From Bolinopsis microptera (taxonomy: Eukaryota; Ctenophora; Tentaculata; Lobata; Bolinopsidae), in NCBI RefSeq assembly GCF_026151205.1, contig NC_087080.1, positions 5,436,797 through 5,500,796 of the forward strand: 64,000 nucleotides of DNA. The letters are read 5' to 3'. Both the position numbers and the translations under genes were made by a program. Position 1 is the stretch's first letter. Each line of letters begins with the position of its first letter. Shown in pieces: positions 1-64,000 of this stretch. The notes below the pieces were generated by a model that ran no database searches, was not told where the DNA came from, and saw only the letters and a program-made list of their open reading frames with translations.

Positions 1-157
1 TTTAGATATATATTTTTTTAAACAGGCAAGAAATGAACCCGTTAGGTTGACGGCATTTTTTCAGTATAATTTGAGAAATATATATCAACGCATGTACAAC
101 CTTTTATGACCATAGGATCGACAATAAATTTTAAAATGAAGCAGTTAAAATACTCAC

Positions 158-3100
158 GAGCACACCCGACAATAGGATCATAGTAATGGCCTGCACTACA
201 CTCGTTACACTTCATACCAAAGTAGCCAGCATTACACAAACATGACCCATCCTCACTGCACTGCAGGTCAGATGATCCTAACAGGTCACACTCACAAGCC
301 TCACATCCGTCACCACTTGCTAGGTCGTAGTAGCCTGGCTTACAACTGCAAACACAAGGAAATGTTTTAAACAGTGGTGATAAATTCAGTTTAACGTAGG
401 TTGCTATTTATTTAGAATGTTATGTTAAATAACAAACAAATTACTAATATTGATAGTTGTTGAAAGCTTGTAAGTTCTAAAGAGCAACTCGGTGATACCC
501 ACTTTGGTACCGATATGTATCAGAAGAGTCCAGAAAGCAAATCAATAACCCTACAAACCTGTCACAACGATGACCAACAACATTTGGTTTGCAGTCACAC
601 TGTCCGTTCTCGATGTCACAGAGGTACATGTTGTTACTACCATCTGGGTCGCAATCACACTCTGAAAGAAAATAGTGGGATTAATTTCCCCCTAGAGGAG
701 TAGATATCTCGATAACTCACATCCTTTGCAATTCAATTGAATTGACATGCACTGGCAGTACGATAATTAATACAAAACGACTGTCTGAATTATAGCCATT
801 GAACAATAACCGCAGACTGACTATCTAACTGCGCGCGAGATTACACATGCTGCGCGCGCTTTTAACTTCGTGAACCTCTACACCCTTTCAGCTACAAATT
901 ATAATTTGGCTACCGCGCGTTCCGTGAATCTAATCGGAGATAGGGTTGTGGTGGTCTTATAAGTCTGATCAAAGCCTCCAAAATCTAATTACGCCGTATT
1001 AGGTAAAGAAATGCGTGTACGTGTAACATAGGAAGCAACGATCTTATACACGACAAACCGAGGAGGAATTTGCAGACTGCCAAAGTATGCTGCAGAACAT
1101 AAGCGCTGCAAAATCCAATTACCCTCTTTCCTGGCTGTTAATTATATCAGTAACTTTTTGTTTAATTTGGCGGGACAGTGGTAGGGTGTAAAATGGTCAA
1201 ATATGCTAATAAACATGTGCTCATGCGCTGTTGTAGAGCAGACATACATTGTACGGTGAGAGAACGAGTATTGGAGAAAATATGGAAATATGTTAAATAT
1301 GTGAAATATGCGGGTTTCAGGAACGTGTGTTTTAAATGTAATATAACTTTATTCAAACCCGCAGGGGATAGCGTATTTTGACAGATAAGTAATTCAATAC
1401 ACACAATGGAATTTTAATTCAATTTTATGTATCCAGTAACTCTACACTTAATTATCAGATGAATGGTTATAATATGCTAGCAGAAGATAGATATGCAAAC
1501 CCACAATAAAAAAAGGATTTGTCCGCAATAAGTAACAGAAATAAGTACTGACATAAAATAACATAGCTGTAGCTGAACATATTCAATTCAAGAGTACATA
1601 CTACATATTATATATATTTTACTCTGTGACTTTGGTGGCCCATAGAGTAAACTCACACTGTAGGAGCAAGTGTTAGAAGTAAATAATAGCTAAGTGCAAT
1701 TTTGGCGTGCACTCTAACTCTACTATCTATTATACTTATAATGCATATATCAGGCAAGAGAAACGCCATCCTAGGACGCGAAGAGAGTTAGGACTACATA
1801 TATTGTATAATTGCAATTGAACAATTTTTCGCGCGCAGTCAGTTTGTACAATTGTTACTTCAATCCTCAAATCAGTGATCAACTTGTCGCACGTACACTA
1901 ATTGCTGTTACACCCAGCACTAATTGAGGGACTGCTGGACTAATTGGGGGACTAGCGTGTCAAATGTCAATCTTCGTGTAACTGTCACCATTCACAACAA
2001 ACATTCCCCGAGTACCTACTAAACCTTTAAATAAACCAGCCGTGAAATATTATTTAATAAATAAACTTACTAGCACAGTTCTTAGCATCGATAGCGTCTC
2101 CGAAGTAACCTCTCGCACATTCCTCGCAGTATCTTCCGGCAGTGTTTCCGATACACTTCAGGCACTGTCCGGTAATTGTGTTACAGTTATTCTCTGCGTC
2201 AGGATCTGTGAAATGAGAGAATAGTAAGTTTTTATCTTACATTTTGATTAGAGTTATCAACCGCAACTGATGTTTATCAATTCTTATCTTGGATTCGACG
2301 TCGTATTAATAGAGAATATTGTTCGTCTCATAATGCACGAGGCTTTAAAATTTTCCGATTTCAGTCATCATATTGTATTGCCCAAATATAAAGTACTGAC
2401 AAGTTCATTGTTTACAAACTTAGTATGGACCAGATGTACAGAAGATACTATCGTCATGCTCATTAACTTACAACCTTCACCATAGCTTCACTACAGCTCT
2501 AAACCTAAAATTAGAACTAAAGCCTTCATTTAAAAGTTACCAAACTCAGTGAACCAATTAAACTCCAGATCTGACCAATTAGAATCCAGACTTGACAAGT
2601 TAATAATAGGGGCTAAGAAGAGGAGCGGTACATTAACTGCAGTAACAAATTGACATGAAATGGACAGCTCAAACTCTATAAAGTGGTCTGTTATATAGTT
2701 GGTACTTGATGATTGATCCTAAGTGTAGCATTTTGTTTGAATGAATATCAGATTGTCGCATTATTTGGCTGTAAATTAAAATTGTAGTAGGGAGGTCTTG
2801 TGAAATTTAGCATCTTTATTTCGACCACTGCAGGTTGCAGTTCACTTTCTTTGCTTTCATTCGAATCAAAATATCGACACAGGTGTTTTGGCATTTTAAA
2901 TATATCTCAATTTTTTTTCAATTGAGATGACTTTAAATTAAATCTCAATTATAGTGCAACAATCCAAGATTTTGAAGGCTTCAGGCAGATTTATGCCAGC
3001 TGGGCCGAATTTTAAAGATCATAACTTCAAACATTTTGACTCTAGGGAGAGGGGAAATAATTCACGGTTTCTACTTTTCAATCTTATAGTAATACCAATT

Positions 3101-6100
3101 ATAGCACAAAATCACGAAAGATTTGGTTCCAAATTAAAAGCGCGTTCTTCAAGTATTTAACAGGCAACAGCTGTAAATTATGGGGAAACAGCCAGTATGA
3201 CTATCTGGAGACAGCATTGCACAGAGCATTTAAAATTTCATTTATTTTCATTTCACTTTTATAATGCATTTCATTTCTTATCATTGTATTTGAAGTTGTC
3301 ATTGATGTATTCTCTGTACTTAAAATAAGAAGAATGATGATATACTTATGAGCACAATAGGAACTTTTCTTTGTTAAGATAATATATCTTGTAGAAGCCG
3401 CTTAACATGGCACAAATGTTGTTTCTCGGTGGTTTTGGATATCTTAGAATTACCAGACTGGTGTCAATAATTGCAATACTAATGTGCCTCTTTTCTCAAG
3501 GTCAGTACATCCTAAATAACCCAGATAATCCAGATAACGATTCAATCCCTACCACACAGTTACTAAAATTACATGTAAAGACGAATATCTTGATATTTCG
3601 ATTCTGACAAATATGGGTAATGGCGAGGTGGTGCTATCAGCTTGGATTGACAAATAGAATCCCAGAATCGCAGTCAAGCTTCAAAGAATCTTGCACCAAC
3701 TCCCCACCATTGCTCACTTTTATTAAGTTTGATTAAGACTAAATTTCTTAATCAGGAGAAACTACTAGAGTGAGAGATAAAGCTGGTGGCTTTATCTCTC
3801 ACTCCCCACCATTGCTCACTTTTATTAAGTTTGATTAAGACTAAATTTCTTAATCAGGAGAAACTACTAGAGTGAGAGATAAAGCTGGTGGCCATCACGT
3901 GACGAACATCAAAGTTATCACATCTGAGGACCCATCAGAACGATCATTCCAAAACGAAGAATATGCGGCGACTTGTCACCACAGTATAGACTACAGAATC
4001 GGTGTGGTTTGGGAATATGTAAAGATTCGAGGGACTAAATTGTTGACATTCCACGATGTGAAGATCTGGGCTTCAAATGGGTTTGTGAGTGATGAGGAGC
4101 ACTCTCAAGCCGCAATGTTTGGAGTTGTTGGACAAAATGCGTACCCGATCGGTTTAAAAAACGTGGGAAAGCACGCTCTAATGTACACATTCTTTGAGAA
4201 AGGAGAACCCACAGGAGAATACCCTGTCTACTTTTCTTTGCATGAATACGATAGTATCGTACTCTGTGTCAGAGCACCGGACTTTAAGAATTGGAAAGCA
4301 GCAAGTCAAGGATTTGATGTGTCTTACTCTTGGGATTGGGGTGAGTTGCTGGATTCTAAATATTGCAAATATTTCAAGGTTAGAGGTAACCAGTTTGTGA
4401 GTAGGTTGCGGCTAATTGAAGACACACAAATAGATATGTTAGAGTTTGGGCTGTTGAACTCTAATTTGGTGGCCCCCTGTGTGAAGTGAGTAAAAAAGAA
4501 CAAATGTCCTTATCTTAGATATCTTAAAACAACTAACGACAGATAAAGGGGAACGTCACTCAAGGGGATGAACATTTAGATTACATTTACATTTTGATTA
4601 TCTTAACAATCCTAAGAAATCCTAAAGTTTTGATAATCCAACTTTACATCGTATAGAAAAAAGGGATAATATAATTTAATCGGTTAAACATTTCACCATA
4701 ACTAAAATCCCCAAAATAAGCACTTTGTCTGCCGTAAAACCAGTTATGGGTAAACTGTGGGTATGATGAACCCCAGAAATTCGATTGATCGAGACCCGTT
4801 GAATTGAGTTCAGCGAGTATGAGTGCGCACTTGTAATATTCATGACTTACAAGATAAGGGGAAATTATTTCAATACTTTTCAATGCTATTTCAAGGTGTA
4901 GCGCTCCAAATGACCTGGTGTTCTTTGATCATGACGGCTTTTAAAATTTATCAGTGGACGACGAAAGTGCCAGAATAAAATTTATTTGAGACATTAACCA
5001 TCTAATAATTCCCGCATATCAAATTTCCCAGAAATCATAAAATTAGAATATGATGAATATGCCTATCGGTTCTTGATCATTCATATTTCCATACTGTCCT
5101 CGTTCATAGCCATAAAACTGTGATTGCTGATGTTCCAAACTCCACCCAAAGTTAATATTCACTGATTAATTTTCTTAAATTTTGCTCCTTTCATTATATA
5201 TAGTTATACAGAACAGATCAAATTTAAATGTTATTTTAATGTCATTACAAATTGGTTTTCGTATCAAAATATTGAAAACCTATGGCACATACCTATGTTG
5301 TCGTTACAAGTACACTCAGTACAGACTTGGTTAGGGTTATCGTAACTTGGTTCTCCGAAGAAACCGTCAGCACACACCTCACATCTGTCACCTGTCAGGT
5401 TATTCGTTACAGTTACTATAGGTACTAGAAGTTACTAGGAGTTACTAGGAGTTACTAAAAGTTACTAGAAGTTACTAGAAGTTACGAGAAGTTACTAGAA
5501 GTTACTAGAAGTTACTAGAAGTTACTAGAAGTTACTAGAAGTTACTAGAAGTAACTATAAATAGCCAAATAAGCTTAATTACAATGAGAGGTCACCATAG
5601 TGTTCAGTTAAAATTTTAATCAATTCTCCAATCGAAACTGTATTAAGCAACAATCTGCATTTACTGCAACTGCAACTTAACAACATAACCCCAGTAACAT
5701 CCCAATACATTCTTAACATACCAGCATGACCAAGGGTACAGTTAGTACAAACAAAGCTGCCGTCCTGAATCTCGCAGGTGTTGGAGAAGGACCTGTCTGC
5801 CTCGGGGCACTGACACTTCTTACATGATCTGGGGTTACCGTAACCAGGGTTACCGTAATAACCGTCCTCACAGACCTGAGGGAGACGTGTTTAGCTCGGG
5901 GGTTTGGGGTTTAGCCGCTGTTTACTTAAAATGGGAGGATTTTAGGAAAGGAAAGAATAGTGAAGAAGGCTGTGAGAATCTGAAAAAGTCGGGGAAAAAA
6001 CACAAGTTAAAACACAAGCAAAAACACAAGTAAAAGCACAAGAAAGCCTTGTGAGAACCAACCTCGCAAGAGTCTCCAGCAGTGTTGTGTTGACAATCCA

Positions 6101-9100
6101 AACACTGACCACTGATTGGGTCACACTGGTTACTGTAACTGTTACAATCGCACCTCTCACAAGGACTCATTTGACCCATCTCGGGGGAAGTTCTTCTGTA
6201 TCCTGCTGCACATTCCTCACACGAACTGAAGAGGGTAAGGTTAGAATATAGGGCTGAACCCCTAATAGATTGGAGAAAGTAGTGGAATTTTGATAGGTAA
6301 AAGATGAAAATGTCTGTCAGTACAACGTCAATACAACGTCCGTAAGTTTGTTCTTCCGTTTGAATGTGCTCACTGCTCAGTCATTGACCCACCTGCCATC
6401 GTATCCCAGAGGACAATCACAACTCTCAATATTGTACGCAGTCTTGTCCTTCCTGCCGCTCTTCTTCTCCACACCACCAATACTGAACTCCTCCAATCGA
6501 ATACTTTCTCCCTGGTACACAGTAGCACAGATCTCCATAGAAGTGATATCTCCTATTACAGACTGGAACATGCTGGAAGTATATTGGTCGGACTTGGTGT
6601 CATCGTTCCCGGTGTCGGATACCAACCATGATTCAGAGGGGTGCATCAGAATGTTGTACTTGTCGCCCTGGTAAGTGGGGGTTCAAGTTAAACGTATTAG
6701 GATATTATCTAGATAGTGTTTCAATCGGACTTCAAGATATTATTTCCGATATTTTTATTGCACAAAAATTCTTTGTTTAAAATTCTAAATTCTGAGTAAC
6801 AATTTAAATAACTTACAGGGTTAGCACGAGGAATGAGTGTCAGAGTGTAGGGCTCTCCTCTTATCACTATCTGTGTTATACTCGACTGTGATCCTGAAAT
6901 ATTTCATTTCCAATCAACTTCCGGACAATTATGAAGGGAATTTTGTTTAAGTGTCAGCACGCGGTGTAGCCTGATGTTTTTATGAAAATGTCGTCACAAC
7001 CGGAGTTTGTGATTTTCTGAAAGCAAACATTTCCGGATATCAGGGGCAGATTGAAGATTCTGTCATAGGTATGATCTTATGTTCAACTGTATTACTTGTT
7101 CACGATTCATTACGGCGGAATTACTCATTTGATATCCCTGTTTATTGCAAAAAAGGCACTTTTTATTAAATTTGTTCTAGATCAGTAGCCTGTTTTTTCT
7201 CAAAATTCGACGTTTCTCGGATTGTCTTGAAATGTTTACCTACACATACAGGTATATAATCCAATTTGTGGAACTTATCCCACTTAGGCCCGTTAAGATC
7301 CTACAAAAATTAGATAAGAGCTCGAAATAGAAATACCTCATACATATTTAAGATGTAGACCTTGCAATCGACATACCCGTGCATTGGGTACACGCGAAAA
7401 TCAATTTAGTGACGCCTAATTGAATCGGAATTTTCGATTTGTACAAAAAATTGTGTGTACGAATATACCGATAAGGTGATTCAAGAAAACGGGTGTATCA
7501 GCTAAACATCGTCATCTAGTTAGAGTTACACCGGGTCTGACAGCAACAAGAATGTGCAAGCTTGTAGACGGGCGGGGACGACAAAACTCAATTATTAGGT
7601 ATGTGATATGTGCGTGCACTCTGCAATTCGAGTCTTCTCCACTTTCAGGACTGACCGTACTTGGGGCAAAGCGTTAAAGAATTGATGGGTTTCTTTTCAA
7701 ATTTCACGGAGCAACTTCGATCTTCATGAATTATAATTAAAATTATTTTAGTTTGGTGAGATGATTATTGTTGAAAGGGTAACCCGGTTCTACTACATCA
7801 CAATATACAAACAGAGCCGTCGTGGCGAAGTTTTTGGTTTAGTTTTTAGTTTACAATATTTATCCAAACACTTGTGTGAAAGTATAAATTTGACTAAGAA
7901 GTTATATTATGTATAATGTTGATTTAGAGTGGTTCTAAATCCTAAACCCCCTCCATCCTCAACTGGAGTTTCACTTTCTCAATATATACATAATATATAT
8001 GATATTCCAGGTACAAAAAAAAGCACGCATTTACCTTTGATGTTGTACATGAATTTGAGTTTAGTTAGGAAACTGCTAAGCTGGTTTCCAATGTACTTCT
8101 TGGGAGCAAACAAACAGAAAGTCTGGGGCTTGTCTCCCTCGTTAGTAACCCTGATGTGTTCCTGAACTGGAGAGTGCTCCACAGGGAGTAGGTTCTTATC
8201 TCCGGCCACCTGATAAGGAGAGAGGATTGTACAACTGACTAGAGTTTATCTTAGGATATTTATCTTAGCTTAGAGTTTCTTTCATTAATGACCACTTATT
8301 TATAATTAAACAGGTTGATATTGAAATATCCGCACCAAGTTTTATCAAAATGATAAGAAAGAGCACGCTCTGCTGCAATGAGTTATCAGAACAAACCTTG
8401 TACATCCATCCCTCATCCTTCCTCTCGAAATCACTGATAACCCTCTTGGGAGTGAAGGTGGTGTCAGCAACACACTCTTCAGTGTGCCCGAAACAGAAAC
8501 ACGCCTGACATCCCTCCGGGTTCGATTGCTGAAGGAAAAGAGAAATTAGGGTGAAGATTATGATAAATCACAGAAAAAAATAATACTAAATCACGAAATA
8601 GTAGCGATAAATTTTATTGTATTTTGCAAGATTTTTTTTTCAAATCAAATTGTGGTTTTAATTAAATCCTCTAATTAATGTATCAACCATTAATTAATTA
8701 ATTAATCAATTAATCAATAATACAACTTTGCCCACCTGAAGAGAGAAGGCATTGTCCTTGCAAGTCATGCACTTGTCCCCCTCCACATTCTCCTTACACC
8801 TACAGTCCCCGGTATCAGGGTCACACAGGTTACTACCTCCAATACTACTGCAGTCACACTGCTTGCAACCAGTCACCGAGAAGTCGTAATGTCCGTCGTC
8901 ACATCTGCGGAGTGTTAAATGATTGTTTTAAGACTGTTTTAAAATTGTTTTAAGACTATTTTACGATTGTTTTAAGACTACTTTAAGATGCTATTTCAAC
9001 TTTCAAGACTGTTTTAAGAAACCTATGAGGCAATGATCTGTATTTCAATAACAGTTATTCAAACATTTTTGCATATTTTGCAACATTTTAGAGACAGCAT

Positions 9101-12100
9101 AAAAACTGATTAAATAGCCAATGTTATGTTTCGGTAATTGCGGCATCGAGGAGTTCTGGAAAAGATTCACCTACATATTATTCTTTGTATGATTCATTAA
9201 GTTCTTCAGAATTCGCTATATTTAGCTAAGCTTTGTCCAACATTCGATTATATTTCAAGATTTTATATTTTCCCATCTTTAAATAACAGCCAACAAGGAC
9301 TGAGAACGAAAGATCAAGCTGATTCTATTGTATTTCGTCATTGAATCATCACACTAAAAAGGAAACACCAACATTCCAGCTGCATTCCTGTCTGAAGGAA
9401 AGTCTACATTTTACAAATTATCCATTAGCCTAGCCCCATTCCTTCAGTGAACGAATCTATCTACAAGTCAGAGCAATTCGTTCTTTCTCCAATTTTCAGG
9501 GATCGTTAAAAAATGTTTCATTTATATACACAAATCACAGAACAACAAAATCTCGACCTATTTCATTTACAGCTCCATTAAGAAAGCTTTGGTACTCCAA
9601 AATTACAATTTATAATTTGACTGCCACATCAATTTCACACTAAACTATCAATTACACACACACACACACACACTACCAAACATCACATACCTGTCGCACT
9701 GTATTCCCCCGATGCCGGGTTTACATGGACACTGTCCGTAAGCATCACACTGCATGGAAGTACTTCCTGTGGAGCTACAGCCGCACGTGGCACAGCCGTC
9801 CATTCCGTACCCGTAGTAGGTCGGCTCACATTGGTCACATTGATCACCTGATGGAATGTTACAAATTAGTAAAAGAGAGATCTAAAGAAATGGTCAAAGA
9901 AATGGTCAATTTTTTTCGCTCACTTTCTTGTGAGCGAAAAAAATTAATTTTTTCGCTCACAAGAAAAAAAAGATTTTTAAAACCTTCTTGAAAACTTACG
10001 AGTACAGTACCCATGACTCCAGATTTGCAAGTGAAAGTGAAAGTGAAACTTACCCATGACTCCAGGTTTGCAAGTGAAAGTGAAAGTGAAACTTACCCAT
10101 GACTCCAGGTTTGCAAGTGAAAGTGAAAGTGAAACTTACCCATGACTCCAGGTTTGCAAGTGAAAGTGAAAGTGAAACTTACCCATGACTCCAGGTTTGC
10201 AAGTGAAAGTGAAACTTACCCATGACTCCAGGTTTGCACTTGCACTCTCCAGACTCCTGATCGCAGTTCTGGTTCTCAGATCCAATAAGTGAACACCCAC
10301 ACGCTTCACATCCATTTGGTCCCAGGTTGAAGAAAGCTGAAAGAAGACAATGTGATGATGACTAAGAGAAGACAAGATGATTAATACAAATCTCGTATTA
10401 ATAGTTCATTTCACTAAAACGACGTACAATGAACATCTATTGACTAAAGTATGATAGTCTTATTATGGAGGTGACTGGTGAACAGTCGGCTTATTTATTT
10501 TGACCACATTTCAACCGATCTTTCAGCTGCTCATCGGTTTTTACTTTTATAGCGATTTTCAGAGAATCTTGCACAGAGCTTAATTTAGACTGAAGTAAGA
10601 CTGAATAAGGAGTAAATGAAGAGTGATGATGCTGATTAGGTTTACTCACATGGTTTGCACTCATCACACTTGAGTCCCTGTACATTAGGTTTACAACTGC
10701 ACTGTCCCCCCTCCAATTCACATCTGTCCGGCTCGTACGCTCCTGAAGGAATGTTAACAATGTTACTAATATTAGAATGTGGAGAGTTATATGTGAACGA
10801 TCTCCTATGAAATGTGAAATATAGCTGACTGTCAATTTGAATAACACATTTTTTAGAGCTAGAATCTTCTGCCGACACAAAAAGGATTGATGTATAAGTG
10901 ATATTTTAAGAGATAATACTATAGTATATTAGCTTTACCACCTAGCATGTAGTTTTAAACCAGGCGTTTATGTTATAGAACGAGGTGAAAAAGCATAACG
11001 TAAAAGAAGTTGAATTGAAATGAAAGATATTTCCTATCTCGAATGGTACAGCAAAGATGACAATTACAACAAAACTATGTGACTTACCGTCTCTATCGCA
11101 GTTACACCTGACAGTACCGTCAGTTATTGTGGGTACAACTATATCGTACACTGGTACACAATCAGGGAATTGTTCCAATAAAACTGGTCTCGGGTAAATG
11201 AACTGGGGAAAATATATTGTTATTAAGATATCAATTTACTCAGCTGAGCTGTGCGGGGAAGCCCACGTGAAAAATGTAAAAGTGTATTTTTTAGGTTAAA
11301 TTTGTATACTTAATGTCATATATTTCTTGAAAACTTAATATTTAGCCACACATAAGCTTTGAAGCCTCATAACCTTTATATTCTGAAACAAAATAATACT
11401 CACAATTATTTCCATACAGTAGTCTCTGGCGGCCTGACCTTCCTCAGTGTCCGGGAACAGATCGTTTATCCTGTCCAGCGTGTCCGGTCTGGGCAAATTA
11501 TTGTATTTTCAATAATCCAACTCTTTAATAAAATCCATTAATTACAGCAGTTTCATTATCTATTCATTAAATAAGATCTTTTCCATCTTATGATATAGAA
11601 AGGTTCCCTACTTAGAAACCACTGATCAAGCACACAATTATTGGTAAACTGCAAACAAAACCAAACTCACGTTGGTTGGGGGAGAAGAATGACTCCTCCA
11701 ATAGTGATCTCTCCAGGCAGATCGTCCAACAACTCTACTTTCAGGTGGTACCTCTGAGAAGATTACGCAGGTGTAAGACAGTCTAATGCTTACTAGTATA
11801 ACTTTAACTTGAGAATGCAGGATTTCAGCCGACAATCGGAATCATCAAGTGAATATATGATGAACAAAAAACACAAAAAGCATCATATTTTAGCCACAAG
11901 ATAAGCAATACGATAAATGATAAATCTACACTCAACTGACCGTGTTATCGTCCATACAAGCTTTCCTTATCTTGAAAACTCCAACACCATTAGTTGTTGA
12001 GAGCTCATCAGACCAGAACTGTACTTGTTTAGCCTCGCATATAGGCATAATGTCCTCTGGTGTGTCCAGTGCTGTCAGTGTAAACCTTGGATAGATAGTA

Positions 12101-15100
12101 ACCAATTAGATATAGTCAAATTGTAAGTGGCCCAAAATTTATCATTTTTCGACTTAGAGGTTCGTTTAAACATTAAAAAATATACAACATTAAAATAACT
12201 GCACTCAGATTAGATAGATTCCTCAGGCTAAGTAGCATATTTTAGCATATCTTAAGCTTATTGAAGGCAGCTCTGAGGTAACAACTCTGACTATCTATCT
12301 GACTGGTTGATCTGACTAATTGATCAACTTTAACTTGTCCATTCAGATTTCACAGAGCCAGCTCTAGTTCAATAGTTTACTGTTTAAAGCTCAGTATCTT
12401 TTACAACATGTCATATTGTACAACACTACTACTGTACCACACTGCTACTGTATATACCGCGGACTGTACAAATTTCTTATCAAATGAACTTTTCGCAGAT
12501 TCACATGTCACGACAATGTTGCAATTCAAGGTTAAACAGTTATAAATAATAATAATAAATTCTAACATTTATTACACGCTTCGACATTAAAATATACCCA
12601 ACAAAGATATACATTTAAGTCATTCAAGCGAGACTTAGTGTGGAAATATCCATGTTTCCATTATATCCATACAGATTATTGACTATGGAAGCCAGCATAC
12701 CATAGAGTGGACTGTATACATTTCTTATCAAATGAACTTTTCGTAGATTCACATAATACGACCATGTTGTAATTCAAGATTAAAGTTTTAGTTTTAATGC
12801 AATATTGAGAAAGAGGAGTTCTATGAAAGAGGAGTTCTAGGAATTCCTGTTTAAGGGCCAAATTTAAATAAATGGGATTTTCGTACTATATAATATACTA
12901 AAATACTGAAATAGGCTAATAAAGTAAGATTAAATCACATAAGTTACCAATGATAAACCTGTTTAAGCAAAATATCATAGTATGGATTCATATCATAGTA
13001 TGGATTCATATCAAGCATGCGCAGGACTCTAAATTCAAACAACTAAACCTGAAATTTGATTTTTCTTCTTTTTTAAGAAAAGAATGCACATCATCAGCAA
13101 ATCAATCACTGTAACCCATACTGTACTTGGATTAATTATAAATGAACTGTTATCAGTCTCTCAAAAACATCAATTACCATTTTAACTTCATCCGACTTAT
13201 ATTTGCGTGCTTTGAAAAAAATGTCGCTTCATAAAAAACCATTTCTCAACAAAACCGTAGTAAATAAATGAACTTCAAGTAAATCAATTGAGTAAGAATG
13301 TCCCTTAATTGCATGATTGGATGAGATATATTTACTTCATGCACCAAAAAGAACACTTCACGATAAACTTTCTCTATACTTTCAAACTACCTGAGCCGGC
13401 CTTGTGATTGTAACGCAAATATATCATGCGTTACTTCCCTTCTACTCCTGACAGAAGAGTTAACGGCTCAATAGTGTGAGAAAGCTTGTAAAATTAGAAC
13501 TTTGGAGAACTTAGTGATTCTTGTCCGTTCTTATATTTAAGATAATCTACTAGCCTCAAATTGTTCAGTTAAAAGATTTGGAGGTAGTTTCTCGATAACG
13601 ATTGAATCTAAATGATAAAATAACACTACTTACGATCACATTCAAGCTCGCCACTCCTGAGTGTCTGTCAAAAACAATAATGAAACCCACTTTTCAACAT
13701 TCCGAGTTACCAATTAAATGTTTGCTAATTATTTAATAAATTAAGTACCTGATTCTGGCATTGGGTCCCATGGGGTAAGAGTACTGGAGGACCAAAATGT
13801 ACTCGTCATCACGAGGCGGTACAAAGAAGAGGTTAACCTCGTCACCTTTTTTGGACAACTTACTGGGGTCGTCCTGAATGTCGTCCGGAGCTGAGACGAT
13901 GTCATTTTGAGAAATAGGTGGTTAGGTGTTAGGGCATTTAAGCTTGAGCAAAAGGTGGCTAAAGTCCAGAATTTAGTATTTCATTTAGAAGAGAATATTA
14001 CATCTATGATAAACTAAAAACCGAGATTAAGTTTCGGTAAATCACAAACCATCGTCTTTTTTCCTTCTAGATGCAGGATATAATTCATAAATGAAAATTT
14101 AATATCTCGAAGGATTCTGGAATTATCAAGAGAAATGTAATTCACATACAATGTAAATGTAACAAATAAGGATGATGATATTATTTGAATGATTGACACT
14201 GTCAATACAAATAGGAGAATTGTAAATTTCCCTCCCATTACGCACATAAAAAAGCTTCATTCATTTCAATGGAACGTTAGATGATGAATTAAATGAAAAG
14301 AATCGGTAGTTGTTCGATATAACCACAACTTCAATGAACTGATAGTATACACGAAATAGATACTAGATAGTTAAAAGATCGCCATGTTTCCATTACATTC
14401 ATACAGATTATTGACTATAAAAGGATTTCAGATTACAGCCACCGGGTGTCAAACCCCATTACGATAGTATACAATAGGCAGAGAAGATAACGATAGATAT
14501 ATATATAATGGCAGCTCGAGTTTTATGCCGAAGAAACAACAATCCGATCAAACTCAAGATTGTTTACTAAGTTTTACTAAGGGACAGATTCACGTAAATA
14601 CGTACTCTTTTTATCTTTATTCTTTTTATCACCTTTATTTTTACCACCATTATTATCACTAGGATCCTTAGTAGGTTGGCCCTCTAGATTATCATTTCCT
14701 GAACTAGGACCCTCAGACGTCCGCATGTCTTCAATATTGTCCAGAGAAGCTGAACAATTGAAAATATTTTAACTGTCAACCAACAGATCGGCTGCTGTAT
14801 AGTGTACGCCACCTCTCAGAATTTCAGAAAAATCCATGGATTAGTATGTTTCTGAACTCAATTTTCCTTTTTTCTTTAAATTTTTCTTTTCCTAACGATA
14901 AAATTACGTACGACCAGCTGGTGTAGGTGTTGTTGCGGTTCCATCAGGATTCACATCAGGGTCCAGGGTGTCATAAGCTGCAATAATTAGTGTAATCTAC
15001 CGACACTTATGATGAGAATCGAGCAGAAGTAACTATGAATTTATGCAAAAAATGTGATCTTGGGGACTATAACTTCCATTGGCGATCTTAAAAGTACCAT

Positions 15101-18100
15101 CGAAGAAGTAACTTCACGGGTAGAATTGACTTAATTAATTAATTAATAATGGAAAGGAGTTGATGTTTTACCAATGCGATCAGGGGCTAAATTATTAATA
15201 AAAAACTAAACCAAAAACTGAATGTGCTATTACTTGATTTCCCTTATGAATCTGAAGAGAATCGTGACCAGAGACTAATTATTTCCTGACTTATGATTAC
15301 AAAGTCGATGAATTAATCAATAAAAGAATAATATTAAAGATGTTTAAGAATGATTTTAAAGAATAACGTTAAGATCCTTTTTTGATAATCTTAAAGCTCA
15401 GCAATTATTAATCAGCGATTTCATGTGAAGCTCAAAGAATTGAATTTTATCATCAATAAAAGAATAATATTAAAGATGTTTAAGAAAGATTTTAAAGAAT
15501 AACGTTAAGATCCTTTTTTGATAATCTAAAAGCTCAGCAATTACTAATCAGCGATTTCATATGAAGCTCAAAGAATTGAACTTTATCTTCACGACATGTA
15601 CAAAAACATAACCAGAATAGATAAAATAGAATAGACTATGGATGCCCATTTAAGGATGCCCATATAAGGACATTTCGTACTACACGGAAACTTACGCATG
15701 GTTGATGTGCTAGTACTGTCTTCACTATCACCGTCACCACCGTCGATGAGATTGTCGCTCTCGGCTGGCTGGATAACAAGGGATCCCATGTCCGGGATAA
15801 AAGTGCCCTGTTCTACATTGGCACATTCCTTTCCTTCGTAGCCTGGGGAAATATGTTTAAGAAATTGTTGAGTGTTTACCACCAGAGATCTGAAAGAAAA
15901 TCAATTTTTGACAAAATATTACTCAAATTCATATTTAAATAAATAGCAATACGTTTAGATATCTTAAAATCAATAAAGACAGACAAATTTCACGTTCTCT
16001 CAAAATACAAGAGCTGTAACTGCGCTGTTGATGCACTCTCCTCAAAGCTGGCTAAATCTTTGAAGGAGCAGTCAACTTACCGTCTCTGCACTGACACTGC
16101 CCACTATCTTGGTCGCATTCCTTCGAGAAGGATCCCGCAAGGTTACAGGAACAAGGCTCACAACCGGTCAGATATCCGTAATATCCAGGTAGACACTCGT
16201 TACACCTGGGGGAGGCGGTTTCAGACATCTTTTTTCTATGAATTTTTCTTTTTTATGAAAGTTGTGGGTGGTTACTTTACTTGTTTATCAAGAAAAAATT
16301 GTAAAGAGTTATTCTGAAATTGTCAATGATGGTGAAGGGGTTGAGTGATCCGTGATCTGTTGTGAGCTCATTCATTTGTCGAGGCTTGGAGAGTTAAGTC
16401 TCCAATCCGAGACGTCATTTTCTACCTGTACACAGAGTATCGTTTTTTATGATAAAGGCTTGCAATAACAGCGATGATTTAAGGAAGTGATTAGCTTGAA
16501 CCCTGATTCCGGGTTAAATAATATCTGGGATAGGTCATGACTTAATGCCATCAGCCACGCCTTATTGTGACGAATGTAAAAGAAAAGGAGTAAACTTGGA
16601 CTATGAATATTGAAGGTTTGTGTAAATTCCGTACTATTTATCATTAAAAGAGTATCACTGTTTTTCAATAACCTTTGCGAATCTGTATTTACATTGCATT
16701 GAATATGCGAATATAATAATAGAATTGATCGAGAAGACGGCGTATCATGCAGATCCATTATAATCTTCATTTACACAAAAATGTGTCACTGTAACTTTGT
16801 GAAATTTCCAGTCATAATTTTGTGAGGTCTCCTTTTTATTCAGGAATGCTTACAGCTCATATCGACTTTCCATATGAGAAACTTGGTATCAGGTTCTTAT
16901 TTTCTTAGGCTCTAATTCGGTAACAAGTTTTAAAATGTTAAAATAGTCCCCACATAATATTCATTAATTAAGTACATTTTAATCAAATTTGGATTTTTAA
17001 ACGATAAAATCCAACTCCCGGTTTAGATAGGGGGCTTTCAGTTAAAGCTTTGTAATTTAACAGAAATAGAAGCATGCATGCTACTACAACTGTTGTAGTA
17101 ATTAAGCAATAGAATTAAGTAATTAAGTAGTCTACATTACTGAGGTTCCATGTTGTACAGTTTGAACGTTGCAAGCACTCTTAATTGAACTGACTGCTAC
17201 AACTTTCATAAACAGGTGGCTTCACTGGCACACACAAGCTGGTACACACTGTACCAGTTTGAGGTTTGTAATAAACTGTGTTATTGCGAGATGAGTTGTC
17301 TTTCCTTGTTTGTAGATGATTCAAATTGCATCATCAAGTAAATCATCTTCAAGCTGAGCAAGTCAATGACATAAGAAGACACTCGATCATTGAAATCAAG
17401 ATAAGAAACAAGATAAGAAACTAACTGTAGTCCAGCAATGTTGTTTCTGCACCGACATTGTCCAGTAGCTTTATCACAAAGTTTGTGGTTGCCCTTTGTT
17501 CCGACAGGATCACAGTCACACCCTAAAAAGAAAAACGAGTTACAGAAATACATTCATGAAAATTTGAAATGAGAGAAATCAAACCATTGGTTGTTTAGTC
17601 GGATAAATGTACTGAAGGGGGTCCTGGAAACATATAATTGATAAGATATTTTTGTATGTTTAAGAATCTTTCAAATGACATGTTAATCGGGTTCAGAATC
17701 TTCAGGTATATTCAAGTTAATTTGAGCGCAACAATCTTCAATAATTGTCTCCCCTTTACTCATCAGTTATTGCTCAGAATCGTGTCTTTGCAGGTTCCAA
17801 TTATAAGTTGTAACTAGCATCGGATGAATAAGCAGTGTAGAGCATGATCTTACCGAAGAAAAGAAAAAAACCATAAATATATAATACAGAAAGTTAACTT
17901 GTAAAATGAATAACATCTCCATTCTCCACTTACTAAGACAGCCCTCTTGAAGGGAATGATAACCGTCAGCGCACGTGTCACAGTTAACACCCAAAACATT
18001 AGGTTTACACTGACAGTCTCCGAAACTGAGTCCTCTGTTAACATCGAGAGTCTGGGTACACGCTCCATCGCCCACACTTCCGTATACGTTGCACTGGCAA

Positions 18101-21100
18101 GCTGTGGAGGAAAGAGGGCGTTATATACAGGCGTTACAGAGCGCTACATACAGGCGTTACAGAGCGTTAAACACAGGCGTTACAGAGCGTTACATACAGG
18201 CGTTACAGAGCGTTACATACAGGCGTTACAGAGCGTTACATACAGGCGTTACAGAGCGTTACATACAGGCGTTACAGAGCGTTACATACAGGCGTTACAG
18301 AGCGTTATATACAGGCGTTACAGAGCGTTATATACAGGCGTTACAGAGCGTTACAGAGCGTTACAGTGCGTTACACGGTGTTACAAGACGTTACACGGTG
18401 TTACACGGTGTTATAATACGTCACGCGATATAGGCAGTATAAAGGAGAGCGGGAATGTTAAGGGGTGTTTAGTTTAGGTCTGATATAATCTTTACGCGGA
18501 GAAGATAATAACAGCGAAAATATTAGGTCACAGTTATAAAGGTTGGGAAACAAGACTTTTTATCGGCAAGGTCATATTTTGATAGTCATTACAATTTATT
18601 TGCTTTTGGCTGGGTGGCCTAGTGGTTAGAGCTTCCGCCTTCTGTAAAGAAGGTTCAGGGTTCTAATCCCAGTGTCACTCATATCAGTCTAGGGAGTAGC
18701 TAAGGATTCATTGGATCTATGCGATCTCCTCGGTCGACTCAGCCGAATGATAGGAAACTTGATTGAGGGTTAAATGAGGAGGGGTGCCTGTGCCAAAAGA
18801 TCAAGAATCTTAGGATACTCCTTCAGAACATCTACAATGTAGTGTACTGTAAAACAAGGGCGGTCAAACTATTCGATGACCCTGTAGAGGAATCTAAGAA
18901 CTTTACAAATATACAAATATATAGATCCAATTCGGTTCTTTCAGTCCAGAAATAAAACTTAGAAATGAAACTCGCTAATCAATGAATTAATCAATTCATT
19001 AAGTCATTAAATAAATTTAAACTCACCCCGACACCTGTCAACATGACCGACAGCAAGCTCAGGATTAGGGAAGAAACCATGGGCACATTCGTCACAGTGT
19101 TGTCCTGGTCAGGATTATTGGGTTATGATTTCAGTTGGATTTGACGTTTCTCAGGTAACAGATAAATCGTAAGCATTTAAGATGGTGTGTAAATTCGAAC
19201 ACCGGATTGACCCCTGATTAGGGCGTATATTAATTTTTATATAACCAAAATTACATTGCATAAAATATGCGAATATATTAATAGAATTGACCGCGAAGAC
19301 GGTGAATTATTCGAATCTAATAATAAGATTTATTGAGAACGATTTATCGTGTGGATAAAGAAATCTTACCAGCAGTGTTAGCCCTACAGCCCACACATAC
19401 TCCACCACTGACAGACTCGCTATCATCAAATACCTGTTGATCAAACACACATCGACTAGCCAAACCGTTACAGTCGCATTCTGAAGGGGTGTTAAGTTAT
19501 CATCAATTTTGTTTGAAATGTTGGATTTTGAATAATAGAATGAAATTAGTTTGGGGTTTAGGGTTAGTATATCAAATATTATGATGGAAATGTTTTTAAT
19601 ACCACGAAACAAAAGTCAACAAGCAAATGAACAAAGGATGAATTATTATTAACCTTGACAAACGAAAGGATTCTCCGTGGTGGCCTCTCGCCAGGGAAGG
19701 TCGTTGAACATGTCGAGACAACGCTCACAGTTCTTGCCAGCTGTGTTGTGGAGACATTCACACGCGCTCGTCGTACAGTACTCTCCGTGACCGTGACACG
19801 TGCATCTGGATGAAAATGAAATGAACGGAAATAATTTGCTTGTATATAATACAATATGGATAGCAACTGAACGTAAATTCAGCTCACAGTTTGACTGCAT
19901 CTTATATAAATCTACCTAGAATCTTAATATACTAAAATCAACAACCTGCCCCATCCTTAATGACCTGATTTAACTCCCCAATCTTCCTGTTTAACAGTTT
20001 TTAACGAATATTCAACAGAACAGTTGACATACCTTCCTCCGACTGATAGATCAGAAATAGAGTAATAATAGGTCTTCATTACTTCGTTCTTCGCATTTGA
20101 GAAGTACTGATCGCCGAATGTGTTGAGATTGATCAGCCTGATCCTGATGTCTGTTGCGCGCATCCAGGCAAGGAGTGCTGGGTTGTTAAACAACTGCTCT
20201 GTTTCTTTAGCACCTGGACGATCTGGATGGGAATATTCCTTTCATTAGGGTTAATTTAACTTCAATGAAACTTAATTTAAATCAATTGGTTTAATTTTAA
20301 TTATTCAATTAGTTGATTTAACTTTAATTAAGTTTAATTTTGTGAAAGATAAATCGCAAATTGCTTGGTTTGGTCGAAAATAATTTTACAACTTACATAC
20401 CAATGCTTATTTAAATTCGCTGAGCATTCGACCCTAAACAACGAACGAGTGGTTATTTATGTTAAATCAATCAAATAAGTAGATTTGCTAAAACCTTTCA
20501 AAGGACTGAAGGCGACTACTCCCCCCTGTAGTGGAGATATTTCACTGTATTTATCTGTGCAAATAGCTTTAGCTTCATCCCAAGGGTAAATCTCCTCATC
20601 AGTCCTCTTGTTGAAAGTTTTGTAACATGTCGAGGAGAAATACTGATAAACCTCCCAGTTTCGTCCGTAATCTGAACTTTTCTCTATCACCATGCTCTCT
20701 GGTCTGGGACTTTGGAACTCGATTCTGCAAGATAAATCAAGTTAGCCAGACAAATCGATGAGCTTATGATACTTTGTAACTTACATTTACAACGAATCTA
20801 TATTTAAATCAAAACTTGAGACATACACATTACACAACTGCATATTCTGTGGACTAGGAGCAGGTAATTTAATTTTAAAATTACTAACGCTCCCCCTTTT
20901 AAAACGGTGTCCAGTTAAATATGGGAGCATTCGTCAGCTTAAAATAGCATTGGGCCCTTGATCAATATTTTAGTATTGTTTTATACTTACTTAATGTACT
21001 CGATGTCAAAACTTTTGTTGAAAGGTAAGTGCAATGTCATGTTACCAATGTTCTGATCATACAAAGTGTTTGATTGCCAGGAAGTCTGATTATCGACCTC

Positions 21101-21557
21101 ATTTCTGTCAGTCAAATATGTTGTTGGATGGCTGAGATCTGGGTCACCTGAAAATTACCAAGTTTTAATCAGTAACAAGACAAAATGTTATACAAAGTTA
21201 TCATAAAAAGACCTATATTTATTTTTAAATGCATGATTAGATAACAAGACAATTTCATAAGCATTATTTAAAATGTATCATGAAACTTGTTATAAAGCAG
21301 CAAAGCTTACCAGCGTCACACTCGTAACAGTTCTCATCATCCAAGTTAGGAACACCAGTTTCTTGCTGAACACAGTATTGTGATGGTGGATCTCCGCAAG
21401 TGTTGGATGCAAAGACCTGGGCTCGGAAGGCAATGTTGATAAAGTCAGGCATACATCTCACAGCTTCTCCAGCGGGGTTGTAACATGACCCCTCACCAGT
21501 CTCTGCTGATATTCCTTTAGAAAGAAATATCAGGAGAGTACTGAGGAATACCTTCAT
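158..21557 (-). CDS. Laminin gamma-type chain, 5' part (continues beyond left edge)
   Basis: Secreted basement-membrane subunit that would assemble with alpha and beta chains. Exons in transcript order: 21311-21557, 20991-21147, 20495-20724, 20033-20222, 19654-19805, 19370-19480, 19027-19104, 17934-18101, 17426-17522, 16081-16205, 15696-15842, 14912-14977, 14606-14749, 13749-13890, (uncertain small exon near 13634-13664), 11941-12085, 11671-11753, 11404-11488, 11088-11202, 10650-10742, 10220-10336, 9691-9847, 8736-8904, 8397-8528, 8035-8209, 6817-6893, 6393-6667, 6063-6225, 5722-5875, 5293-5391, 2071-2205, 559-661, 158-345. Phases agree at nearly every junction. The start Met at 21557 is followed by a hydrophobic signal peptide ([10 protein letters not shown]). 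Order: LN, 5 LE, LF (IV-B), 4.5 LE, L4 (IV-A), further LE. The LN segment [11 protein letters not shown] and the late LE segment [19 protein letters not shown] are close to gamma-1. Coiled coil and C-terminus are outside the window. Bilaterian gamma chains have no LF domain. Confidence 0.93.
3407..4489 (+). CDS. Two-exon secreted protein gene nested in a laminin intron
   Basis: Not recognised as a known family. Exon 1 (3407-3500) starts at ATG and encodes a signal peptide: [17 protein letters not shown] followed by the hydrophobic [13 protein letters not shown]; it ends in phase 1 at a GTCAGT donor. Exon 2 (3858-4489) follows an acceptor TTCTTAATCAG in the matching phase and runs open for about 210 codons to TGA. 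The predicted protein is about 241 residues with several Cys and aromatic residues (segments [21 protein letters not shown]) and no membrane segment after the leader. It lies wholly inside laminin intron 2206-5292, on the other strand. A 102-bp tandem duplication at 3703-3890 copies the acceptor and the start of exon 2; the upstream acceptor copy leads quickly to a stop. Open length, leader and matched splice phase argue for a real gene; expression is unproven. Confidence 0.6.
3703..3893. repeat. 102-bp tandem duplication with a 16-bp perfect hairpin at its junction
   Basis: The stretch CCCCACCATTGCTCAC...ATAAAGCTGGTGG occurs twice, 102 bp apart. At the join, GAGTGAGAGATAAAGC (3768-3783) and its exact reverse complement (3789-3804) flank a 5-nt loop. 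The duplication contains the 3' splice site of the nested plus-strand gene, so there are two candidate acceptors (exon start 3756 or 3858). Confidence 0.85.
5421..5558. repeat. 10-bp minisatellite (GTTACTAGAA)n, about 13 copies
   Basis: Near-perfect tandem repeats of GTTACTAGAA with a few variants (GTTACTAGGA, GTTACGAGAA). It sits in the laminin intron about 30 nt upstream (in transcript sense) of the acceptor of exon 5293-5391, where a branch point would lie. Confidence 0.95.
6393..8528 (-). other. Laminin IV type A (L4, laminin B) domain
   Basis: Exons 8397-8528, 8035-8209, 6817-6893 and 6393-6667. The domain begins after [10 protein letters not shown] with the segment [16 protein letters not shown], continues with [20 protein letters not shown] (the FLG/NQ..SY..L core of L4 domains), a strand with the pattern [15 protein letters not shown], and ends [13 protein letters not shown] leading into the next LE. 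Length (about 215 residues) is normal for the family. Confidence 0.9.
6894..8034. other. Laminin intron, nothing recognised
   Basis: About 1.1 kb between two exons of the L4 domain. No open frame above background, no clear repeat and no structured RNA was recognised. Confidence 0.5.
9650..9673. repeat. (CA)n microsatellite
   Basis: About ten CA dinucleotides, in the laminin intron close to the donor of exon 9691-9847. Confidence 0.9.
9926..9966. repeat. Long palindrome CTTGTGAGCG...CGCTCACAAG with a third arm upstream
   Basis: TTCTTGTGAGCGAAAAAAA is followed at once by its reverse complement with a TTAA centre. A further copy of one arm, TTTTTTTCGCTCAC, lies just before (about 9910-9924), so three alternating arms of about 14 nt can form two competing hairpins. 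It lies in the laminin intron between exons 10220-10336 and 9691-9847. Confidence 0.85.
10011..10235. repeat. 43-bp minisatellite that multiplies a laminin 5' splice site
   Basis: The unit contains ACTTACCCATGACTCCAGG plus TTTGCAAGTGAAAGTGAAAG. Motif CCATGACTCC starts at 10011, 10054, 10097, 10140, 10183 and 10220, i.e. a period of 43 bp and a last step of 37 bp. On the minus strand each unit from 10054 on carries the end of exon 10220-10336 (encoding KPGVMG) followed by the donor GTAAGT. The first in transcript order (10220) is the one in phase with the next exon; four more intact copies lie downstream. The outermost copy at 10011 has a changed donor (GTACTG). Confidence 0.92.
12085..13749. 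other. Laminin intron region with a duplicated interspersed repeat
   Basis: Sequence around 12462-12536 (TTTCTTATCAAATGAACTTTT then CAGATTCACAT) recurs with changes at 12705-12782. The motif CCATGTTTCCATTA with CATACAGATTATTGACTAT at 12649-12687 recurs at 14383-14420. These look like an old interspersed repeat of unknown family. A possible small exon (13634-13664) is described with the LF domain. Confidence 0.5.
15316..15587. repeat. 136-bp tandem duplication in a laminin intron
   Basis: Two copies, starting ATCAATAAAAGAATAATATT at 15316 and at 15452, differ at only a few bases, so the duplication is recent. No coding content. Confidence 0.9.
16206..17425. other. Laminin intron with an unidentified dispersed repeat
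   Basis: A segment at about 16688-16740 (TTACATTGCAT..AATATGCGAATAT followed by TAATAGAATTGA.CG.GAAGACGG) recurs at about 19250-19303. It is an interspersed repeat of unknown family. Nothing else was recognised in this 1.2 kb. Confidence 0.5.
18113..18425. repeat. 23-bp minisatellite (unit ACATACAGGCGTTACAGAGC + GTT)
   Basis: About ten copies of a 23-bp unit, degenerating at the right end into GTTACACGGT-type repeats. Because 23 is not a multiple of 3 and no unit frame has a stop, all plus-strand frames stay open and give 23-residue repeat peptides; these are not genes. The array begins 12 nt from the acceptor of laminin exon 17934-18101. Confidence 0.95.
18605..18928 (+). mobile_element. 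tRNA-derived SINE
   Basis: The left part has RNA polymerase III promoter boxes: an A-box region TGGCCTAGTGGTTAGAG and a B box GGTTCTAATCC spaced as in a tRNA. The tRNA fold is imperfect (the T-stem has a mismatch and the acceptor stem does not pair well), and about 250 bp of unrelated body follow, ending in a repetitive ACAAATATACAAATATAT tail. It lies in a laminin intron. The SINE call rests on these boxes plus the tail; the family is not known to me. Confidence 0.7.
20033..21557 (-). other. Laminin LN domain (exons 1-4)
   Basis: Four exons encode the signal peptide and the N-terminal LN domain that drives laminin polymerisation. Visible landmarks are MPDFINIAF near the start, [29 protein letters not shown], the segment [18 protein letters not shown], the strand [20 protein letters not shown], and the closing [14 protein letters not shown] that leads straight into the first LE repeat. 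The pattern matches gamma chains better than alpha or beta (for example RATDIR followed by LNTFGD). Intron phases run 1, 2, 1, 2. Confidence 0.92.
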
Positions 21558-21559
21558 GG

Positions 21560-22330
21560 CACTGGAATGATATGATTATAAGGAATAATTATTAACAGTC
21601 CCCTTCAGGTGTGCAATAACATACTCTTCACATTCGTTTATTTGATCCTGTCAGTTGTCTTCCAAGAATTGATCGATTTGAGGTCTCCATTGTGGGAGTT
21701 ATGATTTGAAGAAGAAGAAGAAGAAAACAAATCATGGTGAATGAAATTATTGATCAAACCGATGCAGCTTACTGTACTGGAGGGTGTTCTGGAAACATAT
21801 AAGTGATATAACAGGATTTCAGATGCCTACTGTATAATATTATATAGCTTACTGTATGAAGTGAATGAAGCTCTTAACTAATATGAATAATGAGCAGAGT
21901 TTTATTCTTTAGCTATGCTCTCTGTACCAGCTTCATGTCCTGTTAGACTCAGACAGTGAGTCAAGAGTCTGGCAGAATAAGGAGTCCCATGGGTCATACT
22001 GGCATATGACCCAGAAATTTGGGTCAAGTCCACCATGCCTGCTGTGTAGATCTGGTATTGACTGCAACTATATTAGCCAGAAAGACCCATGGATTCATAC
22101 CAGGAAAGAGACTGATGGACAATCGACAAATAGTCAATACAACTTTGACATTGAACAATGTTTACCAGGTCTGATTTTTAAAGCTTGGTGATATTTTTCA
22201 CTACAATGTTACAATATTCTGCATTATTTTATACAATGTAAGAAGCACCAAGAAGGTTACACCGCTACCATATTGAAGCCTAGTGACCTAGCCCATGGCA
22301 TCCACATGCCTGGAAGTGATCGAGAAATTG
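21560..22330. other. Laminin 5' flank
   Basis: Upstream of the laminin start codon. It holds a GAAGAAGAAGAAGAA run near 21709 and a small hairpin (GGGTCATA...TATGACCC at about 21991-22011). A phrase close to TCTGGAAACATATAA at 21789 is shared with the laminin intron at about 17620. No promoter element could be fixed. Confidence 0.4.
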
Positions 22331-22374
22331 CTAAAAGTAAAGTAAAGTAAAATTTATCACATCACATCATCACA

Positions 22375-23535
22375 TGTATTAATTATTTATCAAATACAAT
22401 ATTTATTAAAAATTTATCGAAACATTATCCTATTTTTAAAACCTAATCAAACTTTTTAATGTCTGCCTCAATGTGGCTGCTGAGAGAACAGAAAGCAACA
22501 AAGTGGTGTCCCACGAAGCGGTTCTTCAAAGATCTATCAGTCCGCTTGTTGATGATATCACTGTGTTAGATACAGATTATGCAGATGACATGGCTGTACT
22601 GGATAACAGCGAGGAAGGTCTTCAAGAAACAACTGACCTTTTGTGTATGTATGGTGCCCAGGGAGGTCTTAGAATCAATGGTAAAAAGACTGAGGCTATG
22701 GTCATTGGTAAAGCAACCTCTCAACGGCCATACACGAAAGAAGCCACAGTGAACATCACTGTTGAAGACACGCCAGTGCAGCAAGTTAGTGACTTTACGT
22801 ACTTAGGTACAATTATTTCCAGCGACGGTACTATCGACCGTGAGCTGTCAGCTAGGATTCAGAAAGCTTCCGGAGCCTTCAATCAACTGAGTAATATATG
22901 GAAAAACCGCAACATCCAGTCTTATACAAAGATCAGGATTTATAAGGCAGCGGTTTTGACAATATTGTTATATGGTAGTGAGGTTTGGAACACAACCAAA
23001 AAGCAGCTACATCGCTTTGAGGTGTTCCATCAGCGTTGCTTGAGGAGAATACTTAGGATAAGATGGCTCGATCGGGTTAGAAACACTGAAGTGCTGGAGC
23101 GTGCAAAGATAAATCCAGTAGAGACGTACATAGGAGCAAACCGCCTGCGTTGGTTTGGCCATGTCACCAGAATGCCAGACACTAGGCTTCCAAAGTACCT
23201 GCTTAACTGGACCCCTGCCCATGGGAGAAGATCTAGGGGCCGTCCAAGAAAGAACTGGAGGAAATGTTTGCTGGAAGATGCTGCAGCGTTTACAGGAAAC
23301 ACTGACATAGACCTAGAAGGAGCGAGCGAGATGGCTAGTGACCGCAAACTTTGGAGGGAGATGATACGTCACAAACGGGAGTTCATTGGTGCAGGCCACT
23401 CGAATGATTGAGGAGACCTAATCAAGTAATCAAACTTCCCAGTGGAATAAAGATTTATAAAACGCTTCTTTGCCGCATAAGGATGAAACCAAAGATAATT
23501 GTTATGTTTCTCTTAATACTGACATAACTGCTAAA
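22375..23535 (+). repeat. Short interspersed repeat, copy A, split by an RTE-like insertion
   Basis: Left part 22375-22454 and right part 23428-23535 together match the uninterrupted copy at 33949-34133, which has TTAATTATTTATCAAATA, then TAATCAAACTT, then GTAAAGATTTATAAAACGCTT and GGATGAAACCAA. The family has at least three copies here. Its class is unknown; no terminal inverted repeats were seen. Confidence 0.8.
22455..23426 (+). mobile_element. RTE-like LINE fragment, 5'-truncated, with an 11-bp target duplication
   Basis: A 312-codon open stretch (22473-23411) encodes the end of a reverse transcriptase from the YADD catalytic box (TDYADDMAVL) through the thumb (DFTYLGTIISSDG) and the C-terminal motif RLRWFGHVTRMPDTRLPKYL..GRRSRGRPRKNW typical of RTE-clade elements. 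Endonuclease and most of the polymerase are missing. The insertion is flanked by an exact duplication TAATCAAACTT (22444-22454 and 23427-23437) and sits inside a smaller repeat. The lack of stops in the remnant suggests a fairly recent event. Confidence 0.85.
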
Positions 23536-24129
23536 AATATTTTAATTACGTTATGAACCTACTAAACTGCAAGCTAAACAGCTGCCTAGATGTCTTAGTG
23601 AATAGTATAAATGAATACTCGCATAGCTAGATTTCACTATGAGAACATAGACAAACCTTTCCCAAACTTTCATTTCTAGTTGACGAAAATATTATCTATG
23701 TTTAGCCTTTTGTGGAAGTTATGGTTAAATAAAAGAAAAGATTGTTTTTCCATTGAATAAGAAAATTCCTCTAGGAAGAATGTCTCAACGTTTCGGTGTG
23801 ATTGAAACTTGGATCATTACATATGCCTTAGCAATACAATACAAAGCATGCACATATGCACACTGCACTGAGGAAGATGAAAACTCGAATTGAAAGTATT
23901 TGCTAATTGTCCACTAACACCAAAGGTTATAGTAAAAGGATGATATGATGTGTGAAGGAAAGTGTGGAAAGGGGTAGATAGATCAAATATGGCAAGTTGT
24001 ATTAGACAGCAGAACTGGTCATAATTTTCTAAATAGACAAGCATATAAAAGTAAAAGTAAAAGTAAAAATGATGACATAACAAGGATACAAGGATACAAG
24101 GATACAAAAGTGATAATTATTTTATTGAA

Positions 24130-25575
24130 TTCACAATAGTTATAATTCTGAAATAATTTAAGGTTACACAATTCTAGTTATTTACAAATGTGTAGGGATA
24201 AAATAGAAATGTTTTATAATACTATTTTCTATGAATAGATCAGATTTGTAAATTTCGATCTTATTTTGAGGTCCTATAGCATTATGCATTGGCCAGTATT
24301 TGAGTGGAAATCTGGGCTCTTATAGTAGGCTGTAAAATGTTCGTTCACAGAGAGAATTGAATGGATTGCTCTTGCTGTGGCAGTAAATTTTGTAGGGTCT
24401 AGTGTTTTATCGGATAGCAAACTGGCTAGGTCAGTAATATTTTTGGGGTGGAAGTTAAATTTTTCTCTAACTGAGGAGTAGAGTAAACAGTCAGTTAGAA
24501 CATGAATTTCGTCCTCAATAGGCTTAAGCCCCTTGCTGAAAAAGCAGAAAGTGCACCATCGTTGTTCTCTTGGTACTAGGGGGGTTTCGTAATGGCCCCT
24601 CTCAATGTAAAGATTGTGGCAGCTAATACGAAACCTTGTTAAGCTTTTCCGAGCATCAGGGATCTTAACCACTCCTAAGTATGTTTCTGGTTCAAAATCA
24701 TGTTTAATTTGATTGTAGAATTCTAATTTAGGTGAGGATGCCTTGGCAGATTTCTAGGTATCCATAAATTCTTCCCTCATGTTGTGACTGATTTGGGTAG
24801 AGAGCTTGGATTTTGAAGAGGATGAGTGGGGGAAGTTATATTTGGTGAGAAGATTGGAGATGTTGGTGTACCAAGGAAGGCCCAGTATAATCTGCTCGTG
24901 AAATGCAGCAGAGAGAAGTTCATTTTCAGTGCTTTCAAGGCGACTATAGAAATCTATTGCAAGTTTGCATGCTTCAAAGAAGAGGGGGTGGCGCCCACTT
25001 TCGCCCCAGCAGCCTATATTTGATGCTTTTGAATGGACAGACAAGGACCACTTGATAAACTTAAGGTGGAATCTTTCATAGTGGTCTTGTGAGATGTACT
25101 TGAGAGTATGCTGGGAGTTGGCTTTGCTATCTGTTTTGGAGAGGTATCTCATGGTTTTTGAGTGGGGACATAAGATTTGGCAGCCATAGAGCAGGATCGG
25201 TTTTATTAGAGAGTCAAATAGAATGTTTAGGGAACGGTGAGAGAGGGCATCTTTAACGATATTGCCTTTGAGGCCATAGAGAGCACGGAGAGCCTTGGCC
25301 CTCAGTTCAGTATTTGCTGCTGTAAAAGATCCATATCTGTGGAATATTATGCCAAGATAGCAGTATTTTTCGGTGTGTTGAATGGGCTGGCCTCCCAAAA
25401 TGAATGTTTCATAGGATTGTTTTCTTTTAGGAGGGCAGAATATGATTAATGATATGAGAATCTTGGTTTTTTTTATGTTAACTTCAAGGCCCATAGAGTT
25501 ACAGAAGTCGACTAGGATGTTTATATTGTCTTGCAAGGCCTTGGGACTTAGGGCAAGTAACATCATCACTAATGT
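24130..25575 (-). mobile_element. LINE 3' fragment with zf-RVT-like C-terminus
   Basis: Minus-strand coding from about 25569 to 24274 encodes the end of a reverse transcriptase: LSPKALQDNINILVDFCNSM, LEVNIKKTKILI, KYCYLGIIFHRYGSF, LLYGCQILCPHS, and a cysteine/histidine C-terminal motif (WCTFC...DEIHVLTDC) of the zinc-binding kind found after RT in several LINE clades. The same frame contains one TAG stop at 24754-24756, after which it continues to 24274. The 5' end is lost at the catalytic aspartate box. The clade is not certain. Confidence 0.8.
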
Positions 25576-25694
25576 CTACCAAGTATCATCACACTACATG
25601 GAAAAATAACTATTTCTCCATCAAATTTAAAGGTAATAATTCATCAAATATTAATCATGAATAAAAACAACATTACAAAATTTAATTTATTCAT

Positions 25695-25800
25695 ACTTCC
25701 CAGTGGAGTAAAGATTTATAAATGATAAAACGTTTCTTTGCTACATAAGGATGAAACCACAGATAATCATTGTGTTTTTCCTTATTACTGATATAACTGG
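25695..25800 (+). repeat. Short interspersed repeat, copy C (right part)
   Basis: CTTCCCAGTGGAGTAAAGAT, then TTTCTTTGCTACATAAGGATG and ACTGATATAACTGG, match copies at 23434-23535 and 34038-34133. Confidence 0.8.
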
Positions 25801-25969
25801 TACAAACTGGTTAAAACTTCTTTCGAAACATTCCAAAAATGAAAGTCATTTACAATACATTTTATATGTGCTCTGCGTAATGCATCACATGAATCAGTTT
25901 TTAATCTATTAACTTATTACACATTTGTGCTCTGCTTTAGCATCACTTGACTATTTTAAAAAATTGGTT

Positions 25970-26215
25970 GTTCAGGCCATGACCTTATAGTCAGCCAATT
26001 GGCCATTGCTGAAATTGAATGTAATTTATTTTACAATACATTTGAAATCATTTTCTTTTTAAAAATATGGTTTAGTTGCTGTAGCGCAATGCATTAATTA
26101 AATGGGTCACAGGCTACACATCAAATAATTTTTATCGCGCAACCACAGCAATACCAAAAAGATTATTGGAGCAATACGAGCTGTAAAAGATTTTGATTTT
26201 GATTTTGATTGGTCA
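25970..26215 (+). repeat. Retroelement 3' end with (TTTTGA)n tail
   Basis: The sequence ends in TTTTGATTTTGATTTTGATT just before the AlkB-bearing LINE. Such hexamer tails are usual at the 3' ends of SINEs and some LINEs. The body (about 25970-26190) is not assigned to a family. Confidence 0.45.
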
Positions 26216-26242
26216 TGACAATCCTTTGCAGTTCGAAATGGC

Positions 26243-26520
26243 CTTGATTCACGATGTCAATCCTTCCTAGCTCGGCGAGGCCCAGTGGTGCATCTCACCG
26301 ATCTACGGACGAGAATATGGTGGTTGCGAGAATATGCGCGGTGCGGCCAGGTAGTGCATCGCGCTAGAAGAAATGGCCCATTGGTACATCTTGCCGATCT
26401 AACGAAGAGTTTAATCATTACTTGACGATGTCAATTCATCGCAGCTCGGCGCGGCACAGTAGCCAGTAGCGCATTTCGCCGATCTAGCTGTGAGAAGCCT
26501 CATTGAGTGAGCGGCGCGGC
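26243..26520 (+). promoter_or_regulatory. GC-rich repeated 5' leader (monomers) of the LINE
   Basis: CTTGATTCACGATGTCAATC at 26243 and CTTGACGATGTCAATTCATC at 26421 each begin a related unit (CAGCTCGGCG.GGC...CAGTAG/GTGCAT.TC.CCGATCT), about 178 bp apart. A third partial unit (GAGCGGCGCGGCACAGTA) runs into ORF1. Tandem 5' monomers act as promoters in some mammalian LINEs; a promoter role here is inference. A lone copy of the unit lies at 61277-61430. Confidence 0.5.
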
Positions 26521-26628
26521 ACAGTATCCTTGCTTGGGCTTGCTGAAAATGTTTGTGCTGTAGTGAGTGGCAAGAAATGTGACGATGCTAAGTCCCCTTC
26601 CTACTTGTCAGCTCCCTCCAGCATTCTA

Positions 26629-28089
26629 ATGGGTCATACTACCTCAGACGAAAGCTCCATACACAAGTCCTTAGAAGCCATTCAGACGTCCATTAAAAAC
26701 TTGAGAGACAATGATAGCCATCTTAGGACTCTCGACTCCATCAACACAAAGCTCGCTGAACTAAAACTAGACATCAACTGTTTTAAAAACAGTAGATCAT
26801 CAAATGTGTCCACTCCTGACCTTCCCATGCCACCTTTTAACATAGGGTCACCAGCAGCATCTGAGACAGTCAATGAACAGCTCCTTCTGGATGCGCAGAA
26901 GCATGCAAGTGCAGAGGATTCCAAGTCCAAGCACATTGTGTCGTATGTCCCGGACTTCATAGACACAGACTTAAACACTAAGCTGCTGGTTTTCCTTAAT
27001 CAACAGAAGGAAGCCTTTGATGGCAACTCAGAGAATGGCCATGATGTTCTGAGCTTTGGCGAACCGTACGACTACCCTGGAGCTAAAGCTGCAAAGCCCA
27101 AATCAACAGAACTCCCTGAGGTTCTTGCTGAGCTAGCCTCTAAAATAAAAGATCAGCACCCAGGATCAGTGACTAACCAGTGCCTGATAAACCGATACAC
27201 CGACGAGAACAGCTTCCTTCCTAAGCACTCTGATAACGAACAGTCACTGGTCCATGATAGTTCCATCTTTACAGTATCCTTAGGAGGAGAATGCTCTGTC
27301 AAGTTCACAAAAAAAAGTGATCTTGAAGGGGAGATTGTAGAGACAGTAGAGGGATGCAGTCTCTATGTTATGAGCAAACAGTCTCAGTTTCACTGGGACC
27401 ACAGAATTGACAAAAGCACGGAAAAGAGACACCTACGATATAGTATCACCTTCCGATACATAAGCAGTAGCACCAATGCGACACTGATTATTGGTGACTC
27501 CAATACCCGGTACCTCCGATTTGGGTCTGGAAAAGGAACATTTGGACACCGCTTGCCTGGAAGAAGAATAGAATGCTTCACCATAGATAAGCTAGATCCT
27601 ACCCTTTGTGTAGGTTATAAAAACATTATAGTTCATTGTGGAGTAAACAACATCAAGAATGATGGGGGGAATGTTAAATATTGGGCAAATGAGCTGAACA
27701 AAAAGCTCAAGACTATAAGTGAATTGTGCCCTTACGCTAAAATAATTGTTTCACCTATACTGCCAACTAGGTCCTCCTTGCTGAACGAAAGGGCTATGGA
27801 GTTTAACAGGTTTTTATTTGGATACTGTGATACCAATTCTAGAATAGGTACATTAGATTTTAATAGCTTTGTTGACGAAGATGGTCTGCTGAATCAGCAG
27901 TTTTGTAGATATAAGAAGCCGGATGACCCAATTCACCTTGGATCAAACGGTATATTCAAACTCTCCCGGGCTTTTGCTCACAAGATATTTGGTAGCCCTG
28001 TTGACGGGAGATCATTCAGTGATGTTGTTAATGCCAAAGCTAGAGGCAGATTTTCCCCACGACCACGTAGATCTATACTTCAGTCATGA
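26629..28089 (+). CDS. LINE ORF1: coiled coil, AlkB-like 2OG-Fe(II) dioxygenase, SGNH esterase
   Basis: The frame is open from 26503, but the first in-frame ATG is at 26629 (about 486 residues). Numbered from 26503, residues 50-96 look coiled-coil (KSLEAIQTSIKNLRDND). Residues 145-320 form an AlkB-type domain: NRYTDENSFLPKHSDNE with the metal-binding H242-S-D244, a core strand SIFTVSLGGECSVKF, second metal ligand H300 in FHWDHRI, and the 2-oxoglutarate-binding arginine pair R312-x5-R318 in LRYSITFRY. Residues 326-498 form an SGNH hydrolase: GDSN (S333), GVNN (380-383) and DPIH (D475, H478), the full catalytic triad. AlkB enzymes remove methyl groups from nucleic acid bases; SGNH esterases occur in ORF1 of CR1 elements. 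All key residues are present, so both domains may be active. Their role in the element is inference. Confidence 0.85.
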   Translation: MGHTTSDESSIHKSLEAIQTSIKNLRDNDSHLRTLDSINTKLAELKLDINCFKNSRSSNVSTPDLPMPPFNIGSPAASETVNEQLLLDAQKHASAEDSKSKHIVSYVPDFIDTDLNTKLLVFLNQQKEAFDGNSENGHDVLSFGEPYDYPGAKAAKPKSTELPEVLAELASKIKDQHPGSVTNQCLINRYTDENSFLPKHSDNEQSLVHDSSIFTVSLGGECSVKFTKKSDLEGEIVETVEGCSLYVMSKQSQFHWDHRIDKSTEKRHLRYSITFRYISSSTNATLIIGDSNTRYLRFGSGKGTFGHRLPGRRIECFTIDKLDPTLCVGYKNIIVHCGVNNIKNDGGNVKYWANELNKKLKTISELCPYAKIIVSPILPTRSSLLNERAMEFNRFLFGYCDTNSRIGTLDFNSFVDEDGLLNQQFCRYKKPDDPIHLGSNGIFKLSRAFAHKIFGSPVDGRSFSDVVNAKARGRFSPRPRRSILQS

Positions 28090-31000
28090 TAGTTAAATTG
28101 ATATGCGAAATTTGCTGCTGCTGCAATAAACCTGTACGAGCTGGACACCCTTTCATAATTTGTCAGATGTGTGACAAAATAATGCACAAAAAATGCAAAA
28201 CTAATGACAACATAGTCAAATTTCGAGATGAAATATACTGCAAAGTCTGTATTGAAGCCAACGATATTATTCGATACAACCCTTTCTACCAAGCTCCCCA
28301 CTTTGCTAACAACGGCCTTATTGATGATGAGCCAGTTAATTATATTGAATCTATCTACAACAGCTCAAAAATTCTTGAAAACTGCAAAACATTCTCCATA
28401 ACAGAGTTGAATGCCACCACCCTGCCTGGAAATTCAGTCGAATATATGTCCACTTTATTCCTCAACATTGATGGGAATGCAACAAACTTTGACAACTTTG
28501 CAGTTGAGCAGTCTAGTATAAACCACAAGTTTTCTGTTATTGGTCTTGCAGAAGCTCAGTGGATACTCCTCGTGTTACCAATCCCGTTATTTCTGTCAAG
28601 ACAAAAACCAGTTCAAGGCTAAAGGATCAGGAGTTTGTCTTTACCTGAAAAACTCTCTAAACTTTAATAAGATTACTGGATTATCTCTCTGTAATGAGCA
28701 CATAGAATCACTGTTTGTATCTATCACCAATATGAAAGACCCAACCGTTGTAGGGGTTATCTACCGTCCTCCAAACGCATCACTTGAACTGTTTAACGAA
28801 GCATATGAACGTATTCTCTCTAAACTGAATGGCAAGAAGGTATATATCCTTGGGGATTTCAATGTTAACATTTTAAACCACCCATCTTCATCAGAGGACA
28901 AATTCCAAGAAATAATATTTAACAATGGCTTTATACCAACCATATCAGTGCCAACTCACCATATGCCTGGTTGTTCCAGGACTTGTATTGACAATATCCA
29001 CACCAATGTATTAGACCAATCCCTTATCTCTGGTGTCATATCTGACAAGATCTCCCATCACCACCCTATATTCACTTTTGTTAAGCTTTCCCCCGACTCT
29101 GTGTCACTATCTGATTCACCAGACAAAATTACTATACACTACGACTATAGTAATGCTAACCTAGAGAAGCTCTGTCTTGAAATAGAAAACGATTTGGATA
29201 GGTTCCACTACAGTTGTGACACATTTGACTCTTTTATGCAGCTATTTCAAGAAAAAATAGACTTGTCTTGCAAACTTCTAACTCCAAGAACCACTAAACG
29301 TAATAGCATAACCAACCCTTGGATTACCCAGGGCCTAATTAATTCCATCGAGAAGAAAGCTAGATTGTATTTTGAATGGAAAAAGACTTGTACATTAAAA
29401 TTACCTGACGGGGATCCGAATAAGCACATTTGCTACAAGGAATTCGACAAGTTTCTCAAAAGCTCAATAAATATGGCAAAGGCTATGTGCTACACTAGAA
29501 AATTCGAAAAGTACAGCATGAACTCTAAAAAGACGTGGGAAGTTATTAATGAACTCCGTGGTAAAACTATGTCTCGATGTAAGGACGATTTTGTCATAAA
29601 CGGTCAGAGAGTTACCTGCAGACGAATAATTGCTAACAAATTTTGTGAATATTTTACATCTCTTGCAAGTAATCTCAATAAAAATGTACTGTCGAACAAT
29701 AGTATTTCTCTGGAACCAATTGAATCATTTGCTCAGTTCATGTCAAATTCAGTATCTGACTCCATTTATCTGGAAGAAACTAATAAAGACGAGATCATCG
29801 AGGTGATCAAAGATTTTCAAAATGGCAAGGCGAGTGACATACCAATAATTGTTGTAAAGAAATCATCAAAGCTTATAGCTGGTACCTTGGCCAGGCTTTA
29901 CAACACATGTATACAAAGTGGTACATTCCCGACTATTTTTAAAACTGGTAAAGTTATTCCTATTTACAAGAAAGACAATAAGGAATGTATCGAAAACTAT
30001 CGGCCTGTATCAATATTACCTTTATTTGGAAAAATTTTCGAGAAGATCATTTACAAACGGCTCTATAATTTCTTCACATCTAAAGGTGTACTGACCGACT
30101 CACAGTTTGGATTTAGAAAAGGTCATTCCACCACTCATGCTCTACACAAATCTATAGACTCCGTTACAAAGACTCTAGCTGGCAATAAACATGTCTTAGG
30201 AATATTCATTGACTTAAGCAAAGCATTCGACACCCTTGACCACAACATTCTTCTAAGCAAATTAAACTCCTATGGTATTAGGGGCACAGCACTTACCTTA
30301 CTTAAAAGCTATTTGACTAACAGAAAGCAGTATGTTATGTATAACGATGTACCATCAGAAACACTGGATGTGAAATTTGGGGTACCACAGGGGTCAATTC
30401 TAGGGCCGTTACTCTTCCTACTGTATATGAACGATATAGTGAACTGTTTTTCTGACAGTGAGGTGAAATTTGTACTTTATGCTGATGACACTAATATCTT
30501 TATATCGGGACCATCTAGAGAAGCAACATACAAAAAAGCAAACTTAGTTCTTAAACATGTGTCGATTTACATGAAATGTAATCTACTCCATATCAATATG
30601 TCTAAATGTTGCTACATCCATTTTAAACCTGCCTCTGAATATGATGAGACCTGTGCAAGGACCAGACCATTTGCTAACCTGCTAGATGAGTCTAGGTCAA
30701 TATTCATCGATGGTAAGGTTATTACTAAAGTCAAGGATACCAAATTCCTAGGTATTGTTATAGATAGTAAGTTAAACTGGGCTGCCCATATGCACTACAT
30801 TCGTAAAAAACTTCGGTCCATGACTGGTGCAATCTGTAGAATTCGACACTCGATACCTGGTGAACTATATTTGAAAATATATAATGCTCTCTTTGAATCA
30901 CATCTCAGTTATGGTATAAGTGTTTGGGGCGTTGTCCTTAAAGAACGATCAAATGACAGTCTTTTTATCACACAGAAGCACTGTGTAAGGATCCTTTTTG

Positions 31001-31455
31001 GTGATCTCGACTCATATTTAGATAAACAATCAACATGTGCACGTACTAGACCGTATGGTATGCAAAAATTAGACCATAAACACTTTGAAAAGGAGCATAC
31101 AAAACCCATTTTTAATAGACTAAAAATTCTAACGGCTCAAAACTTGTACAAATATCACTGCATTTTAGAATTCTCTAAGATTATCAAGTACCACTGCCCA
31201 TACTCCCTTTATGAGGCCATCAACATTTCAAACCGTGCAACGAGTCTAACTGTTATTCTTCTAAATAAATCAAATACCTTTTTGTTTAATGCAGCCAAGC
31301 TTTGGAACACAGTTCATAAAAAAATTTTAACTTCAAGCAATTGCCTAGAAACTTCCATTAACTTGATAAAATTGAGAACCAAAGCACTATTAGTACAATC
31401 ACAGGCAGCTGACTTAAAAGATACCTGGACTCCAACCAATTTTAAATTGCAGTAA
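28086..31455 (+). pseudogene. LINE ORF2: PHD finger, endonuclease, reverse transcriptase (one frameshift)
   Basis: ATG at 28086 overlaps the TGA of ORF1 by four bases (ATGA). The N-terminus has a C4HC3 PHD-type finger (CCNK...ICQMC...HKKC...YCKVC, about 28107-28254). An APE-type endonuclease follows (FSVIGLAE, VIYRPP, LGDFNVNI, CIDNI, SHHHPIF). The frame shifts near 28550-28560: comparison with other LINE endonucleases suggests a deletion of about a dozen codons between VIGLAE and SGYSS. The rest is open for about 960 codons. RT motifs: IPIYKKDN, NYRPVSILP, FRKGHSTTHAL, IDLSKAFDTLDH, GVPQGSILGP, YADD (30478-30489), KFLGIVID. The C-terminal TCARTRPYG...KEHTKPIF segment is common in CR1/L2-like animal LINEs. 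A single break implies a young copy. Confidence 0.9.
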
Positions 31456-31593
31456 TTAAATTGCACATGCAGCAGCACACACCTAATATTACTATCATGA
31501 TTGAACTATAAGCTGATAAGCTTTCAGATCCATTTTTAACCACTTGATGTAATGTTTTTAATAATTAAATATTTTATTTTACAAATTTATATC

Positions 31594-31655
31594 AGATCGA
31601 ACCTATATTTGATAATCGAACCTATATTCGATAATCAAACCTGTATTCGATAGTT
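31594..31655 (+). repeat. Tandem 3'-end repeats of the AlkB-bearing LINE
   Basis: Three units of about 18-19 bp: GATCGAACCTATATTT, GATAATCGAACCTATATTC, GATAATCAAACCTGTATTC. Short 3' tandem repeats instead of poly(A) are common in CR1-group LINEs. Confidence 0.7.
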
Positions 31656-31740
31656 AAATTTATGCGATAAATTGATATTGATATTATTATTGTTGAATGA
31701 AGTTAACTCCTGAGATAAATTTTATTAATTTTTTAACAAA

Positions 31741-31925
31741 GGGACTTGGAGTATAAACGACCAAGTTCGCATAAATGCCTACCCAACCAAGAATTTAGGA
31801 GGCAAGGGTGGGTGCGTAAACTTTACGGTCTGCACTCTCCGATCCTGTATCACCCTGGATTCTTTTTGACGTATTTTTGTATTAGGTATATACCTTCTAT
31901 CCATTCTCTTGCTACTCCAAGTCCC
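31741..31925. repeat. 185-bp stretch with 13-bp perfect inverted ends
   Basis: GGGACTTGGAGTA (31741-31753) and TACTCCAAGTCCC (31913-31925) are exact inverted repeats. It could be a small MITE or a large hairpin. No clear target duplication is visible at its edges. Confidence 0.5.
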
Positions 31926-31929
31926 CTAA

Positions 31930-33590
31930 GATATCTGGTAAAAAGGTCCTGCTAGTTATATATAAAATATATTTATGTTTGCTTTAATTGATACTAAATA
32001 AAATTGTTGTTTTCTTGAAATTGTTGTTTTCTTGACAGTAACGCACCGCGCTACAAACGAAGTGGTTAGTAAAACAAATTTTTTTTTTAAAGTAAAACAA
32101 ATTTAAATTTTGGTATTTATTAATAACAATCAAAACATATCATATCATAAAAATAAAGCCGCGCGTTGGTTGACTGCCTCAGTATGGTGAATAATTTAAG
32201 CTTGAAGGTGCCCTGCGCATTTACAGAACATTATGTGCGATCACATGATCACGAAGACCTGTGAGCGCCAAATTTAATTTAAACTTTCTAGAAATCGTAC
32301 ATCACTACGAGTTACTCATGCTTTTGAATTATAGGAGTGCGGATAGTCAGGTATTTCATTCATTCATACTTAATCGGTTTAAAGCTGTATATTTAGAACT
32401 CACTATTGTTTGAACTATGAAAGCAGAACGTAAATAATGGACAATATCAAATATACCGACGACAATACCAAAAACCCGAGTGCCGCATTGACTTTTCCGG
32501 ATCCGTTTTTACCGAAGGCTTATCCACAAGTTACTCATGCTGCATGTATAGTCTGATAATATTTTGTTTTATCTCTAGCAAGCATTCTGTAAGTTTGAGT
32601 GTCGTATTTATTATAGAAGAGCCAGCCAACCTCCGCATTACAATCTTTTGTATGCCAGGTTCGTTTATAAAATCTAATCATATAATAAGATTGATCCAAT
32701 AGTCTAAGATGAACGGTATATCTTAGCTCATCGTTATTAAAATCCTAATAGATGAATTAATCAAGTAATGTTCCCTTCCAACACAACTAAACAACAAACA
32801 AATGCTTGCTCACCAGTGGTGACGCAATCGTAGGGGCATGCAGTTGGTTCAGATAACTCTCACCCCGACGACAGCGTCGAGAAATTATCAAATTATGCAT
32901 TTGCGCCATACTGGACACATTTTATATTTAATATTTTGTGGTTTGTAGAAATTAGTGTCATCTAAAGTATAGCTTAACTGGCGAGCAAGCATCGTCCCAC
33001 TCGGCGGGGACGAAAATACCGAGTCCAATCACAGAAAGTTAACCAAAAGATAAAAACAAGAGCTCGGATATCAACAAAAATCACACGCTCCAGACGACGG
33101 GGGAAGAGAGGATAGGAAGTAAGCTGCTGGGCTCAACAAATTTTGATGATTGTAAGCAAATTCGTTCTTGTGCCCTATAATAATTTGGTATTGAGGTATG
33201 ACCCTGTACTGTGCGTGATAGTGAAAATGAAAGTGAATGTGAATCTGTAATTCGAACGAAATGAGTTATGGCCAGACGATTCTTCAATTTCAAAATAATA
33301 AAGTTGTTGCGAGAAACGTCTGCTCTATTCAATGTCCAAAGCCCTTGCGCTTGTGAAACAAGCGCGCCCGCAGTGGCGCGAAAGCACATGGTTAGGTGGA
33401 GAAAAACGTTATTCTATAAGCAGCGCAGCCGAGCCCTGAAGTAAAAATTTTTTTAATTGACATCCTCAATCAATTATTAAACATGGTTGCAGTTGATTGC
33501 AACAATACCATTTTATTGATACATGTTTCGTGTCCCAAATAACCTACTAAAAAGTAAAACAAAATATAAGTAAAATAAAACGTAAATTTT
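31930..33590. other. Unannotated intergenic stretch
   Basis: No gene or known element recognised. It contains a duplicated TTGTTGTTTTCTTGA (about 32005-32036) and several GC-rich islands in A+T-rich sequence (CGCGCCCGCAGTGGCGCG near 33361). Confidence 0.5.
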
Positions 33591-33596
33591 ATCATC

Positions 33597-33777
33597 TTAT
33601 GAACTAAATTGACTGTCACGTTGTGAACTGTTGGAGGACTTCGCCGCTTCGACGCGCCGCGCAAACTAGCATTCTTGCTTCGCTTCGCATCGTCGTCGAG
33701 CATCGACAAACGATCTCGATGGATTGACATCGTCAATCAATGTGAACTGCTGTCATGTTATGAACTAAATTGACTGT
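33597..33777. repeat. 20-bp direct repeats flanking a GC-rich insert
   Basis: TTATGAACTAAATTGACTGT occurs at 33597-33616 and exactly again at 33758-33777. The 141 bp between are GC-rich and contain, near 33721, GGATTGACATCGTCAATCAA, related in reverse complement to the 5' unit of the LINE leader (26243). It could be a target duplication around a fragment of that repeat or a segmental duplication. Confidence 0.55.
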
Positions 33778-33948
33778 TGACAATACCAAATTACTTCAGG
33801 TCGTAGCTTCGAAGTAAAGCAAAAATGATAATTTGCGACGATCACAGTTGAATGAAATGGTTGACATACGTTGCATGCCACTTTTCGCGCGCGAAGCCGC
33901 CGAAACATGTATCAATGAAAAATATATAATACATAATATAATAAGTAA

Positions 33949-34133
33949 CATTAATTATTTATCAAATAAAATATTTGTAAAAGATTTATCAAAAAACTAT
34001 CTCATTGTCAATTATTTACAATTTAGAACCCTAATCAAACTTTCCAATGGAGTAAAGATTTATAAAACGCTTTTTTGCCATAAAAGGATGAAACCAAAAG
34101 TAATCATTATGTTTTTCTTTATTACTGACATAA
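33949..34133 (+). repeat. Short interspersed repeat, copy B (uninterrupted)
   Basis: Best reference copy of the family at 22375-23535 and 25695-25800. It keeps both halves joined across AATCAAACTTTCCAATGGAG, showing where the RTE-like fragment entered copy A. Confidence 0.8.
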
Positions 34134-34464
34134 CTCCCTCAATTCTTTCTAAAACTTTAATATTTAATAGAAAAAATTGGCGGTGCGCGCTACTTCGAAT
34201 AAATTTAGACGACTAGTATCATCCGCCCAGTAATGCTTTTGCGGAGCATCAACAATCAGCTTTGAACAATTTCAAATTTATGCGAGTGCCTTTCATGTCA
34301 AGTTATATTATAAGATTACACCAATAATTCGCTTCAAAATATATAATCAAATGTTTGGTCGGACAATTTCAATGTTCAACTTTTTTGGTGACCTAAAAAA
34401 TTTCCTTTCATATATTAGTGGAAGGTTTTAACGGACACTTCATTTCCTTCTTTTAAGCCACGCC

Positions 34465-37226
34465 ACATAACATAACATAACATTATAAATAATGCCTCTC
34501 TGGGCATCTCAAAAAGAAATTCATAGAAAATGAACACTTTACGTTTGAAACCATATAATTACAAACTTTTTAAAAAATTTAACTAAATACCTTTGATATT
34601 AACCTTCTTCCTCTTAGCTACCAATGGATTATCTTTCATATAACTTACATAACTATTCCTATTAGACACAGACACATCTATCCTATCAAAGATGTCATAT
34701 GAAAGTTCCCAGTGATGACCAAGCTTATTAGCTCGATATCCATGAAGCCGAAAGGCATCTAATCCCCTCTTGAAACCAGTAACTGACTCACTAGCTTTCA
34801 CAAGTGGTGGTAGACTGTTCCAATAGCGCAAGACCCTTTGGGCAAAGAAATCAGTCTCATTTGTGGTGAATCTATGAGTCTTTGATCTAGCAGCAACGGT
34901 CCTACCAGAACGACCAAATAAATCGGAACCATAACCCACAAAGCCTTCCTGGATCTTGAACATCTCAATGAGATCTCCACGAACCCTGCGTTCAAGCAGG
35001 GTTGTGAGGTTCAGCTTATCCAGTCTCTCTCTGTACGTCATGAGTCCCAATCCATCAATCATACGGGTGAACGATCTTTGAACACCTTCCAATTCAAGAA
35101 TCAGTGACCAGTTTCCATGCCTAGCCATTGGAGCCCATGCCTGTGAACAATACTCTATATGAGGCTTTACTAAAGACTTATACAAGCCCAGCATAACGCT
35201 TTTCTCCCTCGATATAATATTTCTTGTAAGCCAGGCAATGGTACTATTAGCTTTAGCAATGCACTTTCTCACATGACCCTCAAAGTTGAAGCTGGTGTTA
35301 AAGACAACTCCAAGGTCCTTCTCGCTTTCAACACATCTCAAAGGCACACCACCAAACAAGTACTGATTCTTAGGATTACAAGAACCAATTTGCATGACCA
35401 TACACTTATCTACATTAAAATTTAAACACCAACGAGACTCCCAAAGTTCTAGCAACTTCAAATCAGCTGTTAGATTAATAAAAGGATTAACAATCATTTT
35501 AACATCATCAGCAAAAAGTTTGATAATAGCTTTGATTCCTTCTGGAAGATCATTTACAAATAAAAGAAAGAGCAATGGTCCCAAAACACTGCCTTGGGGC
35601 ACTCCTGAGAGTATATACTTAATCTCAGAAAATTCATCTCCTACTTTAACTTTCATAGACCTCCCTACTAAAAAGTTTTCTAAAATACCAATTATCTCCT
35701 CAGGAACACCAACATTTCTTAATTTAACTAATAAACGGTGGTGTGGTACGCTATCAAAGGCCTTAGAGAAATCAAAGTATAATATATCAGCACAGCCACC
35801 TTCAGCCAGCAAGTCATTGACAGCGTCAATAGACTCCAGTAGGTTAGATAAGCATGACCGACCCTTCATGAAGCCGTGCTGCGTGCTACTAAGCACCTGT
35901 TCAACACCATCGAGAATATACTCCCTAAGAAGCTTCTCATAGGCTTTGCATAGTATACAAGTCAGTGACACAGGCCTGTAATTATTAGGACTATGTACTG
36001 ACCCCTTTTTGTGCAAGGCCACAACAGTGGCAGTTTTCCATACCTCAGGAATATACTGCTCAGAAGCACAGGCACTAAACAGCAACACAACCGCATCCAC
36101 AAAGGAACTGTTCTCACTTAAATACCTCAGGAGTCTAGGATGAACACCATCAGGACCCATAGCTTTACTAATATCTAGTGATCCCAAAATCTTGGCAACA
36201 CTTTCAGGGTGCACCATAAATTTACTCCAGAAGTAATCATTATTACATTCTGTATAACAATTTTGAGGCAGAGGGCCAAAAGGTTCAGGTTTAAAAACTG
36301 ACTGGAAAAAATCAGCTAACACTTCTGCCGTTTCAGAAGGAGACTTGGTCTCAGAACCATCATCTGTTTTAAGTCTTTCTACAGATTTTCTTAAAACACT
36401 TTTAGATTTAAGGTAATTAAAAAGAGGTTTACAATTTAACTTAAACAATTTAGTCACTTTAGTCTCATATTTGATCTTTGCCTTAATCTCAGCGTTCTGG
36501 TACATCCGCTGCTCGTACTCGGCTGCGTTAAACATCACCATCGTAGGATCCTCGTCAAAATCCTTCCATGCCCGGTCCTTGCACTTTCTTTTCCTAACCA
36601 GACTAGAGCAATCCCAGGGTAACCTCTGTAAGATCTCCCCACCTTTAGTTGTTTTAAGGTGGGTGGTTGGAACACGATCTGAAATGACACTAAGTTTTTG
36701 GTGTAATTCTTCCCACATCTCTTCGACCTGAAGATCTTCTCTAGAGTACCCCCAGCTGATGTCTGATGACTGTGTGTTAACAAAGTCCTGATCCACCTTA
36801 TACCAGCTTTTCTTCTTAGATGTAAGGAACTCGACATTGTTTTTGACTTTCAGCTCGACCAGTAGTGATACATGATCGCTTTTACCGAGAGGAGCAAGGA
36901 TATCAACATTATTTACAAAACAATCATTATTGCAGAAGACCTGATCAAGCAAGGAGCATTGAGTTGTATCACCAACCTTCCTGACACGTGTCGAAGACCC
37001 AGTGACATACCACTTCAAACCTTTCCTGGTAAAGACATTCAAGAATTCTGATTCCATCAGCAACCTTCTGTCACATGAGTTTGGTGGGCGCTCGACTAAA
37101 CTTTTGTCCCAGTTAACATGAGGTAGGTTCACATCGCCAACTATCACCAACTCTTCATCCGCATTAACTGGTAAACGTTCAAGAGCACCTAACAGGCCAG
37201 CATTGTCCTTCATATCAATCATTGCC
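34465..37226 (-). mobile_element. CR1-group LINE, 5'-truncated, with an open RT frame
   Basis: Non-LTR retrotransposon cut inside the endonuclease domain at about 37226. Coding region 34583-37222. The 3' end is marked by an ATGTT-type short tandem tail (CATAACATAACATAACATTA on the plus strand, about 34465-34484), as is usual for CR1-group LINEs. It lies between a short repeat and the Copia-split LINE. Confidence 0.8.
34583..37222 (-). CDS. LINE ORF2 (endonuclease remnant plus full reverse transcriptase)
   Basis: An uninterrupted frame of 879 codons. The N-terminus retains only the later part of an APE-type endonuclease (LVIVGDVNLPHVNW, SLLDQVF, GKSDHVSLL). RT motifs follow in order: ISKAMGPDGVHPRLL, VVALHKKGS, NNYRPVSLTCI, STQHGFMKGRSC, LYFDFSKAFDSVPH, LSGVPQGSVLGPLLF, LFADD (about 35509-35524), ESEKDLGVVFN. 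The C-terminal part (LVKPHIEYCSQAWAP, RVRGDLIEMFKI, FFAQRVLRYWNSLP) is the usual thumb and tail of CR1/Rex-like elements. The Met at 37222 is simply the first in frame after the truncation and not a natural start. Absence of stops indicates recent insertion. Confidence 0.85.
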   Translation of the reverse strand: MIDMKDNAGLLGALERLPVNADEELVIVGDVNLPHVNWDKSLVERPPNSCDRRLLMESEFLNVFTRKGLKWYVTGSSTRVRKVGDTTQCSLLDQVFCNNDCFVNNVDILAPLGKSDHVSLLVELKVKNNVEFLTSKKKSWYKVDQDFVNTQSSDISWGYSREDLQVEEMWEELHQKLSVISDRVPTTHLKTTKGGEILQRLPWDCSSLVRKRKCKDRAWKDFDEDPTMVMFNAAEYEQRMYQNAEIKAKIKYETKVTKLFKLNCKPLFNYLKSKSVLRKSVERLKTDDGSETKSPSETAEVLADFFQSVFKPEPFGPLPQNCYTECNNDYFWSKFMVHPESVAKILGSLDISKAMGPDGVHPRLLRYLSENSSFVDAVVLLFSACASEQYIPEVWKTATVVALHKKGSVHSPNNYRPVSLTCILCKAYEKLLREYILDGVEQVLSSTQHGFMKGRSCLSNLLESIDAVNDLLAEGGCADILYFDFSKAFDSVPHHRLLVKLRNVGVPEEIIGILENFLVGRSMKVKVGDEFSEIKYILSGVPQGSVLGPLLFLLFVNDLPEGIKAIIKLFADDVKMIVNPFINLTADLKLLELWESRWCLNFNVDKCMVMQIGSCNPKNQYLFGGVPLRCVESEKDLGVVFNTSFNFEGHVRKCIAKANSTIAWLTRNIISREKSVMLGLYKSLVKPHIEYCSQAWAPMARHGNWSLILELEGVQRSFTRMIDGLGLMTYRERLDKLNLTTLLERRVRGDLIEMFKIQEGFVGYGSDLFGRSGRTVAARSKTHRFTTNETDFFAQRVLRYWNSLPPLVKASESVTGFKRGLDAFRLHGYRANKLGHHWELSYDIFDRIDVSVSNRNSYVSYMKDNPLVAKRKKVNIKGI

Positions 37227-37229
37227 GAT

Positions 37230-38440
37230 CCCCCGTGTTGATAGTTTCAAGGTTCGTCATCTACCTTGTGTAAACTATTTGTTTACTATATATTTGTTTA
37301 CTATATGATTCTAATACAGCTCTACTATGATCACTGCTTATATTGTCCGTTTACAGCGTTTGAATATGGACACTTCTTGAAGCCATGTCATGTTAACGAA
37401 TCAAAGTCGTCGCGTGGTTACCTGATGGGATTACTGTGTTGCCTCTTACAATACGACTGTCATCTTAATATTCAAATTGTGCTACTCGTTACCTTGCAAC
37501 TTAGTCCACCCGATAATATAATTTCAGGGTTGTTGCTAACTGATTGCATCAAAAACGAATTACATTATCCCCTTGGTTATTGAACAGTTCGTTTCACTAT
37601 AGTAATGACGTCATAAGTTTGCACCACACTTAAGTTTTCAGTTATTCACTCCGAGGTCATTTGATTTCATTCCAATTTACTGATTCTTTTCCCGTTGGTT
37701 TTTTAAGTAGGTGGTATCTATTTTGATTTGATAATGTAAGTAGGCGACGAATTGGTGTATTAGGGAATTATAGCAAAATTTCAGGTTATCCTAAGCTTTG
37801 GCCACTGACCACTTTGGCCTCTCTTACCTTTATTTTAGTACATAGGGTATTCTATTTATCTGGCCATCTGACCGATTCGATTTCGAGGGACTAGTGACAT
37901 AGGGTCTAGAATGTAGACTGCAGCTTCCAACAACTGTTCTGCGGCCAACTCGCAGCTGCTCATCATTTATCATCATCATGAAATTCCTCAGGTCTCTTTG
38001 TCAACTCAAGTTACTGTACCAAATCCTATTTTCACTCGATTATCAAGTAGTACAGGAACACCAAAGTGCCACACTGCTTCATCTAGAAGCTTCCTTCTTC
38101 CAATGCGGAGGTACGTTGAAGAAGCTGAATAGAAAAAAGTATGTTTCACTACCGTGCTGAGTTGTGTCTTCCATTGCATCCTCCTGCAGTTTGTCTGCAT
38201 CAGAACCTTTTCACATCTGGTCTCATTACCATTAACATTCAATGGAAGTCCTGTCGTAACATGTCAGCTCTTTCAAGAACATTCTGTTGTCTGAAAACTA
38301 CTTCATCTGTTACACACTCTTTTCTTTACTTCATCTTCACTGTACTTAAAAACTTAACCAACCAACTATTATCAAACATGTCAATCTTACAAATGTCAAC
38401 AATCCTAAAATAATTTAGAACCGAAATGTGATCCTTTGTA
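37230..38440. other. Unannotated stretch between two LINEs
   Basis: Contains short open stretches on both strands (for example 37266-37583 and 37978-38413) without recognisable domains. No repeat or gene is supported. Confidence 0.45.
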
Positions 38441-39382
38441 AGATTATATGTCCCAAAAGTCAAATTGACTTGTACTCAAGTATAAAGTCGAACAATTTAC
38501 TCCAATAACCACGGTCACTAGCAAGTTCTCTCAAATGAAGAATATCATCATACGACTCAAGCAAGATGAAACGCTTCCAGAGGTCAACCTTCAGGTGGTG
38601 TAGGAGGTTACGTCTGTGAGCCCCGAGTCTACCAACTTCACTACACATCTCGACAGCAAAACACAGCGCAGCTTGAGCTGGTGATCTTTCATCGCTCCTC
38701 AGTATGTGTCCTAGCATCTTCCACCTAGATAACTCAGCACGCTCAGACATAGGGGTAGAGTTACTCTGTTTGTAGAGGGTATCTTTGGACATCATACTGC
38801 GTGGCCAGCTGACATTCATGATCTTTCTGAGGGGGTTACGGTGACATGCGTCTAGTTTGTCCCAGTACGATTTAGGCATTCCCCAGCAACTAGAGTTATA
38901 CATGAGGATAGATACTACTTGGGCCTCATAGACCTTCAGCTTCTTCTGTAGGGGGATCTTACTCTGGCACCAGACCTTCTTGAAGTTCTGGAATGCTACA
39001 TTGGCTAACATGATTCTTCTGGTGACATCTTTCCTACTTTCTAGCAGAGAACCCAATAACTTGCTACTGCACCATTCTTCATTCATTCTAAGGGGTTTAC
39101 CATCATCCATGACCTCATCTTTCCCAGCTATGTAGACGTGTACAAACTCTGTCTTTGATTCATTAATATTCAGATTCCACTCTTTGAACACCTTAGTAGC
39201 GATAGGGAGGAGGGCTTCTAGAGCATCTTTGTCTTCACCAAGATAGTCGATGTCATCAGAGTATGCATCTTCTTCAGGCATGCCACTAGGGCTTATAGGA
39301 GGGGTTGGGTGCAGCGTCACGGCACGCAGGTGGTAGCAGGCACCAGCTAGAGTGATCGTGAAACAGAGGCCTGAAACACTAT

Positions 39383-39565
39383 TGTTAAATCAGAGAAGTA
39401 ATGACACACGTTGATAAGTCAGGAAAGAAGTCAATAGATATACAAAGACCCCACGGCTAACAGAGACATCATATATATAACATACTCCTGAAATATAGGG
39501 AGTTAACTCACATTCAAATATAGATACAAACATATAAAATATAATAGGAGAATATCAAGTTCACA
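39383..39565 (-). repeat. Copia LTR, left copy (3' LTR in element sense)
   Basis: 183 bp, starts TGTTAAATCAGAGAAG and ends CAAGTTCACA on the plus strand. A purine-rich tract lies just inside. Nearly identical to the other LTR. Confidence 0.93.
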
Positions 39566-42500
39566 ATCTCCCTAAACTTTCTCTCAAATATTAAAAATGT
39601 TTAAATATTAAAAATCCCTAAAAACAACATACCCAAGTATCAAACTGGGCTACCTTTAAAACACAGATTCTGCCGTGGGTCAATTCAATCAAAACAATAG
39701 AATTATATCAAATAATTCATTCTCATTCATTCACACTTTTTATTTTAAAAGTTCAGTTCTAACTTTCATTATACATTACAGTTTAATAGTTCAATTCCAA
39801 CGTTCATTACACATTACATCAATTACTGAGCTTACAATACAGAGTACTGTCTCAGTTCACTAGGAAGTGTCCCTTTTTCTAACACCTCACGCAACAAAGA
39901 CGAAGATGCACCAGCCTTTGTCAAACAGTCTGCAAGCTGGAGATTTGTTGGAACCCACACATAACGTACTTCATTTTTGTTGAATCGTTGTCTTAGACAA
40001 GCCATGGGAATCCTCAACCCTTTGTCTTCAAGGGTGTTTGTTGTTTTCACAGCATCAAAGAGAGACTTGCAATCCGTTATACAGACTATAGGAACATCTA
40101 TTTTCACAATTTCATTCCACTGCGCTTTAATCAGCTCTGCAGACTCCAGGCCGTCAACTAATGCCCAACTTTCAGCAGCTAATGTGCTCTTACATACTTT
40201 CTTTATCTTTCTACTCTGCCATGTAAGTGGACAGCACTGACCAGATCGGTCAACCATCAATGCCCACCTTGTGAGGATCCATCAGCCAGGTTACCAAAGG
40301 AAGCATCACTGAATACAACCATTGTTGTGTGTTGAAGGTCAAGTGAAGGAAACCTGATTGACAGTGGGTTTTTCTGCATAAACACAATTGTCTTGTTCAC
40401 CAGTTTCAGATCTTTGATCGTTCCCGAAGCATAGGAGTTGGATGCAATGCATGTGCCATACGCAATATCTGGTCGTGACTGTGTTGCTGCCCAGAGCAGC
40501 TGTCCTGCTACTGATCGCAACTGACTTCTTTCTGCCTCATTGATTGGACATGCATTCAGTTTTACTTTGTTCTGGTCGATTTTGATTCTGCTCACTTGAT
40601 TTACATAACCCAGCTGTGATATTTTTATTGCCCTGTAACTTTGACTGAGATCGAGCCCAGTGTACGTAAAGGATGTATCGACTTCCATACTGAGCTTGTA
40701 TTTCATTTTTAAGGCACCAATGACCTCTTTGATGAATATTTCCAGTCCTCCAAACATAAGATCATCAACATGGATCACTATGATCCCACACGGCTTATCA
40801 TTTCTCTGTAAAAAGAAAAATGATTCATCGTACACTGACACTGCTACACCAAGCTCTACTAGGGTATCTCTTAGTTCGACATACCACATTCTTGGACCAT
40901 CAACCAAGCCATGTAGATGCATTTGAGGAGTTTCCACAATTTTCCAGATACCTTAGCTTCATTTGGTGGTTTAATGTATACTGTTCTTGAGATATCTTTT
41001 CCCTGTAGAAAAGCAGCCTGTACATCAATGTGCTGCAGTTTCCAATGCTCTGCTTGCAAAAGAGTAATTGCCAATCTGATTGAGTCCCTACTGCATGTTG
41101 GGGAATCTGATCGTATTGCTTGATTTTTCTCCTGATAGCCTAGAGCAACTAACCGTGCCTTGTACACATTCGTGGTATTCTTTATCTTCTTTGTGATTAC
41201 CCACCTCACACCAATCGTTTTCTGACCTTCATCAGGAACTTCCTCATAGACTTTATTGGTACAAAACTTTTCAAGCTCTGCCTCCTTAGCATCAACAATT
41301 GCTTGTTCACATGAATCTGTAACGCTTGTAAACATAACTTCATGTTCCTGCTCCTCTTCTCTATCTTCGTGCCATTCCTCTGTTAACTCAAACCAGTCGA
41401 CACAATGAGTTTCTTCCTCCCCATCAAGCTGAATGTTCAGGCAGTTTTTGTATTTTCCTCCAGCCTTACCTGCTCTACTAAGGATGTAAGCCTTCTCCCA
41501 GACATCCTCTTCTCCCTCTTCAGGGTACTTGGGTTTGTACATCACAGAAGTTTTCGTCTTAGGCAGGTTTTTATTTCCATTACCATTAACACTGGCTGTG
41601 CTTACAGGAGCACTAGAAGGAGTATCTATTTCATCAGTTATTTGCGCCTGAGCCAATGGCAAACTGTCATTTTCATCCTGATTTCTTTCTTCTGTTCTTG
41701 TCATATTTTTCTCAAAGTCAGATAATTCATCATTGTTCGATTCTGAAGGAGCTTTGACACTGACGGGATCACTTTTGTCCTTCAAATTACCAGTTTCTTC
41801 TAATTCAGGGACATATGTTGGCTTAATGTGACAAGGATGTACCTTGATGATCTGAAATCCATGCTTTACAACAAACGTCTGACCATCCCGACCTATGACA
41901 ACACCTGGTCCATGCCAGGAGTCACTGTTGTTTCTTTTATAGAAAATCTTTTCCCCTGGATCGAGATGAACATCATTACATGTTCTGACCTGGCTTTTCA
42001 AAGCTCTCATGATCTTGGAACTATTCTCTGCTCTTATAAACCCCTCTCTGGCAATCCTCATTGCTCTTAGATGATTCTCTACAGTTTCACTACAGACACT
42101 ACTAATCGATTCCATTGCAGGAAGCTTACTGTCTATCACATTGGGGAAAGATGGATTTCTACCCATAACCAACTGCATGGGTGAATACCCACCCGTCATT
42201 TGTAAAGAGTTTTTAGCACTAAGTGCCCAGCTCAAAGCTGTTTTCCACGAACAATTCGAATCTTGCTTTGTTTTTATCATACTTTCAGCTAGAACTTGAT
42301 GATGGCGTTCAACCATACCATTGCTAAAAGGACTTTCAGCTGCCGATTGTTGTGATTCGATATTGAATCTCTCACACATTTCTACATATTCTGCATTAGA
42401 AAACTCCCCTCCATTATCGGCCATAAAACGGCGGGGAGGCCAGAACTGTGCTATCCACCCAGAACAGATTGCCTCTACAATTGTCTCTTTTCGTTTATTT

Positions 42501-44286
42501 GGAACCAACAATGCAACTGAATATCGTGTAGCACAGTCAATCATGTGCAGAAATGTTACCTCTCCCTGGACCGTTTTCAAGTCCATAGCTACACAATCAT
42601 TAAACACTGTTCCTCGTGGGAGACCAACTACTGGTCTGGGCTTTGGCTTAGAGTATCTTTGACACACTTCACACTTTTGGCATACATCCTCTAGTACCTC
42701 AAGAAATAGTTTAGAGTCAAAACCTGCATTCTTTAGGAGGGTCTTTAGTTTGTACATCGGTGCATGGGCAAACTGTCTGTGAAGTTTAAGTGCCTTTTTC
42801 GCCATAAGCTTTTTGTTGTTCCCACCAAAAGTTTCATCTGTAACTGTGAGAAATACTTTCACACTGGAGTCCACAAGACTCCTCTTTTTGTTACAGATAG
42901 GCACACAATAGTGTCCAGATTTGCACTCCAAAAGGGGTATTTTCTCTCCATTGAACTCGAGAGTATCTTCAAGAAAGTTAAGGATTGCACCAACCTTTTT
43001 TAATGCAGGCTTACTAAGCAGAAGAGGAATATCACATTTGACAACATTTGCCTCAATCAAGATTCTTTTGCTTCCGATTCTTCCAGGAATTTTAATGAGC
43101 TTATTTGACACAACTGACTTACCATCTCCAAACGTGAAAGGTGTCTGGCAGCTAGTTGAAGACATCATGATCTCTCTCTCTCAGCATCATCAAGTGTTTC
43201 TATGTACTGGCTGACCCAATTCTCGCCAACGACAGATTTTGTACAACCTGAATCGATAACTGCACAAGAAAGAGTCTCAAAAACTAGTGAATTCACTTCA
43301 CTGTTTTGCTGGTAAAGCACAGACTCTGGATCAGCCACTGTAGTAAGCAATGTTATGTATGTACGTGACAATGAGTCATCTACTTCCATCTCAGCAGGTT
43401 GACCTTGAACCAAGAAATTTCTCGATGTCCCTTGTTCAGATCTCCAATTTGGGTTTGGTGCTGCTTGATTAGTACACTCTCTTGAGTAGTGACCATTCTT
43501 CCCACAGTTGAAGCAATTGATCTGAGATCTGGGCCTCTTACCTCTCACATACGGATTCCCCTGATTTCTAAGAGTTCCCCTACTCCTCATGGGACCTCCT
43601 CTATCTTGTCCTCTACTCCGTCTGTAACCATGGGAGGTAAAATTACATGACTCTTCTGGTTCAGTCTTGATACAAGACCCCGTCACTTGGTCAAGTCCTG
43701 ATCTGTTCACATGTACAGGAAAAATCTTTGATATCGTTGAGATCATTTCTGCATATGTAAACTCTTTAACCGTTGCCAGTGCAAGATCCACTTTTTCACT
43801 TGACAGATTTGCACTGTTTAGAACTCTATATGCTAGTATTGCATCTGGCAGTTCCATCTTGTGTTTCCTCAGGTCTTCATACAACTTAGCGAATTCAGAA
43901 ATAAATGCCTGAAGATTCATACCCTCTTGACGTTCAAACTTTTCAAATCGACAATATGCCCGATATGCCATGTGAGATGAGTCCTCCTGGTATATACTGT
44001 CCAGGCGTTTTATAACTTTGTCCAACCCGTCATCAGCAGTTAAGACGTCTATTCCTAACGATCTCACATGGTTCTTCACCGGTCCCTCAGACAATTCCAA
44101 AAGGAATGCAGTTGCCCGACGCTTCTTTTCGTAGGATGTGAAAGTATTCCATAGGTCAATATCCAACCGCCAGTCTTCATAATTCTGACCTTCCTTGTAT
44201 GCCGGTGGGGCCTTTTGTGGTCCAACAGCTTTCCTTTCTACCACCTTATCTTCACCTGTCATTTTTGAACCGCTGCCTGCTACCAA

Positions 44287-44469
44287 TGTTAAATCAGAGA
44301 AGCAATGACACACGTTGATAAGTCAGGAAAGAAGTCAATAGATATACAAAGACCCCACGGCTAACAGAGACATCATATATATAACATACTCCTGAAATAT
44401 AGGGAGTTAACTCACATTCAAATATAGATACAAACATATAAAATATAATAGGAGAATATCAAGTTCACA
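44287..44469 (-). repeat. Copia LTR, right copy (5' LTR in element sense)
   Basis: 183 bp with the same TG...CA ends; followed by ACTAT, the target duplication. The primer-binding site lies immediately to its left. Confidence 0.93.
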
Positions 44470-44759
44470 ACTATCACCTTGGGGTCCTCCATTGGTGCTG
44501 ATGAATTCAAGGGAGGTAGCGTTGTTGACTCGCACCTTGATCTTGGTGTTGCTCAGGAGGAATCTCACTAGTCTGATCTCATCTCTTGTGCACCCTGCGT
44601 CCTCTAGTAGGTTGAGCACAGTCTGCCTACTGATCGTATCGAAGGCACTGGACACGTCTAGGCCCATCTTGTGGAAAGACCACTCTCTTTCTTTTACGAT
44701 GCTGATCAACATACGGTGACACCATACCAACTTGATTGAATAATCCCTTTCCTCTTTAA

Positions 44760-46900
44760 AGTTTCTTTGTAGTTTATGTGTCTGTTCTTCTTTGACTTAA
44801 AAACCAGCTATCTGCATTCGTTTTCGACTGGTGTCTTAGATCTTAACAAACCTCTTTCTCTCTCTTTCGGTTAAGGTCAACAGTTTCTGACTTCCTACTG
44901 TAAGAGGGAAGCCTTCTCGCCGTGCCCACAGCATGCAACTCCTGCTAGCTGCACGCCAGGACTCCCAAAGTATATACGAAATCATAAAATAATAAATATC
45001 AATGCAACAGACCCCTGGCCCTGGAGTCTTGAAGCTGTCACTACCTGGCTCAGAGCAAACCCACTTCTGTTGTAGTACTTCTGCGGGCAGACAAGGGTAA
45101 AGGATGAAAAATCCTAGGAGGTTACCCAAAAAGGAGGTTACCAAATATCCTCATTCTGAGCGTCATGATCTGGATGCACTTGCAGAGGAGGTGCTGGGAT
45201 GTTTCTGCTTCTCCTGGAAACTGTTCACAATCTTGCATCTCAAAGTTGACGTTGTTCGCCACGTTCTGAAGTAAACTAGTGGGCTGTGACCTAACCTGAC
45301 AGCTGCCATGTTAGCCATCTGATGTGAGTTCCAGAAAATTCAAGTTCCTGTATTCATATTTATGGAGGAACATCTCAAGTAGGATTTTCCTTTGTCACTG
45401 AGTGTGGCCTAATCTTAACAAACCACTCTTAGAACTTTCTCGTTTATCCAATTGTACGTCCAGTGCCACTTCATATTGCAGCCTGTAATAAAGACCCCAG
45501 GGTGCTAGAAACTTTCTAGAACCTCATGTGTGCAGGGGTACGGGCAACGGGCTGGGCAGTACCATGATCACGAATCGAGTCTAAGTTATATTTAGATTCA
45601 GGAGTTATAAGTTTATTTGATAGTTGTAAAATGGTTTGTTCCAGCCTTGGTAGGGCTACATCCTGTTCTTTCATGTGAGGAGCTGTCCCTTAAGTCTGAA
45701 CACTCATGTTGTACATTGTCAATAACATGTCGCTCTTTAAGATGGAGGCAATATATTTCTTCAGTTTATATCTTACACATGTCAGCTCTTCCTTTGAGTT
45801 GAAAATGATTCTCTGAGCTGTTCTTCATTTGATATTACTCCAACCATGTCACATTCTCTCCCCTGAACTCTTCCGCTCAGTTCTTAAGTATGTGCCCTAT
45901 TTCCACATGAAAAGTTGAGTATTATAAGTTGCTCTGCTGCTTCAGATCCAGTCCAAAGTGATCTCCACTTCCAAACAAGATTTATTGCGATATTTCTAGC
46001 TACTCAAAGCCATTTAAGAGATATTTAGTGCTGAAAGCGTTTGATTTAAATCTTTGCAGAAGTTGTGGGTAAATAATTTGTATATTATTCCTATGAAACT
46101 TAATGATCTCTAAATGGTTATACACCCAGCATTTCATGATGCACTTAAAATTTAAGCGGAGTCATCAGCTTTATTAAGCAACATCTTTAGCTTGCATTCT
46201 GTTACATTTTTGAGTTTTGGAATCATATAAGCTCACAAAGATCCAACATCCTAGGAACTTTGGTGTACACTTTTGAATATCTTGTTATTGATTTATTACA
46301 GTCCTGTCCTAGTCTCACAGTTTATGTTTAATTAAATATTAGAATTGAATATTATCATAAATTGTTACTACATGCCTATTTTACTTCAGATTATCCAACA
46401 ACTCTAGCCATTCGGTTACATTGTAAGCAGCCAATCAGTAAGTCAAGTTTGAAGCATAGAAAATGTAAACTTGTGCTTTTCCATACACATCATGCATCCC
46501 TTAAAAAGGGGAGTTCAAATGACTGGCAGTAGATGGTAAACACTAAACAGTACTTCGAAATGATAATCGTTAAATTAAAAAGTCATGATTATATTCTGAT
46601 TTTTTGTACTAATTTTGTGGGTATAACGGTTTTCAGTCAACAAGAAGAAGCTTTTCTTATGATAATATTGTTAATGAGGGACAAGGGCATCATTTTCAGT
46701 TACCTCAGCGGTCATTCTTCTATTCAGATCTTTGGACTTATCGATTCACCTGTATTCCTTTACTTCCACTTTTACTACTGCTTCTATTCAGTTGTCTTGT
46801 GATAGTTATCCATCACAGTTTCGTATTATTTCTACACTATTATTACCAGTTTTGATCATTTCATAAGATTCTTGTGTTTGCCAGTTAGTAGCAAGTGTTC
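44760..46900. other. Intergenic stretch with a possible degraded retroelement C-terminus
   Basis: At about 45140-45290 the minus strand encodes a decayed segment resembling the cysteine/histidine end of LINE proteins (CEQFPGEAETSQHLLCKC then LRMRIFG). Nothing else was recognised up to the adenylosuccinate lyase start; the plus-strand open stretches at 45617-45802 and 46533-46802 have no known domain. Confidence 0.4.
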
Positions 46901-46905
46901 CAGCT

Positions 46906-48348
46906 ATGGAAAATCCCCAGTCCAAATACCGGAGTCCTCTCACCGACCGCTATGCTTCCGATGAGATGAGCTTTGTCTTTTCAGATCAAAATAAATTTCA
47001 AACCTGGAGGAAACTTTGGACCATACTAGCTGAAGCAGAGCAGGAGCTAGGCCTGCAGATAACGGACGAGCAGATCCTTGAGATGAGGAACAATTTAACC
47101 AACATAGATTTTAAAAGAGCTGCTGAGGAGGAGAAAGCCAGGAGACACGATGTAATGGCACACGTTCACACTTTTGGTGCAGCTGCTCCAAAAGCAGCTC
47201 CTATCATTCATTTAGGTGCTACGAGCTGCTTTGTCGGAGACAACACTGATCTTTTGGTTATGAGAGAGGGATTGAAAATACTGAGTAGAAAGCTTGCTCA
47301 ATGCTGTGATTCTCTGGCCCAGTTTGCACACCAATATAAGAGCATGCCCCAACTTGGCTACACTCATTTTCAACCAGCTCAATTGACAACTGTAGGGAAA
47401 AGAGCGTGTCTCTGGTTGCAGGACATGTTGATTGACTTGAAACAATTACAGTTGACCGAGCAAGGAATGCGGTTTAGGGGTGTAAAGGGGACCACTGGTA
47501 CTCAAGCTAGTTTTCTGGAGTTGTTCAGTGGTGATCACGACAAAGTGGAGGAGCTTGATCGGTTAGTCACTGAAAAGTCTGGGTTTACATCAAAGTTCAC
47601 CATCACAGGTCAAACTTACACCAGAAAGATAGATTCTATTATTATCAATGCTGTTGCTGGTATCGGTTCTACTGTTAATAAATTTTGCACTGATCTGAGA
47701 CTGTTAGCCAGCCTGAAGGAGCTAGAGGAGCCGTTTGGAGCAAAGCAGATAGGAAGCAGTGCAATGCCTTACAAACGGAATCCAATGAGATCAGAGAGGT
47801 GCTGCTCGCTTGCACGCCATCTGGTCAGTCTTGTTGCTTCTCCCTTGCATACCCATGCTAACCAGTGGTTTGAACGTACACTGGATGACTCTGCAAACAG
47901 AAGAATAGTTTTAGCTGAAGCGTTTCTCACAGCGGATATCTTACTGAACACTGCTCAAAACATCATGGAAGGTATAGTTGTGTACCCTAAGGTTATAGAA
48001 AAACACATTCTGGAAGAGCTTCCCTTTATGGCTACAGAAAACCTGTTAATGGGGATGGTGAAGGCTGGGGCTGATCGACAGGAGTGTCATGAGAAATTGA
48101 GAATTCTTTCTATTGAGGCTGGGAAACAGGTTAAAGAACTGGGTAACAGTAATGATATGTTGGATAGAATCAGAGATGATGTGTATTTCGCTCCAATTCA
48201 TGAGCTTTTGTTGGATATCGTTAAACCTTCTAATTTTATTGGCAGAGCTCCTCAGCAAGTCGAGAAGTTCATTAAAGAAGAAGTTTTACCGGAAATTGAA
48301 AGTTATAGACTATCCTTTAATAAAGAGGCTCCTAAATTAAACGTGTAA
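46906..48348 (+). CDS. ADSL: Adenylosuccinate lyase, intronless and intact
   Basis: 480-residue cytosolic enzyme of purine synthesis. It cleaves SAICAR to AICAR plus fumarate, and adenylosuccinate to AMP plus fumarate; the active form is a homotetramer. The length equals animal ADSL (about 480-490). Family landmarks: [46 protein letters not shown] with the conserved H154, and the fumarase/aspartase superfamily signature [15 protein letters not shown] with S284/S285 in the mobile loop; also [14 protein letters not shown]. The start ATG (CCAGCTATGG) gives the expected N-terminus [10 protein letters not shown]. There is no intron in the coding region, unlike the many-exon vertebrate gene; no poly(A) tract or target duplication was seen that would prove a retrocopy. 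The FUBP-like gene begins 525 bp downstream on the same strand. Confidence 0.96.
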
Positions 48349-48872
48349 TTTCGCGTAGTTATCGTAGTTTTAGTGGGTATGTAAAATGTATATTGTTAAT
48401 TTTCCGTTGATTTCTTGTGGGCTTTTTGTGCTATTCCCTCGTCTATTTGGAATTTGGTATTCTTCGTTAGCACATTTATATTAGATTAATACACATATAT
48501 GCACTCTAGCACTCGGATAAATTTGTGTTGCCATGCTGTTTTATATAAGATTTGTATTTCAAGTTTATACTGTTTAGTGATGAATCATTGTTTATAGCTG
48601 AATTGATGAATATAAGTGATTTTTATAACTGTTGAATATTTATCTCCTCACGTTTTGATTGACTAAAAACGACATGCTATATGCGTTGTTGCTACTATTT
48701 GTTTTACGTTCACATCTGCTTGAATGTCCATGCTGAATATGTAATTATGTTACTAATTATATAATCATGTACTTATTCTATAATTTCACTATATTATATA
48801 CTTTTAAACAACCGAACTGAACTAACCCACTTTTAATAGCTTACCTCGTTAATAGCTAGGGGTTATAGTGTT

Positions 48873-51800
48873 ATGTCAGTACACGCAGGTTCTGAGCCAT
48901 TCAATAGTGCCCTACTTCGTGCAAAAGAGGTATGTGTTCTTTACTTTTACTTATGCCTTTTTCTTAGTTTAACGATGTTTTTTCGTTGTTGAGTTGTAAT
49001 AGAGAGAAATATCGCAATTGCTGTTTCATTTGTAATTGTTCGCTGAACTCAAAACGTTGTGAATATAAACAGTTTCTTTTAAACCCTATTCAATCATTTA
49101 TTTCACCGCAGATCGCTGCTAAACTACAAAGCTCAAAAGAATTGAACGGTGAGTACGAAGACGGTAAGTACACACCGCCTGTTGTAAATACCTGCGTAAC
49201 AGCCGCAACTCTTATACATTTCAAGTTGTGTTTGCAACTCTTATACATTTCAAGTTGTTTTTGCAACTCTTATACATTTCAAGTTTCCGGTTTCGTTTCT
49301 GTTTTGATACCAAACTTTGTACGATCCACCTCAGTTGTGAGTGTAAATACGGATGGAACTTAAATTTCAAGTTGATAACTTTTATAAATATTCATGACAT
49401 CATCTCGTGTGTAATCTTGCTACATTGATAAGGATACCTAATCTAGTGAAAGTTATGCAGATATTTAATCTAATCATAATATAATAGATTAAATCATCAT
49501 TTGATTAACAGTTATGTGTTTCAGGCTCACAAGACTTTGATTCCAGAAAGAGGAGTTTTAACGGTAAGGCCGGCGTATTCAACACACTAACTGTGTTGGA
49601 TTTGTCAATCAGTTTGCATGAATTTTGGATAAAGTATTCCGTTTTTCTGAGGAAACAGTTCCTAGACAGAATGAATGGTCGGAGCGTTCAGATAGACGCT
49701 TATTGCTAGTAAAGTTACCTTGTTGAGAGTACATCATTCGGTCATTTTAGTGTCGCGTTTTTGCGCGCGCGCAGTCACATGGCGCTTAGGCGCAGTTTCC
49801 AGAGCTTTGTTCTACCTTCGAAGGCTCAATAGAAGTTGGAACTTCTTGTCCATAAACGGGGTGCTAGCCTCTGTACCCTAAATTACCGTGTACAACATTA
49901 AACGTACTCCTTTATCTCATTGCATTATGACCGGCAACCTTGATATTTGTCTCAGCCCTCAAATTTAACCCGCTCTTTCTTTTGTCCCGCGCATTTTTTC
50001 TTTTCTGGACTGTTCTATGGTATCTGGAAATGCATGGGAACCCCCTGATCGCACGGCGATACTAAACCGACTTCCCCCAGGGGAGGAACCAGTCAGCAAA
50101 CGACCAATGATGATGGACGGTGGTAAGTGAAATATTTGCTCCCGATAACATTATTTGACTGTTCTTAACCTTGCCTTTCTTTGAAATTCTGTGAGTGAAT
50201 GAGAGATTCGTACATAGCGGGACAACCGATGACACCGTAATATTGTTGGTGAAGTTTCGACTGCGAGATAATTGTGTTAAAACTTGTGTTCCATAGTACC
50301 ACTGTTTGTTCGCCTTCTATTGACATACATTTCGGAATGTCGTCGAAACTTAAAACGACGTTCCTCTGAAGCACTGTCAACATGATTCGCGGAAGTGTGA
50401 CGTCACGTGACTTGTAACGTGACCGCGTGTGTGATGTCACATGCCTCTGCGTGACAAGTTAAGCCCGTACTACAAGTTCATGTAACCCGAGATCCAGTGG
50501 TGTTGACAACTAATGTCTACTCTCATTTTACACCCTTTTTAATTTACCCTACCGTGTAGCGTTGCACTTGTTCTTTTTGCTGGCCGTGTACATCTTACAA
50601 TACCCGCCCCATATTGCTCCCGATTAAATTGCCCAGCAATCCTCCTTTGTCAGCAATAGTCAGAAAGTGGGTGTGCACAGCTGAGCGTTTGTAGGAATTC
50701 ACTAATTCCGATGCTTGCTTCAGGTGGTTACATGAATCAGACTAGCGGGTATGTTATTTGTATAAGACTCCTTTCCTTTTGGGCGATCGCTGTATAATTT
50801 TACATTTTAACTGATCGTTACGCTTTCAATGATTATGATCCAATATGCCGATTTCCTAAGTTTAAATATTGAAAAGGCTAAAGTGTACCCGTTTTCTTAA
50901 GGACTTGGTAGTGGTTTGTGGTTCTGTAACAAATCAAATCTTAGTGGACAAGGGAATCTGAAGGACGAGATAAGAGTGTCAGGATCCGTGATACAGTACC
51001 TCTCTGGCGAGACCCTCGGCAGATTGCAGGCTCAAACCGGCTGTCACGTCCAGATCCCGCCCTCAGGCCCCGACCCTACTGCTGAACGATCCATCACATT
51101 AACTGGTCAGTTAAGTTCACCCCACCTTTCTTCTGTGAAACCCCTAAGTTCCTAATTCACCCGTTGTTAAAATGAAAAGAAATGTTAGAATATGAGCTTT
51201 TAGCTGGGAGATTTAATTTGATTATCTGAGTGACGTTACTTGGTGTGACGGAAATATTTGTAGTCTTTGTTTTCCCTCTCGGAGGTACACCCGCATTCCT
51301 GGTTTTACACTCGAGCTATATAAATTGTTATTATATAATCTATATCCTGATTGCACACTGGTCGGTAATTTCATCGGAGGACCAGTCTATATAGTTGTAG
51401 TGTAGCCGCGAGTTGTATTGATAAGGCCTGTAATTATAGCCGGTGTGGGAGTGTGCAGAATGGTTAGTTGTGCAGTTGTGTGTGTGCACCTTGTCGTTTC
51501 TCTTTTCGATGGTAGTTTCTAGGAAGTCTCAGTGGGAACATGTTTGAGATACCTTATAAAAACGCGGCAGTGTCATCAGTTGTATTCGCTCCACACATTG
51601 TATGTGGAATGTAATTTATACGGGGTTGCGGAATTCAGCCTTGCTGCTTTCCGTTAAGCAGTGTTGCTGAGTGATGCTGTCAGATTTCTGGTTTTTGTAC
51701 TTCGTGCACTTTAGTTTGACCATTCCAACTGTCCGATATTGTTTAGAGATAGTTCTCGTTCAAAATTGGTTAGAAAACTAGCTAGTGATGAGTCCCAGAA

Positions 51801-54800
51801 AATGAATCTTGATTTTTCCGGCTTTTGTGTAATCTTGCTATTTGTTTGACAGGTAACAGGCAATGTATTGAGCACTGCAAGGAACAGATAAAAGACATAA
51901 TTCACCAGTACGCGCCCCAGACTCCAATTGGAGGTATCCCCGGAACGGGCGGTAAGTTTAAATATTTTTATAACTTTTAATAAATCAATTAAAAAGTCTT
52001 GCAATTTAGCTGAAAAATCCGTCGACAATTTTCGGAACTAACTTTTAAAGATATCTATCAATCTATTTTCACTAGATACTAATTCCTCCTGATTGGGGGT
52101 CGTTCACATATTACGTAATCAGCCGAGTGGGGAGGGGTTCCCAAATGATTACTGTGGGGGGATTTGGTTGTTGATTACGTAATCAACATTTTCCTTTTTA
52201 CCCTCTAGAATAATAACAATATGACAGTATTTTAATTAAAATTCCACTAAATTTCACTCTGATAGTGATACAATTTAGGTATGGATCGGGTATCCGGCTG
52301 CTAAAGTAAGTAGTTGGGAAGGTGCTTGGCCGGATATCGTAACAATGATTTCGGCTCATAATGATCAGGGTAGCATGAAAAGGTCTTGATTACGGAGGGG
52401 GGTAAAAATTGCTAAAATATTGATTACGTAATATGTGAACGACCCCTTGCATCGGCTTAAGTTTTATTAATTTCCTTAAGCTGAAAATTGTCGATAAACA
52501 ATTATTGATAATTGATAAATACTACACATTATTCGATTAATTTGATTAGTCGGCCTCGTCGTTAAAATAAAGTTACTTTAAAAATTTTTCAACAATATTG
52601 AGAGGCATAATAAGCATAATTACAGATCTCACTCTCAAACCATGTATGACATCTTCGGATAAACCATTGTCGCATCCTGGAGGCAGAAAAAGTCTTGTAA
52701 ATCAATTAATTAGTAGAATGAATGGTCACATCACCTCAACATGCCCAAAACCTAGATTTTATGTGGAATTAATTCCTTAATCAGGAGGAATTAGTTTTAA
52801 TACTTTCAACACTACTATATAACAAATAATTCGAGGAGGTTCTCTAAAGATGATATTTTATTCGAAGAATTCAAGAGCCTAAACTGTGTATGATTCGCCA
52901 AACAAATCTTAAGTTAGATTTTATGTGCTCTACTTACTTAAATGTTTAGGCCAAACCCCCCTTAATTAATACGGTGGTAAATACCCTAAATACTTCTCTA
53001 TATAGCAAAAGGGTAGCAAAACATCTGCATCTGTCACTCACGCTCAGTGCAAGTTTCGCTCCAAGATAAACTGTTCTAACAGTTCCATCCTAGCTAAACT
53101 GTTTTCAAATCATGTCACCCTTTGATAACCAACGAAACTTGTCGGTTATCTCTGTTCAATATCCTGCAACGTTTTTGTTGAGTATGAAATAGGTATAATA
53201 TTGAACAGTCTTTTACTAACGTTATTGTTAATGCTCATTTATCAGTTCTTAAATTACCTGCCCGCTAGCACTTAGAAGTCGTTCCATTTACTGAGAGTTA
53301 CTCATGTACCTCTATTAATAGAGCTCTTTGAGGTCAACCGTTTTTGAAATCGTTTCATATATGTTGCATTGGTTGTACCTTGGAGTAAGGACAGTAGGAC
53401 ACGTTTTTACTACTGTTCATCGCCTTTAACATTCTTTTTAATTTTAAGCGTGTGTGAATTAAACAGCATTCTCCTCTGCAGTCCCGCCTGTCTTTACAGA
53501 TCCTACTTGAGTTTAACTTTTCTATCGAAATCTCTCAAATCGATCAATTACATACAGGTTTACACAATTATAATAAAATGGAGCGGAATCCAAAGAATTA
53601 AATACTTAAAGTCTCTTGTAAGCAATCAAAAGATCCGAGGGTCACCGCACAGATATCGAGTGCAAAAACGACTCACGTACAAGCATGGACCCTGAGAAAT
53701 TTGCATAATTTATTTGGTAGTTCTAGGGCCTTTAATCGTTGGTTGGTGCTGTCATAACAGGTTGCATGCTTCTAAAGTTTTAACCAAAATCATATGCTCG
53801 ACATTCTTATTCCGCATGATGGCGCCTAAATAGCAACAATACTGAGAATTATGCCGTATATCGTTATTAGTTCGCAGAAATGGTGCGACACAGTGCTTGA
53901 CCCTGTAATATTGTAAGAGTTGTTTGGAAGCACCTTGACTCTCGGCATCTATATTTTAAAGGACAATTGAAACACGGCAAATAAATGATGTAGGGATATG
54001 AACGACGTGTCGGTAAACAGGTTGGCCTGCTATTTAATCTTGATAAAAGAGATTGAAGTTGAAAGCTTTGATGCTCCCAACAGCATGTGACGACCAACAA
54101 GTTATTTGATAGCTTTTGAAACGAGCAACCTGTCGTATCACTTACATTTTCCCAGAAATAAAACCCCGCATGTTCTTGCTCCAGTTTTACATGTAAGTGC
54201 TTCTTTAAAGCCAGCTTTTGAGCGGTCAATTGTGTCGTATGTTGGAGGGAAGATAGACTGGCTACCCAATCATGATGATGATAACTGTCAATACTGGAAG
54301 CTTTTAGAAATGAAAATGTTCCCAATTATAAGAACAGGCTCACCCATTACAGCAATTATGCGGTTAGCTTTGTCAAAAAATAACAATAACCTATTGGTAC
54401 AAACTAATGAGTTGATTAACCTAATTATTTGATACATTTTACTTATCAAAGGGTCCTAGTTATTCCTATTGAGTGGTGATAAAAACCTGGTATAATGTTG
54501 GTAGTGATTCTGATGCTTTGAGCACATAAAGTGCTCCGGTTATTACTTCCCGAGCATATTTTGAACCGTACAAGTTACTGAATACATGATATTATCGTTA
54601 ATGCAATGTATCTGTCGTTCTCGAGCAGGGACAAAAGGATTTCGCGGTTATTTTGGCCATACCGCGAATTAAATTTCCGAATTTCGCGGTATATTAAACT
54701 ATACATAAAATTTGTCGCAAATAATGGGAAAAATAGCGATTCCGTACATGCCGCGATTTCATTTTGTCCCTGTTCTCGAGCGTGTTGAAACTTCTAAATT

Positions 54801-57800
54801 AAGTTTTTTGCTGTAATGCGATTATCTGAGACTTCACAAAACTGATATAAAGTGATCTGATTATTAGGGCCCCTTATTAAAGGCGCCCGGCGTCGTCATT
54901 TGTTATTTATGAGTTTCTACATATTTGCCAAAAATATCGAAATGATTCGACGTTAGTGTTATATTAAGGTTTTGTAGTTTTGTCTGGCACAACGAAAGTT
55001 ATATGGATCGATATTTGACATAATGTACATTGATCAATTGTGGGCTGTGGCCTACTGTCATTGTCCTGAATGTCTCTGGAATGGACTTGTAGTACGTGGC
55101 TGGTTTCGCGGAAATTTAAACCACAATTTTGGACGGTCAATCACTTGCTGTTTAAAGTAAGAACTTCATGTTGTTTTAACTTAATGCAGATCCTCCAGGC
55201 CCAGAGATGATGCAGCAGATGGGCCAAGTCGAGACAGTCGACATGCTCATTCCTCAAGACAAAGTTGGTCTCGTTATCGGTGAGAAAACTCTACTGCTAA
55301 GATTGTTCCTCTCTCAAGTTAATGCTTCTGTGCTTTAATCATTACATCATTATGATGTAATAGCACTGAATGCTCAATTATATTTACTGTTAATTGATAG
55401 CTTGTACTATTCAATGAGTGTAATCCCTAAATTAATCGATTCAACATTGCAGGACGTGGCGGTGAGACGATAAAGGATTTGGCAGTTCAGAGCGGCTGTA
55501 AAATGAACATGGTTCAGGATGGCATGTACGCAAACGCCCCAGAAAAACCACTCCGCATGCACGGTACTCCTTTCCAGATCCAGAAAGCTAGAGAACTGGT
55601 TAGCGGAATTATCCAGCAACAACAGGTTCGTGGAATTCTCGGTTTTCAATTGAAAATATACCCCAAAAATTCGAATGTTGGATCATACATTGTGTTGATT
55701 GGCAGCCAATCAACACATTGTCCTCAGAATGGCCGTATTCTTCGACATTTGTTTCATTAAAGCCTTGGTGAATGTCCTGATCCTTGTGATGTTTCTATCA
55801 CCACCTCAGGATTATAACAAGAAATAACACTGCAATATATTTTGTAAAATTAAGACCTCACTTTCCTGCAGTACCACAATAGAAATAACTACGGAGGACA
55901 AGGAGGCGGTCAAGGAGGCGGTGGTGGTGGTGGTGGAGGTGGTAACTTCAACCAAAACCAGGGACCCTTCGAGGCTACTTCGAACTTTGCTGTCGGCAAG
56001 GAATACGTCGGTATTGTCATTGGTCGGGGTGGAGACACGATCAAGAGGCTTCAGTCCGAAACTGGAGCTAAGGTCCAGTTCAACACCATCGACCCTGGCG
56101 CACCAGGAGACAGATACCTTGTTATTCAGGGAACTAAAGAGCAGGTCGCCGAGGTTGAAGGTAAATTACTATCTTTATTAAAATTCTTCTGTTTAATTCT
56201 AGCTGTTATGTTGTGAAGAGTGGAATTATGATGTCGAAATTAGATTTCACACTTTTCTGTTATCACGTGATAATATTTTTGTAACTACCAAGACCATCTC
56301 AGGTCGAGTGAAGGACCTCCTGACGAAAGTTCAACAGAAGGACAACAGAGGTGCTGGTAGCATGCAGGACGTGTTTAACGTTCCCGCTAACAAATGCGGC
56401 CTGGTTATTGGAAAGGTATGTTTTACTGTCCCCGGCTCCTTTAAATTCAACTAAAATTTATCGGTTAAAACTGAATCAAACAATGATCATGAGTTGAGAA
56501 GATTTTTGTAACTTGTTTATTCATCCTCAATCCCCTCTTAATGTATAGATTCGGACTTGTAACTTCATCTGTAAATATTAAAAACTTTGTAAATTATCAG
56601 AAAGGAGAGACGATAAACCGTATGAAGGAGCAAACTGGAGCTCACATTGAGATGAATAAGAACTCTCCTCATGATGCCCCTACCAAACAGTTCTTCATTA
56701 AGGGAACCCCTGAACAGATCAAGGCTGCTAAAGATGAGATCGCTAAAATTGTCGGCGATGGAAGTTAGTTTTAATTTTTTATTTAATTCTATATTCCTAT
56801 TCTCTGTACGTAACTTGGGTAACTTGCATCGCAGGCCTGTGATATCTGAAATCTTGCCACTGTCTTGCCGGTCTTCAGTTCTGTTGGAGTATTTTGTGTT
56901 TTTCTGATCACTCTATGCTATGTGCTATTCCTGCAGATCCATACGGTGGCGGTGGTGGTGGTGGTGGTGGTTACGGCGGAGGATACCCGCAACAGGGAGG
57001 ATTCCCTCAGCAGGGTGGTGGTGGTGGCGGATACAACCCCGCTATGATGCCTCCTGGTCAGGATCCTGCAGGTAATTAACTCTAATGAGAATTGAAATTG
57101 TAATTTAAGTTAAATTAATAATTTTATTTTTCGAATGAGTTGCCTGTTTTCAAAAACTCAGTCTGCTTTATTTGAACTCAAAAGTTTTAAATCTTTTTCT
57201 AAATTGGCGGCATATGGGGGGGGGGGGGGGGGGGGGGGTTTGGAATTTCGGTGAAAATGAAGCAAAAATTGGAAAATTACAACATTTTACCAACAAATTT
57301 AAGTTGTTATTTGTATTAGTGGTCGCTCACATATTATCGCTCCGAGATTTTGGCGGACGTCCTAAGTAGATGGCCCATTTGACAATTCCCAATTTTCAGC
57401 GCTAGCGTATCAGCAGCAGATGGCTTATTACTCCCAGTACTCTCAATACTACCAACAACAGCAACCCGCCGCTGCTCCCGCAGTGTCCCAACCTGCTCCA
57501 GTCTCGCAACCCGCCGCTGCTCCCGCAGCCGCGCCCGCACAAGCCGGCCAAAGTTTGTCTTTCACTTGTTTAGAGGGTATTTTTGGGAAGGTAATGGGAT
57601 GAGGGGGCTACTTTTGGCGGGAGATTTGTTGTTTTTCTAACCTTCTTTCAGAGCGATCCGCCGAGACAAGTAAGTAAAAATAGAAATGGGGTGTTAAAAT
57701 TTGGAAAAATTTGATAAATTGGTCTTAGATATACTCAGAAATTATGATATTGTATTCTCTGAAAAGCACATTTTACGATTACAATATGGTGTTATAAATT

Positions 57801-59787
57801 CACATTTCGAAAATTGTTTACATTCCTCCCATAATATGATAAATTGATAAAATGTATCTATCATCAAGAAACTGTTGCCTCGGTATAAATATTAAATTCA
57901 TTACAATTACATTCCATAATTTGCATTGATAAATTGTTTTTGCATGCTTGTGGTTAAATATAAAGTTGTGCTACTATAACTGGTTCGCACAGGATTCTGT
58001 GCTTATAATTGCTGTGTCAACAAAAATTTGACTGCAAGTATTGCTATCCATATTTTGATAATATCCATTTGTAAAATGCAATTATAATAATTTTAAAACT
58101 GGTTAATTTTCAAAAATTATGTCTTCATCCAATTAAATGTGACTCCCATTCTTCTGTTTATTGGGCACATTTGTATATAATGTTGATGATTTATCTCAAT
58201 TGAAGGTGTTCACAGAACCCTCCGATAAAATGGAAATTAATTAGGCGCATTATTCAAATACTGGTCCCTTTTGATAATTATTTATTTGAAAAGACATTCG
58301 TTAGTTTGTACTTGTAAAAACTCCACCCATCTGCAATGATTTACAGTATATTTTGAACATTTGTGCCTATTGCCCGCCACTCACATTGCTATGATATTTG
58401 CTGCCATTCTAATCATCAAATCCTGTATCATAATGTTATCAGTGTGTATGTTCTTTGAAGGACTGACATATTTTATTTTATATCAGAATTAATTGTTTCA
58501 TCTCATTGGGGTAATATGCGCATGCTATTCCTACTTCTAAATGGACAAATCCTTGGGCGAGTGGACAGTGAACATTTGTGATAATGTACTTGGGTTTTGT
58601 TGGGTATTATTGATGATGTTTGCCAAAAATACTGCTCTAGATTTCTATATTCTCAATACCACATTCCATTCCTTATTCTGTTCCCTCATGATATTAAATG
58701 ATGTTTAATACTAATAGATGATAGCTATGATATTGATTTCGTATTGCATTCAGCCTGTGTCCGAGAGAAGTGCCAAGGTGGACGTAGCTCACTCAGGCCA
58801 GCAGTGTCTACCATGACCAATCTCACGATCCCAAATCTCATTTATTCGCTTTTTTCAAATTTAGATTGATACAAAATTGCGTTCTGTATGATAATATGTA
58901 TATTACCTCTTCATTAAACCAAAATGTATCCAATATTCCAATAAACATTGTATATAATTTGAACCATTTTGAATTGCGTGTGATACAAATTGGAATTGAT
59001 TGCTATTATAAAATGATCTCTCAAATACAATATCATCTGTTAAGGTAATCAGCGAAATCACGTGCCCGGTTAAGTAAATGCCCCCCTCGACTTCTGGTGA
59101 GTCGTTCCTGCTAATAAATAATGATGATATAACCTTGAGCTGTTGAGTGTATCTCGTTTCTGATAATAATAATAATACATTTTTTGGTACATTGCATTTT
59201 CTATTTATTTTACAATGTATACTTTCTAGATTGTATTTTGCATTTTATCGAGCTCAAAGCACAAATTAGTTAGATTTGCAGTATTTGTTTTATGAGAAAT
59301 GGTATCTTATCAATCATTATAAATATCATTTGAGCCTGCAATATGATTAATGTCCATTAGCAACGGCCTTAGAAATTGTATTCAAAAGTGGATAAATCAC
59401 CCTAAAAATAGCCTTTTCACTGATCAACGCAATAAGATTTGAACCAACATCATGCAACTTGGACAGAGAAAATTTTAGATGATACATATGATAAGATTGA
59501 AGAAAATCCAAACTTCTCACATTAAACTAAATGAATCCGGCAATAATTCTGCATAACCATGATGGAAAATTTTGAAGAATGAACTGAAATATAAAATTTG
59601 TGAAAATGTGAAGCTAACGTGATCTAGTAACACGCCCAAGCTAACAACTTTTCCCCCACCAGGCGTTCAACAACAGTGGGCTGCTTACTACCAGCAGTTG
59701 GTTCAGATGTACGGTGAACAACAGGCCCAGGTTTACTGGACTCAGCTAAGTCAGCAGCAACAACAGCAGGGAGCCGCCCCTCAGTAG
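48873..59787 (+). CDS. FUBP/KHSRP-like four-KH-domain protein, 16 exons
   Basis: Homologue of far-upstream-element-binding proteins and KSRP, nuclear proteins that bind single-stranded DNA and AU-rich RNA. Exons: 48873-48929, 49112-49163, 49525-49563, 50081-50122, 50724-50748, 50945-51105, 51853-51951, 55190-55279, 55453-55625, 55872-56160, 56303-56415, 56601-56763, 56937-57071, 57400-57552, 57652-57669, 59663-59787; phases agree throughout, total 1734 nt (577 residues). The N-terminus ALLRAKEIAAKL matches the FUBP helix. KH2 has VIGRGGETIKDL, KH3 VIGRGGDTIKRL, KH4 VIGKKGETINRM. KH1 (DEIRVSGSVIQYLSGETLG) lacks the GXXG loop. Gly-rich linkers follow KH2 and KH4; the C-terminus has Tyr/Gln-rich repeats (YYSQYSQYYQQQQ, WAAYYQQL) like the FUBP activation domain. 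The 18-nt exon 57652-57669 could be skipped without a frame change. Confidence 0.92.
49205..49285. repeat. 29-bp triplicated repeat in FUBP-like intron 2
   Basis: GCAACTCTTATACATTTCAA starts at 49205, 49234 and 49263 with a 29-bp period. Confidence 0.95.
52096..52446. mobile_element. MITE with 26-bp perfect terminal inverted repeats
   Basis: The left end GGGGTCGTTCACATATTACG (continues TAATCA, 52096-52121) is exactly the reverse complement of 52421-52446. Length 351 bp, no coding capacity. TTG flanks both ends, a possible 3-bp target duplication. It lies in the long intron of the FUBP-like gene. The superfamily is not assigned. Confidence 0.88.
52447..54617. other. FUBP-like long intron, remainder
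   Basis: A+T-rich intron between exons 51853-51951 and 55190-55279. Open stretches such as 53369-53695 and 54106-54432 show no recognisable domain. No further element could be delimited. Confidence 0.5.
54626..54772. mobile_element. hAT-type MITE with 8-bp target duplication
   Basis: 147 bp. Ends CAGGGACAAAAGGATTTCGC and, in reverse complement, CAGGGACAAAATGAAATCGC: 11 perfect terminal bases plus further matches. The flanks TTCTCGAG at 54618-54625 and 54773-54780 are identical, an 8-bp duplication. CAGGG ends with 8-bp duplications are characteristic of the hAT superfamily. It lies in the same FUBP-like intron. Confidence 0.9.
57216..57376. mobile_element. Partial MITE copy with poly-G tract beside an FUBP-like acceptor
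   Basis: A run of about 23 G (57216-57238) followed by TTTGGAATTTCGG, and at the right end GGCGGACGTCCTAAGTAGAT + GGCCCA. These match, in reverse complement, the TIR and the poly-C/TTCCAAA part of the element at 60637-61244. The element ends 24 nt before the acceptor of exon 57400-57552. Confidence 0.7.
57670..59662. other. Last intron of the FUBP-like gene
   Basis: 2 kb of A+T-rich intron. No repeat, gene or structured RNA was recognised. Confidence 0.5.
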
Positions 59788-60636
59788 TTACAAGGTTTAT
59801 ATCTCACTTGTGTGTTCAGTTAATGATTTTCTGTTAAAATTATCCCTCTTAAATTCAAAATTAAAAACTCTCTGGGAACTCTCCTTTTTTTTATTTACTG
59901 TACACCTTGGACCATCAATTCTTTTTTCGTTTAACTTGACACTTTTTGCATTTCAGGCTGTTGAAGTGTTATATGAAAGATCCAGTGCTTGGTTTTATAA
60001 GTGGAGCACTAAGGTAAAGAGGACTGCCAACTCTTGACCCCGAAAATTTGGACGCTTGACGGCTTTCTTGTGCCAGACCATATTTTTAATCGTTCAAATA
60101 TTCAAATCTCTGTTTTTAACGACTTATTTTTGAGCCGCACCCTAATTTGAATCTTCCTCTTTTGGCAATATGTTTTTGGTTAAGAAAACTGTTTAACGCT
60201 AGGAGAGTTGAATTTGTCTTGAAATTTTAATTTGTCAGTCCATCTGTAGATTCCAATGTTATAACTTATAGCCAGCTATTTTTGTTATTCTATTTTAAGA
60301 AAATCTTTTATTTTGTGGTATAATTAGATGCTCTTCAGCTCCAGCAAAGAAATCTGTTTCCTTCAATTCGCTCTTAAAGTTAACAGGTGCAAAAAGAATG
60401 GGTTCGAGAAATTGAAAACTGTTATACACAATACAATATGCCGCCACCTGTCTGGAAACAAATTTGTATTTGTTACTGGAGACGATGCAAATAATTGAAT
60501 GTGGAGGCATACACCAGCATTTCGAAACCCCTGGCGGAGGTTTGCAGTTTAATTGCAAATTGTGAACCATGCCATGCACTTTCTGCTTTTATTTCGAAAT
60601 CGGCTCATACTTAGGGGTAGTTCAAATATTACGTAT
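59788..60636 (+). other. FUBP-like 3' UTR and downstream flank
   Basis: Begins after the TAG at 59785-59787. No confident polyadenylation site was chosen. GGGGTAGTTCAAATATTACG at 60614 resembles the terminus of the MITE at 52096 (GGGGTCGTTCACATATTACG) and may be a remnant of a related element. Confidence 0.5.
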
Positions 60637-61244
60637 GGGGCCATCTACTCAGGACGTCCGCCAAATTTTCAGACCACCCACTCCCTGTCCGGGTGTGTCC
60701 GAATTCTCAAAATCTCCCCCGGATTTCCAGCTACTTTGAAGAGTACAAATAAAACTAACTCAAATTCATCGTTAATAATAATAAAATGTGTAGTTACTTA
60801 AAATAGACAATAATACATTTAGTGTCTAACAAGTTAAGCACAGTTACAATTAAGTACGTTAATAGCCATCCAATCGAATAAGTTTTAAGGCAAGCGGAGA
60901 ATATGCGAGTTGTGTCTCGGCCCTCATGAGCTGCGCTCGTTCAAAATACAGGGATGTAAACTTACAAAGTAATAGTGTCAAAGAGTTAAAATAAATGGGA
61001 CTTTTTCGTTAATTCTGCCAAAATGTCCGGATTTTCAGAAACCTTCCCCTGTCCGGATTCGTCCGAAATTCCAAAACCACCCCCCCCCCCCCCCCTCCGT
61101 AATACTATTTGCTGGACGTCCTTTAACGGGTGATACTCGTAAAATATCTGTTCCGTATATTGGACCGTCGACGACTCCAACTCTGAACTCGGCGCGCGTC
61201 CTGGTAGGTTGTAAACCTACAAGACGTCCTGAGTATATGGCCCC
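60637..61244. mobile_element. MITE-like element with ~30-bp terminal inverted repeats, itself hit by a 100-bp insertion
   Basis: Left end GGGGCCATCTACTCAGGACG (continues TCCGCCAAAT); the right end in reverse complement reads GGGGCCATATACTCAGGACG, and beyond the insertion TCCAGCAAAT. About 27 of 30 positions agree. The interior has a poly-C run (about 61079-61095) and repeated CCGGATT/TCCGAATT phrases. A 100-bp element entered the right TIR at 61123-61222. No clear target duplication of the host MITE is visible. Confidence 0.75.
61123..61222. mobile_element. ~100-bp short mobile element, copy 1, 8-bp target duplication
   Basis: Starts TTAACGGGTGATACTCGTAA and ends GGTAGGTTGTAAACCTACAA. Flanked by GACGTCCT at 61115-61122 and 61223-61230. 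The end holds a perfect hairpin GTAGGTT-GTA-AACCTAC. No coding capacity. Same sequence, with two small indels and a few substitutions, as copy 2 at 62492-62589. Confidence 0.85.
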
Positions 61245-61276
61245 TAATAAAACCACTTTTTGAGCAATTTTACCTC

Positions 61277-61430
61277 CTTGATTCACGATGTCAATCCTTC
61301 GCAGCTCAGTGAGGCACAGTGGTGCATCTCGCCGATGGCACAGTGGTGCATCTCGCATCTCTGTGGTTGCGAGAAGCATTATTGGATGCGCGCGCGCGAC
61401 CCAGTAGTGCATCGCGCTACAACTCCCTCC
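61277..61430 (+). repeat. Lone copy of the GC-rich unit found in the AlkB-LINE leader
   Basis: CTTGATTCACGATGTCAATC, then CAGTGGTGCATCTCGCCGAT (partly duplicated) and CCCAGTAGTGCATCGCGCTA match 26243-26375. No ORF1-like sequence follows, so the unit exists apart from that LINE. Confidence 0.75.
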
Positions 61431-61484
61431 GTAATCAGTTTTACACACAGCTACTGTGTCGAAATTACACTAGCTTAATCATTT

Positions 61485-64000
61485 GGAAACCCCCTCGGCT
61501 TACTTACTTGGGTTACTTGGGTTGGGTTCCGAGCTAGAGTGCTACCAGGCCAAGAATGTCTTGCATCTCCACCGCCATGTAGTAGCGTGTCAGAGACACG
61601 TGCCACCGGCCCACTCCAGCATTGAGTTCCTGTTCTGTCCAGTGTACCCAGGTGTTGGTGGAGTGTCAGGGAATTCATTGAGGAAAGCATCAAGAGCGGG
61701 TTTGAAAGTGGTCAAGGTCAGGAGGGACTTGATGGCGGGAGGGACCACGTTGTACAGTGCAGAGGCTCTAGAGGCAAAGGAGTTGAACCTCAGGTTATTG
61801 ACACTTGTGTACTTGGAGGACCCTAGTGGTCGTATACACGTAGTTCCGTATCGTGAGGTCTCGCGGAAGTTGATGTTCATGCTGTTTGGAGCGGTTCAAG
61901 TCCGGTAGTTTGCCGTGTTGTAGAAGCTGGAACTTTTCCTTGTTAAGCTCCATGTTGTTAGCATCAGCCCAATTCACAACCGAGAGAAGATCTTCTTGGA
62001 GAAGGATGCGATCGATATGGGAAGATATATCTTTGTGGAGCTTCGAGTCATCTGCAAACACTTTGATCTTGCTGTGCTTGACTACGGAGAAGATGTCGTC
62101 AATGTAGATGAGGAAGAGAAGGGGACCTAGGACAGTACCCTGAGGAACCCCACTGATGACGTCGATGATCGTGGACATGACCCCATCCACGATAACATGC
62201 TGCTTTCTGCCAGTAAGAAAGCTGGCTATCCAGTCGTAGAGCTTACCACGGATACCAAAGGCCTGAATCTTCTTGAGGAGTATCTTGTGGTCAACCTTAT
62301 CAAAGGCTTTGCTGAAGTCGAGGTAGAGCACGTCAGCATTTTTGTCGAGGTTGAGATCGCAGATTATATCCGCGATGTGATGGAGAAGCTGGGTGAGGCA
62401 GTTCTTGCCTTTTTGGAAACCGTGCTGATCAGGGTTGAACATATTGTTGCGTTCAAGGAAGCTGACCATCTGGTTGCGCATGATGCGTTCATTAACGGGT
62501 GATACTCGTAAAATATCTGTTCCATATATATTCCAGGACCGTCGACGAGTCCAACTCGGCGCGCGTCCTGGTAGGTTGTAAACCTACAATGCGTTCACAG
62601 AGTTTGATGAGGTGAGAAGTCAGTGAAACCGGCCTGTAGTTAGCGGCTACAGCCTTGCTCCCCTTCTTGAAGATAGGGATGATACTCTGGGAGCGGAACA
62701 TCTCAGCGATGTCCGAAGTATCAAAAGATAGCTGCCAGAGCGTGGCTATAGTGGGAGCTAGAGCGTCCTTGCATTCCTGCAAGATGAGAGCAGGGAACTT
62801 GTCTGGTCCTGGAGCGGAGAACCTCCCTGTTTCCTTGATAGCACTAAGGACGTCGTCAACCGAGAAGGTGATGTCGGAGAGTTCTTCTGTATGCCCTTTT
62901 TCGTCAGGGGTGTTATCGGGGTTGACGTTTTCAGGGTTACTGAAGGCTTTCTGGTACTGCTTCTGGAGGATGTTGCCCATAACAGTGGGATCGCACTGCA
63001 GGTTGTTAGCATCATCGGCGAGAGGTCCAACAGGCGCCTTGAACTTAGCCGATTTCTTAGCGTAAGAATAAAACGCCTTGGGATTGATCTTCATCTTAGC
63101 TAGCGCAGCAATTTCCTGTCGGAGCCGTTCTTGTTTGATGTCTTCCTTCATAAGAATTTCGATGTTAGCACGTTCGTTGTTGAGGTTATCGAGTTTAGTG
63201 CTGTTCCGTGGAGTTCTAACACCATGCTTTATAGCATTGATCCTGGCATTAAGGCGGCGCTTCTTACGAATAAGTTCCCTTCTGGGCTTGGGAATGGAGG
63301 ATTGTGAGGACAATTGGATGTTAGTGCTGTGCGAGGGAGCGTGCTTAGAGCATATGAACGCTACCTTGTCTTCAAACAATGTCCAAGCTGTATCCTGATC
63401 GTTGCTTGGGTCAGTGATAGAAGCCCAGTCTACTTCTAGCAGTTCTGCATTAATAGCATCCCAGTCTGCAGAGTTTAAGTTAATGTCATCAAGGAGGCAG
63501 GAGGGGGTGAAGACTGGCCGTTCCTGAGTCTGCGAGGGGAGGAGGAGTTCAGGATTGAGGAGAGTGCAGCTCACAATGTCATGATCTGATAACTCTGTCT
63601 TGGTAACAGAGATACTATGGATCGAGTCAGAGTCGTTTGAGAAAACGAGATCTAAGATGTTGCTCTTGCGAGTTGGCTCGAAGACCTCTTGTTGGAGCAG
63701 GCATTCTTCATTGAAGTTCAGAAGTGCTAGGGCTGATTGACGGTCTGAAAGGGAGATACTGCATCCTGTGTCGATAGAAGAATTCGTCCAGTTGATGAAG
63801 GGTAGGTTGAAATCTCCTGTAATGTGCAGTACAGGGGTGCGTTGAATTCCGTTGATGAACTGTTGGAGGGTAGAGAGGCATTCATCAAACTTGTCAAAAG
63901 GAGCTGAAGGGGGCCGGTAAATGCCCGCTATCACGATGTTAGCTTCTTTACTGTAGATGGCGACGAGTTCACAGTATGCAGTAGGAGTTTGAGAAGGACT
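61485..64000 (-). mobile_element. CR1-clade LINE, damaged, continues beyond right edge
   Basis: Minus-strand ORF2. From the edge: endonuclease end (VIAGIYRPP, ITGDFNLPFINW, ILDLVFSND, LSDHDIVSC), then RT (SAPGPDKFPALIL, IPIFKKGSK, NYRPVSLTSHLIKLCERI), an insertion of a 98-bp element at 62492-62589, then HGFQKGKNCLTQLL, VLYLDFSKAFDKVDH, SGVPQGTVLGPLLF and FADDSKLHKD. After the segment FQLLQHGKLPDL a large internal deletion (roughly 600 bp compared with other CR1 elements) and a frame change join it to the C-terminal end (RFNSFASRASALYNVVPP, TFKPALDAFLNEFPDTPP). The 3' end has ACTTGGGTT-type short repeats near 61500-61527. Confidence 0.88.
62492..62589. mobile_element. ~98-bp short mobile element, copy 2, 8-bp target duplication
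   Basis: Inserted in the RT region of the CR1 LINE. Flanked by TGCGTTCA at 62484-62491 and 62590-62597 (9 bp if the preceding A is counted). Ends as in copy 1. Contains CCAGGAC...GTCCTGG, a 7-bp stem, and the terminal hairpin GTAGGTT-GTA-AACCTAC. Confidence 0.88.

Follow-up and report, generated by a model that had tools for sequence, protein, structure and literature searches.

The locus examined here raises the question of whether a mobile element of the ctenophore Bolinopsis microptera carries two enzymes fused in the protein encoded ahead of its reverse transcriptase (RT) and, if so, what such a pair would do for the element. The original prediction, made for a 64,000-nucleotide stretch of contig NC_087080.1 (the window, in whose positions all coordinates below are given unless stated otherwise), was that a reading frame at 26629-28089 unites an AlkB-type nucleic-acid demethylase with an SGNH esterase in the ORF1 place of a CR1-group LINE.

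In six-frame translation of the window, the open AlkB-SGNH reading frame spans 26494-28089 on the forward strand, within an element that is organized as follows:

26525-32034 (+): LINE insertion, 5'-truncated, carrying the AlkB-SGNH ORF1; 97.7-99.1% identical to its six nearest copies (L009-L014) over the shared parts
26521-26526 (+): left copy of the target-site duplication ACAGTA, read at the element end; the final two bases also belong to the stretch homologous to other copies
26527-28089 (+): ORF1 remnant, with about 135 N-terminal codons fewer than longer copies
28086-28089 (+): ATGA, the first ATG of the ORF2 frame overlapping the ORF1 stop codon, from the junction sequence
28086-28622 (+): 5' part of ORF2 with a PHD-like Zn finger (13.9 bits, cut-off 24) and the start of the frame, interrupted in the window copy
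28540-31455 (+): ORF2 frame with endonuclease (EN) and RT by Pfam; RVT_1 at 29968-30759
32001-32034 (+): 3' tail of two tandem 17-bp units, AAATTGTTGTTTTCTTG, at the element end
32035-32040 (+): right copy of the target-site duplication ACAGTA, read at the element end

The element is a 5'-truncated LINE insertion, recognizable as a LINE by its EN-RT ORF2, its 5' truncation, a 6-bp target duplication (ACAGTA on both sides) and a repeated 3' tail, of which two similar units are present in all six other printed copies. The printed copies, seven including that of the window, differ from one another in their flanks. The number of missing ORF1 codons takes as its starting point the first ATG in the nearest longer relatives and, since the window copy is truncated inside ORF1, the ATG at 26629 is an internal one. 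Thus, the predicted interval does encode the AlkB-SGNH fusion, in the ORF1 place and with an EN-RT ORF2 adjoining it, but it is not a complete ORF1, and the ORF2 that follows is interrupted as well. The N-terminal region that precedes AlkB looks coiled-coil-like by eye. In CR1/L2-type LINEs, PHD fingers occur and the 3' tail consists of short repeats, and Kapitonov and Jurka are said to have described an esterase and PHD in CR1-like elements in 2003; the CR1/L2-group label of the window LINE is a provisional one, taken from its anatomy and from such features of the group.

The overlap of the ORF2 start with the ORF1 stop codon (offset -1, ATGA) recurs in 15 of the 24 copies with a printed junction, from 25 that were requested, while the first ATG of ORF2 lies at -4 in two, at +8 in two, at +16 in four and at -29 in one. 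The ORF2 frame of the window copy is broken near 28540-28622, and Pfam finds no PHD match at E 0.1 in the ORF2 of one longer copy. Downstream, RVT_1 is matched at E 2.2e-36 and Exo_endo_phos_2 at E 7.4e-4, the latter under its cut-off. The window also holds two other LINE EN/RT stretches, at 34583-37222 (-) and 61795-64000 (-), with RTs 29% and 39% (153 residues) identical to that of the AlkB LINE; Copia-type LTR pieces with gag, CCHC, integrase and RVT_2 at 39832-44313 (-), of which 40874-44313 was covered by the scan; and, at 46906-48348 (+), an adenylosuccinate lyase encoded by a single unbroken frame of 480 aa, which may represent a gene without introns or a retro-copy.

The two enzymatic domains of ORF1 and their diagnostic residues, numbered in the window rows of alignments A1 (AlkB) and A3 (SGNH), are placed as follows:

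26905-27465 (+): AlkB-type 2OG-Fe(II) dioxygenase domain, Pfam core 27061-27456, from PF13532, phmmer against the PDB and alignment A1
27226-27234 (+): HxD iron ligands, H108 and D110
27400-27402 (+): distal iron-ligand histidine, H166
27436-27456 (+): R-x5-R, R178 and R184
27457-27996 (+): SGNH/GDSL hydrolase domain, from PF13472 (below cut-off) and the motif columns of A3

The profile search recommended with the original prediction bears out the AlkB assignment, as PF13532 matches residues 145-276 of the window ORF1 protein (P0001) at E 2.9e-17 and 64 bits, against a curated cut-off of 31.2, and phmmer of the same protein against the PDB retrieves ALKBH3 (4.6e-7) and ALKBH2 (6.6e-5). Alignment A1 comprises 16 AlkB rows from transposable elements, namely the window row and 15 others that are 21-81% identical to it. 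The mean column identity is 38%, the divergence lying outside the core motifs, and the predicted active-site residues, i.e., HxD, the distal histidine and R-x5-R, are invariant in all 16 rows. A stricter pattern, in which N-x-Y precedes these motifs, is present in 36 of 38 transposon frames, including that of the window, and in 3/3 host-like frames; in both exceptions, the LINE copies L027 and L028 from a single family, the Tyr of N-x-Y is replaced by Phe, with the iron ligands and R-x5-R kept. A single-sequence AlphaFold model of the window AlkB has a pLDDT of 31.5. For the esterase, PF13472 scores the window protein at E 0.0012 and 19.8 bits, below its cut-off of 32.9, and relatives L053 (47.4 bits) and L055 (39.6 bits) exceed the SGNH cut-off. 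In alignment A3, D14-S15-N16, G62-x-N64 and D157-x-x-H160 are invariant in all 11 rows, that of the window among them; the nucleophilic serine (S15), the G-x-N block (G62/N64) and the Asp-x-x-His element (D157/H160) are all present. At E < 0.1, the AlkB and SGNH profiles, both of which include the window's own row, each match only the ORF1 frame among the 1096 window frames of at least 30 aa in six-frame translation.

The fusion is not peculiar to this copy. A search of the 265-Mb genome with the window protein yielded at least 88 scored matches among 954 candidates, with E from 0 to 5.6e-58 and identity from 100% to 36%; several of the 88 contain internal stops. All 20 loci that were fetched, having been selected for matching the query, encode AlkB and then SGNH in one frame, with PHD- and EN-matching frames beside it, and in 18 of them the sequence retrieved also includes the RT; an ORF1 frame of at least 675 aa and a complete ORF2 frame are both open in eight. 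An RT search gave at least 125 scored matches among 6256 candidates, arranged in families of about 95-97%, 70% and 56% identity, and the single place opened among those at 56% (L031) has an AlkB-SGNH ORF1 behind a PHD-like finger.

Selection was estimated as NG86 dN/dS in 16 pairs, which are mutually non-independent. For AlkB, the ratio is 0.04-0.28 in the 12 pairs with an AlkB dS of 0.06-3.2 (several of these dS values exceed 1 and are hence rough), 11 of them lying at 0.04-0.20 and L044/L048 at 0.28. Among the other pairs, L025/L026, which are about 1% diverged, give 0.56, two are saturated and one has no synonymous change. The stretch after AlkB, which is SGNH in LINEs, gives 0.08-0.26 in 11 unsaturated pairs with dS of at least 0.04, and the N-terminal part gives 0.10-0.54. 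The expectation that other copies would carry the fusion under purifying selection is thereby borne out, across many copies and several families. The original prediction had itself named two outcomes that would speak against it, namely the lack of any AlkB profile match and a fusion confined to one copy; neither was found. In L015 compared with L017, dS is 0.25 for SGNH and 1.6 for AlkB, and these differing values indicate that the domains of the window's group have separate histories, as in module exchange. Furthermore, the synonymous divergence of the N-terminal, AlkB and SGNH parts differs among subfamilies (L015, L017 and L019 against L009), which suggests module exchange; reticulate evolution of ORF1 is the subject of PMC4120745, as far as its accessible text goes.

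Searching the genome with PF13532 produced 587 first-look candidates and at least 151 matches, every listed one above the cut-off; these counts are lower bounds, as the window's own 64-bit family is absent among the matches listed. Twenty of the 151 were opened. Three are host-gene-like, with a frame that ends directly after AlkB, one resembling ALKBH2 (L032) and two ALKBH3 (L033, L034), of which the Pfam scan covered L032 and L033. In nine others, which are LINE-like, AlkB precedes SGNH in the frame, and the SGNH was identified by Pfam in L035, L039 and L052 and by motifs in L043, L044 and L046-L049; ORF2 sequence adjoins L035, L043, L046, L047 and L049, while L039, L044, L048 and L052 were placed as LINE-like by similarity only. 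The 646-aa frame of L035 is followed by an EN-RT frame, and over 314 residues this RT shares 37% identity with that of the window element. In L037 (777 aa) and L038 (at least 740 aa), AlkB comes first, followed by a helical-looking stretch and an end that is SGNH-like by motif alone; Pfam finds no SGNH match in L037 at E 0.1.

A further set of frames had been read as LINE ORF1s that contain SGNH only (62 SGNH frames, which fall into nine length classes from 455 to 523 aa). This reading was withdrawn, as all three sampled frames (L053-L055) carry an AlkB-like stretch, for which a profile of relatives scores 3e-22, 3e-19 and 4e-17, respectively (E-values for a database of 24,736 sequences), whereas none of 900 shuffles did better than 22. 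L053, a 478-aa frame, is likewise followed by an EN-RT frame. PF13532 gives no match at E 0.1 in L053 or L055; L053 shows a weak match to PF03171, another 2OG-Fe(II) family (E 0.0044), and L055 none. A scored AlkB match lies within 3 kb in at least one of the 62 frames, which is a lower bound. Other esterase LINEs may likewise hide AlkBs that PF13532 misses, and these cases warn that a curated profile can overlook diverged transposon AlkBs.

The same enzyme pair occurs in Helitrons. Six of the 20 opened PF13532 matches are of Helitron type, with Helitron_like_N downstream in L029 and L040-L042, and with L036 and L045 placed by similarity only. The adjoining stretches L029 and L030 form one frame that contains SGNH (27 bits, below cut-off), AlkB (76.5 bits), DUF6570, Helitron_like_N (PF14214, 1e-7 and 2.4e-10) and a PIF1 helicase (2.1e-22), i.e., the Rep and PIF1-type helicase in one frame by which a Helitron is recognized. 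The assignment is by these coding features; Helitrons also have TC...CTRR ends, a hairpin and an AT target. At six places, an AlkB and a Helitron_like_N hit agree in contig, strand and frame length (frames of 3388, 3366, 3321, 3226, 2459 and 2225 aa), and at two more they lie within 9 kb of each other. Of the 41 Helitron rows, 9 take part in such a pairing, whereas 500 random placements paired 0.2 on average and never more than 3; on the AlkB side, 8 rows out of 150 are involved. AlkB is thus a feature of a minority of Helitron hits in this genome. An upstream SGNH, at 1.25-1.8 kb from the Helitron AlkB, is present at no fewer than eight places and shares its frame at no fewer than six, both being lower bounds, so that the domain order is SGNH before AlkB in Helitrons versus AlkB before SGNH in LINEs. 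One Helitron pair has an AlkB dN/dS of 0.14. The giant AlkB Helitron frames, of 2225-3388 aa, were located at L029:2883-8999 with L030 and, in the genome assembly (G000), at C12:2.47M, C12:8.33M, C3:14.44M, C9:15.87M and C9:11.09M; in them, AlkB, with SGNH where seen, stands ahead of Rep with proline/alanine-rich spacers, and the PIF1 helicase is found in L030.

Compared with the PDB, the A1 profile ranks ALKBH3 (9e-26) and ALKBH2 (1e-20) highest, followed by ALKBH8 (2e-14), E. coli AlkB (2e-10), an N6-methyladenine DNA demethylase (9e-7) and then ALKBH6, ALKBH1 and ALKBH5 (0.004). The transposon AlkBs therefore resemble ALKBH3 and ALKBH2 more closely than the m6A enzyme ALKBH5 in their sequences, an affinity that does not fix the substrate. 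In a 24-row tree, which is unrooted, has weak deep forks and a long L037 branch, and leaves out other ALKBH families, a branch with 97/95 support divides 19 of the transposon rows from the L037 type, which lies on the side of one bacterial and three host AlkBs, and all 20 transposon rows together are set apart at only 90/83. This topology suggests one transposon-resident AlkB lineage, plus perhaps a second capture represented by L037. A grouping of the Helitron AlkBs with the main LINE AlkBs appeared in a first tree with two mis-trimmed rows and disappeared in a second with more rows, and it was set aside; a constraint holding the two together is not rejected (p-AU 0.17). Among viral contigs, patterns from P0001 matched nothing, and 67 stretches that matched A2 patterns all failed in tblastn. 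Prokaryote genomes contributed one relative among 34 stretches, a gammaproteobacterial AlkB (L051, 34% identity), in whose frames no transposon or SGNH reading was seen.

In humans, m1A and m3C in single-stranded DNA and RNA are substrates of ALKBH3. ORF1 encodes a two-enzyme protein whose ALKBH2/3-type AlkB, joined to SGNH, would by analogy repair lesions of the m1A/m3C type on single-stranded element RNA or DNA, a reading to which we give just short of an even chance. Once translated, the ORF1 protein would bind the RNA of its own element or newly made single-stranded DNA, and the AlkB domain, with Fe(II), 2-oxoglutarate and O2, would strip methyl groups (m1A, m3C type) from the base-pairing face, where they would be a block to reverse transcription or to the synthesis of the second strand. 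In a separate step, the SGNH domain might act on lipid or acylated targets, similar to the proposal for the esterase of ZfL2-1. It had been suggested at the outset that the enzyme keeps LINE RNA a good template for reverse transcription; this idea fits the ALKBH2/3-type affinity, but template upkeep would not be the whole story if applied to Helitrons, because they move without an RNA template. In Helitrons, AlkB and SGNH would act on single-stranded DNA intermediates, and single-stranded element nucleic acid as the common target would explain the enzyme pair in RNA-class and DNA-class elements alike. Lesion repair does not account for the SGNH partner or for the PHD-like fingers, and the Phe of L027 and L028 as well as the m6A demethylation assayed for the orchid retroelement AlkB also count against it.

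Several alternatives have to be weighed against lesion repair. That the fusion is spurious, a misread frame or the one-copy capture of a host gene could be argued from the truncation of the window copy and its broken ORF2 frame, yet the many insertions, with differing flanks in the seven printed, the several families and a dN/dS well below 1 refute it; a single-copy accident is accordingly rejected, and the chance of any such artefact is negligible. The AlkB fold could instead be mainly a nucleic-acid-binding, gag-like part of the ORF1 protein to which catalysis is secondary. LINE ORF1 proteins are generally RNA-binding, and the divergence of A1 outside its core motifs also speaks for this; nevertheless, the retention of the iron ligands and R-x5-R in every A1 row, down to 21% identity to the window, makes this quite improbable.

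Another possibility concerns host-made marks, whose removal was also part of the original prediction. Erasure of m6A on element RNA, an epitranscriptomic counter-defence of the kind proposed for orchid Gypsy elements, is unlikely, with the A1 profile far from ALKBH5 (0.004 versus 9e-26 for ALKBH3) and with Helitrons using no RNA template. The available text of PMC9289625 does report that the orchid AlkB binds RNA and demethylates m6A in vitro, whereas that of PMC7873242 reports suppression of human L1 by ALKBH5, with a roughly fourfold reduction of mobility upon its overexpression; the m6A version of the original idea is thus disfavoured. Somewhat less unlikely, although still improbable, is an action on chromosomal DNA marks or by-products (e.g., DNMT-made 3mC or N6-methyladenine), whereby new copies would be shielded from silencing or damage and PHD-like fingers would aim the protein at chromatin. 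Kinship to the DNA-acting ALKBH2 is consistent with it, as are the weak PHD-like fingers in ORF1 or ORF2, a CpG observed/expected ratio of 0.68 for the window as a whole and 0.52 for the element, the excess of TpG and, according to the accessible part of PMC9246332, the co-evolution of ALKB2 with DNMT1/3, whose 3mC by-product it repairs. However, a genome search with PF00145, which split exons could escape, recovers nothing besides a DNMT2-type gene but a single piece of 36 aa, and so gives no evidence of DNMT1/3, and the PHD scores lie under their cut-offs, down to the absence of any match at E 0.1 in the longer copy's ORF2 mentioned above. The DNMT2-type gene (L057, G000:C7:14533204-14534352) occupies a single frame and is the only strong C5-methyltransferase hit of that search.

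Lesion repair on single-stranded element nucleic acid, the preferred reading, can be set beside known systems. Plant RNA viruses carry AlkB domains, which are likewise AlkBs in a selfish RNA replicon, the difference being that theirs reside in a virus polyprotein. The closest precedent is the Ty3/Gypsy retroelements of the orchid Phalaenopsis, which also carry an AlkB dioxygenase; in the portion of PMC9289625 available, they differ in being LTR elements with AlkB at the end of a separate ORF2, with no SGNH seen and with an assayed activity of m6A demethylation. Zebrafish ZfL2-1 and the CR1-L2 esterase LINEs share with the window LINE an ORF1 with an SGNH hydrolase, and the ZfL2-1 esterase shows lipid binding and low turnover (PMC3905857, accessible part); the window LINE differs from such ORF1s in the AlkB fused directly before SGNH. 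The fish texim genes associate an SGNH hydrolase with Helitrons, as observed here, and their relation to the CR1 esterase has been noted; in the accessible text of PMC4021074, they are separate intron-bearing genes in which no AlkB is seen, whereas here SGNH and AlkB lie inside the Helitron Rep-helicase frame. No words starting with AlkB, 2OG or oxygenase occur in the available text of PMC4120745 (an ORF1 survey), PMC3905857 and PMC5408684, a search that "dioxygenase" would escape, and no report of AlkB in a LINE or Helitron was recognized in the accessible part of the open-access literature. Given the orchid Gypsy precedent and the esterase LINEs already described, the present finding extends known kinds.

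Beyond the single locus, AlkB plus SGNH may be a long-standing transposon-resident module, present in several LINE groups and a Helitron lineage in both orders, swapped between subfamilies and including some AlkBs beyond the reach of PF13532, so that the esterase ORF1s of other animals may hide AlkBs and mobile elements may depend on the repair of methylated single-stranded nucleic acid; we advance this broader view tentatively, at somewhat less than even probability. If it is true, demethylation or alkylation repair would equip a large set of LINEs and some Helitrons rather than being an oddity of orchid Gypsy elements, and esterase-type LINE ORF1 proteins would have a concrete role besides RNA binding. 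The protection of single-stranded element nucleic acid would then be a shared reason for the enzyme pair in RNA-class and DNA-class transposons.
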